This document shows positions 1 through 64,000 of a stretch of 64,000 nt of DNA, piece after piece (position 1 is the stretch's first letter; every line of letters starts with the position of its first letter). The notes beneath the pieces are model-generated. The model saw only the letters and a list, made by a program, of their open reading frames with translations, ran no database searches and was not told the DNA's origin. This stretch comes from Cetobacterium somerae ATCC BAA-474 (GTDB lineage: Bacteria; Fusobacteriota; Fusobacteriia; Fusobacteriales; Fusobacteriaceae), in NCBI RefSeq assembly GCF_000479045.1, contig NZ_KI518105.1:1-64000 (forward strand), written 5' to 3'. The position numbers were made by a program, and so were the translations under genes.

Positions 1-1
1 A

Positions 2-565
2 AATTATAAAATAATAAATTTTATTTTTGAAGAAGAGAAAAGAGAATTGATAAAACTATTTAATTTTATTCAAGAAAGTATTATAATAGAGGGAGCTTAT
101 CCTAAAAATATATCTTTAGATGAAAGAATTCAAGGAGTTTCTAAAAATTTATTAAGAACGATATTTTTTCAAACTAAAATTAGTTTTATCCAAGAAGAAG
201 CAGATGAAAACATGATGGGGTTTGTTAGATATATAGATACAGATATTTTAAAGGAGTTTAATAAAGAAAAGCCGAAAGATATAAAAGAGATTTCATTATT
301 TATAAAAAAATATTTATTTATAGAAGATAGAAAAATAGAAAATTTAAATAATGAGGAAAAATATAAGCTTCTATATTTTTTACACAAGTATAAAAGAAAA
401 GTTTATAATAGTGGAGTTAGAGTAAAAAATAATATATATAGTAGTTCGTTACTAAAAGAAAAAGAAGGAACTATTGTGGATGTATTTTATAATGAATTTT
501 TTATAGATAGTGTAGATATTTATATAAAAGATATGTTTGTTGATAAAGCTAAAATAATAAAATAA
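2..565 (+). CDS. Hypothetical protein, C-terminal part (5' end outside window)
   Basis: The frame is open from base 2 to a TAA at 563-565, so this is the C-terminal 187 residues of a longer protein. The first in-frame start-like codon, TTG at 47, has no convincing ribosome binding site and is probably internal. The protein is rich in Lys, Glu, Ile and Asn, with a short lysine-rich end. I see no signal peptide, membrane span or motif I recognise. It ends 15 bases before the DUF368 gene and may share its transcript. No function is proposed. Confidence 0.6.
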   Translation, partial: NYKIINFIFEEEKRELIKLFNFIQESIIIEGAYPKNISLDERIQGVSKNLLRTIFFQTKISFIQEEADENMMGFVRYIDTDILKEFNKEKPKDIKEISLFIKKYLFIEDRKIENLNNEEKYKLLYFLHKYKRKVYNSGVRVKNNIYSSSLLKEKEGTIVDVFYNEFFIDSVDIYIKDMFVDKAKIIK

Positions 566-580
566 ATACTAGGAGTGTGC

Positions 581-1324
581 ATGTTTAAAAATTTTTTAAA
601 AGGAATAGTAATAGGAGTTGCAAATGTTTTACCTGGTGTTTCAGGAGGAACACTAGCAGTGGTGTTAAATATTTATGATAAATTAACAGAAGCAGTTGGG
701 AATTTTTTAACAGCTTCAATGGCAAAAAAAATAGAATATGCTAAATTTTTATCGCAAATAGGATTGGGAGCAGTAATTGGAATTGTTGCATTTGCAGGAG
801 TTATTTCTAAAATGTATACGTTGTATCCTAGAGGAACAACAATTGTTTTTCTATTTTTGATACTTCCATCAATTCCAGTAATATTAAAAGGTGAAAAATT
901 TTTTAAAAGAGACAATCTCTTTGCTTTTTTTGCAGGAGTTATATGTACAGGGGTTTTTATATATATAACTAAGTTGTTTGCAGGAGAAGAAGTTATAAGG
1001 ACAGCAGCCTCTATTTTTACATTATCTTATGGAATAAAACTTTTTTTCTGTGGAATAGTAGCAGCGGGAGCTATGGTAATACCTGGAATTTCAGGATCTT
1101 TATTACTTATGATAATGGGAGAATATTATAATATATTAGGGTATATAAAAAGTTTTAATATATTACCATTAAGTTTTTTTGCTGTAGGAACTGGAATAGG
1201 ATTAATTTTAGTTTCTAAAGGGATAAATATACTACTTAATAAATATAGAAGTTATACTTTAAACTTTATAGTTGGTATAATAATAGTTTCTTTGGTACAA
1301 ATAATAGAAACATTGTTTATATAA
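581..1324 (+). CDS. DUF368 membrane protein, PopT-type polyprenyl-phosphate transporter
   Basis: This polytopic inner-membrane protein belongs to the DUF368 family, whose members (PopT) are implicated in returning undecaprenyl phosphate across the membrane for cell-wall and LPS synthesis. The two hallmark re-entrant-type motifs are visible: LPGVSGGT near the N-terminus and IPGISGS in the second half, each followed by hydrophobic segments. An upstream GTG at 575 is in frame, but the Shine-Dalgarno AGGAG (571-575) overlaps it and lies five bases before ATG 581, so I start at 581. The length of about 247 residues is usual. The transporter role is from family knowledge; membership is clear from the motifs. 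Confidence 0.85.
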   Translation: MFKNFLKGIVIGVANVLPGVSGGTLAVVLNIYDKLTEAVGNFLTASMAKKIEYAKFLSQIGLGAVIGIVAFAGVISKMYTLYPRGTTIVFLFLILPSIPVILKGEKFFKRDNLFAFFAGVICTGVFIYITKLFAGEEVIRTAASIFTLSYGIKLFFCGIVAAGAMVIPGISGSLLLMIMGEYYNILGYIKSFNILPLSFFAVGTGIGLILVSKGINILLNKYRSYTLNFIVGIIIVSLVQIIETLFI

Positions 1325-1325
1325 T

Positions 1326-1355
1326 AAAAAAGCCTTAAAAAGGCTTTTTTATTTT
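1326..1355. terminator. Bidirectional rho-independent terminator
   Basis: AAAAAGCCT and AGGCTTTTT form an A/T-flanked hairpin with a four-base TAAA-type loop between the convergent DUF368 gene and tpx. T-runs on both strands make it usable in both directions. Confidence 0.85.
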
Positions 1356-1860
1356 ATAATTTTTTTAAAGCTTCTAAAGCAGCGTCATAATTAGGCTCTT
1401 CAGTAATCTCTTTTAAATACTCAGTGTAAGCAATTTTACCATTTTTATCTATAATAATTACAGCTCTTGAAGTTAATCCAAGTTCTTTAATATATAGTCC
1501 ATAGTTATGAGAAAACTCTCTATCTTTATAATCTGAAGTAGTTATTGCATTTTTAATATCTTTAGCTCCACAGAATCTGTTTAAAGCAAAAGGTAAATCC
1601 ATAGAAATAGTTAAGATAATAACATCCTCTAACTTTGCAGCTTCTTTATTAAATCTGATAGTTTGCATTTCACAAACAGGTGTATCAATAGATGGCATAG
1701 CTGAAATAACTACAGTCTTTCCTTTTAAATCGTTTAGAGAAAGAGGTGATAAATCAGTTTTTGTAACAGTAAAGTTAGGTGCAACATCTCCAACAATAAC
1801 CTCTTTTCCAACTAATGTTAAAGGACTTCCACCAAATGTAATAACGTCTTTTCTTTCCAT
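1354..1860 (-). CDS. tpx: Thiol peroxidase (atypical 2-Cys peroxiredoxin)
   Basis: Tpx reduces hydrogen peroxide and alkyl hydroperoxides using thioredoxin. The peroxidatic cysteine is C63 in SIDTPVC and the resolving cysteine is C97 in RFCGA, the Tpx spacing, and the length of 168 residues is normal. There is no signal peptide, so it is expected in the cytoplasm. An AGGAGG sits seven bases before the ATG. It is the last gene of a minus-strand operon after dtd and an FMN-dependent alpha-hydroxyacid enzyme, with a 29-base gap to the latter. That neighbour may itself make peroxide, which would explain the pairing. Confidence 0.95.
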   Translation of the reverse strand: MERKDVITFGGSPLTLVGKEVIVGDVAPNFTVTKTDLSPLSLNDLKGKTVVISAMPSIDTPVCEMQTIRFNKEAAKLEDVIILTISMDLPFALNRFCGAKDIKNAITTSDYKDREFSHNYGLYIKELGLTSRAVIIIDKNGKIAYTEYLKEITEEPNYDAALEALKKL

Positions 1861-1889
1861 GATAAAACCTCCTAAATTTTGTATTTAAA

Positions 1890-2921
1890 TTATACTTTTT
1901 TAGTGTATAAAATGCAAGAAAAATTTTTAGAATTTTTAACATCATCAGCACCGCTTAGTATCATACTTTGATAAAGTTGGCTTTTGAATGTTTCAAGGGT
2001 AACTTTAACTCCTTCTTGCCTACCTCCAATAGATCCCCAAATTATAGGACGACCAATTAAAACTCCATCAGCTCCAAGTGCTAGATATTTAAGAATATCC
2101 ACTCCTTCTCTTACTGCTCCATCGGCTAAGATAGTTATATTATTACCTACAGCTTGAGATATTTCTTGTAAAACTTCAGCGGGAGCAAAAGTTTCGTTTA
2201 AACAACGCCCACCGTGATTAGAAACAACAATAGCAGAAGCTCCAGCTTCAACACATATTTTAGCTTCATCAACAGTTAGAATTCCTTTTATGATAACTGG
2301 AAGCTTTGTTGATGAAATAATCTCTTTTAAATCACTTAAAGTTTTTGGACCTACAGGTTGATTAAATAATTTCATTGTAACAAGACCAGCACCATCTACA
2401 TCAATTCCAACAGCGATAGCTCCAGCTTCTTCAGCTAATCTTATTCTTTTTATGATTTCAGAATTTTCTCTAGGTTTAATTATAGCAATACCTTTACCAT
2501 TAGCTCTTTTTATTGCATCAATTCCTACTTGAAAACAGTTAGGGTCTCCTGTATCTCCAATCATAGCTATAGTCCCAGCATCAATAGCTCCAAATACGAT
2601 ATCGTTAGAGTATTCTTCATCACTAACATATCCACCCATATTGAACTTTGTTCCAGTTATAGGAGCAATCATAGCTGGAAAAGATAACTCTTCTCCAAAG
2701 AAGTTACGCTTTAATTTAGGATCAGTTACTCCATGTAAAGTTCTCATTGCAACTTTAACTTCTTTTAATTTTTCATATGATCTTTGAAAACTACCACCAC
2801 TAACAGCTCCACCCATTCCAGGAACTTTTCCTGCACACCATCGGCCGTTACACTCTGCACATAATATACAAAAATCTTTCATTCTTTCCTTTGCATTTTT
2901 TTTAATCTCTTTTATATCCAT
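1890..2921 (-). CDS. FMN-dependent alpha-hydroxy-acid oxidase/dehydrogenase with N-terminal Cys cluster
   Basis: This TIM-barrel flavoprotein is related to lactate oxidase and glycolate oxidase, which oxidise 2-hydroxyacids to 2-oxoacids. Family residues are visible: the FMN-binding lysine K212 in IIKGI, the catalytic histidine H236 and arginine R239 in VVSNHGGR, and the phosphate-binding GADGVLIGRP. The N-terminus differs from classical members: it carries C18, C21, C24 and C29 in a CxxCxxCx4C pattern, possibly a metal or Fe-S site, also seen in clostridial relatives. Whether it passes electrons to oxygen or to another acceptor cannot be read from sequence. It lies between dtd (21 bases upstream) and tpx, with a strong GGGAGGAG site. 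Confidence 0.85.
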   Translation of the reverse strand: MDIKEIKKNAKERMKDFCILCAECNGRWCAGKVPGMGGAVSGGSFQRSYEKLKEVKVAMRTLHGVTDPKLKRNFFGEELSFPAMIAPITGTKFNMGGYVSDEEYSNDIVFGAIDAGTIAMIGDTGDPNCFQVGIDAIKRANGKGIAIIKPRENSEIIKRIRLAEEAGAIAVGIDVDGAGLVTMKLFNQPVGPKTLSDLKEIISSTKLPVIIKGILTVDEAKICVEAGASAIVVSNHGGRCLNETFAPAEVLQEISQAVGNNITILADGAVREGVDILKYLALGADGVLIGRPIIWGSIGGRQEGVKVTLETFKSQLYQSMILSGADDVKNSKNFSCILYTKKV

Positions 2922-2942
2922 TTTTCTCCTCCCGTAAAATGT

Positions 2943-3395
2943 TTATTTTGAACAATCTTTTGTATCAATAATTAAAGTAACTGGTCCATCATTTAAAAGT
3001 TCAACTTTCATATCAGCTCCAAAAATACCAGCTTCAGTTTTAAATCCAAGATCTTTACATTTTTTTAGAAATTTTTCATATAATTCATTTGCCACATCAG
3101 GTTTAGCAGCATCGATAAATGCAGGTCTACGTCCTTTAATACAATTTCCATAAAGAGTAAATTGAGAGATGATTAAAAGTTCACCATTAACATCTTTTAA
3201 TCCTAAGTTCATTTTATCTTCAGAATCGTTAAAAACTCTTAAATCAGTTATTTTTTTAGCTAACCAATCAACTTCCTTTTCAGTATCTGTATGGGTAACA
3301 CCTAAAAGCACAAGAAATCCTTGTTTGATCTCTCCAGTAATTTGATTATCAACACTAACACTCGCATGCTTAACTCTTTGTATAACAGCTCTCAT
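2943..3395 (-). CDS. dtd: D-aminoacyl-tRNA deacylase
   Basis: DTD hydrolyses D-amino acids (and glycine mischarged on tRNA-Ala) from tRNA, a proofreading step in translation. Two signature motifs are present: SQFTLYG in the middle and NDGPVTLIID near the C-terminus, which together form the active site of the homodimer. The N-terminal MRAVIQRVKHASVSV is typical and the length of 150 residues is standard. It is the first gene of the minus-strand operon dtd / FMN oxidoreductase / tpx. AAGGAG precedes the ATG, and a promoter with TATAAT lies in the divergent region just upstream. Confidence 0.97.
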   Translation of the reverse strand: MRAVIQRVKHASVSVDNQITGEIKQGFLVLLGVTHTDTEKEVDWLAKKITDLRVFNDSEDKMNLGLKDVNGELLIISQFTLYGNCIKGRRPAFIDAAKPDVANELYEKFLKKCKDLGFKTEAGIFGADMKVELLNDGPVTLIIDTKDCSK

Positions 3396-3419
3396 AAAGC
3401 AACTCCTTTTCTATTTTTA

Positions 3420-3451
3420 TTGGTAATTATATCATAAAAGTGATATAATTA
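3420..3451. promoter_or_regulatory. Divergent promoter with perfect palindrome (dtd / pncB)
   Basis: TTGGTA (3420-3425), 18 bases and TATAAT (3444-3449) form a plus-strand promoter for pncB. A perfect 11-base inverted repeat, TAATTATATCA (3424-3434) and TGATATAATTA (3441-3451) with a 6-base spacer, supplies a second TATAAT on the minus strand (3431-3426) for dtd. The symmetry also makes it a possible repressor operator. The minus-strand -35 is weak. Confidence 0.6.
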
Positions 3452-3493
3452 TTAAGAAAAATTAAAAACTAATATTTTATGAAGAGGTACAAT

Positions 3494-5002
3494 ATGGGGA
3501 GAGAAAGAGTTTTAACAGATTTTGCAAAAGTTATTAATTCAGATAGGTATCAATATACAGAAAGTGATATTTTTCTAATGGAAAATATGGAAGAGAAAGA
3601 AGCTATATTTGATATGTATTTCAGAAAAACTGAAGATGGTGGTTTTGCTGTTGTATCGGGAGTTCAAGAAGTAATTGAGTTAATTGAAATTTTAAATGAA
3701 ACAAGCGAGGATGAAAAAAGGGAGTATTTTTCTAAAATAATAGAGGAAAAACATCTATTAGAATATTTAGTAAAAATGAAGTTTACAGGGAATCTTTATG
3801 CAATGAGGGATGGAGAGATAGTTTATCCAAATGAACCTATAATTTCAATAAAAGCACCTTTGATTCAAGCTAAAATTTTAGAAACACCAATTTTAAATTT
3901 AATGAACATGCAGTTAGCTATAGCAACAAAAGCTTCAAGAATAACTAGAGCGGCACATCCAATTCCTGTAAGTTCTTTTGGAAGTAGAAGGGCACATGGA
4001 TTTGATAGTGCAGTATCGGGAACTAAGGCTTCAATAATAGGAGGATGTTTATCACATTCAAATATAGTTACAGAATATAAATATGGAGTTCAAAGCGTAG
4101 GAACAATGGCGCACTCGTTTATACAAGCTTTTGGTGTTGGTGCTTTAGCTGAGAAAAAAGCATTTGATACTTTTATAAAACATAGAAGAGAAAGAAAAGC
4201 TAATTCTTTAATATTATTAATAGATACATATAATACATTAGGAATAGGATTAAAAAATGCCATTCAAAGCTTTAAAGATAATGGAATAGATGATTCTTAT
4301 AAAGGAAATTATGGAATAAGAATCGACTCAGGAGATTTGGCATATTTATCAAAAAAATGTAGAAAAGAGTTAGATGCTGCAGGATTAAAAAAAGCAAAAA
4401 TATTTTTAACAAACTCTTTAAATGAATCTCTAATAAAATCTTTAAAAGAACAGGGAGCTTGTGTAGATATATTTGGCGTAGGAGACGCTATTGCTGTAAG
4501 TAAGTCTAATCCATGTTTTGGAGGAGTTTATAAAATTGTAGAAATTGATTATAAACCTGTTATAAAACTTTCAGAAGACGTTATAAAAATTTCAAATCCT
4601 GGGTTTAAAGAGGTATATAGAATTTATGATAAGGAAGGATTTGCATATGCAGATTTAATAACACTTGTAAATAATGATTCTGATAAAGAAAAATTATTAA
4701 GAGGAGAAGATTTATTAATTAGAGATGAAAAATATGAATTTAAATCAAGTTTATTGAAAAAAGGAGAGTACTCATATAAAAAAATAACACGTGAATTTGT
4801 AAAAAATGGTGTTGTAATGGAAGAGAGTTCTCAACTTATGGATGTATTAAATTCAAGAGATTATTATTTGGAATCTTTAAATAAAATATCTGAAGAAAGA
4901 AAAAGATTGGAAAACCCACATCAATATAAAATAGATTTATCTAAAGATTTATTGGAATTAAAATATAATCTAATTAAAGAGATTAAAAGTCAAATAAATT
5001 AA
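3494..5002 (+). CDS. pncB: Nicotinate phosphoribosyltransferase
   Basis: This enzyme joins nicotinate and PRPP to nicotinate mononucleotide, the entry step of NAD salvage. nadD, which acts next, is elsewhere in the window. Visible family features are the N-terminal TDFAKVINSDRYQYTESD segment, the SSFGSRRAHGFDSA active-site stretch with the conserved His, and RIDSGDLAYLS for phosphate binding. An in-frame ATG at 3479 exists, but AAGAGG at 3482-3487 is placed six bases before ATG 3494, so I prefer 3494 (about 502 residues). It is monocistronic: the divergent promoter is upstream and an 11-bp hairpin follows the stop. Confidence 0.93.
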   Translation: MGRERVLTDFAKVINSDRYQYTESDIFLMENMEEKEAIFDMYFRKTEDGGFAVVSGVQEVIELIEILNETSEDEKREYFSKIIEEKHLLEYLVKMKFTGNLYAMRDGEIVYPNEPIISIKAPLIQAKILETPILNLMNMQLAIATKASRITRAAHPIPVSSFGSRRAHGFDSAVSGTKASIIGGCLSHSNIVTEYKYGVQSVGTMAHSFIQAFGVGALAEKKAFDTFIKHRRERKANSLILLIDTYNTLGIGLKNAIQSFKDNGIDDSYKGNYGIRIDSGDLAYLSKKCRKELDAAGLKKAKIFLTNSLNESLIKSLKEQGACVDIFGVGDAIAVSKSNPCFGGVYKIVEIDYKPVIKLSEDVIKISNPGFKEVYRIYDKEGFAYADLITLVNNDSDKEKLLRGEDLLIRDEKYEFKSSLLKKGEYSYKKITREFVKNGVVMEESSQLMDVLNSRDYYLESLNKISEERKRLENPHQYKIDLSKDLLELKYNLIKEIKSQIN

Positions 5003-5003
5003 A

Positions 5004-5034
5004 AATAGGCTGACATGAGTCAGCCTATTATAAT
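5004..5034. terminator. Bidirectional terminator between pncB and mgsA
   Basis: AATAGGCTGAC (5004-5014) and GTCAGCCTATT (5019-5029) form a perfect 11-bp stem with a four-base loop. The longer T-run is on the minus strand, so it best serves mgsA, with weaker termination of pncB. Confidence 0.8.
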
Positions 5035-5402
5035 CATTTATCTAAACCAACAATAAGCAATTCAGCAGAAGCTAAATTTGTAGCAATTGGAACTTTATGA
5101 ACATCAGAAACTCTAATAAGTGCTGAGATATCAGGTTCGTGTGGTTGAGATGTTAAAGGATCTCTAAAAAATAAAACAGCTGCGATATTATCAGTAGCTA
5201 CTTCGGCACCAATTTGTTGATCGCCACCTATAGGTCCTGATTTGAAGCGTTGAATTTGTAAGTTAGTTGCCTCCATAATTCTAAGTCCAGTTGTACCAGT
5301 TGAAACAAGAGGGTATTTTGCCAAGATGTGCTCATATTTTTTCGCAAAGCTAACCATTTCTGGTTTCATGTTGTCGTGAGCGATTAATGCTATTTTTTTC
5401 AT
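5034..5402 (-). CDS. mgsA: Methylglyoxal synthase
   Basis: MgsA converts dihydroxyacetone phosphate to methylglyoxal and phosphate, a glycolytic bypass that relieves sugar-phosphate stress. The family signatures are AHDNMKPEM near the start, the phosphate-binding STGTTG, and [10 protein letters not shown] with the catalytic aspartate. A longer reading begins at 5432, but GGAGGT lies just before the ATG at 5402, whose product [10 protein letters not shown] matches the family's N-terminus (122 residues), so the shorter form is chosen. It converges on pncB and diverges from psd. Confidence 0.95.
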
Positions 5403-5470
5403 TTTGACCTCCATAAGTTTTACTATAATCATTATACAATAAAAAATTAATATATAAAAGGAGTAAGTGT

Positions 5471-6370
5471 ATGAATTTTGATAAAATTAATTATATTGAG
5501 AGGAAAACTGGGGAAATAAAAACAGAAATTCCACCTGGAGAAGGATTTTTAAAGTTTTTATATTATAATCCCTTAGGAAAATTACCTCTAAATTTAGTTG
5601 TTAGAAAAAAATTTTTAACAGATTATTATGGAAAAAAGATGTCTGAAAAATCATCTATAGAAAAAATAAAGCCTTTTGTAGAAGAGAATTCTATAAATAT
5701 GAATGAGTCAAAAAAAAGAGTTGAAGAATTTACATCTTTTAATGATTTTTTTATAAGAGAGCTAAAAGAGGGAGCAAGAGAAATAGCTGGAGATGAAAAT
5801 ATATTAGTATCTCCTGCAGATGGAAAAATATTAATTTTTAATAATTTAAAAGAAACAACAAAATTTTTTTTAAAGGGAGATGAATTTACATTAGAAGAAT
5901 TTCTAATGGATAAAGAGGAAGCTAAAAAATTTCAAGGTGGAACAATGGTAATTATAAGACTTGCACCAGTAGATTATCATAGATTTCATTTTCCTGCAGA
6001 TGGAATAATAGGTGAATCTAAATTAATAGATGGATATTATTATTCTGTATCTCCTTATGCAATAAAAAAGAACTTTAGAGTTTATTGCGAAAATAAAAGG
6101 GAGGTTTCAATTTTAAAGACTGAAAAGTTTGGTGAAATAGTTTTAAGTGAAATTGGAGCTACGATGGTTGGTGGAATAAAACAAACATACAGACCAAATA
6201 CTTTAGTAAAAAAAGGTGAAGAAAAAGGATATTTCTTCTTTGGAGGGTCGTCGTGTGTATTACTTTTCCAAGAAAATAAGGTTGATTTTGATAAAGATAT
6301 TTTAGAAAATAGTAGTAAAGGACTAGAAACTAAAGTATATATGGGTGAAAAAATAGGAAAAGCTAAGTAG
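5471..6370 (+). CDS. psd: Phosphatidylserine decarboxylase proenzyme
   Basis: Psd makes phosphatidylethanolamine from phosphatidylserine at the inner membrane, completing the pathway whose earlier enzymes (cdsA, pssA) are also in this window. The proenzyme self-cleaves to form a pyruvoyl group. The site is the GGSS motif at 258-261, cleaved most likely before S260. Other signatures are SPADGKI (D117) and the DYHRFHFP segment with H170 and H173. At 299 residues it is a membrane-associated single-chain bacterial form. AAAAGGAG precedes the ATG. A NusG-II-like gene follows after eight bases. Confidence 0.93.
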
Positions 6371-6378
6371 GTGTATCT

Positions 6379-6777
6379 GTGAAAAAACAAAAAAAATATT
6401 TTAGAAAAGGGGATGTAGTAGTTTATACAATACTAATTAGTATATTTTCTGTACTAGGATTTCAAATAACAAAATTTAAAGCCTCAGATGCTGCGAGTGC
6501 TGAGGTTTATGTAAATAATCAGTTAAAGTATGTATATCCATTACAAACAGAAGAAAAAGATATTTTTGTTCCAACTGATATAGGTGGAGTAAATGTAAAA
6601 ATAAAAGATAAAAAAATAAGAGTTACAACTTCAAATTCTCCGTTAAAATTGAATGTAAAACAAGGTTGGATAGGACAACCAGGAGAGGTTATAATTGGAG
6701 TTCCTGATCGATTAATAATTAAGGTTGTTGGAAAAACAAATGAACGATCAGACGATGTAGACTTTGTAATAAAATAA
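6379..6777 (+). CDS. NusG domain II-containing small membrane protein
   Basis: This 132-residue protein has a basic N-terminus, one membrane segment at about residues 12-28, and an extracytoplasmic beta-rich domain resembling the NusG domain II (DUF1312) family. Typical features are AEVYVNNQLKYVYPL, then short strands ending in QGWIGQPGEVIIGVPDRLIIKV. Members are common in Firmicutes and Fusobacteria and their role is not settled. GTG is used as start (6379), with AGGTG upstream. It sits between psd and an AI-2E family transporter gene, apparently in one operon. Confidence 0.75.
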   Translation: MKKQKKYFRKGDVVVYTILISIFSVLGFQITKFKASDAASAEVYVNNQLKYVYPLQTEEKDIFVPTDIGGVNVKIKDKKIRVTTSNSPLKLNVKQGWIGQPGEVIIGVPDRLIIKVVGKTNERSDDVDFVIK

Positions 6778-6796
6778 GTAAGAAAGGAGTAAAGTA

Positions 6797-7876
6797 ATGA
6801 AAAAAGGATATCTACATTTATTTATAGTTGGATTATTATTGATTTTAATTCAAACTTTTTTTCAATATAACGAAGCTTTCAATTCTATTGTAGGGCAAAT
6901 GGTAAGTTCTGTGACTCCATTTATATATGCTATTTTTATAGCTATATTAGTAAGTCCACTTGTGAAAATTTTTGAAAATAAAGTAAAAATGAAAAGATCA
7001 TGGGCAATTGGAATAAGTTTAATGATAGTTTTTCTGGTTATAATTGAGTTAGTTTTAATTATAGTTCCAAATATAATAAATAGTGTAACCGATTTAATTG
7101 ATAAGTTTCCAACTATGCTAACAAGCTTAAGTTCTAACACTGAGCACTTAATAGATTTTTTAAAAGAAAAAGATTTATTATTTTTTGATCCTAAAGAGAT
7201 AGAAAATAATTTAATAAAATTTACAAGAACTAATTTAGGAAACTTTAAAAATTTAGCATTTGGATTAGGAGCTGGGGTTTTAAGAAGTTTAATGGGAGTA
7301 ATTAACTTTTTTATTGGAGTTTTTATCTCTCTTTATTTAATGTATAGTAAAGAATATTTTATGGAGTTTTTAGAAAATGTTTTTTTACTTTTTACTACAA
7401 AATCAAAAGCAAAATATGGTGTAGATTTTGTTAGAAAAGTAAACGATGTATTTTTAAAATATATTTTAGGAAGAATATTGACATCTGCAGTTGTAGGGTT
7501 TTTAGTGTTTTTAGTTCTTTTTATAGCAAAAGTACCATATGCTCTTTTAAGTGGAGTTATGGTAGGAATAGGAAATATGATTCCATATGTGGGATCGATA
7601 GTAGCTGGAACAATAGCTACGTTCTTGATATTATTGGCAGCTCCATTAAAAGTAGTGTATCTTTTTATAGCTATTGGAGTAGGACAAGCTGTAGATGGAT
7701 TTATAATTGGTCCAAAAATAATGGAAGAATCTGTTGGAATGAGTAGTTTCTGGACCATTGTAGCAGTAATGGTTTGTGGAAGTTTCTTTGGACCTTTAGG
7801 AATGTTTTTAGGAGTACCAGTATTTGTAATTATAAAATTTATATATTTAGAGTGTTTAAAAAAAAGGAGTGAATAG
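6797..7876 (+). CDS. AI-2E family transporter (DUF20)
   Basis: This is a polytopic membrane protein of 359 residues with about seven to eight hydrophobic segments and the family's arrangement: two N-terminal spans, a central amphipathic region (about 90-160), then a C-terminal bundle with MIPYVGSIVAG and a GPKIMEESVGMSSFWTIV signature. Members export diverse solutes; some were linked to AI-2, others to Na+/H+ exchange, so the substrate cannot be assigned here. AAGGAG precedes the ATG. The stop codon abuts the start of the downstream methyltransferase with no gap. Confidence 0.88.
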   Translation: MKKGYLHLFIVGLLLILIQTFFQYNEAFNSIVGQMVSSVTPFIYAIFIAILVSPLVKIFENKVKMKRSWAIGISLMIVFLVIIELVLIIVPNIINSVTDLIDKFPTMLTSLSSNTEHLIDFLKEKDLLFFDPKEIENNLIKFTRTNLGNFKNLAFGLGAGVLRSLMGVINFFIGVFISLYLMYSKEYFMEFLENVFLLFTTKSKAKYGVDFVRKVNDVFLKYILGRILTSAVVGFLVFLVLFIAKVPYALLSGVMVGIGNMIPYVGSIVAGTIATFLILLAAPLKVVYLFIAIGVGQAVDGFIIGPKIMEESVGMSSFWTIVAVMVCGSFFGPLGMFLGVPVFVIIKFIYLECLKKRSE

Positions 7877-9013
7877 ATGAGTAAGAAGTATAGATTAATA
7901 GCCTCAGCAACAATGGGGTTAGAGAGCGTTGTTAAAGATGAGTGTAAAGATTTAGGATTTGAAAATATTGAAACATTTAACGGAAGAGTTGAATTTGATG
8001 GAGATGAAAAAGACATTGTAGAAGCTAACTTACACTTAAGATGTGCAGATAGAGTTTTTATAAAAATGGGAGAGTTTAAAGCTCTAACTTTTGATAATTT
8101 ATTTGAAAATATAAAAAGGTTACCTTGGGAAAATATAATTTCAATAGATGGAGAGTTTCCAATAAGTTGGGTAAGTTCAGTAAAATGTAAACTTTTTTCA
8201 AAATCTGATATTCAGAAAATTGTAAAAAAGGCGATAGTTGAAAGATTAAAAGTAGCATACCAAACAGAAAGACTTATTGAAACAGGAGCTCATTATAGAG
8301 TTAAGATACAAGCGCATAATGACATATTTTTAGTTATGATTGATACAAGTGGTGAAGGATTACATAAAAGAGGTTACAGAAACTTAATAAATGAAGCGCC
8401 TCTAAAGGAAACAATGGCAGCAGCTTTAGTGTTATTAAGTCGTTGGAAAGGTGGAGATAGACCTCTATTAGATCCAATGTGTGGAACAGGAACTATTGCA
8501 ATAGAAGCAGCTATGATAGCAAGAAATGTAGCTCCAGGAGTAAATAGAAACTTTGCATCTGAAAAGTGGGATATAATACCTGAAAACTTATGGATTGATT
8601 TAAGAGATGAAGCGTTTTCAAGGGAAGATTATGATAAAGAAGTGAAAATATATGCTTCTGATATAGATTCTGAAACAGTTGAAGTAGCTAAATTAAATGC
8701 TATAAGAGCTGGGGTAGAAGAAGAGATTGAATTTAAATGTATGAACTTTTTAGAGTTAGAAACAATGGCAGAAAAAGGTTGCATAGTATCAAATCCACCA
8801 TATGGAGATCGTTTGTTAGATGAAGATGCTGTAGAAAGATTGTATGGTCTTATGGGAGATATTTTCCAAATGAGATTCCCAAAATGGTCTTACTATATAA
8901 TTACATCTTATGAAAATTTTGAAAAAGTATTTGGGAAAAAGGCCACAAAAAATAGAAAGCTATATAATGGTGGAATAAAATGTCACTATTATCAATATTA
9001 TGGAGCTAGATAA
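7877..9013 (+). CDS. THUMP-domain class I RNA methyltransferase (RlmL/YpsC type)
   Basis: It has an N-terminal THUMP RNA-binding domain (about residues 40-155), then a Rossmann methyltransferase with LLDPMCGTGTIAIEAA as SAM-binding motif I and SNPPYGDRL as the catalytic NPPY motif, which marks N2-guanine or N6-adenine modification. Related single-domain proteins (YpsC, N-terminal half of RlmL) methylate G2445 of 23S rRNA, the likely activity here. Length 378 residues matches. The stop overlaps the next gene's start by one base, indicating translational coupling. Confidence 0.88.
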   Translation: MSKKYRLIASATMGLESVVKDECKDLGFENIETFNGRVEFDGDEKDIVEANLHLRCADRVFIKMGEFKALTFDNLFENIKRLPWENIISIDGEFPISWVSSVKCKLFSKSDIQKIVKKAIVERLKVAYQTERLIETGAHYRVKIQAHNDIFLVMIDTSGEGLHKRGYRNLINEAPLKETMAAALVLLSRWKGGDRPLLDPMCGTGTIAIEAAMIARNVAPGVNRNFASEKWDIIPENLWIDLRDEAFSREDYDKEVKIYASDIDSETVEVAKLNAIRAGVEEEIEFKCMNFLELETMAEKGCIVSNPPYGDRLLDEDAVERLYGLMGDIFQMRFPKWSYYIITSYENFEKVFGKKATKNRKLYNGGIKCHYYQYYGAR

Positions 9014-10245
9014 TGAATGAATTTGATTTAATAGTAGTTGGAGGAGGACCGGGAGGAATTTTTACAGCTATTACAGCAGCAGAAAGAGGCTTTAAAGTAG
9101 CTCTTTTAGAAAAAAATAAACGTATAGGAAATAAAATATTGGTAGCAGGGAGCGGAAAATGTAATTTAACTCACACTGGAAAGCCTAAAGATTTTTCTGA
9201 TAAATATGGACAAAATGGAAAATTTTTAAAAGAGGCTTTAAATAAATACTCTCCAGAGATGTTAAAGATGTTTTTTAAAGAAAATGGGTTACCTTTAGTT
9301 TTAGTTGAAGAAACTGGAAAATATTTTCCTGAAACATTTAGTTCTTTAGATGTTGTAGATCTTTTAAAAAGAAAGATGTTGACTTTAGGCATTAAAATAA
9401 TAGAGGGAATAAAAATAGAAGGTATTCAAAAAAACTTAGAGATATTTTCAATTTTTACGGATAAAGGATTATATAAGTGTGATAATTTAGTTCTAGCAAC
9501 AGGTGGAAAATCTTATCCTGGAGTTGGAACAACAGGAGATGGATATGTGATGGCTAAGGAACTAGGGCATAAAATTGTACCGCCAAAACCAGCACTAAGT
9601 CCTATATATGTGAGAGATTATTTTTTTCAAGAACTTTCTGGAATAAGTTTTCAAAATGTTAAAATTACTATTTGGAAAGAAAATAAAAAAGTTATAGAAA
9701 AAAAAGGAGCTGTTTTATTGACGCATACAAATTTTAGTGGTCCTGGAATATTGGATAATTCAAGATTTGTTGAAAGTGAAAGTCAGTTAGAGATTAATTA
9801 TATTGGAAAAGAGTATGAAATTTTAAATAAAGAGCTAATCGAAGAGATGAATAAAGATGGTAAAAAAACAATAAAGAAAGTTTTATCTTATTATTTTTTA
9901 CCTGAAAGATTTATAAAAACTATATTGTCTATTTTAGAAATAAGTGAAGAGTTAAAAATGGCAGAACTTTCAAAAGAAAAAAGAGAGAGTCTAGTAAAAT
10001 TATTAACTTCAAATAAGATGGAGATAACAAAAGTTGGAAGTTTTGAGATGGCTATGGTAACAAGAGGAGGAGTCTCTTTAGATGAGGTAAATGCTAAAAC
10101 TATGGAATCTAAAAAAATACAAGGTCTTTATTTAGTTGGAGAACTTTTAGATGTCGATGGAGATACAGGTGGATATAATATTCAAGCAGCATGTTCTACT
10201 GGAGTTTTAGCTGGAAAATCTATGAGAAAAAAGGAGAGAGAATAA
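9013..10245 (+). CDS. HI0933-family NAD(P)/FAD-dependent flavoprotein
   Basis: This 410-residue flavoprotein starts with an FAD-binding Rossmann fold (DLIVVGGGPGGIFTAI) and the family-specific KILVAGSGKCNLTH segment. A second nucleotide-contact motif, LVLATGGKSYPGVGTTGDGY, lies near residues 158-177, and the C-terminal GELLDVDGDTGGYNIQAA closes the FAD site. The family (HI0933, BaiN-like) is widespread and its physiological substrate is mostly unknown. Its start overlaps the stop of the methyltransferase by one base, and its own stop overlaps the next start by one base. Confidence 0.9.
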   Translation: MNEFDLIVVGGGPGGIFTAITAAERGFKVALLEKNKRIGNKILVAGSGKCNLTHTGKPKDFSDKYGQNGKFLKEALNKYSPEMLKMFFKENGLPLVLVEETGKYFPETFSSLDVVDLLKRKMLTLGIKIIEGIKIEGIQKNLEIFSIFTDKGLYKCDNLVLATGGKSYPGVGTTGDGYVMAKELGHKIVPPKPALSPIYVRDYFFQELSGISFQNVKITIWKENKKVIEKKGAVLLTHTNFSGPGILDNSRFVESESQLEINYIGKEYEILNKELIEEMNKDGKKTIKKVLSYYFLPERFIKTILSILEISEELKMAELSKEKRESLVKLLTSNKMEITKVGSFEMAMVTRGGVSLDEVNAKTMESKKIQGLYLVGELLDVDGDTGGYNIQAACSTGVLAGKSMRKKERE

Positions 10246-10898
10246 TGAAAAAAGAGGAATTTATAAGTTATGCTCAAGAAGTAATTTTAACAGTTTTAAA
10301 GATTACTTCTACTCAATTGGATAAGTTAAGAGAGATGGGAGATATTTCAGGCGAGGAAATTTTAACTGAAAAAGTTTTATTACCTTATGAAAAAATATAT
10401 GGGGCACTTTTAGAAATGAAAGTAGACAAAATGAATGAAGAAGAGTTTAACTCTTTTAAAGACATGGTAGAAGAGATAAGAGAAAAAAATAGATTACCGC
10501 TTGAAAAAATTCAAGAGACTTTAAAAAAGAGAGAAGAACTAAAAAATAAGTCGGGAGCTATAGTTGTAAAAAGATTTTTTAAATATAATTTGAATAGATT
10601 GCTAGACAAAAAGGATAAAATACTTAACAGATACAATCAGCTAGCAACAGAAGAACAAAATTTAGAAAACTTATTAAAAGACACTATACAAGAAGAGGAA
10701 CAATTTGATATAATTTATAAGCTGCAACCAGTGAGAGAAAAACTTAGAGATACAGAGGATAAGTACTTAGTTGTTGAAAAAGATATCAATCAATTAAAAA
10801 AGAAGTTAGAATCTAAATGGCCTTATGAAATTTACGGGGTTGTTTCAGAAGAGGAACTTTTAGAAACATATAAAGAAGCTTTTAAAATGGAGGACTAG
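10245..10898 (+). CDS. Hypothetical coiled-coil protein
   Basis: I do not recognise this 217-residue soluble protein. It is strongly charged and helical, with a probable coiled coil over roughly residues 85-195 and no signal peptide or membrane span. An in-frame open stretch runs upstream into the flavoprotein gene, but AAGGAG at 10231-10236 and the TAATG overlap at 10243-10247 fix the start at 10245. It is translationally coupled to the flavoprotein gene and lies six bases before the cyclophilin gene. Confidence 0.75.
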
Positions 10899-10903
10899 TA
10901 AGA

Positions 10904-11566
10904 ATGGAAAAAGGATTCAAACAGATTTTGATTTTATTGGCAGTATTTATTGTCTTTTTTCTTTCGAAAAAGATGTTTGCAAAACCAAGAGTTGTTTTAG
11001 GAAAAAATATGGAGGTAAGAAATATGAAAGAAGTAAAATTAAACGCAAAAATAGTTACACCAAGAGGAGATATTAACTTAGTTCTTTTCCCAGAAGTAGC
11101 ACCAGTAACAGTATTAAACTTTGCGCACTTAGCAATGAGAGGATACTATAATGGTATTAAATTTCATAGAGTAATTGAAGACTTTATGATTCAAGGTGGA
11201 GATCCAACAGGAACAGGAACAGGTGGACCAGGATATCAATTTATAGATGAGTTTAAAGAAGGAGTAGTTTTTGATAAAAAAGGAATATTAGCAATGGCTA
11301 ATGCTGGACCAGAAACAAATGGATCACAATTCTTTATAACTCATGTTGAGACACCTTGGTTAAACTACAAGCATACAATTTTTGGTGAAGTTGTATCTGA
11401 AGCTGACCAAAAAGTTGTAGACTCAGTAAAGCAAGGAGATATCATTGAGAGAATTGAGATTACAGGAGATGTAGAAGAGTTCTTAAAAAATGAGGAGAAT
11501 GCTGAATTTACAGCTCAAATGGATGAAATCTTAGATTCTCAATTTCCAAATTTAGTACAATACTAA
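10904..11566 (+). CDS. Cyclophilin-type peptidyl-prolyl isomerase, membrane-anchored form
   Basis: This is a proline isomerase of the cyclophilin family. The catalytic FHRVI motif, the [14 protein letters not shown] loop and NGSQFFIT are all present. Residues 8-20 form an uncleaved-looking hydrophobic anchor, placing the isomerase domain outside the cytoplasm when translation begins at 10904. A second start, ATG 11024 (residue 41), has a better site, GGAGGT at 11011-11016, and would yield a soluble 180-residue cytosolic enzyme beginning [10 protein letters not shown]. Either or both could be used. The C-terminal 35 residues, acidic and after the usual domain end, are an extension. Confidence 0.9.
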
Positions 11567-11590
11567 TTTAAAAATAGGGGGATAATTCTC

Positions 11591-12478
11591 ATGGTGAAGA
11601 TAGAGAATGAAAAGTTAACTGTACTAATTAATAAGTTTGGTGCAGAATTGAAAAGTGTTATAAACAAAGAGAATGGAATTGAATATATTTGGCCAGGAAC
11701 TGAGGGAAGTTTTAAAAAAAGTGCTCCAAATTTATTTCCTTTTATAGGGAATATTTTAAGTGGAGAAATAGATTATCCTTTAGGGAAAAATGAAAGAGTT
11801 ACTCTTCCAATGACAAAGCATGGATTTGCTAGAGATTTAGAGTTTGAAACTTTAGAAGTAACAAATGATACAGCAAGATTTCAATTAAAACCAAATTCAT
11901 ATACAAAGGAAAGATATCCTTATAATTTCTCTTTAATAGTTGAATACATATTAGTAGAGGATACTTTACATCATAATTATATAGTTAAAAACAGTGATGT
12001 AGTTGAGATGTACTATCATATCGGTGGACATACAGCTTTTTATTGTAACTATAATAATGACAAAACTTTTGAGAATTATTATTTAGAATTAAAAGAAGAA
12101 GAGTGTAATTTATATAAAATTGATGAAAGAAATAACTCTTTTTTATTTGATATTCCAGAGAAGATAACAATATGTGAGAAGTTTAATTTATCGAAAGATA
12201 AATTTGCTAAAGATGCATTAGTATTTGAAGGGATGGAAAATAAACAAATAGATATAAAACATTTAAACTCTTCTCATGGAGTTGAATTTAAATTTGAAAA
12301 TTTACCAATATTAACTTTATGGACAAGTACAGATTCGAGTGAATTTATTTGTTTAGAACCATGGGCTGGAATAACAGATTTTACAAATGGTTCTAATAAA
12401 GTCGAAAGTAAAAAAGAGATTCAGAGATTAAATTCAAATGAACAAAAGAAATATTCACAAATAATAAGATTTTATTAA
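11591..12478 (+). CDS. Aldose 1-epimerase family protein (LacX type)
   Basis: This galactose-mutarotase-fold protein has 295 residues. Family landmarks are LFPFIGNI, TKHGFARD (substrate-site His and Arg) and YHIGGHTAFYC with the second histidine, then CLEPWAGITD near the end, with the catalytic-type glutamate. LacX-type members act as hexose or hexose-phosphate mutarotases; the exact sugar is not known. It is the last gene of the run that starts at psd, preceded by a GGGG-rich site and followed by a strong terminator. Confidence 0.85.
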   Translation: MVKIENEKLTVLINKFGAELKSVINKENGIEYIWPGTEGSFKKSAPNLFPFIGNILSGEIDYPLGKNERVTLPMTKHGFARDLEFETLEVTNDTARFQLKPNSYTKERYPYNFSLIVEYILVEDTLHHNYIVKNSDVVEMYYHIGGHTAFYCNYNNDKTFENYYLELKEEECNLYKIDERNNSFLFDIPEKITICEKFNLSKDKFAKDALVFEGMENKQIDIKHLNSSHGVEFKFENLPILTLWTSTDSSEFICLEPWAGITDFTNGSNKVESKKEIQRLNSNEQKKYSQIIRFY

Positions 12479-12481
12479 AAT

Positions 12482-12531
12482 AAACACTTCTATACAGAGA
12501 TTGTATCTTTGGATAGAAGTGTTTTTATTTT
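12482..12531 (+). terminator. Rho-independent terminator
   Basis: AAACACTTCTAT (12482-12493) and ATAGAAGTGTTT (12513-12524) pair perfectly over 12 bp around a 19-base loop and are followed by TTTTATTTTG, just after the epimerase-like gene. Confidence 0.85.
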
Positions 12532-12537
12532 GTTTAA

Positions 12538-13551
12538 TTATTTTCCAAAAGAACAATGTGGAAAAGTACAGATTGGGCAGTCAAGACATAGTCCCCCATG
12601 ACCATAAGAAGCAATATCTTCAAAAGTTATTTTTTCATCGGCTAAAATTCTAGGTAAAACTAAATCAAAAGCAGTTCTTTTAGAGTGCATAACACAACCA
12701 GGTAAACCTAAGATAGCTCTATCTCCATGATAAGCTAAAAGCAACATAGCTCCAGGTAAAACAGGGGAACCATAAGTTATTAACTCTCCACCCATCTCTC
12801 TTATAGCAAGAGGAGTTCTATCATCGGGATCTACAGACATACCACCTGTACAAAGAATAAGTTCAGCCTCGCTATCTAGTGCTTCTTGTATTTTCTCTTT
12901 TATCATCTCTTTTTCATCTGAAGAGAATGCATGATAAACAACTTCGCATCCATATTCTTCAACTTTTTTAGTTAGAATAGGACCGAATTTATCTTGAATT
13001 CTTCCGTAGAAAACCTCATTTCCAGTGGTTATGATAGCTATTTTTTTTGATTTGATTGGTAAAATTTTAATAATATTTTCTTTTGAGATATTTTCCATCT
13101 CTATGATTTTATCTTCATTAATAACTAGAGGAATAACTCTTGTTCCAGCTACTTTTGTTCCCTTTTTTATGGGTGTGTTATTGTGTAAAGTAGATACAAT
13201 AATTTCTCCTAGACTATTTATTTTTAGTAATTCAGCTACATCAACTTTTAAAAGTCCATCAATATTTGCAATAAAATCTATTTTTCCCTCTTTTATTGGT
13301 GAAAAATCTAAGCCTTCACCAGCAATATGTTCTTTTATTCTAATTGCAGCATCATTTTCATGTAAAGTTCCCTCTTGATGCTCCCATACGTAAAGGTTGT
13401 CTTTTCCTAGTTTTAAAAGCTCTGGAATATCCTCTGATTGTATAATATGACCTTTTTTGAAGGCTACCCCTTTAAATTCTCCAGGAACAATTTTTGTGAT
13501 ATCATGGCATAAAATCATACCAGCAGCATCAATAGTTTTAACAGTTTTCAT
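12538..13551 (-). CDS. MoeA-like molybdopterin-binding protein with C-terminal Cys motif
   Basis: The central and C-terminal part is a MoaB/Mog-type molybdopterin-binding domain: IAIITTGNEVFYGRIQD, then LILCTGGMSVDPDDRTP and GSPVLPGAMLLLAY. Such proteins act in molybdenum cofactor handling, but this 337-residue form lacks the full MoeA layout, and similar proteins occur beside selenium or molybdenum hydroxylase genes. The C-terminus ends in a compact CxxCxxCx4C motif (LCLDCPICTFPHCSFG), suggesting metal or Fe-S binding. GGGAGGGG precedes the ATG. It follows ylmH by 11 bases on the same strand. No molybdoenzyme gene is in the window, so its partner is unknown. Confidence 0.8.
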   Translation of the reverse strand: MKTVKTIDAAGMILCHDITKIVPGEFKGVAFKKGHIIQSEDIPELLKLGKDNLYVWEHQEGTLHENDAAIRIKEHIAGEGLDFSPIKEGKIDFIANIDGLLKVDVAELLKINSLGEIIVSTLHNNTPIKKGTKVAGTRVIPLVINEDKIIEMENISKENIIKILPIKSKKIAIITTGNEVFYGRIQDKFGPILTKKVEEYGCEVVYHAFSSDEKEMIKEKIQEALDSEAELILCTGGMSVDPDDRTPLAIREMGGELITYGSPVLPGAMLLLAYHGDRAILGLPGCVMHSKRTAFDLVLPRILADEKITFEDIASYGHGGLCLDCPICTFPHCSFGK

Positions 13552-13562
13552 AAAACCCCTCC

Positions 13563-14339
13563 CTAAATATATTGTTTTATAAGAATTTTAAATTTTCCTT
13601 TTTTGTTTTCACCTAAGTTTTTTTCTAAAATAAATTTTCCTTTTTTTCTAATTGTAATTACTGAACCGATATTAACTATTTTATTTTTACTTTTTTCAGT
13701 ATTATAGTTAACTAAAACATCTCCACTTTCAATCAAATTTGTACTTATATTTCTAGATGAATTTGCAATAGAAGCTATAATAGAGTCAAGTCTAAAAGAT
13801 GAAACAGTATCTGTAATCTCTTTAAACTCCAATTGAGGAACTTGAGATGTACTAATGGTGCTAATTTTTATAGGAATAGTATTTATTTGCTCAAGATTAT
13901 TTTTTATAATATTAAAAATATCATTTGTAGCTATGCAATAACCGATGTTATCTTTAACGATAATATCACCTAAAGTTTCTCGTTTAAGTCCAAGCCCCAT
14001 AATAGTCCCCAAAAAATCTTTATGGTACAAAATTTTAAATTTGTTAGAAGCATCAATTTTAAAATAAGTAACAACTTCTTCTAAATGTGAAAAATTAAAG
14101 TTTTTTGGTGTGAAAATTACTAACTGTTTTTCACTATAAGGAGTTAAACCTAAAGTAAGCACATCTAAATTAATTGATTCACAAACGTCATGAAGTTTTG
14201 TCCAGATTTGTGGAGGTAAAAAAATAGAGCCATAAACAGGATAATCAATTTCTAAACATAACGATAAATCCTCCCAAATAGAAGCTATCAGAAACTCATC
14301 TTCATTTGGAAAAAGGTTAAAAAAATATTTTTTATTCAT
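13563..14339 (-). CDS. ylmH: YlmH-type S4-domain RNA-binding protein
   Basis: The 258-residue protein matches the YlmH family: a middle segment DFLGTIMGLGLKRETLGDIIV with the family-defining glycines, and a C-terminal S4 RNA-binding domain starting SSFRLDSIIASIANSSRN. The Bacillus YlmH protein is tied to cell division gene clusters and to ribosome-associated quality control by its S4 domain. Here it lies away from ylm/div genes and heads a two-gene minus-strand operon with the MoeA-like gene. It diverges from pssA across a palindromic promoter region. Confidence 0.85.
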   Translation of the reverse strand: MNKKYFFNLFPNEDEFLIASIWEDLSLCLEIDYPVYGSIFLPPQIWTKLHDVCESINLDVLTLGLTPYSEKQLVIFTPKNFNFSHLEEVVTYFKIDASNKFKILYHKDFLGTIMGLGLKRETLGDIIVKDNIGYCIATNDIFNIIKNNLEQINTIPIKISTISTSQVPQLEFKEITDTVSSFRLDSIIASIANSSRNISTNLIESGDVLVNYNTEKSKNKIVNIGSVITIRKKGKFILEKNLGENKKGKFKILIKQYI

Positions 14340-14375
14340 ATATTACTCTCTTTCACTAGATTATTTTGAAAAGTA

Positions 14376-14415
14376 TAGACATATTGATTTTATATCATAT
14401 ATATGATAAAATCAA
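14376..14415. promoter_or_regulatory. Palindromic divergent promoter region (ylmH / pssA)
   Basis: A 10-base inverted repeat, TTGATTTTAT (14384-14393) and ATAAAATCAA (14406-14415), encloses the self-complementary CATATATATG. TAGACA (14376-14381) and TATATG or TATGAT (14400-14407) could be the pssA promoter. The 21-base core 14391-14411 matches the dtd/pncB palindrome at 17 positions. Confidence 0.5.
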
Positions 14416-14447
14416 ATAGATTTGTAAAAACAGGGAGATGATTAAAA

Positions 14448-15158
14448 ATGGTAGAAAGAAAGTATATTGCACCTAATGCAATTACAGCAGCGAATATGTT
14501 TTTAGGATATCTAAGTATCACAGCTTCCATAGCGGGGGATTTCTCAAAAGCTATTTGGTTTATAATATTAGCTATGGTATGCGACGGTTTAGATGGAAAA
14601 ACAGCGAGAAAACTAGATGCATTTAGTGAATTTGGAAAGGAGTTCGACTCTTTCTGTGATGCAATATCTTTTGGATTAGCACCGGGTATATTAGTTTATT
14701 CAGTACTAAAAAGTTCTGATGGGATGAAATCTTTTGTTATTCCAATATCGTTTATATATGCACTGTGCGGAGTTATGAGATTAGTTAAATTTAATATAGT
14801 AACAACAGCATCAAGTGAAAAAGATGACTTTAGTGGTATGCCAATTCCTTCAGGAGCGTCAGTTGTATGCTCGTACTTATTATTTGTTGAGGTAATAAAA
14901 ACAAATTTTGGAATGAATCTATTTTCAATTGAAGTTTTTGTAGGGTTGACACTATTAGCTGCAATTTTAATGGTAAGTACAATACCATTTAAAACACCTG
15001 ATAAAGTATTTGGATTTGTTCCTAAAAAGCTAACAATACCATTTATTGTCTTAATTTTAGTGACGTTGAAATACAGCATGTTTATAGTTACTTGTTACTA
15101 TATACTAGTTAATTTAACAAAATTTTTTACAGAGAGATCAAAAGAAGACGTTGAATAA
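14448..15158 (+). CDS. pssA: CDP-diacylglycerol--serine O-phosphatidyltransferase
   Basis: PssA forms phosphatidylserine from CDP-diacylglycerol and serine; Psd at 5.5 kb then decarboxylates it. The CDP-alcohol phosphotransferase signature is complete: D46, D49-G50, A53-R54, G63, D67 and D71 in the DG-x2-AR-x8-G-x3-D-x3-D arrangement. Hydrophobic segments before and after it agree with an integral membrane enzyme of about 236 residues (the PssA type II form). A GGGAG site precedes the ATG. It is monocistronic, with a strong terminator after it. Confidence 0.93.
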   Translation: MVERKYIAPNAITAANMFLGYLSITASIAGDFSKAIWFIILAMVCDGLDGKTARKLDAFSEFGKEFDSFCDAISFGLAPGILVYSVLKSSDGMKSFVIPISFIYALCGVMRLVKFNIVTTASSEKDDFSGMPIPSGASVVCSYLLFVEVIKTNFGMNLFSIEVFVGLTLLAAILMVSTIPFKTPDKVFGFVPKKLTIPFIVLILVTLKYSMFIVTCYYILVNLTKFFTERSKEDVE

Positions 15159-15174
15159 AAAATAATTAATTATG

Positions 15175-15223
15175 ATACCCGATAAAATCCAAAAAAACTA
15201 TTGGAAAATCGGGTATTTTATTT
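15175..15223 (+). terminator. Rho-independent terminator after pssA
   Basis: ATACCCGAT (15175-15183) pairs with ATCGGGTAT (15208-15216). Inner TCCAA/TTGGA extends the stem, and TTTATTT follows. Confidence 0.85.
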
Positions 15224-15251
15224 GAATAGTAATATAATTATATGGTATAAT
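15222..15251 (+). promoter_or_regulatory. Sigma-70 promoter for pcrA and the lpx operon
   Basis: TTGAAT (15222-15227), 18 bases and TATAAT (15246-15251) lie directly after the pssA terminator. The expected transcript starts about 10 bases before the ATG at 15267, leaving room only for the AAAGGAG site. Confidence 0.75.
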
Positions 15252-15266
15252 TTTAAAGGAGTAATT

Positions 15267-17456
15267 ATGAGTATATTAGATAAATTAAATGAAAAACAAA
15301 GAGAAGCAGCTAAAAAAATTGAAGGACCACTTTTAATATTAGCAGGAGCGGGATCTGGAAAAACAAGAACCATTACGTATAGAATTGCACATATGATAAA
15401 TGAAAAAGGAATCTCTCCTTATAAGATTTTAGCAGTTACATTTACAAATAAAGCGGCTAAAGAGATGAGGGAAAGAGTTGAACTTTTAATTGGAGAAGAT
15501 GCACACAAAGCTATGATATCGACTTTTCACTCTTTTGGTGTAAGATTGCTAAGAGTATATGGAGATAAATTAGGTTATAATGCTAATTTTACAATATATG
15601 ATACAGATGATCAAAAAAGAGTGATAAGAGGAATTATGAAAGAACTTGTTGTTAATGATAAGTCATTAACAGAAGGAGCTGTAGTTTCAATTATATCAAA
15701 ACTAAAGGAAAATAGTGTAAGTGTATCTGATTATGAAAAAGAAAATAGATTTGATTCTAATTATAAAATAATATTAGAGTGTTATAGAAGATATAACGGA
15801 ACTTTAAAAGAGAATAATGGAATGGATTTTTCAGATATTCTAGTTAACCTTCATAAACTACTAGATATTCCAGAGGTTTTAGAAAAGCTTCAAGAAAAAT
15901 TTCAATATATAATGGTAGATGAATATCAAGATACAAATAATATTCAGTATAATATAGTTACTAAAATAGCAGCGAAATATAGAAATATATGTGTAGTTGG
16001 TGATGAAAATCAGAGTATATATGGATTTAGAGGTGCTAATATAAAAAATATATTAGATTTTGAGAAGGATTATAAAGATGCTTTAGTTGTTAAACTTGAA
16101 GAAAATTATCGTTCAACATCTGCGATTTTGACAGCAGCAAATGAAGTGATAAAAAACAATAAAACAGCAAAAGATAAAAATTTATGGACTAAAAAACCTC
16201 AAGGAGAATTAATTACTGTAAAAGAGTGTTTAGATGGAAGAGAAGAAGTAAATTATATAATTGAAGAGATTGTAAAAAGAAAAAATATGGGAAAAAGTTA
16301 TAGAGAGTTTACAATTCTTTACAGAACAAATGCTCAATCTAGACTTTTTGAAGAGGGATTATTAAAATATAATATTCCATATAAGGTTTTTGGTGGAATG
16401 CAATTCTATCAAAGAGCTGAAATAAAAGATATAGTGGCGTATTTAACAGTGATAAATAATCCTCAAGATACAATTAATTTAAATAGAATAATAAATGTCC
16501 CTAAGAGAAAAATAGGGGATAAAAGTATAGAAAAAATAAGAGATTATGCAAGTGAAACAAATATTTCAATGTTTGAAGCTCTAGGAAAAGGAATGGAGAT
16601 TCCAGGTTTAACTTCAGGTGTAAAAATAGCTTTAGATGAGTTATATACGATTTTAAATGACTTAATAGAGTTAAGTCATGAAGGAAGTGTAAGTGAGGTA
16701 TTTGATGAATTAATAAGAAGAGTAGGATATTTCTCTTATTTAAACTCAACATATGGCGCAGAAGCTGAGGGAAGAATAGAAAACGTAGAGGAATTAAAAA
16801 ACTCTATAGTAGAGTTGGAAAAAACGGTGGACTTTTTAACATTGAGAGAATATTTAGAGAATATATCTCTTGTTAGTGCAACAGATGATTTAGAAGGGGA
16901 GTCAGATTATATAAAATTAATGACAATCCATAACTCTAAAGGGTTGGAGTTCCCTGTTGTTTTCTTGACTGGAGTGGAAGACGATATTTTTCCTGGTTCA
17001 AAGAAAGTGCTTTTCAATCCAGAGGAATTAGAGGAAGAGAGAAGACTTTGTTATGTTGCAATTACTAGAGCTGAGGAGAAATTATACCTAACACATGCAA
17101 AAAGTAGATTTGTTTATGGTGAGTTTTTAACAAAGATAAAATCAAGATTTATAGAGGAGCTTCCTATAGAAGTTTTAGATAAAGTGGAGAAAGTTCAAGA
17201 TTTATTACCGAAATCAAAACTTTCTACAAATGATAAAAAAATAACAGGTTATAAAAATATTATAACTGCAGAAGATTTAAAAAAAATGAAAAATATTTCA
17301 AATTCTCCTTTTGCTATGGGAGAAAAAGTTATTCATACAAAGTTTGGATTAGGAAAAGTAGTTGAAATATCAGAAAAAAAATTAGGTGTACAATTTGTAG
17401 ATGGGAAAAAAGATATAGCTTTAGCTTTAGCAACAAAATTTTTAACTAAAGCATAG
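15267..17456 (+). CDS. pcrA: PcrA/UvrD-type ATP-dependent 3'-5' DNA helicase
   Basis: This superfamily 1A helicase unwinds DNA in repair and plasmid or replication fork processing. The helicase motifs appear in order: LAGAGSGKT (motif I), VDEYQDT (II), GDENQSIYGFRGA (III), NYRS (IV), LMTIHNSKGLEFPVVF (V) and VAITRAEEKL (VI). A C-terminal Tudor-like tail (FGLGKVVEISEKKLGVQF) is typical of PcrA and binds RNA polymerase. An upstream in-frame TTG at 15201 lies inside the preceding terminator; AAAGGAG fixes the start at ATG 15267 (729 residues). It appears to lead into lpxC, 20 bases downstream. Confidence 0.95.
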   Translation: MSILDKLNEKQREAAKKIEGPLLILAGAGSGKTRTITYRIAHMINEKGISPYKILAVTFTNKAAKEMRERVELLIGEDAHKAMISTFHSFGVRLLRVYGDKLGYNANFTIYDTDDQKRVIRGIMKELVVNDKSLTEGAVVSIISKLKENSVSVSDYEKENRFDSNYKIILECYRRYNGTLKENNGMDFSDILVNLHKLLDIPEVLEKLQEKFQYIMVDEYQDTNNIQYNIVTKIAAKYRNICVVGDENQSIYGFRGANIKNILDFEKDYKDALVVKLEENYRSTSAILTAANEVIKNNKTAKDKNLWTKKPQGELITVKECLDGREEVNYIIEEIVKRKNMGKSYREFTILYRTNAQSRLFEEGLLKYNIPYKVFGGMQFYQRAEIKDIVAYLTVINNPQDTINLNRIINVPKRKIGDKSIEKIRDYASETNISMFEALGKGMEIPGLTSGVKIALDELYTILNDLIELSHEGSVSEVFDELIRRVGYFSYLNSTYGAEAEGRIENVEELKNSIVELEKTVDFLTLREYLENISLVSATDDLEGESDYIKLMTIHNSKGLEFPVVFLTGVEDDIFPGSKKVLFNPEELEEERRLCYVAITRAEEKLYLTHAKSRFVYGEFLTKIKSRFIEELPIEVLDKVEKVQDLLPKSKLSTNDKKITGYKNIITAEDLKKMKNISNSPFAMGEKVIHTKFGLGKVVEISEKKLGVQFVDGKKDIALALATKFLTKA

Positions 17457-17476
17457 GTTAAAAGGAGAGAAAATTT

Positions 17477-18319
17477 ATGAAGAGAAAAACTCTTAATAAA
17501 GAAATTCAATATAATGGCATTGGTCTTCACAAAGGTGAAGAGATAAAAATGAAATTAATTCCAGCTAAAAGTGGTGGAATAGTCTTTAAAAGAGTAGATT
17601 TAGAGAGTGGTAAAAATGAAATTTCTATGGATATAGAAAATACATTTGATTTAACAAGAGGAACAAACTTAAAAAATGAGTTTGGAGCAGCAGTTTACAC
17701 AATTGAGCATTTTTTATCAGCTCTTTATATAGCTGGGATAACAGATCTAATTGTTGAGTTAGATGGAAATGAACTTCCTATAGGAGATGGAAGTGCGAGG
17801 GTTTTTCTAGAAGTTATTGAAGGTGTTGGGATTCAAGAGTTAGAAGAAGAGGTTAAAGAGATTGAAATAAAAACACCAATAAATTTAACAGTAGGAGATA
17901 AACATATAGTAGCATTACCTTATGATGGATATAAAATAACTTATACTATTAAGTTTGATCATACATTTTTAAAAAGTCAGATGTTAGAAGTTGTCTTAGA
18001 TATGGAATCTTATAAAAATGAAATAGCAAATGCAAGAACTTTTGGATTTGATTATGAAATAGATTACTTAAAGAAAAATAATTTAGCTTTAGGAGGAACA
18101 TTAGATAACGCTATTGTTGTAAAAAAAGATGGAGTTTTAAATCCTGATGGTTTAAGATTTGAAGATGAGTTTGTGAGACATAAAATTTTAGATTTAATAG
18201 GTGACTTAAAAGTATTAAATAGACCTATAAAAGGACACATAATAGCTATCAAAGCAGGTCATGCTTTAGATATAGAATTTGCAAAATTACTTAAAAAGCA
18301 GGAGGAAAAAATATGTTAG
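17477..18319 (+). CDS. lpxC: UDP-3-O-acyl-N-acetylglucosamine deacetylase
   Basis: LpxC catalyses the committed step of lipid A synthesis, a zinc-dependent deacetylation. The metal ligands are visible: H78 in IEHFLSAL, and H235 and D239 in RHKILDLIGDL; the general-acid H262 is in KAGHALD. The 280-residue length is at the short end of the family. AGGAGAG precedes the ATG. Its last seven bases overlap the start of fabZ, as in other bacteria with lpxC-fabZ coupling. A FtsH degradation tail as in E. coli cannot be judged. Confidence 0.97.
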   Translation: MKRKTLNKEIQYNGIGLHKGEEIKMKLIPAKSGGIVFKRVDLESGKNEISMDIENTFDLTRGTNLKNEFGAAVYTIEHFLSALYIAGITDLIVELDGNELPIGDGSARVFLEVIEGVGIQELEEEVKEIEIKTPINLTVGDKHIVALPYDGYKITYTIKFDHTFLKSQMLEVVLDMESYKNEIANARTFGFDYEIDYLKKNNLALGGTLDNAIVVKKDGVLNPDGLRFEDEFVRHKILDLIGDLKVLNRPIKGHIIAIKAGHALDIEFAKLLKKQEEKIC

Positions 18320-18738
18320 ATGTTATGGAGATAATGAAAAGAATACCACACAGATATCCGTTTTTATTAGTTGATAGAGTTCTAGAGATGGATAAAGAGG
18401 CGCAAAAAATAAGAGGATTAAAAAACGTAACTGTAAATGAAGAGTTTTTTAATGGGCACTTTCCAGGACATCCAATTATGCCAGGAGTTTTAATAGTAGA
18501 AGGAATGGCACAGTGTTTAGGAGTTTTAGTTTTAGACGATACAGAAGGAAAAGTACCATATTTTGCTGCAATTGAAAATGTAAAGTTTAAAGCTCCAGTT
18601 AGACCAGGAGATCAATTAATATATGAAGTACAAGTTGATAAATTAAGAAGAAACATAGTAAAAGCTACAGGAGTAGCAAAAGTAGATGACAAAGTGGTGA
18701 CTGAGGCATCATTTACATTTACTATTATGGAAAAATAG
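18313..18738 (+). CDS. fabZ: 3-hydroxyacyl-ACP dehydratase FabZ
   Basis: FabZ dehydrates beta-hydroxyacyl-ACP in fatty acid elongation. It competes with LpxA for hydroxymyristoyl-type ACP, which explains its position in the lipid A operon. The hotdog-fold active site NGHFPGHPIMPGVLIVEGMAQ region holds the catalytic His and, 14 residues later, the Glu; HRYPFLLVDRV at the start is typical. Length 141 residues is standard. Its ATG lies within the last codons of lpxC. Confidence 0.97.
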   Translation: MLDVMEIMKRIPHRYPFLLVDRVLEMDKEAQKIRGLKNVTVNEEFFNGHFPGHPIMPGVLIVEGMAQCLGVLVLDDTEGKVPYFAAIENVKFKAPVRPGDQLIYEVQVDKLRRNIVKATGVAKVDDKVVTEASFTFTIMEK

Positions 18739-18757
18739 AGAGTAGGGTGAAAAAATA

Positions 18758-19531
18758 GTGACTGAAATTCATAGCACTGCTATAGTTGAGGATGGAGCAA
18801 TACTGGAACCGGGAGTAAAGATAGGTCCTTTCTGTATAGTAGGAAAAGACGTAAGGATAGGAAAAAATACAGTATTACAATCTCATGTTGTAGTTGAGGG
18901 AATAACTGAAATAGGAGAAAATAACACAATCTATTCTTTTGTTTCTATTGGTAAAGCTTCGCAAGATTTAAAGTATAAAGGTGAGCCAACAAAGACTATA
19001 ATTGGAGATAACAATAGCATTAGAGAGTTTGTAACAATTCACAGGGGAACAGATGATAGATGGGAAACAAGAATTGGAAGCAATAATTTATTAATGGCAT
19101 ATGTACATGTAGCTCATGATGTAATAGTAGGAGATAATTGTATACTAGCAAATGGAGTTACTTTAGCAGGACATGTAACTGTTGATGATTTTGCTATAAT
19201 TGGTGGCTTAACACCTGTTCATCAATTCTGTAGAATAGGTTCTTACTCTATGACTGGTGGAGGGAGTGCAATAAATCAAGATATTTGTCCATTTGTTATG
19301 GCAGAAGGAAATAAAGCTGTAATAAGAGGATTAAATACTGTTGGACTTAGAAGAAAAGGATTTACAGAAGAGGATCGTTCAAATTTAAAAAAAGCATATA
19401 GAATTATATTTAGAAATGGAAATCCATTGAAAGATGCTTTAGTTGAGCTTGAAAATGAATTTCCTGAAGACAAAAATATAAAGTATCTTGTAGAGTTTAT
19501 AAAAACTAGTAACAGGGGGATTACAAGATAA
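18758..19531 (+). CDS. lpxA: UDP-N-acetylglucosamine O-acyltransferase
   Basis: LpxA adds a 3-hydroxyacyl chain to UDP-GlcNAc, the first step of lipid A synthesis. The sequence is a left-handed beta-helix of hexapeptide repeats (for example IGPFCIVGKDVRIGKNT) over residues 1-190, with the catalytic-histidine stretch YVHVAHDVIVGDN and a helical C-terminal domain. At 257 residues it has the usual length. It starts with GTG (18758) behind AGGGTG. The TAA overlaps the lpxI start by one base. Confidence 0.95.
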   Translation: MTEIHSTAIVEDGAILEPGVKIGPFCIVGKDVRIGKNTVLQSHVVVEGITEIGENNTIYSFVSIGKASQDLKYKGEPTKTIIGDNNSIREFVTIHRGTDDRWETRIGSNNLLMAYVHVAHDVIVGDNCILANGVTLAGHVTVDDFAIIGGLTPVHQFCRIGSYSMTGGGSAINQDICPFVMAEGNKAVIRGLNTVGLRRKGFTEEDRSNLKKAYRIIFRNGNPLKDALVELENEFPEDKNIKYLVEFIKTSNRGITR

Positions 19532-20334
19532 TGAAAAAAGTTGGAATAATAGTAGGTAACGGAAAGTTACCTCTATATTTCCTTAAAGAAGCGGAAGCTA
19601 AAGGGATAGAGGTATACTTAATAGGACTTTTTGATACAATTGAAGAAGAAATAAAAAATCATAAAAATTATAAAAGCTTCAATATAGGAGAAATAGGAGA
19701 AATAACAAAATATTTATTGCTAAATGATATAAAAGAAGTTGTAATGCTTGGAAAAGTAGAGAAATCAATTTTATTTCAAGAGATGAAATTAGATTATTTT
19801 GGAGAAAGACTAATGGAAAAATTACCAGATAAAAAAGATGAGACTTTATTATTTGGTGTTATATCATTTTTAAGATTAAATAAGATAAAAGTATTACCTC
19901 AAAATCATTTATTAGGAGATATGATGTTTAAAGAGAGGTGTTATACTAAAAATGTACCTTCTCAAGAGGATAAAAAAACAATACAAATAGGGATTGAAGC
20001 AGCTAAAGCACTAAGTGAAATAGATGCAGGTCAAACAGTTGTTTGTAAGGAGTCATCAGTAGTAGCCTTAGAGGGAATAGAGGGAACTGATAAAACAATA
20101 GAAAGAGCTGGAGAGTATGCAGGAGAAGAGTGCATAATCATAAAAATGGCAAGACCTCAGCAAGATATGAGAGTTGATATACCAGCAGTAGGAATAGAAA
20201 CAGTAAAAAGAGCCGTACAAATAAAAGCTAAAGGAATTGTAGCTGAAGCAAATAAGATGTTATTTTTAGATATGAAAGATTGTATAGAGTTAGCAGAAAA
20301 AAATAATATCTTTATTATTGGAGTGAAAATATGA
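19531..20334 (+). CDS. lpxI: UDP-2,3-diacylglucosamine pyrophosphatase LpxI
   Basis: LpxI hydrolyses UDP-2,3-diacylglucosamine to lipid X and UMP, doing the job of LpxH by an unrelated fold (DUF1009). The N-terminus VGIIVGNGKLPLYFLKEA, the LPQNHLLGDMMF segment and the C-terminal DAGQTVVCKESSVVALEGIEGTD with the catalytic acidic residues identify the family. Length 267 is standard. It is coupled on both sides, overlapping lpxA by one base and lpxB by four, so UDP-diacylglucosamine hydrolysis and disaccharide formation are produced together. Confidence 0.95.
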   Translation: MKKVGIIVGNGKLPLYFLKEAEAKGIEVYLIGLFDTIEEEIKNHKNYKSFNIGEIGEITKYLLLNDIKEVVMLGKVEKSILFQEMKLDYFGERLMEKLPDKKDETLLFGVISFLRLNKIKVLPQNHLLGDMMFKERCYTKNVPSQEDKKTIQIGIEAAKALSEIDAGQTVVCKESSVVALEGIEGTDKTIERAGEYAGEECIIIKMARPQQDMRVDIPAVGIETVKRAVQIKAKGIVAEANKMLFLDMKDCIELAEKNNIFIIGVKI

Positions 20335-21401
20335 AAATATTTGTTTCTACAGGAGAGGTGTCAGGAGATTTACACCTATCTTATTTAGTTAAAGAAGCTA
20401 AAGAATTAGATAAAAATGTAGAGTTTTATGGAGTGGCAGGCAAACACTCTAAAAATGTAGGAGTTAATATAATACAGGATATCGATGAATTAGCGATTAT
20501 GGGATTTACTGAAGCGATAAAAAAATACAGTTATTTAAAAAATAAAGCTGAAGAGTATCTTAATTTTATAAAAAGAGAAAATATAAAAAAAGTTATTATG
20601 GTAGATTATGGTGGGTTTAATCTAAAATTTTTAGAATTACTAAAAAAAGAGATTAAAGACGTTGAAATTTTTTACTATATTCCTCCAAAACTTTGGATTT
20701 GGGGAGAAAAAAGAATTGATAAACTAAAATTAGCGGATCATATTATGGTTATTTTTCCATGGGAAGTTGATTTTTATAAAAAACATAATGTAGATGCAAT
20801 TTACTATGGAAATCCATTTACAGAGAGATATAAAAAAATAGATAGAACTGGAGACAAAATTTTATTGCTTCCAGGTAGTAGAAAACAGGAGATAAAATCT
20901 TTAATACCTGATTTCATAGATCTTGTAAAAAAGAATCCAAATGAGAAATATCTTCTAAAACTTTCTTCAAAAGAGCATTTAAAGTGGATAGATGAAAATT
21001 TAGCAGATTTAAAAAATTTAGAAATTTGTTATGATATATCTTTAAATAAAAGTGTTAAAGAGAGTAAAATTGCTATAGCTGCATCAGGAACAGTTACTTT
21101 GGAGCTAGCTTTACTAGGAATTCCAACAATAGTCGTTTATAAAACTAATTTTATAAATTATGTAATAGCTAAATATATTTTAAAAGTTGGTTTTGTATCT
21201 TTACCAAATTTAACTTTAAATGAAGAGGTTTTTCCAGAGTTATTACAAAAAAGATGTAACTCTGTAGAAATAGAAAAAAGTATGAAAACTGTTTTAGAAA
21301 ATTTAGACTCTGTTCAAGAAAAAATTCAACGAATAAGAGAGAAGCTTTCTGGAGTAGATATTACAAAAAGATATGCTGAATTTTTATTGAAAGGAAAATA
21401 A
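20331..21401 (+). CDS. lpxB: Lipid-A-disaccharide synthase
   Basis: LpxB condenses lipid X with UDP-2,3-diacylglucosamine to form the beta-1,6 disaccharide. It is a GT-B glycosyltransferase of family GT19: FVSTGEVSGDLH at the N-terminus, YYIPPKLWIWGEKR near residue 115, LLPGSRKQEIKSL beginning the second domain, and AASGTVTLELALLGIPTIVVY for nucleotide-sugar binding. Length 356 residues. ATGA overlap with lpxI shows translational coupling. Confidence 0.95.
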   Translation: MKIFVSTGEVSGDLHLSYLVKEAKELDKNVEFYGVAGKHSKNVGVNIIQDIDELAIMGFTEAIKKYSYLKNKAEEYLNFIKRENIKKVIMVDYGGFNLKFLELLKKEIKDVEIFYYIPPKLWIWGEKRIDKLKLADHIMVIFPWEVDFYKKHNVDAIYYGNPFTERYKKIDRTGDKILLLPGSRKQEIKSLIPDFIDLVKKNPNEKYLLKLSSKEHLKWIDENLADLKNLEICYDISLNKSVKESKIAIAASGTVTLELALLGIPTIVVYKTNFINYVIAKYILKVGFVSLPNLTLNEEVFPELLQKRCNSVEIEKSMKTVLENLDSVQEKIQRIREKLSGVDITKRYAEFLLKGK

Positions 21402-21402
21402 A

Positions 21403-23244
21403 ATGGAAAAAATTAATGAATTAGATAGGAAAATAATGGGGTTTTTTAAAAATAAATCTTTAAAAACTTTCTTAAAATATAGTTTGAAATATAAAACAGC
21501 TATGTTAGGAGTAATATTATTATCTACTGTAACATCTTTGATGAGTGCAGTACCTGCTTGGCTAAGTAAATATTTAATAGATGATGTTTTAGTAAAGAAA
21601 AATGCAAAAATGATGATGATTGTTATTGGAGCTATTTTTGCATCTACTATTTTGAAAGTTATAACAAACTATTTTGCAGATATTTCATCAGGATACATAA
21701 CAGAAAAAATAAGAAGAGATATTAAAATAGATGTATTCTCACATTTACAAAGATTACCAATAGCGTATTTTAAACAAAATAAGCTAGGAGATTTAATGGC
21801 TAGACTTTCAGGAGATTCAACAACTCTTGGAAGAATAGGATTTATGTTGTTTGATATGTTGAAAGAGTTTGTAACTGTTGTTGCTCTTTTATTCAGAATG
21901 TTTCAAGTTGACTTTGTATTGGCACTAATATCATTAACTGTTTTACCAGCGATACTTTCTATGGTAAAAAAATATACAAAGAAAATTAGAAAATCAGGGA
22001 GAGTAAGACAGGATACAGTTGGAGATGTAACTGCTTTTGTTCAAGAAGCGTTATCTGGAATATCAGTTATAAAAGGTTTTAATAGAAGTGATAAGATTAT
22101 TGATAAATATATGGATGTAACTCAAGAAGAGTTTGATAAAATATATAAAACAACAAAAATAAAGGCTAAAATATCACCTATAAATGAAGTTTTAGCAACA
22201 ATAATGATTCTATTAGTTGCAGGTTATGGTGGATATCAAATAATTGTTGTTCAAAGTATGACACCTGGAGATCTAATATCTTTTATAACTGCAATAGGAC
22301 TTATGCAGCAACCATTAAAAACTTTAATTAAAAGAAATAGTGAGTTACAAGAAGCTTTACCCTCTGCAGATAGAGTAATTGAAATTTTAGATGTAGAATT
22401 AGAACCAGATCATATAGGAGAAGATGTTAAAGAAGTACCTGAAACTATAGAGAAAATTGATTTTAATAACGTTGACTTTAAGTATGATGATGGAGATGAA
22501 AAAGTATTAAAAAACTTTAACTTAAATGTTAAGGCAGGAGAAGTAGTTGCTTTAGTAGGAAAAAGTGGAAGTGGAAAAACAACTTTGGTAAATCTATTAC
22601 CAAGATACTACGATATAACTTCAGGAAGTATAAAAATAAATGATATTGATATAAGAGAGATGTCATTACAAAAGTATAGAAATCATATTGGAATAGTGCC
22701 ACAAGAGACTTTCTTATTTAGTGGAACTATTGGTGAAAACATTGGTTTTGGAAAAGATAATGTTTCGAAAGATGAAATAATAAATGCTGCTAAAATGGCA
22801 AATGCGTATAACTTTATAATGGAGTTACCAAATCAATTTGAAACAGAAGTTGGAGAAAGAGGAGTTCTTTTATCAGGTGGACAAAAGCAAAGGCTTGCAA
22901 TAGCTAGAGCATTGATTCAAAATCCAAGTATTATGATACTTGATGAGGCAACATCAGCTTTAGATACAGAATCAGAAAGATTAGTTCAAGAAGCTTTAGA
23001 TACTCTGATGAAGGGAAGAACTACTTTTGTTATAGCTCATAGATTATCTACAATAATAAATGCAGATAAAATAGTTGTAATGGAAAATGGAGAGATAAAA
23101 GAGGTTGGAACGCATCAAAAATTACTAGAAAATAACGGAATATACAGAAAACTTTACGAGATTCAGTTTGGGAAAATAGAGCCTATAGAAACAGTAGATC
23201 TAATTGAAAACCAAAAACTTGAAGAGTTAGAACAGTATATATAG
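21403..23244 (+). CDS. msbA: MsbA-type lipid A ABC exporter
   Basis: This ABC exporter half-transporter has an N-terminal six-span permease domain (about residues 30-330) and a C-terminal ATPase with Walker A GKSGSGKTT, signature LSGGQKQRLAIARAL, Walker B IMILDEATSALD and the H-loop AHRLST. Its place two bases after lpxB, inside the lipid A operon, supports the role of flipping lipid A-core across the inner membrane. It is 613 residues, slightly longer than E. coli MsbA, with short N- and C-terminal extensions. A different substrate is possible, but context favours MsbA. Confidence 0.88.
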   Translation: MEKINELDRKIMGFFKNKSLKTFLKYSLKYKTAMLGVILLSTVTSLMSAVPAWLSKYLIDDVLVKKNAKMMMIVIGAIFASTILKVITNYFADISSGYITEKIRRDIKIDVFSHLQRLPIAYFKQNKLGDLMARLSGDSTTLGRIGFMLFDMLKEFVTVVALLFRMFQVDFVLALISLTVLPAILSMVKKYTKKIRKSGRVRQDTVGDVTAFVQEALSGISVIKGFNRSDKIIDKYMDVTQEEFDKIYKTTKIKAKISPINEVLATIMILLVAGYGGYQIIVVQSMTPGDLISFITAIGLMQQPLKTLIKRNSELQEALPSADRVIEILDVELEPDHIGEDVKEVPETIEKIDFNNVDFKYDDGDEKVLKNFNLNVKAGEVVALVGKSGSGKTTLVNLLPRYYDITSGSIKINDIDIREMSLQKYRNHIGIVPQETFLFSGTIGENIGFGKDNVSKDEIINAAKMANAYNFIMELPNQFETEVGERGVLLSGGQKQRLAIARALIQNPSIMILDEATSALDTESERLVQEALDTLMKGRTTFVIAHRLSTIINADKIVVMENGEIKEVGTHQKLLENNGIYRKLYEIQFGKIEPIETVDLIENQKLEELEQYI

Positions 23245-23256
23245 AGAGGAAGAGAA

Positions 23257-23988
23257 ATGATAAGATTAGACGGAAGAAAAACAAATGAAAAAAGAGAAGT
23301 AAAGATTACTAGAAACTACACTATGTATGCTGAAGGGTGTGTTTTAATAGAAATTGGAAATACAAAAGTTATTTGTACTGCAACAGTTGTAGAGAAGGTA
23401 CCGCCTTTTTTAAAAAATCAAGGTAAAGGATGGATAACAGCAGAATATTCAATGTTACCAAGAGCAACAGGAGAGAGAAACCAAAGAGAAGCTGCTAAAG
23501 GAAAACTTGGTGGAAGAACAATGGAGATTCAAAGACTTATAGGAAGAGCTTTAAGAGCTTGTATTGACCTTGAAAAATTAGGAGAGAGAACAATAACTAT
23601 CGACTGTGATGTAATTCAAGCAGATGGTGGAACGAGAACTACATCAATCACGGGTGGATTTATAGCTTTAGAAATGGCTATGAGAAGACTTATAGAAAAA
23701 GGATTATTAACAGAAAATCCAATTATCGCTAACATTGCAGCAATATCTGTAGGAACTGTAAAAGGAACTCCAATACTTGATTTAATGTATACTGAAGATT
23801 CAGAAGCAGAAGTAGATATGAATGTAATTATGAATGATAAAGGGGAGTTTGTAGAGATTCAGGGAACTGGAGAAGAAGCAACTTTCTCAAGAAAAGAGTT
23901 AAATGAGTTATTAGATTTAGCTGAAAAAGGGATTTATGAATTAATAGATATCCAAAGAAAAGAGATAGAGGAGGAGTTTTCTAAGTAA
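23257..23988 (+). CDS. rph: Ribonuclease PH
   Basis: RNase PH is a phosphate-dependent 3' exoribonuclease that trims tRNA precursors. It starts with the family's [16 protein letters not shown], holds [14 protein letters not shown] and the [15 protein letters not shown] basic patch, and has a [18 protein letters not shown] active-site segment. Length 243 is standard. It overlaps rdgB by one base, an rph-rdgB pairing found in many bacteria, and follows msbA by 12 bases. Confidence 0.97.
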
Positions 23989-24578
23989 TGAAAATATTTT
24001 TAGCCACAGGAAATAAGAAAAAAATAGATGAGATGTCAAAAATTTTATCTGGATTAGATTTTGAAATACTTTCTATAAAAGATGGAATAGAAATTCCTGA
24101 GGTTATAGAAGATGGAGATACTTTTGAAGAAAACTCGAAAAAGAAGGCACTGGAGATAGCAAAATTTACAAATATGATCACAATTTCAGATGATTCTGGT
24201 CTTTGTGTTGAAGCTTTAAATGGTGAGCCAGGAGTTTACTCTGCTAGATATGCTGGAGAAGATGGAAATGATGCGGCAAATAATAAAAAACTAATAGAGA
24301 ACTTACAAGGGATAGAGAATAGAAAAGCAAAATTTGTGACTGTGATAACTTTAGGAAAACCAAATGGAGAGTATCACTCATTTAGAGGTGAAATAGAGGG
24401 AGTAATTATAGATGAAGCTAGAGGAAAAGAAGGCTTTGGATATGATCCTCATTTCTATTTACCAGAGTATGATAAAACATTTGCTGAGATGCCTGAAATA
24501 AAAAATCAAATTAGCCATAGAGCAAAAGCTTTAGAAGCTTTAAAAAATGGAATTGATAAAATATTAAATATAGGCTAA
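23988..24578 (+). CDS. rdgB: XTP/dITP diphosphatase (RdgB/HAM1)
   Basis: This Ham1-family enzyme removes non-canonical purine triphosphates (XTP, dITP) by hydrolysis to monophosphates. The N-terminal FLATGNKKKIDEM, the SDDSGLCVEALNGEPGVYSARYAG substrate pocket, GFGYDPHF and SHRAKALEAL motifs are all present in order over 196 residues. Its stop codon lies inside the terminator stem that closes the pcrA-lpx-rph-rdgB transcript. Confidence 0.96.
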   Translation: MKIFLATGNKKKIDEMSKILSGLDFEILSIKDGIEIPEVIEDGDTFEENSKKKALEIAKFTNMITISDDSGLCVEALNGEPGVYSARYAGEDGNDAANNKKLIENLQGIENRKAKFVTVITLGKPNGEYHSFRGEIEGVIIDEARGKEGFGYDPHFYLPEYDKTFAEMPEIKNQISHRAKALEALKNGIDKILNIG

Positions 24579-24600
24579 CCTAAATGGGTTAGCTTTTTTT
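24574..24600 (+). terminator. Rho-independent terminator after rdgB
   Basis: GCTAACC (24574-24580) and GGTTAGC (24587-24593) with a short loop are followed by seven T residues. It ends the long operon and separates it from smc. Confidence 0.9.
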
Positions 24601-24626
24601 AAGACAAAAGTTATTAGGGAGATAAG

Positions 24627-27600
24627 ATGTACTTAAAAGGTGTAGAAATTTATGGATTTAAGTCTTTCGGTGAAAGAATAAGAATAGATTTTGATGGAGG
24701 AATAACCTCTATTGTTGGACCAAACGGAAGTGGAAAATCAAATATATTAGATGGAATATTATGGGTTTTAGGAGAACAATCTTATAAAAATATAAGAGCT
24801 AAAGAGAGTAAAGACATTATATTTTCTGGTGGAGAGGGAAAAAAGCCTGCAAATTATGCAGAAGTTTCTCTTTTTATAGACAATAGAGATAACTTTTTTC
24901 CAATTGAAGCTGATAGTATAAAAATCACAAGAAAGATGTCTCAAAATGGAGATAACGATTATTTAATCAACGATAAAAAAGTTAGATTAAAAGATATTGG
25001 AGAACTATTTTTAGATACTGGAGTTGGAAAAAGTGCTTATTCTGTAATAGGACAAGGAAAAGTAGAAAGAATAATTTCATCTTCAAATAAAGAGATAAAA
25101 AGTATAATAGAGGAAGCTGCTGGAGTAAAGAAGTTTCAACAGAAAAAAATGGAATCTGAAAAAAGATTAGAAAAAGTTCAAAATGAGCTTGAAAAAATAG
25201 AACTAGTTCTAGGTGAGATTGGTGAAAATAGAGCAAGAGTTGAAAAACAATCTAAAAAAGCAGTTGAATATTTAGCTTTAAAAGATGAGAAAAATATTTT
25301 ACAAAAAGGAGTTTTAACATTTGATTTAAACTCTAAAGATGAAATATTAAAATCAGGAGAAAAAGAGCAAGAAAGACTAGTAACAATAACTTCAACGTTG
25401 GAAGAGGAGTTAAAAAAATTAGAGATAGAACTTAATTCAATTGAAAATAGAAGAAAAGAGTTATACTCAAAGATAGAGAATTTTTCAGAAAGTAATACAT
25501 CTTTAAGGTCTGAGATTGAATCATTAGAAAAAGAAGAGATAAGAGTTAGAGAAAGAATAACATCTTATACAAGAGAATTAAAACAAAAAGAGGAAGAGAT
25601 TGTTTTAGTAGAAAAAACAGTAGAATCTAAAGATCAGATATTAGTAAAACTAAAAGAGGAAAAAGAGAGAGTAAAAGAAAGAGTTTTAGATATTGAAACA
25701 AAAAATAAAGAGTTTGAAAAAGCTATTGAGGATAAAGAAACAAACAAAAGAGATAAAGAGATTAGTATCGAATTAAAAAAGAGAAAAATAATGGATTTAG
25801 AAGTTGAAAAGTTAAAACTTTTAAACGAAATCGAAAGTTCTACAAGAAGAATGAAAGGTAGTGAATTCAAGATTTCATCTTTAAAAGAGGAGAAAGAGGG
25901 ATTCGATAAAAAAATAGAAGAGAATTCGAAAGAGTTAGAGAAAGCTTTAAAAAATAAAGAGTTAAAACAAAAAGAATTGAAAGAAACAGAAGAGAGACAG
26001 ATAAAATTAGAGCAAGAGATTAGTGATTTAAGTAGAGATATGAATAAAGCTGCTGAATTAGTAAGAAATGCTGAATTTGAAGAAAAAAGAGCCTCTGCTA
26101 AACTTCAAGCTCTTTACAGAGTTCAAGAAAGTAATGAAGGATTTTATAAAGGTGTAAAAGAGGTTTTAAATGCTAAGATACCAGGAGTAGAAGGTGCAGT
26201 GATATCATTAATAACTGTGCCAGAGAACTATCAAAAGGCAATAGAAGCAGCGATTCCAGGTAATTTGCAGGATATAGTTGTAACAACAAGTGAAGTAGCT
26301 AAAAAAGGAATAGAAGTTTTAAAAGAAAAAAAAGCTGGAAGAGCATCGTTTTTAGCTTTAGATACAATTAAAGTTGGTTCAATAAAAGATATTCCTAAAA
26401 AAGAGGGTGTTGTAGGAAGAGCATCAGATTTAGTAACTGTAGATAAAAAATATAGTAAAGTATTAGATATGCTATTGGGAAATATTTTAGTTGTAACAGA
26501 GGCAGATGTTGCTTTAAAAATCTTAAAAGAAAATAGTTATAGCGGAAATATAGTAACTCTTTCTGGTGAGTTATTAAGCTCTAGAGGAAGAATAACAGGT
26601 GGAGAAAATTCAAACTCTATTGTTGCTCAGATTTTTGAAAGAAAAAAAGAGATTAAAACTTTAGAAGATAGCACAAGAGAGATGTCATTAAAATTAAAGG
26701 ATTGGAATGAAAAAATTCAAGTTATGAGTAAAAAACTTGAGAAGTACGAAGATGAAATAGGCGGAATTGATGCGCTAGAAGATAGTCTAAGAAAACAATC
26801 TAAAATAGCAGAGGAGTTATATTTAGATTTAAAATCAAGAAGTGAAAAGCTAGAAAAAGAAAAAAGAGTAGTAGATATTGAGATTCAAGAAGAGGAAAAT
26901 TATAGTAAAGAGTACGCTAAAAGAGTTGAAAACTCTCAAAGTGAAAAAGAGATAACTGAAAAAATAGTGTCAGATTTAAAAAATGAATTAGATAATGAAA
27001 ATTCTACAATTCAAATTTTAAATACAGAGATAAATGATTTAAGAAATAAATTTTCAGATATAAGAATACTGTATCTAAATAGTAAAGATAGATTTGTTCA
27101 AATTGAAAAAGAAGAAGAGAAAGAAAAAAATGAGCAAAGAGAGCAACAGGAGAAAAAGGATAAAATATCAAATATTTTAATAGAAATAAAAAAAGAACTT
27201 GAAAAATTAGAAGAAAAGGCTCATACTATAGCAGAAGATATAAAAAATAAAAATATAAAATTTGAAAATGAAAACCAAGAACTAAAAGATATGAAAAAAG
27301 AGGATCATATTTTAGAAGAAAAATCAAAAGATATGATAAAAAATTCAAGAGAAATTGAAACAACTTTATTCAAAGAGAAAGAGATTTTAAATAGAGAGCT
27401 AGAAAGAAAGGAGAGAATTTCTAGAGAGATTGAAGAGATTTTAGTTCAATTAGAAGAGTTGCTAGAAGTTGAAGAGTATTCTCTAAAAGAGGAGGATATA
27501 AAAGCTTCAAGAACAAAAGTAAGAGAGTTAGAATTAAAATTAAGAGGTTTTGAATCTGTAAATTTACTTTCAATTGAGGAGTTTAAGGAGTTAGACAATA

Positions 27601-28142
27601 AATATAAATTTATTGATCTACAAAGAGAGGATTTAGTAAAAGGAGAGAAAAGTTTATCTCTTTTAATAAAAGAGATTGACCAAACAATTGAAGAGAAATT
27701 CTATGAAGCTTATGAGGAGATAAATAAAAACTTTAATGAGATGTGTATAGAGACATTAGATAACTCAGAAGGAAAGTTATCACTTCATAATGGAGAAGAT
27801 TTCCAAAATTGTGGTGTTGAAATATCGGTAAAGTACAAAAATAAAAAAAGACAAGCTCTTTCACTGCTTTCTGGTGGAGAAAAGTCAATGGTTGCAATAG
27901 CATTTATAATGGCAATATTTATGTATAAACCTAGTCCATTTACATTCTTAGATGAGATTGAGGCTGCTCTTGATGAAAAAAATACCAGAAAATTAATTGG
28001 AAAATTAAAAGAGTTTACTGATAGATCTCAATTTATTTTAATAACTCATAATAAAGAAACTATGAAAGCATCAGATTCTCTATATGGAGTAACAATGAAT
28101 AAAAAAATAGGAATTTCTAAATTAGTTCAAGTAAAAATTTAG
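24627..28142 (+). CDS. smc: Chromosome segregation protein SMC
   Basis: SMC organises and segregates the chromosome as a dimer with ScpA/ScpB. The N-terminal head has Walker A GPNGSGKSN (31-39). A coiled coil runs from about 165 to 500, the hinge spans about 505-670 (GRASFLALD inside), and the return coil reaches about 1010. The C-terminal head carries signature LLSGGEKSMVAIAF and Walker B PFTFLDEIEAALDE. At 1171 residues it is a full-length SMC. It starts the operon with lpxK (15 bases later); no separate promoter is obvious after the rdgB terminator. Confidence 0.97.
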   Translation: MYLKGVEIYGFKSFGERIRIDFDGGITSIVGPNGSGKSNILDGILWVLGEQSYKNIRAKESKDIIFSGGEGKKPANYAEVSLFIDNRDNFFPIEADSIKITRKMSQNGDNDYLINDKKVRLKDIGELFLDTGVGKSAYSVIGQGKVERIISSSNKEIKSIIEEAAGVKKFQQKKMESEKRLEKVQNELEKIELVLGEIGENRARVEKQSKKAVEYLALKDEKNILQKGVLTFDLNSKDEILKSGEKEQERLVTITSTLEEELKKLEIELNSIENRRKELYSKIENFSESNTSLRSEIESLEKEEIRVRERITSYTRELKQKEEEIVLVEKTVESKDQILVKLKEEKERVKERVLDIETKNKEFEKAIEDKETNKRDKEISIELKKRKIMDLEVEKLKLLNEIESSTRRMKGSEFKISSLKEEKEGFDKKIEENSKELEKALKNKELKQKELKETEERQIKLEQEISDLSRDMNKAAELVRNAEFEEKRASAKLQALYRVQESNEGFYKGVKEVLNAKIPGVEGAVISLITVPENYQKAIEAAIPGNLQDIVVTTSEVAKKGIEVLKEKKAGRASFLALDTIKVGSIKDIPKKEGVVGRASDLVTVDKKYSKVLDMLLGNILVVTEADVALKILKENSYSGNIVTLSGELLSSRGRITGGENSNSIVAQIFERKKEIKTLEDSTREMSLKLKDWNEKIQVMSKKLEKYEDEIGGIDALEDSLRKQSKIAEELYLDLKSRSEKLEKEKRVVDIEIQEEENYSKEYAKRVENSQSEKEITEKIVSDLKNELDNENSTIQILNTEINDLRNKFSDIRILYLNSKDRFVQIEKEEEKEKNEQREQQEKKDKISNILIEIKKELEKLEEKAHTIAEDIKNKNIKFENENQELKDMKKEDHILEEKSKDMIKNSREIETTLFKEKEILNRELERKERISREIEEILVQLEELLEVEEYSLKEEDIKASRTKVRELELKLRGFESVNLLSIEEFKELDNKYKFIDLQREDLVKGEKSLSLLIKEIDQTIEEKFYEAYEEINKNFNEMCIETLDNSEGKLSLHNGEDFQNCGVEISVKYKNKKRQALSLLSGGEKSMVAIAFIMAIFMYKPSPFTFLDEIEAALDEKNTRKLIGKLKEFTDRSQFILITHNKETMKASDSLYGVTMNKKIGISKLVQVKI

Positions 28143-28157
28143 TAAAGAGAGGAAAAA

Positions 28158-29174
28158 ATGAGACTTTTATCGTATATATATTTTTTAATAACCTCAATAC
28201 GAAATTGGCTTTACGATAAAAGGTATCTTAAAATAAATGAGATACCAGATGTTGATATTTTATGTATAGGGAATATAACTGTTGGAGGTACTGGTAAAAC
28301 TCCAGCAGTTCAATTCTTTGCAAAAAAACTTCTGAAAATGGGGAGAAAAGTTGCTATAGTATCAAGAGGATATAGAGGAAAAAGAAAAATTGATCCATTA
28401 GTGGTAAGTGATGGAAAAAAAATATTAGTTACATCTAAAGAGAGTGGAGACGAGCCTTATATCCATGCTTTAAATTTAAAAATGCCTGTTATAGTTGGAA
28501 GAAATAGATATGAGGCTTGTAAATTAGCAGTGGAAAAGTTTGGAGTAGACACAATAATATTAGATGATGGTTTTCAGCATAGAAAACTAAAGAGAAATAG
28601 AGATATTGTATTGATTGATGCAACAAATCCTTTTGGCTGGGGAGCGTTATTACCTAAAGGAACTTTAAGAGAGGACTTTCAAAAAGGTGGAGAGAGAGCA
28701 AGTGAATTTATAATAACAAAATCAGATTTAATATCTGAAAGTGATTTAGAGACATTAAAAAGATTTTTAAAAGTGAAATTTAAAAAGTCAGTTTCAGTTG
28801 CTAAACATGGAGTGACTTCATTGTGTGATATAAAAGGAAATGCAAAGCCATTATTTTGGGTAGCAGGAAAAAGAGTTCTTCTTTTTTCAGGTCTTGCAAA
28901 TCCACTTAATTTTGAAAAGACAGTAATTTCTTTAAATCCAGAGTACATAGAAAGAGTAGATTTTATGGATCACCATGATTTTAAAGAGAAAGACTTTGAT
29001 GTTATAAAGAAAAGAGCGAAAGCGATGGATGCAGATTTTATAATAACAACAGAAAAAGATTTAGTAAAACTTCCTAAAGGATTAGAAATGGACAATTTAT
29101 TTGTTCTTAAAATAGAGTTTACAATGTTAGAAGATAATAGTTTAAAAGGATTTGGTGAAATAAATGAAAAATAG
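28158..29174 (+). CDS. lpxK: Tetraacyldisaccharide 4'-kinase
   Basis: LpxK phosphorylates the lipid A disaccharide at the 4' position at the inner membrane. The Walker A-like ITVGGTGKTPAVQF, the VSRGYRG motif, DEPYIHALNL and LDDGFQHRKLKRNRDIVLIDA segments identify it. Length 338 residues is normal, with a hydrophobic N-terminal segment that anchors the protein. It is separate from the main lpx operon, lying between smc and an unknown gene whose first codons overlap lpxK by 11 bases. Confidence 0.95.
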   Translation: MRLLSYIYFLITSIRNWLYDKRYLKINEIPDVDILCIGNITVGGTGKTPAVQFFAKKLLKMGRKVAIVSRGYRGKRKIDPLVVSDGKKILVTSKESGDEPYIHALNLKMPVIVGRNRYEACKLAVEKFGVDTIILDDGFQHRKLKRNRDIVLIDATNPFGWGALLPKGTLREDFQKGGERASEFIITKSDLISESDLETLKRFLKVKFKKSVSVAKHGVTSLCDIKGNAKPLFWVAGKRVLLFSGLANPLNFEKTVISLNPEYIERVDFMDHHDFKEKDFDVIKKRAKAMDADFIITTEKDLVKLPKGLEMDNLFVLKIEFTMLEDNSLKGFGEINEK

Positions 29175-29874
29175 AATAGAAAAAAGAGTAGCAAAAGTAA
29201 TTGAAAATGCGGATACTCTTGACAAAAGAGCCTACTTAACTATAGATTGTGATGGTGTAGTTAAGAGAAAAGAGATGAATTTTTCAATTCCTCTAATGGT
29301 ATTTTGTGAAAATGATGAGATTTTTGAAAGAGTTTTAAAAGAAGAGAGCAATAAGATAGAGAGAATTAAAGAGAAAAAAATTGAAAGATTATCAAATGTA
29401 CCTGTTGATAAGTTGAAAGAGAATTTTATGAAGCTAGTGATAAAAGGCGAATTAGAATTTTCTAAAAAATATGGAAAAGAGCTAGCTTTAAAGGATAAAG
29501 AGGAGTTTTTGAAAACTCTATTTAATCTATCTCTTATGGATAATATAAACTTTTATAAACCTTTAATGGCTTTAGCTATGAAAGAGATTATAGAAAATAT
29601 AGGATGGGTAGATGAGATAGGATATCTTGTTATTAGCTATTTTACAAAACAAAGATATGATTTAAGTCAATTAGAAAATGCTATAGAAAATGAAAGTGAG
29701 ATTACTGAAATTTCTGAAAACATATCATTATTAGCATATAAAAAAGTATTGGAAAGTTATACTTATAAAAATGAAAAGAAATATAGAGCGATGTTATTAA
29801 GTGGAGTTAAAAATCAAAATAGACTAACTCAATGGCAAATTGATGATGAAATTTTAAATAGCATAAAGTTTTAA
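29164..29874 (+). CDS. Hypothetical protein coupled to lpxK
   Basis: I do not recognise this 236-residue protein. It is predicted soluble, mainly helical and rich in Lys, Glu and Ile, without signal peptide, membrane span or cysteine motif. Around residues 20-35 it has LTIDCDGVVKRKE. Its ATG lies inside lpxK, 11 bases before that gene's end, so translation is likely coupled. GGGGG at its 3' end provides the site for the following EIIA gene. Confidence 0.75.
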   Translation: MKNRIEKRVAKVIENADTLDKRAYLTIDCDGVVKRKEMNFSIPLMVFCENDEIFERVLKEESNKIERIKEKKIERLSNVPVDKLKENFMKLVIKGELEFSKKYGKELALKDKEEFLKTLFNLSLMDNINFYKPLMALAMKEIIENIGWVDEIGYLVISYFTKQRYDLSQLENAIENESEITEISENISLLAYKKVLESYTYKNEKKYRAMLLSGVKNQNRLTQWQIDDEILNSIKF

Positions 29875-29886
29875 AGGGGGCAACAA

Positions 29887-30339
29887 GTGTTAAATTATTT
29901 TAATATAAAAATGATTAACATTATAGATAATAAATCTGTTTCAAAAAATGAGATATTAAAAATAATGGTATCTAATATGGTTGAAAATAGCGATTTGATT
30001 TCTGATAAGGATATATTCTATAAAGAGGTTTTAGAAAGAGAAAATGTAGGAACTACTGGAATTGGAATGGGAGTTGCAATTCCTCATGCAAGAACAGAAG
30101 TGGTAAAAGATATTGTAGTATCAGTTGCACTATTAAAGAGACCTGTAAATTTTGATTCATTAGATGGAGAAAAAGTTAAAATAGTAATATTAGTCGGAGC
30201 ACCAAAAGGTGAAAGTAAAAAGTATTTAGAACTACTTTCGTCATTAGCTAAAATTTTTAGAGATAAAAAAATTAGAGAGAGTATTTTAGAAAGTACTACT
30301 ACAGAGTGTTTAATTGAAGCTATTGCGGAGATTGGCTAA
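29887..30339 (+). CDS. PTS EIIA type-2 domain protein (PtsN-like)
   Basis: This is a stand-alone EIIA domain of the fructose/mannitol-nitrogen class. The phospho-accepting histidine is H67 in GIGMGVAIPHAR, and the flanking KRPVNFDSLDGEKVKIVILVGAP segment is typical. At 150 residues there is no room for EIIB or EIIC domains, and no PTS permease is near, so a regulatory PtsN-like role is more likely than sugar uptake. GTG start 29887 has GGGGG six bases upstream. nadD follows after two bases. Confidence 0.88.
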   Translation: MLNYFNIKMINIIDNKSVSKNEILKIMVSNMVENSDLISDKDIFYKEVLERENVGTTGIGMGVAIPHARTEVVKDIVVSVALLKRPVNFDSLDGEKVKIVILVGAPKGESKKYLELLSSLAKIFRDKKIRESILESTTTECLIEAIAEIG

Positions 30340-30341
30340 AG

Positions 30342-30908
30342 ATGAAAATAGGTATATACGGAGGAAGCTTTAATCCTATTCATAATGGTCATATTTATAT
30401 GGCGAAGTTTATTGTAGATTATTTAAAATTAGATAAACTTATTGTTATACCAGTAGGAACTCCTTCTCATAGAAAAAACACATTAGCGGATGCTACTATG
30501 AGATTAAAAATGTGTAAAATAGCATTTGAAAATGAAAAAAAGATAGAGGTTTCAGATATAGAAACTAAATCAAAAGATATCTCATTTACCTATGACACAT
30601 TATTAAAAATTATTGAAACTTATCCAGGAAATGAGTATTTTGAAATTATTGGTGAAGATTCTGGAGAGTATTTTCATAAATGGAAAAATTATAAAGAAAT
30701 TTTAAAATTAGCTAAGGTAGTCGTTCTTCAAAGAGAGGGATATAGTACTATATTAAAAGATTCAAATCTTTTACAAGTTAAAAATCCATTTTTAAATTTT
30801 TCTTCAACAAGGGTAAGAGAAGCTATTTTAAATGAGGAATCAATAGAAAATATGGTACCAAAAGAGGTAGCAGAGTTCATAAAAGTTAATAAACTATACA
30901 AAAAGTAA
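30342..30908 (+). CDS. nadD: Nicotinate-nucleotide adenylyltransferase
   Basis: NadD adenylates nicotinate mononucleotide to deamido-NAD, the step after pncB in NAD salvage and shared with de novo synthesis. The nucleotidyltransferase motif GGSFNPIHNGHIYMA is at residues 6-20 and the second motif FSSTRVREAI near the C-terminus; both bind the triphosphate. Length 188 residues is normal. It ends the smc-lpxK-unknown-EIIA-nadD run and is followed by a hairpin terminator. Confidence 0.96.
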   Translation: MKIGIYGGSFNPIHNGHIYMAKFIVDYLKLDKLIVIPVGTPSHRKNTLADATMRLKMCKIAFENEKKIEVSDIETKSKDISFTYDTLLKIIETYPGNEYFEIIGEDSGEYFHKWKNYKEILKLAKVVVLQREGYSTILKDSNLLQVKNPFLNFSSTRVREAILNEESIENMVPKEVAEFIKVNKLYKK

Positions 30909-30940
30909 AAGGAGGTAGCATAAAAACTACCTCTTTTGTT
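30907..30940 (+). terminator. Rho-independent terminator after nadD
   Basis: GAGGTAG (30912-30918) pairs with CTACCTC (30927-30933), extended by AAAA/TTTT past one bulged G, and followed by TTTTGTT. Confidence 0.75.
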
Positions 30941-30943
30941 CAC

Positions 30944-30991
30944 TTAGGAACCATTTTTTTTATGGAAAAAATGTTCTAAATATGGTAAAAT
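30944..30991 (+). promoter_or_regulatory. Probable promoter region of uppS-cdsA with imperfect inverted repeat
   Basis: An imperfect inverted repeat, TTAG-g-AAC-c-ATTTTTT and AAAAAATGTTCTAA (30944-30979), lies directly upstream of TAAAAT (30986-30991), a plausible -10. It could be a regulator site or a hairpin in the DNA. The -35 is not clear. Confidence 0.35.
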
Positions 30992-31019
30992 TTAGTGATT
31001 TATTGAGAGGAGAGAAATA

Positions 31020-31706
31020 ATGAGTTTAAGAGTACCAAATCATATAGCAATAATTATGGACGGGAATGGACGTTGGGCAAAGGAAAAGGGAATGCCTAGA
31101 ACATATGGACATAAAGCTGGAGCAGATACTTTAAGAAAGATATTAACTTCTTGTGGAGAGTTAGGTATAAAATATTTAACAGTTTATGCTTTTTCAACAG
31201 AAAATTGGAAAAGAGCAAAGGAAGAAGTGGATACTTTAATGTTTCTTTTCAAAACTTATTTAAAAAATGAAAAAAAATTATTGATGAAAAATAATGTTAA
31301 ATTTTTAGTTTCTGGAAGAAAAGAGGGTGTTAGCAAAGATCTTCTTGCAGAGATTAGTAAGTTAGAAGAGGCGACAAAAGGAAATACAGGGATAACATTG
31401 AATATAGCTTTTAACTATGGAGGGAGAGCTGAATTAGTTGATGCTATAAAAGAGATTGTAAAAAATAATGAAAAAGAGATAACTGAGGAAACTGTAGAAA
31501 AATATTTATACAACCAGTTACCAGATCCAGAGTTACTAATAAGAACAAGTGGAGAGATGAGAATTTCTAATTTTTTATTATGGCAAATAGCCTATTCTGA
31601 GATATATGTAACAGATACTTATTGGCCAGATTTTAATAAAGATGAGTTAATAAAGGCTATAGAGAGTTATCAAAAAAGAGATAGGCGTTTTGGAGGAGTA
31701 AAATAG
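31020..31706 (+). CDS. uppS: Isoprenyl transferase (undecaprenyl diphosphate synthase)
   Basis: UppS adds isopentenyl units in cis to farnesyl diphosphate to make undecaprenyl diphosphate, the lipid carrier for peptidoglycan and LPS sugars. IIMDGNGRWAKEKG holds the Mg-binding aspartate; TVYAFSTENWKR and the diphosphate-binding RTSGEMRISNFLLWQ are conserved. Length 228 is standard. GAGGAGAG precedes the ATG. Its stop codon is directly followed by the cdsA ATG. Confidence 0.97.
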   Translation: MSLRVPNHIAIIMDGNGRWAKEKGMPRTYGHKAGADTLRKILTSCGELGIKYLTVYAFSTENWKRAKEEVDTLMFLFKTYLKNEKKLLMKNNVKFLVSGRKEGVSKDLLAEISKLEEATKGNTGITLNIAFNYGGRAELVDAIKEIVKNNEKEITEETVEKYLYNQLPDPELLIRTSGEMRISNFLLWQIAYSEIYVTDTYWPDFNKDELIKAIESYQKRDRRFGGVK

Positions 31707-32519
31707 ATGTTAAATAGGATATTAGTAGCTTTAATAGGAATACCACTTTTAATAACAGTATTGTTAAAAGGAGGATTTTTACTATTACTGTTTGTAAACT
31801 TTGTTATATTAGTAGGGTTGTTTGAATTTTATAAAATGGCAGAAATTGGTGGGAAAAAACCAGATGTAAATTTAGGGTATATAGCTGGATTGGCTATACC
31901 AAATATAATATATTTCACAAATGTAGATAATTCAACACTTATACTTATGCCTATAACGCTATTAACAATAGCTTTAATAGGGAAAAAAGTTTTACAAAAT
32001 AAAGTTGAAAATTCTAGTAGAGATATTGGAGTTACACTGCTTGGAGTTGTTTATATTTCGGGATTGTTTACACATCTATTACTAATGAACTACCTTCCAA
32101 ATGGTGGAAAATGGTTATTAACAATTCAGATTTTAGTATGGGTATGTGATTCCTTTGCATATTTTGTAGGGATGGGAATCGGTAGAAAAATATTTAAACA
32201 AGGATTTAGTTCAATTAGTCCAAAGAAATCTATAGAAGGTTCTATTGGAGGAATAGTTTTTACAATGGGAACTATTTATCTAATAAATAAGTATTTTAAT
32301 ATTTTTGGAACTGATGTAAGTACAATAGTAGTTTTATTATTTGGATTTTTAATTAGTATCGTAGCTCAAATAGGTGATTTAGGTGAATCTATGTTTAAGA
32401 GAGAGTTTAAAGTAAAAGATTCAGGAAAATTACTAGGAGAACATGGTGGAATATTAGATCGTTTTGATAGTATGCTGTTTGTTGTACCAGTTGTTTATTA
32501 TTTATTAAAATTTATTTAG
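31707..32519 (+). CDS. cdsA: Phosphatidate cytidylyltransferase
   Basis: CdsA makes CDP-diacylglycerol from phosphatidate and CTP, feeding PssA (14.4 kb). It is an integral membrane protein with about eight hydrophobic segments. The C-terminal signature is present: SPKKSIEGSIGGI and GDLGESMFKREFKVKDSGKLLGEHGGILDRFDS. Length 270 is usual. It directly abuts uppS, the uppS-cdsA pairing seen across bacteria, and a clear terminator follows. Confidence 0.96.
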   Translation: MLNRILVALIGIPLLITVLLKGGFLLLLFVNFVILVGLFEFYKMAEIGGKKPDVNLGYIAGLAIPNIIYFTNVDNSTLILMPITLLTIALIGKKVLQNKVENSSRDIGVTLLGVVYISGLFTHLLLMNYLPNGGKWLLTIQILVWVCDSFAYFVGMGIGRKIFKQGFSSISPKKSIEGSIGGIVFTMGTIYLINKYFNIFGTDVSTIVVLLFGFLISIVAQIGDLGESMFKREFKVKDSGKLLGEHGGILDRFDSMLFVVPVVYYLLKFI

Positions 32520-32526
32520 AGAAAAG

Positions 32527-32553
32527 GGTAGCTTAAAAAGCTACCATTTTTTT
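32527..32553 (+). terminator. Rho-independent terminator after cdsA
   Basis: GGTAGCTT (32527-32534) and AAGCTACC (32538-32545) form an 8-bp stem with an AAA loop, followed by ATTTTTTT. Confidence 0.88.
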
Positions 32554-32588
32554 AGAAGAGAAATATAAAGAATTTGAGGAGAGGAAGT

Positions 32589-33743
32589 ATGAAAAGTATA
32601 ACTATATTGGGTTCTACAGGAAGTATTGGAACAAATGCATTAAAAGTTATAGAAGCAAAAAAAGAGAAATTCAAGGTTATAGGGATGTCTGCGTATTCAA
32701 ATTTAGAGTTATTTAAAGAGCAAATAGAGAAATTTAATCCAAAGTATCTTTGTATAGGATCTGAAAAAAATGCTGAAATTTTAAAGAGATTATATCCAGA
32801 AAAAACAATATATTTTGGAGATGATGGGTTGAAACTTATGGGAGCTTTAGATGAAGCTGATATAGTTTTAACAGCTATAAGTGGAGCTGTTGGAATTGAG
32901 GCTACAGTAGAGGCAATAAAAAAAGAAAAAAGAGTTGCTTTAGCAAACAAAGAAACTATGGTAGCTGCAGGAGATTATATAAATAAGCTTTTAAAAGAGT
33001 ACCCAAAAGCTGAGATAATTCCTGTTGATAGTGAGCATTCAGCATTATTTCAAAGTATGCAAGGAAGTAGAAAAGAAGAGGTAAAAAATTTAATTATTAC
33101 AGCTAGTGGTGGAACTTTTAGAGGAAAAACTTTAGAAGAATTAAAAGATGTAACAGTTGAAGAAGCTTTAAAGCATCCCAACTGGTCTATGGGTAAGAAA
33201 ATAACAATTGATTCGTCAACTTTAGTTAATAAAGGATTAGAAGTAATAGAAGCTCATATGCTATTTGGAGTGGATTATGAAAATATTGAGGTTCTAGTGC
33301 ATCCTCAAAGTATAATTCATTCAATGGTAGAATTTGTAGACAACTCCATAATAGCTCAAATAGGAGCACCAGATATGAAGCTACCTATTCAATATGCATT
33401 TACATACCCTGAAAGAGAGGGAAGTAGTGCGTTAGAAAGATTGAATTTAAAAACTTTAAAAGAACTAACTTTTAGTCAGGTTGATAATGAAGTATTTAAG
33501 GGAGTACAATTAGCTTTTCAAGCTGGAAAAATAGGAAAAACAATGCCTTGTGTTTTTAACTCGGCAAATGAGGTTGCAGTAGAGTTATTTTTAAAAGGTC
33601 AAATAAAATTTTTAGAAATATATGAGATAATAGAAAAAGCTATGGAACTTCATAAGGTTAAAGAGATAGATTCTTTAGAAGTAATAAAAAATGTAGATAA
33701 AGAAACAAGAAAGTGGGTTTATGACAATTATGCAAAAGATTAA
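32589..33743 (+). CDS. dxr: 1-deoxy-D-xylulose 5-phosphate reductoisomerase
   Basis: Dxr performs the first committed step of the MEP isoprenoid pathway, supplying precursors for UppS just upstream. The NADPH-binding [35 protein letters not shown] metal/substrate site, and [27 protein letters not shown] region are all visible (quoted in part). A TTG at 32574 is in frame, but GAGGAGAGG at 32577-32585 favours ATG 32589 (384 residues). It opens a dxr-tmk-rseP run after the cdsA terminator. Confidence 0.96.
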
Positions 33744-34416
33744 AAGAGGAAGACTTATAGTTATAGAGGGAACAGATTCAAGTGGAAAAGAAACGCAAAC
33801 AGCGGTGCTGTTTGAGAGATTATCAGAAAAAATAAGTAATATAAGAAAAATATCTTTTCCAAATTATGAAAGCCCAGCGTGTGCTCCAGTAAAGATGTAT
33901 TTAGCAGGAGAGTTTGGAACAGATGCTGAGAAAGTAAATCCATATCCAGCTTCAACGATGTATGCAATAGATAGATATGCATCTTACAAAACTGATTGGG
34001 GAAAATTTTATAATGATGGAGGAATAATCATAACAGATAGATATACAACATCAAATATGGTTCACCAAGCATCTAAAATAGATAATTCTCAAGAAAAAGA
34101 GATGTACCTATCTTGGTTAGAGGATTTAGAATATAGTAAAATGGGAATACCAAGACCAGATTTAGTTATTTTCTTAAATATGCCGACAGAAACTGCTCAA
34201 AAATTAATGGCTGAAAGAAAAAATAAAATAACTGGAGAGGATAAAAAAGATATTCATGAAAAAAATATTGAATACTTAAAAAAATCTCATGAAAATGCGT
34301 GTGAAATATCAAAAAAATACTCTTGGAAAGAGATCAAATGCGTTGAAAATGATAGGTTAAAAACAATAGAAGAGATTTCAAATGAAGTGTTTGAGCTCGT
34401 AAATGGAATCTTATAA
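33721..34416 (+). CDS. tmk: Thymidylate kinase
   Basis: This dTMP kinase phosphorylates dTMP for DNA synthesis. It carries P-loop [13 protein letters not shown] at about residue 14, the [21 protein letters not shown] substrate segment, and [11 protein letters not shown] with the DR-type motif. Sequence style is the longer type with GEFG and [11 protein letters not shown] region found in Fusobacteria and Clostridia. The ATG overlaps the 3' end of dxr by 23 bases; ATG 33730 is an alternative start. Ribosome binding site is weak, so coupling to dxr is likely. Confidence 0.88.
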
Positions 34417-34427
34417 CAGGAGGAAAA

Positions 34428-35456
34428 ATGGATATAATAATAGCGCTATTATTACTAGGATTAATAATTTTTATACATGAATTGGGTCATTTTTTAGCGG
34501 CAAGATTTTTTAAAATGCCTGTTTCTGAATTTGCAATAGGAATGGGACCAGAGTTATATTCTTATTATACTGGAAAAACTTTATATTCTATTAGAATAAT
34601 ACCAATAGGTGGTTTTGTAAATATAGACGGAATGGAAGTTGAGAGTAAAGTAGAAAATGGTTTTAATAGTAAGTCACCATTTGCTAGATTTGTAGTTTTA
34701 TTTGCAGGAGTATTTATGAACTTCATGCTAGCGTTATTAGTAATTTTAGGAATAACATTTACTAGTGGAAAAGCTATTCAAAATACAAATCCAATAGTAG
34801 GAAATGTAATAAAAGAGGCAAAAGCATCAACAGTTTTAAAGGAAAATGATATTATAAAAGAGATAGATGGAACACAAATAACTACTTGGTCAGAAATTGG
34901 TGAAACAATAGCAAAGGACTCTAAAAAAAGAGATGCGCTAGATGTAGTTATAGAAAGAGATGGAAAAACTTTAGATATAGTAGTTCCGTTAACTAAGATA
35001 AGTGAAGAAAAACCAGCTATTATGGGAATAATTCCTGAGTATAAATTTGAAAAGTATAGTTTTGGAGAGGGAATAAAACAATCTTTTAAAATATTTATAG
35101 GTGTATTTGAAGATACATTAGGTGGAGTTAAAATGCTTGTAACAGGAAAAGTAAAGGCCAAAGATATTAGTGGTCCTGTTGGAATAGTTAAAGTAGTAGG
35201 AGATGCAAGTAAAAGTGGAAGCTCTGGAATTTTAATTTGGTTATTAGCAATATTATCAATAAATGTAGGAATATTTAACTTACTACCTTTTCCAGCTTTA
35301 GATGGTGGAAGAATTATATTTGTTATATTAGAATTAATTGGAATAAAAGTTGATAAGAAACTTGAAGAAAGAGTTCATACGATTGGTATGATTATGTTAT
35401 TTGGGTTAATTATATTTGCAACAGCTAACGATATATTTAATATTTTTAAATTTTAA
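34428..35456 (+). CDS. rseP: RseP-type site-2 zinc metalloprotease
   Basis: This membrane protease cleaves within membranes, acting on anti-sigma factors or signal-peptide remnants. The catalytic HELGH is at residues 17-21 within the first membrane segment, and the second metal-binding motif is NLLPFPALDGGRI near the C-terminus. A PDZ domain fills residues about 105-200 (NPIVGNVIKEAKASTVLKENDIIKEIDG part). Length 342 residues is typical of the short RseP/YluC form. AGGAGG precedes the ATG; it is 11 bases after tmk. Confidence 0.94.
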   Translation: MDIIIALLLLGLIIFIHELGHFLAARFFKMPVSEFAIGMGPELYSYYTGKTLYSIRIIPIGGFVNIDGMEVESKVENGFNSKSPFARFVVLFAGVFMNFMLALLVILGITFTSGKAIQNTNPIVGNVIKEAKASTVLKENDIIKEIDGTQITTWSEIGETIAKDSKKRDALDVVIERDGKTLDIVVPLTKISEEKPAIMGIIPEYKFEKYSFGEGIKQSFKIFIGVFEDTLGGVKMLVTGKVKAKDISGPVGIVKVVGDASKSGSSGILIWLLAILSINVGIFNLLPFPALDGGRIIFVILELIGIKVDKKLEERVHTIGMIMLFGLIIFATANDIFNIFKF

Positions 35457-35478
35457 TTAAAAATAAGGACGTGATTGT

Positions 35479-36087
35479 GTGACGAAAAGAGATCGTATAA
35501 AGAGGACAGCAACTATTTTATTTGCGGCTAATGGAATCAGAAATACAAAAATAGAGGATATAGCTAACGTTTTAGGAATGGCAAAAGGTGGGTTCTATTA
35601 CTATTTTAAAAGTAAAGAAGAGTTACTACTAGAAATAATGGATAATTCAGTTATAAGTAGAAAAGAGTTTTTAAAGGAAGTAGGAGATTTAGATGTTCCT
35701 TTTGAAGAAAAATTAAAAATGATTGTTAGAAGAAGATTAACTTTAAAAGATGATAGATACAACTTATTTTTATTTGCTAAAATCTATGAAAATGGAGAGA
35801 TAAATTTAACATACGATGAATATATGAAAAGAGATATTATATTCAGTGAGTTTTTAAATAACAATAGAGAGCATATAAAAGAAGAGTATAGAAGTGAAAT
35901 AGAAAAAATTAGAACAATGTTAAGCTCATCATTAACAACTCTTTTATTATATTTGATAACTCAAACAGGAATAGAAGTAGTAGATGAAGATAGTTATAAA
36001 AGAATGGTTGAAAAATATGCAACGATTGATATAACTAGAGAGATTGAAATGTTTTATAATCTGTTTTTAAAGTCTATGTTAAATTAA
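35479..36087 (+). CDS. TetR/AcrR family transcriptional regulator
   Basis: This is a 202-residue regulator with an N-terminal TetR helix-turn-helix (ILFAANGIRNTKIEDIANVLGMAKGGFYYYFKSKEELL, shown in parts) at residues 12-50. The C-terminal ligand domain gives no clue to the effector. It starts with GTG at 35479, with AAGGA nine bases upstream. It lies 22 bases after rseP and could be in that operon. No divergent target gene is adjacent, so the regulon is unknown. Confidence 0.88.
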   Translation: MTKRDRIKRTATILFAANGIRNTKIEDIANVLGMAKGGFYYYFKSKEELLLEIMDNSVISRKEFLKEVGDLDVPFEEKLKMIVRRRLTLKDDRYNLFLFAKIYENGEINLTYDEYMKRDIIFSEFLNNNREHIKEEYRSEIEKIRTMLSSSLTTLLLYLITQTGIEVVDEDSYKRMVEKYATIDITREIEMFYNLFLKSMLN

Positions 36088-36216
36088 TTTATATAGAAAA
36101 AAAACATTAACTTAGAAAATATAACAAAATAAAAAGGAAAAAAGAGGAGAAATTTGAACTAATGTTTAGAGTGAAACTCTTTGAAATAATCTAGAACAGA
36201 ATTTTTTAAAAAAGTC

Positions 36217-36245
36217 TTGAAAAATAACAAAATATCAATTATAAT
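36217..36245 (+). promoter_or_regulatory. Strong sigma-70 promoter for the NtrC-like gene
   Basis: TTGAAA (36217-36222), 17 bases and TATAAT (36240-36245). The 194-base gap 36088-36281 otherwise holds only AT-rich sequence and a weak AGAGT/ACTCT hairpin. The promoter is of the vegetative type, not the -24/-12 sigma-54 type. Confidence 0.8.
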
Positions 36246-36281
36246 ACATTGTTATCGAAAATAGAAAGTAGGAGGAAAAGG

Positions 36282-37667
36282 ATGAAAAAATCAATATTAG
36301 TAGTTTCAGAAAGAAAAGAAACATTAAAACAAGTAAGAAAAGCTTTATCAGAAGTTTATGAAATAATAACATTTAATAACTTATTAGATGCTCTAGATAT
36401 GTTAAGAGAGAGTGATTTTGACGTAGTTTTATTAGACGAGTATTTAACATGGTTTAACTTTTCAGAAGCTAAGAGAAAGTTAAATGGAATAGGAAAGGAT
36501 TTCGTAGTAATAGGATTACTTGATGAAGAAAACGAAGCTTTAATTCAAGAGATGAAGGAAGCGGATATCTATAACTATTTATTAAAGCCAGTAGATGTTA
36601 AAGAAATGAACAGAATAATGATACCAGCTTTAAGAAGCTTAGAGATAGTAAAAGAGAAGAGAAAATTAGAAGAGAAGCTTTCAGATACAGAAGATGAGAA
36701 TGAAATAATTGGACAATCTGCAAGAATTAAAGAGGTAAAAAACTTAATTGATAAAGTAGCAGAGAGCGACTTAACTGTTTTAATAACAGGAGAAAATGGA
36801 GTTGGAAAAGAGTTAATTGCTAAAGAGATATTCAAAAAGAGTGATAGAAGAAAAGAAAACTATATAACAATTTCATGTGCTTCTTTACCAGAAGATTTAA
36901 TTGAAAGAGAGTTATTTGGTTATGAAAGAGGAGCATTCTTAGGAGCAACTACAAGTAAAAAAGGAATTTTAGAAGAAGCAGATGGTGGAACTGTATTCCT
37001 TGATGAAATATCAGCAATGGATTTAAAAGCTCAATCGAAAGTTCTTAGAGTTATCGAATATGGAGAATTTAGAAGAGTTGGTGGAAATAAATCAAGAAGA
37101 GTAGACGTTAGATTTATAGTATCTACTAATAAGGATTTAAAAGAGGAAACAGAAAAAGGTAAATTTAGAAAAGATTTATATCATAGATTAACAGCTTTCC
37201 CAATTGAAGTAGCGCCTTTAAGAGATAGAAAAGATGATATTCCTATGTTAGCAAACTACTTCTTAAATAAAATTGTAAAAGATTTAAGAAGAGAAATACC
37301 TGTTATTTCAGGAGATGCTATGAAGTATTTAATGGAATACTCATATCCAGGAAATATAAGAGAGTTAAAAAATATGATTGAAAGAATGGTAATTTTATGT
37401 AACGATAGAAATATTGATGTAGAAGATTTACCATTAGAAATAAAAATGAAATCTGATACAGTTGAAAATAAAACTGTTATTGGAGTAGGACCTTTAAAAA
37501 ATATATTAGAGCAAGAGATATATGCTTTAGATGAAGTTGAAAAGGTAGTAATCGCAATGGCATTACAAAAAACAAGATGGAATAAACAAGAAACATCTAA
37601 GCTTTTAGGAATTGGAAGAACAACTCTTTATGAAAAAATCAGAAAATATGGGTTAGATACAAAATAA
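36282..37667 (+). CDS. NtrC-family AAA+ activator with altered GAFTGA loop (GAFLGA)
   Basis: Layout: receiver-like domain (1-115), linker, AAA+ domain (about 143-375) and Fis-type helix-turn-helix (430-461, WNKQETSKLLGIGRTTLYEKI). Walker A is GENGVGKE (170-177) and Walker B VFLDEI. The loop that contacts sigma-54 normally reads GAFTGA; here it is GAFLGA (217-222). The receiver keeps D52 and K102 but has S9-E10 where two acidic residues usually bind Mg. No histidine kinase gene is adjacent. An upstream in-frame ATG at 36249 lies too close to the promoter; TAGGAGG places the start at 36282 (461 residues). A PpiD-like gene follows by 30 bases. Confidence 0.85.
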   Translation: MKKSILVVSERKETLKQVRKALSEVYEIITFNNLLDALDMLRESDFDVVLLDEYLTWFNFSEAKRKLNGIGKDFVVIGLLDEENEALIQEMKEADIYNYLLKPVDVKEMNRIMIPALRSLEIVKEKRKLEEKLSDTEDENEIIGQSARIKEVKNLIDKVAESDLTVLITGENGVGKELIAKEIFKKSDRRKENYITISCASLPEDLIERELFGYERGAFLGATTSKKGILEEADGGTVFLDEISAMDLKAQSKVLRVIEYGEFRRVGGNKSRRVDVRFIVSTNKDLKEETEKGKFRKDLYHRLTAFPIEVAPLRDRKDDIPMLANYFLNKIVKDLRREIPVISGDAMKYLMEYSYPGNIRELKNMIERMVILCNDRNIDVEDLPLEIKMKSDTVENKTVIGVGPLKNILEQEIYALDEVEKVVIAMALQKTRWNKQETSKLLGIGRTTLYEKIRKYGLDTK

Positions 37668-37697
37668 TATTTACAAAATTCTTCGGAGGGGTTAAAA

Positions 37698-39446
37698 ATG
37701 GCAATTAGAAAGTTTAGAAAAAATATGAAACCAGTTATATGGGTAGTAACAATATTCTTTTTAATAAGTTTGATAGCAGGTTATGCAATGTCATTTAGAA
37801 GTAGTTCTGCAAATACACAACTAGCTTTTAAACTAAATGGTAAAAAAGTTACAATGGTAGAAGCACACAGATCTATGGCTATAATGTCTGAGAATTACAA
37901 AAGATATTTAGAAACTAATATAGATCCAGAGCTAATGAATACAATAGCTTTTAATGAGTTAATTAATAGAAATCTTTTATTAGAGATGGCAGATAAATTA
38001 AAAGTAAAAGTTTCAGGATCAGAAGTGAGTGCTCAAATGGATCAAATAAAGGCGGCTTTCCCTGATAAAGAGCAATTTAAAAGTGCACTTTTAAGTCAAG
38101 GATATACTACAAAAACTTTAGAAAATGAAATTAGAGAAAACTTAATACTACAAAAAACTTCAGAAGCTATAACTCAAGGAGTTCAGGTGACACCTGAAGA
38201 GATTGATGAATATTATGCTGATTACAAATATACAATGTTCCAAGGGAAACCATTAGAAGAGGTTAAAACTCAAATAGAGCAAGCTTTAAAAATGCAAAAA
38301 GGTGCTGAAGCATATGCAAAAGATATGTCTGAAGCTAGAGCAAAAATGAAGTTAGAGGATTTAGATAAAAACTTCGATGCCTATGTAGAAAAAGAGGCTT
38401 TTGAATTTGATGGAGTTAAAGTAAGCAACGTTGAATTTGATAAAAGAGTTTTAAATACATTAGCAATGACTAAAGGTGATTTAGAAGGGGCAAAAGAGTT
38501 AGCAAAATCATCGATTGAATCAGAGATAAAATTATTAAAAGCATCTGAAGCTAAGGGTATAAAAGTAGATTCTGTTTTACCTTTAGATTTACAAGTTGCA
38601 AATGCTGTAAAAGAACTATATAGTAAACTAAAATCAGAAGTAACATATACTCAAAATGATTTAAAAGAATTCTTTGAAGAGAATCAATTAAATTATGATA
38701 CATTAGAAAGCGCTGATGCAAATATCGCTATTTTAAAAGTTCAACCAACAGAAAGTGATGACCAAAAAGCAAAAGAAAAAGCTGAAGATCTTTTAAAGAA
38801 AGTTAATAAGGATAATTTTGCAGAGATGGCTAAAAACTTCTCAGATGGTCCAAGTGGTCCTACAGGAGGAGCCTTAGGAACTTTTAAAAAGGGAGATATG
38901 GTAAAACCTTTTGAGGATGCAGCTTTTGCAGGAACTCCTGGAGAGATTTATCCAGAAGTTGTAAAAACTCAATTTGGATATCACATAATTTTTGTACAAG
39001 AGAAAGATGATAAAGCTGAAACAGTTACAGCAAGCCATATTTTAATTATTCCAGAACCATCAGAAGAAACAATAAATTCAAAAGATGCTCAAATTGCTCA
39101 AATTGTTAAAGATTTAACAGATAAAACAATAACATTTGATGATTTGAAAAATGATAAAGATATCGTTTTCTCTGAGAAAATAGATGGAATTACAAAAGAA
39201 GGATATATTCCAGGATTAGGATATAATGAAGAGTTAGCAAAAGCTATTTATGATTCTAAAATTGGAGATGTTGGATTTATTAAAGATCAGAAAGATTTTA
39301 TAATCTATAAAAAAGATTCACAAACAGATGAGAAAAAAGCTGATTTCCAAGAGTTTGAAAATCAAGTAAAAACAGATTATATTAATGCAAAGGCTCAAGA
39401 GGCTTTAAAAGAGATTGAGTTAAGTACACAAAATACAGAAAATTAA
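37698..39446 (+). CDS. PpiD-like membrane-anchored parvulin chaperone (SurA-N/PpiC)
   Basis: This 582-residue protein has a short cytoplasmic start, one membrane anchor (about 12-32) and a long periplasmic part: SurA-N-like chaperone helices (45-200), a second helical region, then a PpiC parvulin domain (about 330-435) ending GYHIIFVQEK. NFSDGPSGPTGGALGTF and the GYH histidine are typical. ASHILII (about 446) starts a degenerate second parvulin-like repeat. It is like PpiD, which helps secreted proteins fold at the SecYEG exit. GGAGGGG is placed before the ATG. It is likely cotranscribed with the upstream regulator. Confidence 0.85.
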   Translation: MAIRKFRKNMKPVIWVVTIFFLISLIAGYAMSFRSSSANTQLAFKLNGKKVTMVEAHRSMAIMSENYKRYLETNIDPELMNTIAFNELINRNLLLEMADKLKVKVSGSEVSAQMDQIKAAFPDKEQFKSALLSQGYTTKTLENEIRENLILQKTSEAITQGVQVTPEEIDEYYADYKYTMFQGKPLEEVKTQIEQALKMQKGAEAYAKDMSEARAKMKLEDLDKNFDAYVEKEAFEFDGVKVSNVEFDKRVLNTLAMTKGDLEGAKELAKSSIESEIKLLKASEAKGIKVDSVLPLDLQVANAVKELYSKLKSEVTYTQNDLKEFFEENQLNYDTLESADANIAILKVQPTESDDQKAKEKAEDLLKKVNKDNFAEMAKNFSDGPSGPTGGALGTFKKGDMVKPFEDAAFAGTPGEIYPEVVKTQFGYHIIFVQEKDDKAETVTASHILIIPEPSEETINSKDAQIAQIVKDLTDKTITFDDLKNDKDIVFSEKIDGITKEGYIPGLGYNEELAKAIYDSKIGDVGFIKDQKDFIIYKKDSQTDEKKADFQEFENQVKTDYINAKAQEALKEIELSTQNTEN

Positions 39447-39453
39447 AAAAATG

Positions 39454-39485
39454 AGAAGGATTTTTAAAAATCCTTCTTTTTATTT
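39454..39485 (+). terminator. Rho-independent terminator
   Basis: AGAAGGATTTTT (39454-39465) is followed immediately by its complement AAAAATCCTTCT (39466-39477) and TTTTATTT. The loop would be about four bases of the A/T part. Confidence 0.85.
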
Positions 39486-39494
39486 AAAAAAAAA

Positions 39495-39523
39495 TTGCAT
39501 ATTTACCAAAAATATAATATAAT
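39495..39523 (+). promoter_or_regulatory. Sigma-70 promoter of the dnaG-rpoD operon
   Basis: TTGCAT (39495-39500), 17 bases and TATAAT (39518-39523). The leader of about 60 bases contains a small AGAGC/GCTCT hairpin (39531-39545). Confidence 0.75.
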
Positions 39524-39590
39524 TTAGGATAGAGCGGTTTGCTCTTAAATATTTTTTACTTAAAAAATCTAAGAGATTAGGAGAATATTG

Positions 39591-41372
39591 ATGAAATATA
39601 AATCAGAAGATATTGATTTATTGTTACAACAATTACATATTGAAGAGGTTGTAGGAGAATTTGTTGATTTAAAGAAAACAGGAGCTAACTTTAAAGGTTT
39701 GTGTCCTTTTCACCAAGATAACAATCCATCATTTGTAGTAAGTCCAAATAAGAACATATGTAAATGTTTTGTTTGTGGTGCAGGTGGGAATCCTATAAAA
39801 TTCTATTCAGAGTATAAAAAAATATCTTTTGTTGAAGCAGTAGAAGAGTTAGCAAATAAATATAATATTCCAATAAAAAAAGTAGGAAATAGTAAAGTTA
39901 ATGAAAATAAAGAGTATTATGAAATTATGGAAGAGGCTCACAACTATTACAAAGAGGAGATGTTTAAAAATACAGCTCGTGATGCTTTAGAATATCTATC
40001 TAAAAGAAAAATAAACCCAAAATTAATAAAAGAGAATGAAATAGGATATGCCCCCAATGAATGGACAGGGCTTTATGATTATCTTATAAAAAAGGGGTTT
40101 GAAAAAAAGAAGATATTTGATTTAGGATTAGCTAAAGAAAATGAAAAAGGAATTTATGATGCTTTTAGAAATAGGATTATTTTTCCAATATACTCAGTTT
40201 CAGGTAAAATTATAGCTTTTGGTGGTAGATCTTTAGAGGATAGCAAAGATATTCCAAAATATATAAACTCACAGGAAACACCTATTTTCTCAAAAGGAAA
40301 AAACTTATATGGTTTTATCCAAAAAGGAAGTAATATTAAAAAGAAGAATTATTCGATTTTAATGGAAGGGTATATGGATGTCTTATCAAGCCATTCTTAT
40401 GGATTTGATGTGGCTTTAGCACCATTGGGAACAGCTTTAACAGAAGAACAAGCGCATCTATTGAAAAAATATACTAATAATGTAATACTTTCTTTTGATA
40501 TGGATGAAGCTGGACAAAAAGCTACTGAGAGATCTATACTTATTTTAAAATCAGCAGGATTCAATATAAGAGTATTATTATATAAAGATGCAAAAGATCC
40601 TGATGATTACTTAAAAAAATATGGAAAAGAAGCATTTTTAAAAGTTGTAAAAGATTCTTTAGAAGCTTTTGATTATCTTTATTTAAGATATTCATCTGAG
40701 TATAGTTTAGAAGATCACATGTCAAAACAAAATTTCATAAATAGATTTAAAGATTTTTTTCAATGTTTAGAAAGTGATTTAGAAAGAAGTTTATATATTG
40801 ATAAGTTAGGTAAGTCATTAAATATTGAATTAGATGTACTGAAATCTATTTTAATAACAAACAATAAAAAAAGAATAAAAAATACTTACGAAAAAAAAGA
40901 GGAAAGTAAGGATTTAGACGAAAAAGGACTATATAATCTAGAGAAGTTGACATTAGCATTAGTTCTTTCTCAAAATGAGTACATTGAAGATTTTAGGGAT
41001 AAAGAGATTAGTAGTAGTTTAGGGAAAAAAATATTTCAATATATAGAGTTTTTAAAAGAAAATCAAGAGAAAAGTTCTAACATAATAAAGGATATAATAT
41101 TAACGGGAAATTTGAGTCAAGATGAAGAGAAAGAGCTAGTAAATATATCATTACTTTCTATAGATGATTACTCAAATAAATTGGATATAGAAAAAGGGTT
41201 TCAAATTATTTTTATGTCATGGTTTATTTTAGAATTAAAAGAAGCATTAAAAGAGAGAAGTAACTTATTAAAACATATCAAGCTAAAGAAAATAGAGGAT
41301 AAATTGAAACAACATATTGAGTTCAATGACCTTCGTGCATTGTATGATGAATTTAAGAGTATCAATGCTTAA
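39591..41372 (+). CDS. dnaG: DNA primase
   Basis: DnaG synthesises RNA primers at the replication fork. The CHC2 zinc finger is C38, H41, C59, C62. The TOPRIM catalytic domain shows LMEGYMDVLSS and LSFDMDEAGQKAT, with the acidic metal ligands and the DPDDYLKKYG motif. The C-terminal helicase-interaction domain (about 430-593) is poorly conserved, as usual. A TTG at 39588 is in frame, but TAGGAG and the normal N-terminus favour ATG 39591. It opens the macromolecular synthesis operon with rpoD; rpsU, often first in this operon, is not here. Confidence 0.96.
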   Translation: MKYKSEDIDLLLQQLHIEEVVGEFVDLKKTGANFKGLCPFHQDNNPSFVVSPNKNICKCFVCGAGGNPIKFYSEYKKISFVEAVEELANKYNIPIKKVGNSKVNENKEYYEIMEEAHNYYKEEMFKNTARDALEYLSKRKINPKLIKENEIGYAPNEWTGLYDYLIKKGFEKKKIFDLGLAKENEKGIYDAFRNRIIFPIYSVSGKIIAFGGRSLEDSKDIPKYINSQETPIFSKGKNLYGFIQKGSNIKKKNYSILMEGYMDVLSSHSYGFDVALAPLGTALTEEQAHLLKKYTNNVILSFDMDEAGQKATERSILILKSAGFNIRVLLYKDAKDPDDYLKKYGKEAFLKVVKDSLEAFDYLYLRYSSEYSLEDHMSKQNFINRFKDFFQCLESDLERSLYIDKLGKSLNIELDVLKSILITNNKKRIKNTYEKKEESKDLDEKGLYNLEKLTLALVLSQNEYIEDFRDKEISSSLGKKIFQYIEFLKENQEKSSNIIKDIILTGNLSQDEEKELVNISLLSIDDYSNKLDIEKGFQIIFMSWFILELKEALKERSNLLKHIKLKKIEDKLKQHIEFNDLRALYDEFKSINA

Positions 41373-41415
41373 AATTTTGAGAGATAATTTTATTCAATAG
41401 AGGAGGCTTCAACTA

Positions 41416-42657
41416 ATGAAGGAGTTTATAAAAAATGAAAAGGTTTTAGCTTTATTAAGAAAGGCAATGGAAAATAAAGTAATAAGCTATGAAGAGATTA
41501 ATAGCCAATTAAGTGCAGATTTTCCGCCAGAAAGAATAGAGTTTTTAATAAATGGAATGACAGAACAGGGAATAAAAATCATTTCCCAAGAAGAAGTAAA
41601 GAAACAGGAAAATATTAAGAGAAAAGACGATGGTAGAAAAGATGTAAAAAAAGTTATAACTCCACTATTAAAAAGACCTGTTGTTGAATTAGATGAAGAT
41701 GAGGATGAAGAAGAAAAAAGTAGCAGTACTGAATATTCAGATGATTTCGATTTTAATCCAGATGAAATTGAAGAGGTAACTGAAGATGATTTAGTAAATG
41801 ATGATTTATTTAGTATAACTGGTGAAATGGAAGTAGACGAGCCTATAAAGATGTATTTAAGAGAAATCGGACAGATTCCATTATTAACTCATGAAGAAGA
41901 GTTAGGATATGCAAAAGCAGCTTTAGAAGGAGACGAATACTCTCAACAACAACTTATTGAAGCAAACCTTAGACTAGTTGTAAGTATAGCTAAAAAACAT
42001 ACAAATAGAGGTTTAAAGTTATTAGACTTAATTCAAGAAGGAAATATAGGATTGATGAAAGCGGTAGAAAAGTTTGAATATAGTAAGGGATATAAATTCT
42101 CTACATATGCTACTTGGTGGATAAGACAAGCTATTACAAGAGCAATAGCTGACCAAGGAAGAACAATTCGTATACCAGTTCATATGATAGAAACTATTAA
42201 TAAAATTAAAAAAGAAGCTAGAATATACCTTCAAGAAACAGGAAAAGATGCTACTCCAGAAGTTTTAGCTGATAGATTAGGAATGGAAGTTGAAAAAATT
42301 AAAAGTATTCAAGAGATGAATCAAGATCCAATATCTTTAGAAACTCCAGTTGGAAGTGAAGAGGATAGTGAATTAGGAGATTTCGTAGAAGATAATAAAA
42401 TGCAAAATCCATATGAATTAACAAATAGAACTTTACTTAGAGAGCAATTAAATGATGTTTTAAAAACTTTAAGTAGCAGAGAAGAGCAAGTTTTAATCTT
42501 TAGATACGGATTAAATGATGGTGCACCAAAAACTCTAGAAGAGGTTGGAAAAATATTTAAAGTAACAAGAGAAAGAATCAGACAAATAGAGGTTAAAGCA
42601 CTTAGAAAATTAAGACATCCAAGTAGAAGAAAGAAACTAGAAGATTTTAAAGTATAA
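41416..42657 (+). CDS. rpoD: Primary RNA polymerase sigma factor RpoD
   Basis: This is the housekeeping sigma-70. Region 1.1-like acidic N-terminus (1-135) precedes region 1.2 ([16 protein letters not shown], from 142), region 2 with [16 protein letters not shown] (from about 203) and [17 protein letters not shown] for -10 recognition and melting. Region 3 follows, then region 4 with [20 protein letters not shown] for the -35 element (from about 382). Length 413 residues is typical of non-enteric RpoD. AGGAGG precedes the ATG. A strong terminator follows, before a degenerate paralogue. Confidence 0.98.
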
Positions 42658-42663
42658 AACAAT

Positions 42664-42696
42664 ATGGGGGAGATTTCTATCCCCCATTTTATTATT
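42664..42696 (+). terminator. Rho-independent terminator after rpoD
   Basis: ATGGGGGA (42664-42671) and TCCCCCAT (42680-42687) form a G/C-rich stem, followed by TTTTATTATT. It separates rpoD from the following sigma-like gene, which has no clear promoter of its own. Confidence 0.88.
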
Positions 42697-42715
42697 AACT
42701 AAAAAAGGGGACACT

Positions 42716-43549
42716 ATGAAGATAAAAGCATTTGAAAAAGAGATATTAGAAAATTGTATTGATGATAAGGACTTTGTAAAATTTTTAAAAGAGAATTCAA
42801 ATTTAAAATTAGAATTAGAAACTGTAGATATAAGAAAAGAAGAAAAGGTTGAAGAGAATAGTTATGTAGTAGAAGGGATTGTTGGAGAGTATTTAGAGGA
42901 GATCTCTTATATTCAACCACTTTCAAAAGAGGAACTAGAAACTGTTTTAGAAACTTTAGATGAAGAAGAAAGTGCTCATAAATTAATAGAGAGTAATTTA
43001 AGAGAAGTTGCAAATATAGCTTTTGATTATTTAATAGCTGGAATTGATTATTTAGATTTAATTCAAGAGGGAAATATTGGAGTAATAAAATCTTTAGAAG
43101 AGTATAGACCATCAAATGGAGATATTATAGAGTATATTAAATTATGGGCTAGAAGAGAGATGTTACTATTTGTAGATGAAAAAGTAGAAACAGAAAAGTA
43201 TATGTATAAAGGATACTTCTCAAAAAGAAAAGAGGAGTTAATAGAGCATGAAATTGTAGCAGAGTTAGAGGAAGAGGATACTGACGAGATTCCTTTAGAT
43301 GAAAAATCAGAAATAATAGAAGAAAAAATAAATGAAGTTGAAAAACTTGATTATAATTCAGTTCTTAAAAAAATATCTCACTTAGAAGAGGAGATTTTAA
43401 AAAGATACTATGGATTAATCGGAGATAAAAGAGAATCTCTATTTGAAATTGAAAATGCATTAGATTTAAAAAGAGGAGAAGGTGAGCAGCTATTTGAAGA
43501 AGCTCTAACAAAAATATCTTTAGGAGGAGGAAGAAGTTTAAAGATATGA
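42716..43549 (+). CDS. Degenerate sigma-70-like protein (RpoD paralogue)
   Basis: The 277-residue protein aligns by eye with RpoD just upstream. Residues 57-70 (GEYLEEISYIQPLS) match region 1.2, and 90-127 ([28 protein letters not shown]) match regions 2.1-2.2, including the core-RNAP-binding LIQEGNIG. Residues 131-156, where the -10-recognising [13 protein letters not shown] should be, read GDIIEYIKLWARREML, without the aromatic melting residues. Region 3 is replaced by an acidic linker. Residues 216-267 resemble region 4 (EEEILKRYYGL) but lack the RxRIRQIE recognition helix. It may bind core polymerase without recognising promoters. It overlaps the Nif3 gene by four bases. Confidence 0.75.
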   Translation: MKIKAFEKEILENCIDDKDFVKFLKENSNLKLELETVDIRKEEKVEENSYVVEGIVGEYLEEISYIQPLSKEELETVLETLDEEESAHKLIESNLREVANIAFDYLIAGIDYLDLIQEGNIGVIKSLEEYRPSNGDIIEYIKLWARREMLLFVDEKVETEKYMYKGYFSKRKEELIEHEIVAELEEEDTDEIPLDEKSEIIEEKINEVEKLDYNSVLKKISHLEEEILKRYYGLIGDKRESLFEIENALDLKRGEGEQLFEEALTKISLGGGRSLKI

Positions 43550-44334
43550 AGCTAAGTAAAATTATAAATTTTTTAGAAGAGAAATTTCCAACTTCTTTAG
43601 CTGAAGATTGGGACAATGTAGGATTATTAATAGGAAAAAGGGATTCGAAAATAACTGGAATTTTATTATCATTAGATTTAACAGAGAGTGTTATTGATAA
43701 AGCGATTGAAGCAGGTGCAAATCTAATAATAACGCATCACCCGGTAATCTTTACATCTTTGAAAAAGATAACTAATGACACTTTAGCAGGACGAAAAATA
43801 ATAAAATTAATAGAAAATGGAATTTCAGTATACTCAATGCATACAAATTTAGATTCAGGAAAATCAGGATTAAATGATTTTTTAGGTGAGAATATACTTG
43901 GAATGAAAAATGGAAAAATACTTGATCCAATGGAAAGTAATGGAAGAGAGTATGGGATTGGAAGAGTTTATAAACTAGATGAAAGTTTAAGTATAGAAAA
44001 TTTATCGAATTTATTGAAAGAAAAGTTAAATTTAAATAGTATAAATGTAGTAAGATCAAAAGAAGAAAGAGAGATAAAAAAAATCTCTTTAGTCAGTGGG
44101 GCAGGGGCGTCTTATTGGAGAAAAGCTAAAAAATTAGGAGCACAAGTTCTAATTACAGGAGATATAAAATATCATGAAGCTATGGATGCAAGAGAGGAAA
44201 ATTTTACTTTGATTGATATAGGTCATTTTGAAAGTGAGTGGATATTTTCAAACTTGTTGGAAAGTTTATTGAAAAAAGAGTTTGAAATAGAAATTTCAAT
44301 ATACAATGATGGCCCAATATTTCAAAAAATGTAA
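43546..44334 (+). CDS. Nif3-like dinuclear metal-centre protein
   Basis: This 262-residue protein belongs to the NIF3/DUF34 (YqfO) family: hexameric rings with a two-metal site. Metal ligands include ITHHPVIFTSLK histidines (about residues 64-65), the HTNLDSGKSG segment and, near the end, IDIGHFESEW. The family's substrate is uncertain; some are called GTP cyclohydrolase I type 2, without good proof. ATGA overlap with the sigma-like gene indicates coupling, and in many Firmicutes this gene lies after rpoD (sigA), so the order is old. Confidence 0.9.
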   Translation: MKLSKIINFLEEKFPTSLAEDWDNVGLLIGKRDSKITGILLSLDLTESVIDKAIEAGANLIITHHPVIFTSLKKITNDTLAGRKIIKLIENGISVYSMHTNLDSGKSGLNDFLGENILGMKNGKILDPMESNGREYGIGRVYKLDESLSIENLSNLLKEKLNLNSINVVRSKEEREIKKISLVSGAGASYWRKAKKLGAQVLITGDIKYHEAMDAREENFTLIDIGHFESEWIFSNLLESLLKKEFEIEISIYNDGPIFQKM

Positions 44335-44346
44335 GGAGAACATAGG

Positions 44347-44910
44347 ATGCTAAAAAAAGTTATGGTAGGTTCATTGATATTTTCTACTTTGGTCCTTGGA
44401 AAAATAAATGATTATAGAAATGTTTTTTCAGAAGATGATAAATCAAATTTATTGACAGTTGTAGAAACTTTCCAAGAAAAAACAGGAGATAAACTTTATC
44501 TGAATACTTTAGAAGAAAATGAAGGTTTTGAGGCAGATGAACAAGAGAAAACAGTTATTGTAAATTTAATAAAAAATAATGAAAATGATGTTTTAAAGGT
44601 ACAATTAAAAATTTCACAGGATTTAAATCCTGAAGATATGGCTTCAGATTTATCGTTATTATTAACAAATGTGGAAGAGTATGTAGGTGAAAAAAATGAG
44701 ACTCTGATAGCAACAAATCTAGTTGAGGGGTTACAAGAGATATTTGTAGCAACATCTGATTCTCAAGAGAATAGTAAAGATTTAGAACAGATGTCACTAG
44801 GTACTAAGGTATTTTTAGGAATTTTGTTGACATTTTTAGTATTATCTATTAGAATAATACAGGTAAAAAGAAAAAAGAAAAAATACAAGTTAAAAAGTGA
44901 TAGGTATTAG
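44347..44910 (+). CDS. Membrane protein with signal peptide and TPM-like extracytoplasmic domain
   Basis: This 187-residue protein has a signal sequence (1-18), an acidic extracytoplasmic domain (about 20-145) and one C-terminal membrane span (about 151-168), then a basic tail (RKKKKYKLK). The start of the domain, INDYRNVFSEDDKSNLLTVVETFQEKTG, resembles TPM-domain proteins, although later TPM features are weak. Its function is not known. AAGGAG precedes the ATG. Its last 84 bases hold a perfect promoter (44827-44855) and the 5' end of the rnpB gene, so the two genes overlap. Confidence 0.7.
   Translation: MLKKVMVGSLIFSTLVLGKINDYRNVFSEDDKSNLLTVVETFQEKTGDKLYLNTLEENEGFEADEQEKTVIVNLIKNNENDVLKVQLKISQDLNPEDMASDLSLLLTNVEEYVGEKNETLIATNLVEGLQEIFVATSDSQENSKDLEQMSLGTKVFLGILLTFLVLSIRIIQVKRKKKKYKLKSDRY
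44827..44855 (+). promoter_or_regulatory. Consensus promoter for rnpB inside the upstream coding region
   Basis: TTGACA (44827-44832), 17 bases and TAGAAT (44850-44855). A start at about 44862 would leave a leader of some 37 bases to trim from the RNase P RNA. The promoter lies in codons for the membrane span of the preceding protein. Confidence 0.75.
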
Positions 44911-45234
44911 AGTTAATCGCTTGCGTTAGCAAGAGGAAAGTCCGGGCTCCACAGAGCGAAAAGGGTAGCTAACGGCTACTAAAGGAAACTTTAAGGAAAG
45001 TGCCACAGAAAATAGACCGCTACATTTTGTAGTAAGGGTGAAAAGGCGGTGTAAGAGACCACCAGTTCTTTAGGAGACTAAAGAAGCTAGGTAAACCCCC
45101 TTTGGAGCAAGACTAAATAGGAGAGAATAGGGGCTGCTCGTCCTCTCTCAGGGTAAGTTGCTTGAAGCTATAAGCAATTATAGCTCTAGATAAATGATTG
45201 ACAAATACAAAACCCGGCTTATTTAATGCCTATC
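44899..45234 (+). ncRNA. rnpB: RNase P RNA (bacterial type A-like)
   Basis: This is the catalytic RNA of RNase P, which cuts tRNA 5' leaders. The conserved blocks are in order: GAGGAAAGTCCGGGCTCC (44933-44950), ACAGAAAATAGACCGC (45005-45020), the GGTAAACCCC loop that pairs with tRNA CCA (45090-45099), and AGATAAATGATTGAC followed by AACCCGGCTTA (45188-45221). The ends pair as helix P1: GATAGG-T-ATTA (44899-44909) with TAAT-G-CCTATC (45224-45234). So the mature 5' end lies about 11 bases inside the upstream reading frame. Total length is about 336 bases. Confidence 0.95.
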
Positions 45235-45249
45235 AATAATAAACAACTG

Positions 45250-45290
45250 AGTCAAGAAATTTTATATAAATTCCTTGGCTTTATTTTTTA
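45250..45290 (+). terminator. Rho-independent terminator of rnpB
   Basis: AGTCAAGAAATTT (45250-45262) pairs with AAATTCCTTGGCT (45268-45280), using G-U pairs and one mismatch, followed by TTATTTTTT. Confidence 0.75.
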
Positions 45291-45318
45291 TATAAAATCT
45301 TATTAGGAGAAAATTGTT

Positions 45319-46083
45319 ATGAAAAAGATGAAAATAGCAATAGGAGTAATATTATTAGCACTAGTAGGGTGTACTCCTTTAGAAAAGAAAATAAGTGATG
45401 AGGAAAGAATTTTATTGCCATCAGTTCCAAAGCAAGCTTATGATGTAAGTATATCAACTATGCCAGAAGGTGAATTTATACCTCAAACAGATATAATTCA
45501 TACAGGTCAAAACGTAGCTTTAGCAGAAAATGCAGTTACAGAGATTACTTTAAATGGAATAGATCAAGTAAATATAGCAAAAAAACAAGTTAGAAATAAA
45601 TTAGCTTATAATGGGAATTCAACTGTACCTTTTACAGGGACATTTGCAGCAGTAGTAGGTGTTCATAAACACTATACTGAAGACTATAGAGATGGAAAAT
45701 TAAGTGGTTATAAGATTTGGTATTCTGAAGCAGGAAGAGTAGGATTAAAAGAGCCTTATGCAAATGGAGTTAAAAATGGAGTTCAAGAAACATATTATAG
45801 AAATACAGGAAATATTCGTTCAAGAATAACATATTCAGGTGGAAGAATATCTGGACCAGCAACTTGGTATGACAATACAGGAAAAATATTACATCAAGAG
45901 GATTTTAAAGGTGGAAATGGAGAATGGATTGCATACTGGGATAATGGAAAAGTTAGAGAGAAAGGTAGATTAGCAGGTGGACTTCAAAATGGAGAATGGA
46001 GAAGTTATACACCAAAAGGTGAATTAGAAAAAATTACAAATTACAGAAATGGATCTCCTTTATCACAAGAGTGGTTAAAATAA
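45319..46083 (+). CDS. YwqK-type (MORN-like repeat) lipoprotein
   Basis: The 254-residue protein has a lipobox, LALVGC with C19, so it is probably lipid-anchored. From about residue 115 it consists of short beta-hairpin repeats of the YwqK/MORN kind: YYRNTGNIRSRITYSGGRISG, TWYDNTGKILHQEDFKGGNGEW, YWDNGKVREKGRLAGGLQNGEW (parts). YwqK is called an antitoxin component in one Bacillus system, but such repeats are general cell-surface modules in Fusobacteria; no toxin gene is adjacent. AGGAGA precedes the ATG. It lies between the rnpB terminator and the rplU promoter. Confidence 0.82.
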   Translation: MKKMKIAIGVILLALVGCTPLEKKISDEERILLPSVPKQAYDVSISTMPEGEFIPQTDIIHTGQNVALAENAVTEITLNGIDQVNIAKKQVRNKLAYNGNSTVPFTGTFAAVVGVHKHYTEDYRDGKLSGYKIWYSEAGRVGLKEPYANGVKNGVQETYYRNTGNIRSRITYSGGRISGPATWYDNTGKILHQEDFKGGNGEWIAYWDNGKVREKGRLAGGLQNGEWRSYTPKGELEKITNYRNGSPLSQEWLK

Positions 46084-46088
46084 ATTAG

Positions 46089-46117
46089 TTGACAAAATAC
46101 ATAAAAAATGATATGAT
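46089..46117 (+). promoter_or_regulatory. Near-consensus sigma-70 promoter of rplU-prp-rpmA
   Basis: TTGACA (46089-46094), 17 bases and TATGAT (46112-46117). This is a strong promoter, as expected for ribosomal protein genes. Confidence 0.88.
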
Positions 46118-46124
46118 TAACAGT

Positions 46125-46191
46125 AGATTAAGCTTGGATAAGGTCGTCAGCAACCGAATCTAGCGATCTTTATACTTTTGGAGGTGTTAGA
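46125..46191 (+). promoter_or_regulatory. rplU leader RNA, candidate L21 leader
   Basis: The 68-base leader contains AGATT (46125-46129) pairing with AATCT (46157-46161), and an inner GGT/ACC helix around GTCAGCA. It is in the place of the known L21 leader elements that provide feedback control. Membership in that family is not shown by sequence alone. GGAGGTG near its end is the rplU ribosome site. Confidence 0.45.
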
Positions 46192-46503
46192 ATGTACGCA
46201 GTTATAAAAACTGGAGGAAAACAGTACAAAGTTGCAGTAGGTGAAGTATTAAGAGTTGAAAAACTAAATGCTGAGGTTAACACAACTGTAGAATTAACAG
46301 AGGTTCTTTTAGTATCAAACAATGGAGAGGTTAAAGTTGGAACTCCTGTTGTTGAAGGTGCTAAAGTAGTTGCAGAGGTTGTTGCTCAAGGTAAAGGAGC
46401 TAAAGTTGTTAACTTCAAATACAAGCCAAAGACTGGATATCACAGAAAGAAAGGTCATAGACAACTTTTCACTGAGATCAAAGTTACTGCAATCAATGCA
46501 TAA
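46192..46503 (+). CDS. rplU: 50S ribosomal protein L21
   Basis: L21 is a 50S protein that contacts 23S rRNA domain V/VI areas. The [14 protein letters not shown] start and the [25 protein letters not shown]-terminal basic signature identify it (103 residues). GGAGGTG precedes the ATG. It opens the rplU-prp-rpmA operon, the usual Firmicutes/Fusobacteria order with the protease gene between the two ribosomal genes. Confidence 0.98.
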
Positions 46504-46510
46504 TTAATTT

Positions 46511-46846
46511 ATGACAAAGATTGAAATTTTAAAAAAAAATGGTAAAGTAGTTAGATACAGAGCCAATGGTCATGCTGAATACGCTGAGTACGGGCAAGAT
46601 ATTGTTTGTGCCGCAATTTCCATGGCAATGCAATTTCCGTTAGGAGGATTGCAAGAGATTTTGGATATTACTCCGAAATTTGAAATTGACTCCGATGGGT
46701 ACTTAGACGTTGATATGAGGGGAATGGATTTTTCTAACAAAGAAAAAGAGGTTCATGTATTATTAGATACAATGGTATTGATGTTGAAAGAACTATCTAA
46801 GGGTTATCCTAAACACATAAAGCTTGTAGAGAAGGAGGAAATTTAG
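46511..46846 (+). CDS. prp: Ribosomal-processing cysteine protease Prp
   Basis: Prp removes the N-terminal extension of L27, made by the next gene. The catalytic histidine is H21 in NGHAEYAEYGQDIVCAAIS and the cysteine is C33 in the same stretch. Length 111 residues is standard. The extension on L27 and Prp occur together in Firmicutes, Fusobacteria and relatives, so each supports the other. The stop codon is directly followed by the rpmA ATG. Confidence 0.93.
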   Translation: MTKIEILKKNGKVVRYRANGHAEYAEYGQDIVCAAISMAMQFPLGGLQEILDITPKFEIDSDGYLDVDMRGMDFSNKEKEVHVLLDTMVLMLKELSKGYPKHIKLVEKEEI

Positions 46847-47137
46847 ATGCTATTTACATTAAATATACAATTATTTGCGAAGAAAAAAGGACAAGGTTCT
46901 GTTAAGAACGGAAGAGATTCTAATCCAAATTACCTTGGAGTTAAAAAGTATGATGGAGAGGTTGTAAAAGCTGGAAACATCATCGTTAGACAAAGAGGAA
47001 ACAAATTCCACGCTGGAAACAACATGGGATGTGGAAAAGATCATACTCTATTCGCATTAATCGATGGATACGTAAAGTTCGAGAGATTAGGAAGAGACAA
47101 GAAGCAAGTTTCAGTTTACGCTGAGAAAGCTAACTAA
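46847..47137 (+). CDS. rpmA: 50S ribosomal protein L27 with cleavable N-terminal extension
   Basis: L27 reaches into the peptidyl transferase centre. The product starts [15 protein letters not shown]; the first ten residues form the Prp-cleaved extension, with the cut expected between F10 and A11, giving the mature [16 protein letters not shown]. The rest is typical L27 ([17 protein letters not shown]). Without cleavage the extension would block the ribosomal active site. Length 96 residues. A strong terminator follows. Confidence 0.97.
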
Positions 47138-47143
47138 GATTTT

Positions 47144-47174
47144 AAAGGAGAGATTGTTAATCTCTCCTTTTTTT
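47144..47174 (+). terminator. Rho-independent terminator after rpmA
   Basis: AAAGGAGAGATT (47144-47155) and AATCTCTCCTTT (47159-47170) pair perfectly over 12 bp around a GTT loop, followed by a run of T. Confidence 0.92.
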
Positions 47175-47195
47175 CATAGTTATATATTTGTTAAA

Positions 47196-48809
47196 TTATT
47201 TTTTACTAAATATACCAAGAATTCCTCCAGAGATTAAAAGAGCAATATCTTTTAATAAAGAAGCCAGATTAAAATGACCAGAATATGCTAAATATTTAGA
47301 TTCCCATTGAGGTGCAAATTTATCTTTAAATTGTTTTAACCCTTCAAAATTATAGAAGTTTCCACCATGATTAAATAGAAATACACTAAGTTTATTCCAT
47401 AGTGGAGCTAGTTCACCACCATATATTCCAGCAAGTGGAGCCATTCCTAAACTAAAACGTTCATATTCATTTTCTTTTGACCAGTTTATTATTTTTATAA
47501 ATAAATATTCCATAGTTCCAGATGGAGCAGATTCAATATATCTCATTAAATCAATAGCAACTTCATTTTTATTTTCAGTACTTAATAAATTAGAAAAAGC
47601 AATTAATTCATTATTTTCATTATATAAAAGTGCTATTTTAAAATTTCTAAGATAATCTAAATTAAAACTTCCTAAAGAAAAACTTTTTTCTTTTGCTTTT
47701 TTATTTTTTAACCAATTATTAGAAACTTCTTCTAGTTCAGTTTCAATACCTTCAATAGAATCAATAACTTTAAAAGTAAAGTTCAATTTCTCAAATTTGT
47801 TAAAAGTGTATCTAATTTTTTTGTATAAAGGTGTTGAGATATCATAATCCTTAAGATTAACAACAGCTTCTTCACCAATTTTAATTATTTTTAGACCAAG
47901 CTCTAAATATTCAGAAAGATGTTCTTTGGAAATTTCATAAAAAGCTATATTTTTTCCACTTTGCTTTCCAATTCGATAGAAATCTTGTATAATTTCACGA
48001 AAGTGTTTTTTATCGCCAATGGGGTCTCCCATAGAGATAAGATTTCCATTAGTGTTTCCATACATAATAAAAGAGTCTTTACCCTTATCAAAGAGAATTG
48101 ATTTATCAGGTAATAATGATAGAGAAGCGTAGCTATTATCACTTGACTTAATTATTTTCTTTATTTCATTTATAACTTTAGAACTTGGTATTTTTTCTAC
48201 ACTTAATACAGTATTAAAAAAATTAAAAACTAAAAAAATACAAAATATAGATAGAGATATAAAACTGTTCCTTAAAAATATAGTATAATGTCTATTTAAA
48301 ACTAGATGCCACCAAACTTCCTTTTTATATTCTACTGTTTTAAAGGAATAAAATCCAAAAAAGATACTGAGTAAAATAACAAGTAGAGTGAATAATACCC
48401 ACTTTATAGATAATCGATCTTTTAAAATTGAAGATTTTCTATAAAATCGATCTTTAGATGGAACTAATAAAATTAAAATAAAGCTGAAAAAAGCTGCTTC
48501 TAAATAATTAAATCCTTTAAAAAAACTAAAAAATATTGCAAAGATAAAAGCAATAATAGAAAGGTAGTAGGCACTATCTAATCGTCTATAGATTCCGTAA
48601 GCTAATATAAGAAGAAAGGTTCCAATTATATTAGATGAAAGATGAGATAAAGTTATAATATCTCCAGGTAAAACAGAGTAGATAAACTTAATATACCTTA
48701 TATCAAATTTTGATGAGTTTGAAAATATAATAAGTGTTCCAGATAAAAAGATTAAAATACTTAAAATGTCAGGAAAAATCCTTTTTAAAATAAAGTGTAA
48801 CTGTTTCAT
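47196..48809 (-). CDS. MprF-like membrane protein with phosphatidylglycerol aminoacyltransferase domain
   Basis: The N-terminal part has about six hydrophobic segments (10-225), and the C-terminal part (about 230-520) is a DUF2156/LPG-synthase domain of the MprF type: FIMYGNTNGNLISMGDPIGD, then EKSFSLGSF, DLMRYIESAPSGTMEYLF and FSLGMAPLAG, ending HGGNFYNFEGLKQFKDKF (in parts). MprF enzymes move lysine or another amino acid from tRNA to phosphatidylglycerol and flip it, which lowers surface charge. Here the membrane part is about half the length of full MprF (537 residues total versus about 840), so flipping may be reduced or separate. It reads from lepA's strand. Confidence 0.82.
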   Translation of the reverse strand: MKQLHFILKRIFPDILSILIFLSGTLIIFSNSSKFDIRYIKFIYSVLPGDIITLSHLSSNIIGTFLLILAYGIYRRLDSAYYLSIIAFIFAIFFSFFKGFNYLEAAFFSFILILLVPSKDRFYRKSSILKDRLSIKWVLFTLLVILLSIFFGFYSFKTVEYKKEVWWHLVLNRHYTIFLRNSFISLSIFCIFLVFNFFNTVLSVEKIPSSKVINEIKKIIKSSDNSYASLSLLPDKSILFDKGKDSFIMYGNTNGNLISMGDPIGDKKHFREIIQDFYRIGKQSGKNIAFYEISKEHLSEYLELGLKIIKIGEEAVVNLKDYDISTPLYKKIRYTFNKFEKLNFTFKVIDSIEGIETELEEVSNNWLKNKKAKEKSFSLGSFNLDYLRNFKIALLYNENNELIAFSNLLSTENKNEVAIDLMRYIESAPSGTMEYLFIKIINWSKENEYERFSLGMAPLAGIYGGELAPLWNKLSVFLFNHGGNFYNFEGLKQFKDKFAPQWESKYLAYSGHFNLASLLKDIALLISGGILGIFSKK

Positions 48810-48839
48810 AAATATAAAATCCCTCCTCTAATAAACAAA

Positions 48840-48861
48840 AGGTGAGCTAGCTAGCTCACCT
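48840..48861 (-). terminator. Palindromic terminator after lepA
   Basis: A perfect 22-base palindrome, AGGTGAGCTAG and its complement, forms a hairpin; on the minus strand it is followed by TTTTGTTT. It lies between lepA and the MprF-like gene. Confidence 0.8.
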
Positions 48862-48872
48862 AAAATTATAAA

Positions 48873-50675
48873 TTAATCATTAAGTTTAAGAACAGATACA
48901 AATGCCTCTTGTGGAATCTCTACGTTTCCAATTTGTTTCATTCTTTTCTTTCCTTCTTTTTGCTTCTCTAAAAGCTTTTTCTTTCTAGAAATATCTCCAC
49001 CATAACACTTAGCAAGAACGTTCTTTCTATAAGCTTTAATAGTTTCTCTAGCTATTATTTTAGCTCCTAATGCAGCTTGAATAGGTACTTCGAATTGTTG
49101 TCTAGGAATAATTTCCTTTAATTTTTCACAAATAGCTCTTCCTCTTGATGCAGCGTGATCAGTGTGAGCAATAAATGAGAATGCATCAACAACATTTCCT
49201 GAAACAAGAATATCTACTTTAACAAGAGTAGACTCTTTATAACCAATCATCTCATATTCAAATGAAGCATATCCCTTAGTTCTAGATTTTAACTTATCGT
49301 AGAAGTCAATAACAATCTCTGCAAGAGGTAACTCATATATTACCATTGTTCTGTTATCATCTATGTACTTCATATCAATGTAAGTTCCTCTTTTTTCCTG
49401 ACAAAGTTCCATAACGTTTCCTACATAATCTTTAGGAGTAAGGATACTTCCTTTTATATATGGTTCTTCAACACAGAATTTAGCTCTTCCACCTTCAGGG
49501 AAATCACAAGGGTTATCGATAACATAAGTTTCTTTTCCTTCTAGAGTAATTCTATACTCAACTGAAGGAGAAGTAGAGATTAAATCTATATCATATTCTC
49601 TTCTAAGTCTTTCAACAATGATTTCCATGTGTAGTAATCCTAAGAATCCACATCTAAATCCAAATCCTAGAGCAAGAGATGTCTCAGGAATGAATGTTAA
49701 AGATGCATCATTTAATTGAAGTTTTTCTAAAGCTTCTCTTAAATCCTCGTAATCATCAGTAGATATTGGATATAATCCAGCAAATACCATTGATTGAGCA
49801 GCTCTAAATCCTTCTAAAGGTTCAGCACAAGGTCTTTTAGCATGAGTAATAGTATCTCCTACTTGAGTATCTTGAATAGTTTTAATACCAGTTATGATAT
49901 ATCCAACAGATCCAGAACTTAATTCAGGTTGCTCTTTTTTAGTTGGAGCAAAAATACCACATTCAAGAACATCAAACTCTTTTCCAGTTGACCAAATTTT
50001 AATTTTATCTCCCTTTTTAATAGAACCATCAAGAACTTTAACATAAGTTATAACTCCACGATAGTCGTCAAATAAAGAGTCAAAAATCATAGCTCTTAAA
50101 GGAGCTTCTTCATCAAAAGTTGGAGCAGGAACTCTTTCAACAATAGCTTCTAAAAGCTCTTCAATTCCAATTCCAGCTTTAGCTGAAACTAAAACAGCGT
50201 TATCTGCAGGTAATCCAATAATATCCTCAATTTCATTTTTAACTTTATCTACATCAGCAGCAGGTAAGTCAATTTTGTTAATAACAGGTACAATCTCAAG
50301 GTTATTCTCAAGAGCTAAGTAAACGTTAGCTAGAGTTTGAGCTTCTACACCTTGAGCAGCATCTACAACTAGAAGAGCTCCTTCACATGCAGATAGCGAA
50401 CGAGAAACTTCATATATAAAGTCAACGTGTCCTGGAGTATCAATAAGATTTAATTCATACTCATTTCCATCTTTAGCAGTATATTTTAAAGTAACAGCCT
50501 GAGCTTTTATCGTAATTCCCTTTTCTCTTTCTAACTCCATTGAATCAAGAAGTTGTTCTTTCATTTCTCTTTCAGTAACAGTTCCAGTAGCTTGAAGTAG
50601 TCTATCAGCTACAGTTGATTTACCGTGATCTATATGTGCTATAATTGAAAAGTTTCTTTTAAATTTTTGTAACAC
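48873..50675 (-). CDS. lepA: Elongation factor 4 (LepA)
   Basis: LepA is a ribosome-dependent GTPase that back-translocates or helps in subunit biogenesis. G1 [11 protein letters not shown]3 DTPGHVD and G4 NKID are intact. The LepA-specific C-terminal domain is present ([41 protein letters not shown], quoted in part), and 600 residues is the standard length. Translation starts at GTG (50673-50675) with GAGGAGG upstream. A promoter with TTGATT-17-TATAAT lies on the same strand about 35 bases before it. Confidence 0.97.
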
Positions 50676-50709
50676 AATATCCTCCTCTAAATATATTTCT
50701 TCACACTAT

Positions 50710-50738
50710 ATTATAAAAGAATTATCAAAAAAAATCAA
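50710..50738 (-). promoter_or_regulatory. Sigma-70 promoter of lepA
   Basis: On the minus strand TTGATT (50738-50733), 17 bases and TATAAT (50715-50710). Confidence 0.75.
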
Positions 50739-50756
50739 TCTAAATTAAATAATAGC

Positions 50757-50786
50757 TTGACTTTATGAAGGTTTTTAGAATATCAT
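50757..50786 (+). promoter_or_regulatory. Sigma-70 promoter of the yhcH-like operon
   Basis: TTGACT (50757-50762), 18 bases and TATCAT (50781-50786), 36 bases before the ATG at 50822 with GGGGG as the ribosome site. Confidence 0.65.
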
Positions 50787-50821
50787 TAAAGAAGAATATA
50801 AAAAAATAAGGGGGATTAATA

Positions 50822-51277
50822 ATGATCTTTGGACAAATGAATGAATTAAAGTTTTATAAGGGAATTTCTAGTGGTCTAGATATGGCTATAGAGGCTATTG
50901 AAAACGGAAGTTATATAAATGGGGTAGTAGGAAAAAATGAATTAGATGGAGATAATGTATTTTTTAATCTTCAAGAGTGCAAAACTAAAGTTTTAGAAGA
51001 GTGTTTCTTTGAGGGGCATAAAAAATATATAGATATTCATGTAGTAATTGATGGTGAAGAGGGAATTGGTTACTCTTTAAAAGACTCACTAAAAGAAAAA
51101 ACTGAATATAATGAAGAGAGTGATTTTCAAGTTTTAGAGGGAACTGAAGAGTACAGATTAAACATGACTAAGGATAACTTTCTAATAGTTTTCCCAGATG
51201 AGCCTCATATGCCATTAATTGCAAAAAATAATGAGCCTAAAGAACTAAAGAAAGTAGTATTTAAGATAAAGTACTAA
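50822..51277 (+). CDS. YhcH/YjgK/YiaL family protein (DUF386)
   Basis: This 151-residue cupin-like protein belongs to the YhcH/YiaL family. EGHKKYIDIHVVIDGEE and FPDEPHMP hold the His/Glu ligands of a metal site, and the KKVVFKI C-terminus is typical. Members are linked to sugar-acid or sialic acid metabolism, and one is the beta subunit of a beta-galactosidase (EbgC). No sugar gene is adjacent, so the substrate cannot be assigned. It opens a four-gene operon. Confidence 0.88.
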   Translation: MIFGQMNELKFYKGISSGLDMAIEAIENGSYINGVVGKNELDGDNVFFNLQECKTKVLEECFFEGHKKYIDIHVVIDGEEGIGYSLKDSLKEKTEYNEESDFQVLEGTEEYRLNMTKDNFLIVFPDEPHMPLIAKNNEPKELKKVVFKIKY

Positions 51278-51290
51278 GAAGAAGGAAGAA

Positions 51291-51956
51291 ATGGAACAAA
51301 TTAATAATAAACTGTTTTTATGGATAAGTTTGCTGGCTTTTTTAGGTGGAGGTATGAATGCCTTTGCAATATTGGAATTTTCTCTAACTGCAAGCCATAT
51401 AACGGGAAGCGTAACAAGAATCTCAACTGATTTAGTATACTATAATATACCCCATTTGAAAATAATGCTAGGATTAGTGGTAGCATTTTTTACTGGAGCG
51501 ATAGTTTCAGGTATTATTATTGGATCAGGAAGAGATTTTGAACTTAGAAAAAGATATGGAGATACTTTCATATTTATTGGAGTACTATTAAAACTTTTAG
51601 ATATATATTTATATGCTGAAGTTTTATTTGTATTTATTCTTGCCTTTTCTTTAGGTTTACAAAATGGTCTATTTATACGTTATAGAGGTATGGTAATTAG
51701 AACTACTCATATGACTGGAACAGTAACAGATTTAGGTGTTGTAATAGGGCATTATTTAAGAGGAAATAGAGAGATAACATGGAAAATGAAATATTATGCT
51801 ATGAATATACTTTCTTTTATAACTGGAGGTCTTTTAGTAGGATTAGGACTAAAGTATTTAGGAAGAGGTATTATAAACTATATGTCTATAGCTTATATTT
51901 TAAGTGGAGCTTATTATTTCTTATTAAGAGATAGATATTATAAAATGAAAAGGTAG
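51291..51956 (+). CDS. DUF1275 (YoaK family) membrane protein
   Basis: This is a small polytopic membrane protein of 221 residues with about six hydrophobic segments and the DUF1275 signature: GGGMNAFAILEF, SHITGSVTRISTDLV and later RTTHMTGTVTDLGVVIG. The two TG(S/T)VT motifs form an internal duplication. The transport role of the family is unknown. It lies 13 bases after the YhcH-like gene and nine bases before a small cysteine-containing protein. Confidence 0.85.
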   Translation: MEQINNKLFLWISLLAFLGGGMNAFAILEFSLTASHITGSVTRISTDLVYYNIPHLKIMLGLVVAFFTGAIVSGIIIGSGRDFELRKRYGDTFIFIGVLLKLLDIYLYAEVLFVFILAFSLGLQNGLFIRYRGMVIRTTHMTGTVTDLGVVIGHYLRGNREITWKMKYYAMNILSFITGGLLVGLGLKYLGRGIINYMSIAYILSGAYYFLLRDRYYKMKR

Positions 51957-51965
51957 GAGAGGAAA

Positions 51966-52160
51966 ATGGAAAGATATTTTATAACAATAGAGGAAAAAAA
52001 AGAGGTAGTAGAAAAGTATCCAACTCTTGAGTGTGAAAACTCAATAGGAATGATGATAGATGATTATATGTCTATAAAGTGTAAAGTTTTATCAGGAACA
52101 TGTACTTATAGATTAGGACAAAAGAATGAGTATAAAAATTGCAAAATACTAAATAAATAG
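51966..52160 (+). CDS. Small four-cysteine hypothetical protein
   Basis: The 64-residue product has four cysteines, C23, C39, C46 and C59, and no signal peptide, so they are likely to bind metal or undergo redox chemistry in the cytoplasm. I do not recognise the family. GGAGAGG precedes the ATG and the gene is tightly packed between DUF1275 (nine bases) and the thioredoxin-like gene (22 bases), which supports it as real. A role with the thioredoxin-like protein is only suggested by context. Confidence 0.65.
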   Translation: MERYFITIEEKKEVVEKYPTLECENSIGMMIDDYMSIKCKVLSGTCTYRLGQKNEYKNCKILNK

Positions 52161-52182
52161 TAGAAAATATGGGGTGAGATTA

Positions 52183-52674
52183 ATGGATATGAAAACTCTT
52201 TATTCAGCAGGAATGAATTTTGATGCTTTTATGGGAACAGGAATAAAAAGTGAAAGAGATAGAATTCCTAAGAATTATTCAAGAATAACTATGACTGAAG
52301 ATGAAATCAATATTGTAAAAAATATTGAAAAAAAAATAAACTTCTTAGTTTCAGGAGAGCCATGGTGCATGGACTTTCAATTAAATGTAACTGTATTGAA
52401 AAAGTTTTGTGAGTTAAATCCAAATTTTGATATGGCTATTATAACTAAAGCTAGAGGAGAGAAATTTTTAAAACCTTTAATGGAAGTAGAGGAGTTTAAA
52501 GTTCCTTTTATTGTTCCATTAACAGAGGAGTTTGAAGTTTGTGGAGATATTTTTGTAGAGAGACCAAAAGAGATTAAAAAGTTTGTTTATGAAGATGTAA
52601 AAATGGACTATTTAAAAGGTCAATATTTAAACGAAACTATTAAAGATTTAATAGAGATGATAACTAAAAAGTAG
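52183..52674 (+). CDS. Thioredoxin-family protein with a single active-site cysteine
   Basis: The 163-residue protein has a thioredoxin-like fold, with the active-site loop GEPWCMDFQ at 59-67. Relatives often read WCxDC; here C62 and D64 remain but F65 replaces the resolving cysteine, so this may be a monothiol enzyme. A cis-proline is plausible in VPFIVPLTEEF. GTG at 52174 is in frame, but GGGGTGA is the ribosome site for ATG 52183, which I choose. It is the last gene of the operon, and its 3' end carries the terminator shared with the convergent gene. Confidence 0.8.
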   Translation: MDMKTLYSAGMNFDAFMGTGIKSERDRIPKNYSRITMTEDEINIVKNIEKKINFLVSGEPWCMDFQLNVTVLKKFCELNPNFDMAIITKARGEKFLKPLMEVEEFKVPFIVPLTEEFEVCGDIFVERPKEIKKFVYEDVKMDYLKGQYLNETIKDLIEMITKK

Positions 52675-52699
52675 ATGTTATTTAACATCTACTTTTTTC
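52666..52699. terminator. Bidirectional terminator overlapping two gene ends
   Basis: AAAAAGTAGATGTTA (52666-52680) and TAACATCTACTTTTT (52683-52697) pair over 15 bp with a two-base centre. Both stop codons lie within the stem. Confidence 0.85.
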
Positions 52700-54201
52700 A
52701 TATCTTCATAATAGTTTCTCATACTTGCTTTGTTATATTGGAAATTATGAATTTTATTACTGATTCCAATTCCATCAATTTTATAAACTAATGGAACTAT
52801 TGGATTTTCATCTAAAATAATCTCTTGAACATTTTTATAATATATTTTTCTCTTTTCTATGTCAGTAGTAGTACGAGCTAAATCAATCTCTTTATCTAAA
52901 ATTGGATTACTATAAAAAGATCTATTTCCTTCAGCTCCAATTGAGTTTGAATGGAATAGAGTAGTAACTACAGTATCAATATCACTAACACCTAAAATCC
53001 ATGTAGTTAAAAGAATATCATGAGCACCCTCTGAAGTTTTCTTTAGAAATGTTCCCCACTCAACAATTTCAATATTTGATTCGATTCCAATCTCTTTTAA
53101 ATTAGCTTGTATAATTTGAGCTATTTGAACTCTTACTATATTTTCACTTGTCCAAATTTTAAAAATTGGAAGTTTTTTTTCTTTAGTTTCATTGGCAATA
53201 ATCTCTTTCGCTTTTTTTATATCGTTATCTATTGGTTTTAAATTTTGGTAACTTCCAAAAATATTTGGATTTATTGGAGAGGTTGCAATAGAGCCTCTAT
53301 TTAGAAATATAGCTTCTAAAATTCCAGCTTTATCAATAGCCATATGAATGGCTTTTCGAATATTTTTATTATCTAAACCATCTTTTTGAACATTTAAAAC
53401 CATTAACTCTGTTGTTGTAGTAGTTTTATGAAGCAGATTCAGATTGGGATTTTTTTCTACAATTTGAAAATCAATGGGAGATATAGCATAAATAATATCA
53501 ACCTCACCAGTTTCTAAAGCAGCTAAACGACTAGTATTTTCAGTGATTATTTTAAAAACTAGGCCATTATTTTTAGGTGCTCCTTTAAAATAATCTTTAA
53601 AACTACTCATAACAATTTTATCACCATCTCCCCAATTGGTAACCATATAAGGACCAGTACCAATTGGATTTAATGCAACATTATTTCCAGCCATTACGTA
53701 ATTTTTATTCATAATAGCAGCTATAGGAAGAGTTAAATTAGCTAAAAATGGTGCTGACGGTTCATGTAAAGTTATAAGAACTTTATCATCTGACGTTTTA
53801 GCAACTGATTTAATATCTTTTAATATAACTCTACTTCCAGGTTTCTCCATCATTCTCTCTAAACTAAAAATGACATCATCTGTTGTCAATGTATCACCAT
53901 TATGAAACTTAACTTTTTTTCTAATAGTAAATAAGATCTCTGTAGGAGAGAGATAGACAAAACTTTCAGCTAATTCAGGTATAGGAGTTCCCTTATCATC
54001 AAGAGTAACTAAAGTATTGAAAATATGTTCTGTGATACCAAGAGTTGGAAACTCATTAAATGTATGTGGATCTAATGATTTAGGTTTTGAACCCTGTGCT
54101 ACAGTAATAACATTATTATTATTACTAAAGGAAATATTAAATACAAATATAAAGTTTATAGCAAGTAGCAAAGTAAAATATTTTTGAATAAATTTTCTCA
54201 T
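52678..54201 (-). CDS. ABC transporter substrate-binding protein, peptide/nickel type (SBP_bac_5)
   Basis: This 507-residue periplasmic binding protein has a signal sequence (about 1-26). It shows the class features KSLDPHTFNEFPTLGITEHIFNTLV, KVKFHNGDTLTTDDVIFSLERM and GTGPYMVTNW, and the later LNVQKDGLDNKNIRKAIHMAID. It likely binds oligopeptides or similar ligands for an Opp/Dpp-type importer. None of the permease or ATPase genes are present; the adjacent ABC gene is an exporter half-molecule. It may serve an importer elsewhere. It follows that gene by 19 bases. Confidence 0.88.
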   Translation of the reverse strand: MRKFIQKYFTLLLAINFIFVFNISFSNNNNVITVAQGSKPKSLDPHTFNEFPTLGITEHIFNTLVTLDDKGTPIPELAESFVYLSPTEILFTIRKKVKFHNGDTLTTDDVIFSLERMMEKPGSRVILKDIKSVAKTSDDKVLITLHEPSAPFLANLTLPIAAIMNKNYVMAGNNVALNPIGTGPYMVTNWGDGDKIVMSSFKDYFKGAPKNNGLVFKIITENTSRLAALETGEVDIIYAISPIDFQIVEKNPNLNLLHKTTTTTELMVLNVQKDGLDNKNIRKAIHMAIDKAGILEAIFLNRGSIATSPINPNIFGSYQNLKPIDNDIKKAKEIIANETKEKKLPIFKIWTSENIVRVQIAQIIQANLKEIGIESNIEIVEWGTFLKKTSEGAHDILLTTWILGVSDIDTVVTTLFHSNSIGAEGNRSFYSNPILDKEIDLARTTTDIEKRKIYYKNVQEIILDENPIVPLVYKIDGIGISNKIHNFQYNKASMRNYYEDMKKVDVK

Positions 54202-54220
54202 AATTCTCCTTTAAATAATA

Positions 54221-55927
54221 TTATTGTAAGATGCCTAAGTGTAGATTGTAATAAAACCCTTTATTAGTAATTAATTCATCATGAGTTCCTGCTTCAACAA
54301 TACCATCATCTGTTAAAACGACTATAGTATCAGCATTTTTAACAGTGGATAATCTGTGAGCAACAACTATAGTTGTACGGTTCTTAGAAAGTTCATCTAA
54401 AGATTCTTGAATAAGTTGTTCAGTTATATTGTCTAAAGCAGATGTAGCTTCGTCTAGTATTAAAATTGGTGGATTTTTTAAGAAGATTCTTCCAATAGCA
54501 ATTCTTTGCTTTTGACCACCAGAAAGTTTTACTCCTCTTTCTCCAACTTCAGTATTATAACCATCTGGTAATGTTTCAATGAAGTCATGAATATTAGCTT
54601 TTTTAGCAGCTTCAATAATCTCTTCATCAGTGGCATCGGGCTTTCCAATAGTTAAATTCTCTTTGATACTTCCAGTGAAAAGAAATGGATCTTGTTGAAC
54701 TATTCCAATATTTTTTCTTAATGAATCAATTTTAAAATTATAGATACTTTGTGAATCAATTTTGATATCTCCACTATCTATATCATAGAATCTAGGAATT
54801 AAATTACAAATAGTAGTTTTTCCACCACCAGAAGGTCCTACAAGAGCTAAAGTTTCACCAGCTTTTATGTTAAGGGAAAAATCTTTTAAAATATTTTTTT
54901 TATCATGACTAAAATAGATATTTTCAAATTTAATATTACCTCTAACATCTTTTAACTCTTTAGCACCTGCGGAATCCTTTTCAATATCCTCGTCTAACAT
55001 CTCTTTGAAACGTTTAAATCCACTCATACCATTTTGATACTGCTCAACAAAGCCAACAAGTCTTTTTATAGGTTGACTAAAAATTCTAATATATAAAAGA
55101 TAAGCTAAAAAATCACCAAAATTAATTTTACCTTGATATGTAAAAATAGCTCCAAAAACTAATACAAGATAATCTAACATATCTGTAAGAAAAGTCATTC
55201 CTGAAACATATTCAGCCATAACTTTATATGCACCTTCACGAGCTGTCTTAAACTCCACATTACTTTTTTTAAATTTTTCTAATTCATCATTTTTATTAAC
55301 AAAAGCTTTAGAAACTCTAATTCCACTAATACTATTTTGTAAAGTTGAATTAATAGCTCCAATTTTTTCACGTGTTTGTAAAAACGCATCAGACATTCTT
55401 TGTCTTCTATTAATAGTGAACCAAACTATAAATGGAATAACTGAAAAAACTATAAGTGTTAGTGGGATATTGATATTTAAAAGAAGGAAAAAAGAACCAA
55501 AAATCATGATGACTGATATGAAAAGATCTTCAGGTCCATGGTGAGCAAGTTCAGAAACTTCTTGTAAATCATTTACAATTCGAGACATAATACTTCCAGT
55601 TTGAGTATTATCAAAATATTTAATTGGGAAATTTTGAAGTTTTGTGTAAACATCTTTTCTCATATCTCCTTGCATTCGAACACCTACTACATGTCCCCAA
55701 TAATTCATAAAGTAATTACAAATAAGTTTTATGATATATATCCCAAAAAGTGTAATTGCTAAAATTAAAATGCTTCGATAGTTTTTATTAGGAATATAGT
55801 TATTTACAGCAACTCTACTTAGCATAGGATAGATTAAATCACAAACAGAAACGGTAATAGCCGCAAATAAATCTAGAAAAAATAGTTTTTTATAAGGTTT
55901 ATAATAACTTATAAATTTTTTTATCAT
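54221..55927 (-). CDS. ABC exporter half-transporter (permease-ATPase)
   Basis: This 568-residue exporter has six membrane spans (about 15-310) and an ATPase with Walker A GPSGGGKTT, signature LSGGQKQRIAIGRIFL, Walker B ILILDEATSALD and AHRLST. The substrate is unknown: the fold fits lipid, peptide or drug export. It probably works as a homodimer. GAGGGGGTC lies before the ATG. It is followed by the peptide-binding protein gene, which has an unrelated import role, so the pair is probably cotranscribed for other reasons. Confidence 0.88.
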   Translation of the reverse strand: MIKKFISYYKPYKKLFFLDLFAAITVSVCDLIYPMLSRVAVNNYIPNKNYRSILILAITLFGIYIIKLICNYFMNYWGHVVGVRMQGDMRKDVYTKLQNFPIKYFDNTQTGSIMSRIVNDLQEVSELAHHGPEDLFISVIMIFGSFFLLLNINIPLTLIVFSVIPFIVWFTINRRQRMSDAFLQTREKIGAINSTLQNSISGIRVSKAFVNKNDELEKFKKSNVEFKTAREGAYKVMAEYVSGMTFLTDMLDYLVLVFGAIFTYQGKINFGDFLAYLLYIRIFSQPIKRLVGFVEQYQNGMSGFKRFKEMLDEDIEKDSAGAKELKDVRGNIKFENIYFSHDKKNILKDFSLNIKAGETLALVGPSGGGKTTICNLIPRFYDIDSGDIKIDSQSIYNFKIDSLRKNIGIVQQDPFLFTGSIKENLTIGKPDATDEEIIEAAKKANIHDFIETLPDGYNTEVGERGVKLSGGQKQRIAIGRIFLKNPPILILDEATSALDNITEQLIQESLDELSKNRTTIVVAHRLSTVKNADTIVVLTDDGIVEAGTHDELITNKGFYYNLHLGILQ

Positions 55928-55950
55928 ACATGACCCCCTCGATGAGTTTT

Positions 55951-55979
55951 ATTATAATTTTAAAAGAAAAAAAGTTAAA
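55951..55979 (-). promoter_or_regulatory. Probable promoter of the ABC exporter / SBP operon
   Basis: On the minus strand TTTAAC (55979-55974), 17 bases and TATAAT (55956-55951). The -10 is perfect and the -35 weak. Confidence 0.45.
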
Positions 55980-56087
55980 AGTCAAAGAATATTAAAACTC
56001 ATAGAAAAATAAAATATAAAGAAAGAAAATATCTGAATTAAAAGTACAATATAGTGAATATTAGTTTGTGCTTTAGGAGGATTTTTT

Positions 56088-56966
56088 ATGGATAATATAG
56101 GATTAGTTTTAGAAGGTGGAGGGTTAAGAGGAGCTTATACATCTGGAATTTTAGATTATTTTTTATCTAAACAGTTGCATTTTAAATATACAATTGGAGT
56201 TTCAGCAGGTGCAATTTATTCAGCATCTTATGCTTCGAGACAGAAAAGAAGAAATATTGATATTATTTTAAAATATTTAAATGATGAAAGATATATGGGA
56301 TATAAATATTTAATAAAAAATGGAAGTTATATAAATGTAGATTTTGCATATAGAAAAATGACCTATGAGCTAGCACCTTTTGATTTTGAAACATTTTATA
56401 ATTGTGATTTAGAATTTAAAGTGGGAGCATTTAATTGCATAAAAGGAAGAACAGAATTTTTTTCTAAAAAAGATTTTAAAGGAACAGATGATCTTTTAGA
56501 ATCTCTAATTGCATCAGGAAGTTTACCATTTTTTTCTAAAGAGACAACAATAAATGAGAAGATATATTTAGATGGTGGAATAGCTTCACCAATTCCAATA
56601 GCTCAGTCAATATTAGATGGAAATAGTAAAAATGTTGTTATTTTAACAGAGGATGAAGGATATAAAAAAGAGCCTTTAAAATTACAGCCACTAATAAAAT
56701 TGTATTATAGAAAATATCCTAAAGTAGCAGAAGCATTAATAAAACGTCATTTAGTTTATAATAGAACTTTAAAAGATATACAAGAGCTGGAAAATAAAGG
56801 AGATGTTTTTGTTTTTAGGCCTAGTGAGATAGTGGTCGTAGATAGATTAGAAAGAGATTTAAATAAAATTAAAGCCCTTTATAATTTAGGTTTAAAAGAT
56901 GCAAAAGAAAATTATGAGAGATTATTAAATTGGATGAATAATAAAAATGAAGAGAGCCAAGAGTAG
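56088..56966 (+). CDS. Patatin-like phospholipase
   Basis: The 292-residue protein has the patatin catalytic dyad: oxyanion hole GGGLRGAYTSG at about 10-20, nucleophile in GVSAG (about residue 39) and Asp in DGGIASP (about residue 162). It lacks a signal peptide and C-terminal autotransporter domain, so it is expected in the cytoplasm, unlike the secreted FplA type of Fusobacterium. Likely an acyl hydrolase on lipids. TAGGAGG precedes the ATG. It is followed by a bidirectional terminator. Confidence 0.9.
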   Translation: MDNIGLVLEGGGLRGAYTSGILDYFLSKQLHFKYTIGVSAGAIYSASYASRQKRRNIDIILKYLNDERYMGYKYLIKNGSYINVDFAYRKMTYELAPFDFETFYNCDLEFKVGAFNCIKGRTEFFSKKDFKGTDDLLESLIASGSLPFFSKETTINEKIYLDGGIASPIPIAQSILDGNSKNVVILTEDEGYKKEPLKLQPLIKLYYRKYPKVAEALIKRHLVYNRTLKDIQELENKGDVFVFRPSEIVVVDRLERDLNKIKALYNLGLKDAKENYERLLNWMNNKNEESQE

Positions 56967-56981
56967 GCTCTCTTCATTTTT
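56943..56981. terminator. Bidirectional terminator
   Basis: AAAAATGAAGAGAGCC (56943-56958) and GGCTCTCTTCATTTTT (56966-56981) form a perfect 16-bp stem. The patatin stop codon is within the loop. Confidence 0.9.
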
Positions 56982-56989
56982 AAATATTA

Positions 56990-57427
56990 TTATTGTTTTG
57001 CAGGTGTTGTAGTAGGAGTAGCTTTCATCATCTCATACTGATTCTTCATCATTTCAGTCTGCATTTTAGCTCTAATCTCTCCAATCTCTTTATTAAGTTT
57101 TTCAACTTTATTCCAATCAACTTTGTCATCTAACATTGCTTTTTTTATATCTAGCTGTTTTTGCTCAATATCAATCATATTTTTTTGCATCTCAGGTGTT
57201 GCATACATCATATTACTTTTCATCATTTTTTTGTCACTTTTCCAACCAGGCATCTGTGTCATATTTTGCATCATATTATTGCATGTAGGACAATTATTAT
57301 TTTGAGATTGCATCATAGGCATATCATTCATTGTATTTTGTTGAACATGATCTTGATGATTATCATGTGATGCAGCAAAAGTAAAAGCTGAAATAATAAA
57401 AGAACATACTAAAACATATTTTTTCAT
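56990..57427 (-). CDS. Secreted Met/His-rich protein with DWxKVE helix motif
   Basis: The 145-residue protein has a signal peptide (about 1-19, AFAAS) and a methionine- and histidine-rich mature region (HDNHQDH, MPMMQ, CPTCNNMMQNM), the style of copper- or other soft-metal-binding periplasmic proteins. The helical segment 103-128, VDWNKVEKLNKEIGEIRAKMQTEMM, resembles the Spy/CpxP/heavy-metal-resistance helices and recurs in the protein at 60.4 kb. Other methionine-rich roles are possible. AGGAGG precedes the ATG. It converges on the patatin gene and stands next to an amidohydrolase gene. Confidence 0.7.
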   Translation of the reverse strand: MKKYVLVCSFIISAFTFAASHDNHQDHVQQNTMNDMPMMQSQNNNCPTCNNMMQNMTQMPGWKSDKKMMKSNMMYATPEMQKNMIDIEQKQLDIKKAMLDDKVDWNKVEKLNKEIGEIRAKMQTEMMKNQYEMMKATPTTTPAKQ

Positions 57428-57507
57428 GAAAAAAACCTCCTAAATAATACATAATATAGTTATGTTCTATTATTAAAAATAACTTAAAGACTTCCTTTAA
57501 AATAGAG

Positions 57508-58644
57508 TTAAATTGCGTTATTTTCTTGAAGTAAATTTTTAAAGAATTCAACACCGTGTATTAAAGCTTCATTTTCAAAATCAAATCGATTGTTATGAAG
57601 AGCACAAACATGTCCTTTTTCTTCATCTCTAATACCAACTAATGCCAATAATCCGGGAGTTCCATTTTGCGAATAAAAAGAGAAATCTTCAGATCCACTT
57701 AAAGAGATATCAGTAAAAACTTTTTTATCTTTTAAAGCTTTTAGAGCTTTTTCAAAAAGATTAGAATCGTTAACCACTGGTGGATAAAAAGGTTGAAATT
57801 TCATATCAATTTTTACATCAAAAGCTAGTTCAAACCCTTTATTAATATGCTCCATTCTTTCTTGGATAAAAGGTATTAAAGATATATTTTCAAGCCTAAT
57901 AGTTCCAAGCATATTAACAGTTCCAGGAATAATATTTCTAACTGTACCAGCATGGAAAGCTCCAATTGTAAGTAAAAAATGCTCATAAGATGGTATATTT
58001 CTAGATTTAATTGATTGATAGGCTTCTACTAATTTAGCTCCAATTAGTATTGAATCAATACCTTTATGAGGTTGAGCACCATGACACCCTTTTCCAGTTA
58101 AAACAATATCTAAATTTATATTTTGAAGAGATACAAAACCAGATTTTACAGCGAACTCTCCAACTTTAATCTCAGGATATACATGTAAAGCGTATATAGC
58201 TTCTATATTTTTAGATTTGTAGTACTCATCAGCTACAATAAATCTAGCTCCACCAGCTCCCTCTTCACCAGCTTGAAATATAAAAACTAAAGATTTTTTT
58301 AATTTTGTTCCTTTAGATATTAAAAGTTTAATCTCCTGAATAAAAGTTAAAAGCATGGCTGTATGTCCATCATGCCCACATGCGTGCATCATACCTGGAG
58401 TTTTAGATTTAAAAGGATTAGTGCTTTCTTCAGTTAATGGCAAAGCATCAATATCAGCTCTAAAAGCGATACATTGATCACTTTCACCTGGAATAAAAGC
58501 AACAGTACTTGTTCCAACACAATGATACTCTATCTTTTCTTTATCTAAAACCTCTCTAATATACTCAGCAGTTTTAAATTCGTTTAATGCTATTTCTGGT
58601 ATCGTGTGTAGATAGTTTCGATGAGTATTTAAATTATTTAACAT
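57508..58644 (-). CDS. M20 family amidohydrolase/aminoacylase
   Basis: This zinc-dependent amidohydrolase (378 residues) is of the M20D group, which includes hippurate, N-acyl amino acid and p-aminobenzoyl-glutamate hydrolases. The metal ligands are in MHACGHDGHTAM and FQAGEEGAGGARF, and LSGSEDFSFYS is near the end. No signal peptide. It diverges from an AbgT transporter gene, the pairing seen in p-aminobenzoyl-glutamate use, where AbgAB hydrolyse the substrate imported by AbgT; substrate is inferred only from this. AGGGGAG lies before the ATG. Confidence 0.9.
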   Translation of the reverse strand: MLNNLNTHRNYLHTIPEIALNEFKTAEYIREVLDKEKIEYHCVGTSTVAFIPGESDQCIAFRADIDALPLTEESTNPFKSKTPGMMHACGHDGHTAMLLTFIQEIKLLISKGTKLKKSLVFIFQAGEEGAGGARFIVADEYYKSKNIEAIYALHVYPEIKVGEFAVKSGFVSLQNINLDIVLTGKGCHGAQPHKGIDSILIGAKLVEAYQSIKSRNIPSYEHFLLTIGAFHAGTVRNIIPGTVNMLGTIRLENISLIPFIQERMEHINKGFELAFDVKIDMKFQPFYPPVVNDSNLFEKALKALKDKKVFTDISLSGSEDFSFYSQNGTPGLLALVGIRDEEKGHVCALHNNRFDFENEALIHGVEFFKNLLQENNAI

Positions 58645-58674
58645 ATAATCACTCCCCTAGAATTGTTACTTAAA

Positions 58675-58704
58675 TTAATACCATATTTTTTGTACTTTTG
58701 TCAC
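58675..58704 (-). promoter_or_regulatory. Probable promoter of the M20 gene
   Basis: On the minus strand GTGACA (58704-58699), 18 bases and TATTAA (58680-58675), about 30 bases before the ATG. The plus-strand TATAAT at 58737-58742 may be the -10 for the transporter, but no good -35 is seen. Confidence 0.4.
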
Positions 58705-58803
58705 ATTTATTTTATCAATACTTTAGATACAAATAATATAATTGTGTTATCAGAACTCTTGAGGTACACTTGTCTAAATTAAATGATAGTAGGAGGGGAG
58801 TTA

Positions 58804-60318
58804 ATGGGAAAAGTAAATGAAAGAAAAAAACATGGTATCTTAGATTGGATAGAAAAGGTTGGAAATAAAATTCCACATCCATTTATGCTTTTTTTCTTTT
58901 TAAGTGTTTTTATTATTTTACTATCTTGGGGATTAAATTATTTAGACGTTGGTGTAATAGACCCTGTTAAAAATGAAGTTGTAAAAGTAAAAAATTTACT
59001 TTCTAGTGAGGGTATAAATTTTATGTTACAAAATACAATAAAGAATTTTACAGGATTTTCACCTCTAGGTTTAGTTTTAGTTATGACTTTGGGAATTGGA
59101 TTAGCTGAGCATGTTGGTTTAGTATCAGCTTTTATGAGAAATACTATTCTTAATAGTTCTCCAAAGGTTATTACGTTTATGATTATGTTAATTGGTATTT
59201 GTGGAAATATAGCATCAGATGCAGCTATTGTTGTAGTTCCTGTAATATCAGCTTTTATATTCTGCTCTTTAGGAAAGCATCCTCTAGCTGGAATAGCTGT
59301 AGGTTATGCTGCAACAACAGCTGGTTTTAGTGCAAATCTAATTGTAGCAGGAACAGATGCTCTATTAGCTGGAATTTCAACAGAAGCTATGAAAATTGTA
59401 AATCCAAATATAACTGTTTCAGTTGTGGATAACTGGTATTTTATGGGAGTATCTACATTTTTATTAGCAATAGTAGGAACAGTTGTAACTGAGAAAATTA
59501 TAGAACCTAGATTAGGAAAATATACAGGTAAAAAGATAATTGAAAGAGAGGCAGTTAATCAAGTAGAAAAAAAAGCACTAAAAAAAGCAGGAATCTATGT
59601 GAGTATGTATATTCTGTTTTTAGTAGCAATTGTTTATCCTAAAAATAGTTTTTTAAGAAATCCAACAACAGGTTCTCTTTTAAATTCACCACTATTAAAT
59701 GCAATAATTCCACTATTATTGATACTTTTTCTAATAGCAGGAATAACTTATGGAAAGGGCGTTGGAAAGATAAAAGATATGTCAGATATTCCTAAATACA
59801 TGACTTTAGGAATAAAAGATATGTCTAGTTATATTGTTTTAGTTTTTATGATTGGTCAATTTATAGCATATTTTAACTGGAGTAAACTTGGATTTGTTTT
59901 AGCTGTAGAGGGTGCAGATTTACTAAAAAATCTTAACTTAAGAGGAATACCTTTATTTGTGATGTTTATATTACTTTCGGCATTTATAAATCTTTTTATT
60001 GGAAGTGGATCAGCTAAATGGGCTTTATTAGCTCCAATATTTATACCTATGTTTTATATGTTAGGTTATAATCCTGCTTTAACTCAGATGCTTTATAGAA
60101 TAGGTGACTCTACAACTAATGTAATATCACCTCTATTTCCATATATGCCAATAGTTCTTGGTTTAGCTCAGGAGTATGAAGAGGACTCAGGAGTAGGAAC
60201 TGTGATATCTTTGATGCTTCCATATACTATAGCTATGTTAATAATGTGGATTATTATGGCTATTATTTGGATATACTTGGGGATACCATTAGGACCAGGT
60301 GCTCCAATAGATATTTAA
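58804..60318 (+). CDS. AbgT family transporter
   Basis: This polytopic membrane protein (504 residues, about 11-12 hydrophobic segments) belongs to the AbgT family, known for importing p-aminobenzoyl-glutamate or for exporting sulphonamides. Landmarks are HPFMLFFFLSVFIILLSW, CGNIASDAAIVVVPVISAFIF, AGFSANLIVAGTDALL and GSGSAKWALLAPIFIPMF (all in parts). An in-frame ATG at 58783 is overlapped by AGGAGGGG (58791-58798), the site for ATG 58804. It stands divergent to the M20 hydrolase, which may act on the imported compound. Confidence 0.9.
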   Translation: MGKVNERKKHGILDWIEKVGNKIPHPFMLFFFLSVFIILLSWGLNYLDVGVIDPVKNEVVKVKNLLSSEGINFMLQNTIKNFTGFSPLGLVLVMTLGIGLAEHVGLVSAFMRNTILNSSPKVITFMIMLIGICGNIASDAAIVVVPVISAFIFCSLGKHPLAGIAVGYAATTAGFSANLIVAGTDALLAGISTEAMKIVNPNITVSVVDNWYFMGVSTFLLAIVGTVVTEKIIEPRLGKYTGKKIIEREAVNQVEKKALKKAGIYVSMYILFLVAIVYPKNSFLRNPTTGSLLNSPLLNAIIPLLLILFLIAGITYGKGVGKIKDMSDIPKYMTLGIKDMSSYIVLVFMIGQFIAYFNWSKLGFVLAVEGADLLKNLNLRGIPLFVMFILLSAFINLFIGSGSAKWALLAPIFIPMFYMLGYNPALTQMLYRIGDSTTNVISPLFPYMPIVLGLAQEYEEDSGVGTVISLMLPYTIAMLIMWIIMAIIWIYLGIPLGPGAPIDI

Positions 60319-60365
60319 ATAAATTTGTAAAAATTATATTAATTTCAAAGAATTTAACTTCTCTT

Positions 60366-60394
60366 TTGGTAGTATATAACAAAGATTATATAAA
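60366..60394 (+). promoter_or_regulatory. Probable promoter of the DWxKVE-repeat protein gene
   Basis: TTGGTA (60366-60371), 17 bases and TATAAA (60389-60394), 20 bases before the ATG at 60414. Confidence 0.45.
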
Positions 60395-60413
60395 ATTAAA
60401 AGGAGATAAAAAG

Positions 60414-61055
60414 ATGAAAATTATTTTAATTGTCTTATCTATGATGTTATCAATTACATCTTTTTCTGCAGAGGAAACAAATAATTTAAATACGAATGCT
60501 CCAACAATTGAAAATGTATCAGTATCTAATATGGCCAACGAACAGTTTATTCAAAATGTTATGGGAAATCTAGGAGATGACTCGGAGAATATGGAGAAAA
60601 TGAATGAGATTGGTGAATTAGTGGATGCTGAAGTTCAAAAGGAAAAACCAGACTGGACTAAAGTTGAAGATTTGTATAATGAATTATCAATGTATACGAA
60701 TAAAATGGCAGTAAATATGATGAGAACCCTAAAAGAGGGTGGACTTGATAAAAGTGAACCAAATTTTGAAGAGGAAATAAATAACGAATTAATGTCAGAT
60801 ATGGTTTTAGATGATGATGTATCATCAAATTCTATGGATGAAAAAGAGGTTATGAAAGCCATAAAAAAAGGGATGTCAGATAGAGAGCTTGAAAGAATGG
60901 AATACTTGAGTTCTAAAATAGCAAAAGAGATAGAGAGACCAAAACCAGATTGGGATCAGGTAGAAAAAGATTATAATGAGTTATCTAAATATACAAATAA
61001 AGTGACGGTTATAATAATGAAAGTAGAAAAAGATAAAAATGGAGCTCAGAAGTAG
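60414..61055 (+). CDS. Secreted helical protein with two DWxxVE repeats
   Basis: The 213-residue protein has a signal peptide (1-19, SFSAE). Its mature part contains two copies of a 41-residue unit: 63-103 with PDWTKVEDLYNELSMYTNK and 162-203 with PDWDQVEKDYNELSKYTNK. The same DWxKVE...NEI segment occurs in the Met-rich protein at 57 kb. Between repeats lies an acidic stretch. The helices resemble periplasmic Spy/CpxP-type stress proteins, but I cannot identify the family. A longer reading begins inside the AbgT gene; AGGAGA at 60401-60406 fixes ATG 60414. Confidence 0.75.
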   Translation: MKIILIVLSMMLSITSFSAEETNNLNTNAPTIENVSVSNMANEQFIQNVMGNLGDDSENMEKMNEIGELVDAEVQKEKPDWTKVEDLYNELSMYTNKMAVNMMRTLKEGGLDKSEPNFEEEINNELMSDMVLDDDVSSNSMDEKEVMKAIKKGMSDRELERMEYLSSKIAKEIERPKPDWDQVEKDYNELSKYTNKVTVIIMKVEKDKNGAQK

Positions 61056-61067
61056 CTCCATTTTTTT
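61035..61067. terminator. Bidirectional terminator
   Basis: AAAAATGGAGCT (61035-61046) and AGCTCCATTTTT (61054-61065) form a 12-bp stem with a seven-base loop and T-runs on both strands; it lies between the repeat protein gene and the convergent ZIP gene. Confidence 0.9.
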
Positions 61068-61080
61068 ATTATTAAACTAT

Positions 61081-61899
61081 TTAACCTAATGCCACATCTA
61101 AAAACATCATTATAGCAAAACCAAACATAACTCCGATAGTTCCTGAATCATCATGACGAATCTCTTTAGCAGTTGGAATAAGTTCTTCTGCTACAACGTA
61201 TATCATAGCACCAGCAGCAAAAGCAAGCGCATAAGGAAGTAAAAAAGTCATTTTAATAACAAAAATAGCACCGATAACACCAGCTATTGGTTCAACAATA
61301 CCAGAAGCCTGTCCATAGAAGAAGGCTTTTCTTCTACTCATTCCATCTCTTCTTAAAGGAATAGAAACAGCGGCTCCTTCTGGAAAGTTTTGAAGACCTA
61401 TACCAATAGCTAAAGCTATTGCAGAAACCAGTGTAGATGAAGATTCCGGTCCAGTTACAGCTAAAGCACCAAAAGCGACACCAACAGCTAATCCTTCAGG
61501 AATATTGTGAAGAGTTATAGCTAAAACTAAAAGAATACTTCTTCTCCATTTTGTAGAAATTCCTTCTGCATTTGATATAGGTTGATTTTGATGAAGATGA
61601 GGTAAAAATTTATCAATAGACCAAAGAAAAATACCACCAAAAAGAAAACCTATAACAGCTGGTTTCCATCCAGGTAAACCTATATTTTCTGCTAATTCAA
61701 TGGCAGGATTCAATAGTGACCAAAAAGAAGCTGCAATCATAACACCAGAAGCGAATCCGAGCATTCCATTTAATACTTTTTGATTTATAGTCTTAAAGAA
61801 AAATACCATAGCAGCTCCAAGCATTGTTACAAAATATGTAAATAAAGTGGCCAAAAGAGCCTGTAAAACAGGATCTAAATTTTTTAAAAAATCATACAT
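61081..61899 (-). CDS. ZIP family metal transporter (ZupT/GufA-like)
   Basis: This divalent-metal importer, 272 residues and about eight membrane spans, has the ZIP metal-binding motifs [15 protein letters not shown] in one span and [18 protein letters not shown] in another, the binuclear metal site. HLHQNQP in the loop between spans is a histidine-rich metal-sensing element. Zinc is the usual substrate, but ZupT-like proteins also take iron, manganese or cobalt. AGGAGG is upstream of the ATG. It diverges from a DUF305 gene. Confidence 0.92.
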
Positions 61900-62039
61900 A
61901 AAAAATCCTCCTCAGTTGTTTAATGTAGTACTTAACTTACTTTTACAAGTTTATTATAAAAATCCTTTAAAATTAAAAAGGAATTACCTAGGTTTCATTT
62001 AATAATAAATCACAGACTTTAATACAAGGAGGTTTGAAA

Positions 62040-62762
62040 ATGGATTTTAAAAATATAAATATAATGGTAGGAATTGCAGCTTTGTTTTCAACAGTTTCTT
62101 TAAATTCGTACAGTAATGACTTAAATGACAGCCATCTACAAAAGATGTTAAACTATGAGATAAAATCAGATAGTAAAATATATACAGTACTTACACCTTT
62201 AAAGGATGTTATTCCACAAAACTTAAAAGGGTTTAAGGAGTATGATGAATATGCTCATAGCCTCATGATGTCAAATAGTTCACAACTGTTTTTAACAAAA
62301 GACGTTGGAAATAATTTTGTAATATATATGATACCTCATCATGAAGCTGCAATAATATCAAGTATAGGTGTTTTGAAGTATACTCAAAATACAGAAGTTA
62401 AAAATTTAGCTGATAGAATAGTTCGTGCTCAAGAAAAAGAGGTTGAGTTTATGCAAAAACTATTAGAATCAGGAGAGTTAAGAGGAAATGATAATGAAAA
62501 GTTTCTTCCTAAAATGAAGAAGATAATGATTAAAATGATGAAAAGTATGAAATCTTATGATGGACAAGCAAATAATGCTGAAGAGATAACAAAAAGCTAT
62601 TTACAAAATATGATTATTCATCATGAAGGAGCTGTAAGTATGGCTAAAGAGTATTTGAAGTTTGGAAAAAATAAAGAACTGATAAAAATGTCCAATGGAA
62701 TTATTTTGAGCCAAGATGAAGAGATAAAAGAGATGAAACAGATATTAAAAAAGGCAAATTAA
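62040..62762 (+). CDS. DUF305 secreted protein
   Basis: The 240-residue protein has a signal-like N-terminus (to about residue 25) and two DUF305 ferritin-like halves: IYMIPHHEAAIISS with H100-H101 and MIIHHEGAVSMAKEYL with H194-H195. The HHxxA motifs and methionine-rich helices (MKKIMIKMMKSM) are associated with copper-rich contexts in many bacteria, though the biochemistry is unsettled. TTG at 62034 is in frame, but AAGGAGG at 62026-62032 favours ATG 62040. It diverges from the ZIP transporter gene. Confidence 0.85.
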   Translation: MDFKNINIMVGIAALFSTVSLNSYSNDLNDSHLQKMLNYEIKSDSKIYTVLTPLKDVIPQNLKGFKEYDEYAHSLMMSNSSQLFLTKDVGNNFVIYMIPHHEAAIISSIGVLKYTQNTEVKNLADRIVRAQEKEVEFMQKLLESGELRGNDNEKFLPKMKKIMIKMMKSMKSYDGQANNAEEITKSYLQNMIIHHEGAVSMAKEYLKFGKNKELIKMSNGIILSQDEEIKEMKQILKKAN

Positions 62763-62779
62763 ACATTTGCCTTTTTTTT
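62747..62779. terminator. Bidirectional terminator between DUF305 gene and hcp
   Basis: AAAAAAGGCAAAT (62747-62759) and ATTTGCCTTTTTT (62765-62777) pair over 13 bp with a five-base loop. Confidence 0.9.
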
Positions 62780-62784
62780 AATTA

Positions 62785-64000
62785 TTAAAAATTTTTTAAA
62801 TCATCTTGTACATTACTAATTGTTCCTAAATTAAAGTTATCAATTAGAACTTGAAGAACATTAGAACTTAAAAATGCAGGAATAGTAGGACCTACATGAA
62901 TATTTTTAAATCCAAGATATAGTAAAGATAGGAGAACCAAAACAGCTTTTTGCTCATACCATGCAATATTAAATACTATTGGTAAATCATTTATATCATC
63001 TAACTCAAAAACATCTTTTAATTTGAGTGCAATAACAGCTAGAGAATAACAGTCATTACATTGCCCAGCATCTAAAACTCTAGGGATACCACCAATATCT
63101 CCTAAGTCTAATTTATTATATCTGTATTTAGCACAACCTGCTGTAAGTATTACAGAATCTTTAGGTAGAGCTAAAGCAAATTCAGTATAATATTTTCTGT
63201 CTTGCATTCTAGCGTCACAACCACCCATGACATAGAATTTTTTTATTGCTCCAGATTTAACAGCATCAACAATTTTATCAGCTAAAGCTAAAACTTGATT
63301 ATGAGCAAAACCAGCAATAATTTCACCATGTTCAATTTCAACAGGCGGTTTACATGCTTTTGCCTTTTCAATAATTTCACTAAAATCTTTAAATCCATCT
63401 TCATCAGCAAGAATATGTTCACATCCTTCCATACCAGCAGAGTTTGTAGTATAAACTCTTTCAAGATATTCAGCTAGAGTTCCTCTAGGAGGTACTAAAC
63501 AGTTACTTGTAAATAAAACAGGACCATTAAAATCAACAAATTCTTTTGTTTGATGCCACCAAGACCCACCGTAGTTACCTACAAGGTTATCATATTTTTT
63601 AAAAAATGGATATGCATGACCAGGAAGCATTTCAGAGTGAGTGTAAACATCAACACCAGTACCTTTAGTTTGCTCTAAAAGCATTTCTAAATCTTTTAGA
63701 TCATGTCCAGATATTAAGATTCCAGGCTTATTTCTAACTCCAATATTGATTTTAGTTATTTCAGGATGTCCATATGATGTTGTGTTAGCTTTATCTAAAA
63801 GAGCCATAGCATCAACACCCACTTTACCAACATTTAAAACCATTTGAACTAATGCTTCAATAGATAAAGAATCATCATCGACATTAGCTAGTGTTTCTTC
63901 GATAAATCTATATATAGAAACATCCTCATATCCTAAATTAAAAGCATGCTCAACATAAGCACACATTCCTTTTAATCCATATATGATAGTTTCTCTTAAA
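62785..64000 (-). CDS. hcp: Hybrid cluster protein (hydroxylamine reductase), N-terminus outside window
   Basis: Hcp acts as an NO reductase or hydroxylamine reductase through its unusual Fe-S-O cluster. The frame is open to base 64000, reading [19 protein letters not shown], the classical segment before the hybrid cluster. Hybrid-cluster ligands are visible: [34 protein letters not shown] (in parts), [35 protein letters not shown] and [11 protein letters not shown]. The N-terminal cysteine cluster lies outside, so its type (4Fe-4S or 2Fe-2S) is unknown. About 405 of some 540 residues are present. Protects from nitrosative stress in related anaerobes. Confidence 0.95.

What the first reader, a model, noticed from the sequence alone, without database searches (positions are those of the whole stretch)
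42716..43549. Second sigma-70-like protein next to rpoD that has lost its promoter-reading parts
Seen: it aligns with the neighbouring RpoD in regions 1.2 and 2.1-2.2, including the LIQEGNIG core-polymerase contact. In place of the -10-melting segment ([11 protein letters not shown]) it has EYIKLWARREM, and the -35 recognition helix (RERIRQIE) is absent; a glutamate-rich linker replaces region 3. It lies behind the rpoD terminator and is coupled to the Nif3-family gene. Established: sigma region 2.2 is the main docking site on core RNA polymerase. Inference: the protein may occupy core polymerase without promoter recognition, as a competitor of sigma, a storage or anti-sigma-like factor, or a regulator that needs another DNA-binding partner.
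Basis: partly seen in the sequence, partly recalled or inferred. Interest (0 to 1): 0.75.

Follow-up and report, generated by a model that had tools for sequence, protein, structure and literature searches.

The report
Sigma factor that lost promoter reading
Next to the gene for the main transcription-start factor of fusobacteria lies a second, related protein that has kept the parts that should grip RNA polymerase but lost the parts that read promoters; nearly the whole group keeps it and the loss happened several times, so it probably controls the polymerase without choosing genes itself.

Summary
The ORF at 42716-43549 (277 aa, Cetobacterium) is a sigma-70 family protein (Pfam Sigma70_r2 above cut-off; AlphaFold pLDDT 88, Foldseek best match SigA). 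Y430 and W434 of region 2.3 also remain.

Orthologues form one clade, sit directly before nif3 in 65 of 65 loci, and mostly within 200 bp of rpoD, in about 84 of 98 Fusobacteriota genomes. Early-branching genera carry a full-length sigma in the same slot. The degenerate form arose three to four times. Core-contact positions did not decline (-0.01) while DNA-contact positions fell by 0.40. dN/dS is 0.06-0.19. The Fusobacterium nucleatum protein (FN1317, inferred from gene order) was detected by proteomics.

Best explanation: a promoter-blind sigma derivative that occupies core RNA polymerase and competes with RpoD or other sigmas. Core binding is inferred, not shown. No functional study was found.

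The parts
42716..43549 (+). sigX: degenerate sigma-70 family protein, 277 aa
   Evidence: orthologues
42875..42922 (+). region 1.2 remnant (residues 54-69, GIVGEYLEEISYIQPL)
   Evidence: alignment with RpoD; Y59, L60, E61, E62 nearly invariant in A1
42989..43105 (+). regions 2.1-2.2 (residues 92-130): predicted docking helix for the beta-prime coiled coil; G109, Q117, E118, G119 invariant
43106..43186 (+). regions 2.3-2.4 (residues 131-157): -10 reading segment, altered; keeps Y430 (Y140) and W434 (W144), loses W433, T429, Q437, T440
43187..43351 (+). long helix and acidic linker (residues 158-212) in place of region 3
   Evidence: no region 3 hit in Pfam
43352..43429 (+). region 4.1 (residues 213-238), aromatic-Gly motif YYGL kept
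43430..43519 (+). region 4.2 helix-turn-helix (residues 239-268), recognition helix rewritten and acidic (GxGExxF); S241, E246, G256, F260, S268 invariant
41416..42657 (+). rpoD, housekeeping sigma factor
42664..42687 (+). terminator-like hairpin between rpoD and sigX
   Evidence: 30 of 60 intergenic regions have one by a simple rule
43546..44334 (+). nif3 (DUF34/NIF3), start overlaps the sigX stop
   Evidence: PF01784, 286 bits; adjacency 65 of 65, overlap 54 of 65

Best explanation
sigX is a former alternative sigma factor that has become a promoter-blind, core-RNA-polymerase-binding protein. It probably docks like a sigma, region 2.1-2.2 on the beta-prime coiled coil and region 4.1 on the beta flap. 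It cannot melt or read a promoter in the usual way because the -10 segment is altered, region 3 is gone and the -35 helix carries reversed charge. By occupying core it would compete with RpoD and other sigmas, acting as a sigma antagonist or a holder of idle polymerase, perhaps dosed by its place directly behind rpoD. Shown here: ancestry, synteny, selective loss of DNA-contact positions, purifying selection. Inferred: core binding, absence of promoter recognition, competition.
For: The 38 sigX rows tested form one clade (SH-aLRT 100) in one slot: nif3 adjacent in 65 of 65 loci, rpoD within 200 bp in 59 of 63. Full-length sigmas occupy the slot in families f2 and f3 and early-branching f1 genera; the degenerate state needs 4 changes on the RpoD tree, at least 3 forced by supported branches. 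From full-length to degenerate, similarity at core and flap contacts changes by -0.01 and at DNA contacts by 0.40 (permutation p 0.005). In the crown clade Q406, E407, G408 and G564 are kept in 38 of 38, position 563 is always aromatic and 598 always hydrophobic, while R588 is E in 36 of 38 and R599 is S in 38 of 38. Net charge of the helix-turn-helix: RpoD +5.6, full-length +3.7, crown -3.6. dN/dS 0.06-0.19. FN1317 is reported as a sigma factor in the F. nucleatum proteome (PMC4234264). No Rsd and no 6S RNA hit in this genome.
Against: No binding data. Y430 and W434 remain, so some single-strand DNA contact is possible. Anti-sigma factors bind the same sigma surfaces as core does, so conservation there does not prove core binding. 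The rewritten helix is among the most conserved parts, which points to an additional specific partner rather than mere occupancy. One clade (Leptotrichiaceae) keeps a weakly basic helix-turn-helix (+2.4). The contact-site sets used come from general knowledge of E. coli sigma-70, not from a solved fusobacterial structure.
Confidence: 0.5

Rival explanations
1. Split-sigma-like co-factor: sigX sits on core and its rewritten region 4 helix docks a separate DNA-binding or regulatory protein, which supplies promoter choice, as phage T4 gp55/gp33 does with the sliding clamp.
For: The altered region 4.2 is the most conserved part of the crown family (3.03 bits; S241, E246, G256, F260, S268 invariant; 83-100% identical between Cetobacterium species), which suggests a specific protein contact. 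T4 gp33 is a precedent: a sigma-4 mimic on the flap that does not read DNA and represses basal transcription (PMC2988020).
Against: No partner gene is linked other than nif3; the new helix motif differs between clades, so a shared partner is not evident.
Confidence: 0.2
2. Sigma mimic that titrates an anti-sigma factor, as PhyR does with NepR, and so frees RpoD or another sigma.
For: Anti-sigma factors bind the same faces of regions 2.2 and 4 (PMC4598750); an RsbW-like kinase domain is encoded in the genome.
Against: No anti-sigma gene was recognised next to sigX in the window or in the loci read; no Rsd homologue.
Confidence: 0.12
3. Still an active alternative sigma with strongly diverged promoter recognition.
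For: Y430 in 36 of 38 and W434 in 30 of 38 are kept; the full-length relatives look like alternative sigmas.
Against: W433 lost, region 3 deleted, helix-turn-helix net charge -3.6, R588 to E; in the crown clade DNA-contact positions fall below background similarity (0.28 against 0.44).
Confidence: 0.12
4. Slow decay of a dispensable sigma gene, kept by linkage to rpoD and nif3.
For: Lost or not found in several small genomes (G017, G064, G082, G083, G091, G092).
Against: dN/dS 0.06-0.19, intact frames, conserved new motifs, protein detected in F. nucleatum, and the gene kept with nif3 after moving away from rpoD (L107, L108, L113).
Confidence: 0.06

Closest known systems
RpoD/SigA and group 2 sigma factors (sigma-70 family)
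   Same: Homologous regions 1.2, 2.1-2.2 and 4; full-length orthologues score best on RpoD/SigA-, RpoS- and MzaA-type models
   Different: Altered -10 segment, no region 3, acidic recognition helix; far below the cut-offs of all named RpoD/RpoS models
Phage T4 gp55 and gp33 (split sigma; gp33 a sigma-4 mimic on the beta flap)
   Same: Flap binding without DNA sequence recognition is the proposed mode; gp33 represses basal transcription (PMC2988020)
   Different: One chain with both domains, chromosomal, clearly homologous to sigma-70; no sliding-clamp epitope identified
PhyR sigma-like domain (anti-anti-sigma of Alphaproteobacteria)
   Different: No receiver domain, derived from an RpoD/group 2-type sigma and not an ECF sigma, core-contact residues kept
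FN1317 of Fusobacterium nucleatum
   Same: By gene order (FN1319 listed under DNA replication, FN1318 and FN1317 as sigma factors) the likely orthologue; detected in the proteome and changed in at least one comparison (PMC4234264)
   Different: Described only as a sigma factor; orthology inferred from order, not tested by sequence here

Membership tests
sigma-70 family (homology) | Region 2 domain by profile | tested here: met
   PF04542 46.7 bits, cut-off 24; 56 of 66 orthologues
sigma-70 family (homology) | Region 4 domain | tested here: met
   Not by Pfam for this protein, but profile slice 35.6 against at most 20.0 in shuffles and Pfam r4 in 21 of 66 orthologues
functional sigma-70 factor | -10 melting and reading residues (W433, W434, Y430, T429, Q437, T440) | tested here: not met
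   Only Y430 and W434 kept
functional sigma-70 factor | Region 3 with 3.2 finger (not universal: ECF sigmas lack region 3) | tested here: not met
   No Pfam r3 hit, 58 against 101 residues
functional sigma-70 factor | Basic -35 recognition helix (R584, E585, R588, Q589) | tested here: not met
   R588 to E in 36 of 38, net charge -3.6
functional sigma-70 factor | Binds core RNA polymerase | not testable with these tools
   Contact positions kept; no binding assay
PhyR-type sigma mimic | Fused receiver domain and linked anti-sigma gene | tested here: not met
   Single 277 aa sigma-like chain; neighbours are rpoD and nif3
Rsd-type anti-sigma factor | Rsd/AlgQ domain | tested here: not met
   Only Sigma70_r2 hit; no Rsd in genome

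The most novel reading that the evidence does not exclude
Fusobacteriota turned an alternative sigma, three to four times in parallel, into a promoter-blind polymerase-binding regulator encoded directly behind rpoD: a cellular, chromosomal dominant-negative sigma that sets how much core polymerase is available, possibly in place of Rsd or 6S RNA.
Probability: 0.35. Interest if true: 0.82.

Novelty: new variant of a known kind. Interest (0 to 1): 0.66.

Why it matters
If true, a whole bacterial phylum that includes well-studied oral and gut species carries a sigma-derived protein acting on polymerase without promoter reading, next to its housekeeping sigma. The full-length relatives in the same gene slot give a natural series from working sigma to promoter-blind protein, so one can test which residues turn a sigma factor into a polymerase regulator. 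It also warns that automatic annotation as a sigma factor is probably misleading here.

Tried and rejected
Rejected: region 4 absent (profile test). Rejected: separate replacements in the slot, because the sigX rows form one clade; long branches leave the order within the clade unsure. Not supported: a link to sigma-54. An NtrC-type activator lies upstream in Cetobacterium, but presence of RpoN does not follow the degenerate state. Whole-chain TM-scores against PDB are low (0.2-0.4), probably because sigma domains are arranged differently in a free model; they do not test single domains, and no domain-level superposition was made. Foldseek against viral models gave ordinary phage sigma factors. 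Searches for papers on degenerate or promoter-blind sigma factors, and on Fusobacterium sigma factors, found no study of this gene. The proteomics supplement with the direction of change of FN1317 could not be read.

Full report
What is there. The ORF 42716-43549 lies between rpoD (41416-42657) and nif3 (43546-44334) in a Cetobacterium genome. It encodes 277 aa with a Sigma70_r2 domain above the Pfam cut-off and matches RpoS, SigA and RpoD models weakly, far below their cut-offs. A hairpin followed by a T-rich tail (42664-42687) separates it from rpoD. Its stop codon overlaps the nif3 start.

Correction of the finding. Region 4 is not missing: SHLEEEILKRYYGLIGDKRESLFEIENALDLKRGEGEQLFEEALTKIS lines up with [48 protein letters not shown]. 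A profile of only this part scores 35.6 against RpoD, while 30 column-shuffled controls reach at most 20.0. In region 2.3 the aligned segment is IIEYIKLWARR, so Y430 and W434 are kept and F427, T429, W433 and Q437 are lost (E. coli numbering).

Distribution. A search of 98 Fusobacteriota genomes and reading of the loci found sigX in about 84. In 65 of 65 loci that hold both, it lies directly before nif3, overlapping in 54. rpoD lies within 200 bp in 59 of 63; in three of the other four the gap is under 700 bp and holds tRNA genes. In genus g27 and in family f6 the sigX-nif3 pair lies away from rpoD (L107, L108, L113, L112). sigX was not found in G017, G064, G082, G083, G091, G092 and G001.

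From full sigma to promoter-blind protein. Early-branching genera of the window's own family (L054, L056, L057, L059-L062, L064, L065) and two other families (L063, L106) carry about 330-356 aa in the same slot with (F/L)(S/T)(S/T)Y(A/S)xWWIK, region 3 and a basic helix-turn-helix. The 38 sigX rows tested are one clade (SH-aLRT 100). On a bootstrap-tested RpoD tree the degenerate state needs 4 changes, at least 3 of them forced by supported branches: the crown of the window's family, genus g14, Leptotrichiaceae and family f6. Regaining region 3 and the aromatic segment is unlikely, so these are read as parallel losses (inference).

What was lost and what was kept. From full-length to degenerate members, similarity to RpoD at nine core- and flap-contact positions does not change (-0.01); at 18 DNA-contact positions it falls by 0.40 (permutation p 0.005). 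In the crown clade the DNA positions (0.28) lie below background (0.44) and the core positions (0.87) well above. Q406, E407, G408 and G564 are invariant in the crown; R588 is E in 36 of 38 and R599 is S in 38 of 38. Helix-turn-helix net charge goes from +5.6 (RpoD) and +3.7 (full-length) to -3.6 (crown). The rewritten helix is among the most conserved parts: 3.03 bits, with region 2.2 at 3.00. The site lists rest on established knowledge of E. coli sigma-70.

Selection and expression. dN/dS between Cetobacterium species is 0.06-0.19, above RpoD (0.03-0.06) and close to or below Nif3 (0.09-0.24). In F. nucleatum, FN1317 and FN1318 are named as sigma factors among proteins whose level changed in mixed communities, and FN1319 is listed under DNA replication (PMC4234264); by order FN1317 is the orthologue (inference).

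Structure. AlphaFold2 with 66 orthologues gives pLDDT 88.3 and pTM 0.87: a sigma-2 like helix set, a continuous helix from 137 to 184 that runs on where region 3 would start, and a C-terminal helix-turn-helix. The best Foldseek match is SigA (E 2.7e-8, probability 1.00), with low whole-chain TM-scores, probably from different domain placement. A Leptotrichiaceae orthologue behaves likewise (pLDDT 82.8; Foldseek E 2.3e-6).

Mechanism. The pattern fits a protein that still grips polymerase but cannot choose promoters. The most economical reading is competition for core with RpoD and other sigmas. Precedent for a flap-bound sigma-4 mimic that represses basal transcription is T4 gp33 (PMC2988020); precedent for a sigma-like domain that binds a protein partner instead of promoters is PhyR (PMC4598750). 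The conserved acidic GxGExxF helix suggests a further protein contact, which keeps a partner-dependent role open. The genome shows no Rsd and no 6S RNA by family search, a weak hint, since both searches could miss distant versions. None of these binding steps has been shown.

Verdict. A new variant of a known kind: a sigma-70 homologue that fails the tested sequence features of promoter reading, is conserved through most of a phylum, and reached this state several times.

Noticed in passing
36249-37667 (+): NtrC-type activator with response-regulator, AAA+ and Fis-type domains whose sigma-54 contact motif reads GAFLGA instead of GAFTGA; it is nearly identical in four other Cetobacterium loci, and RpoN is present in the genome.
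   Followed up: partly
44900-45237 (+): RNase P RNA (RF00010, 299 bits) two genes downstream of nif3's neighbour, overlapping the end of a 187 aa ORF by a few bases.
   Followed up: partly
44347-44910 (+): 187 aa protein with a signal-like start and a C-terminal hydrophobic stretch, no Pfam family, that follows nif3 in many Fusobacteriaceae loci.
   Followed up: partly
L107:2768-4460, L108:2284-3976, L113:2594-4286: In genus g27 the sigX-nif3 pair lies away from rpoD but stays together, so the link to nif3 is more durable than the link to rpoD; a functional tie to the Nif3 protein is untested.
   Followed up: partly
L111:2308-3561: An IS605-type transposase ORF sits between rpoD and sigX in one Leptotrichia-family genome, whose sigX reads as a shorter 253 aa ORF.
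   Followed up: no
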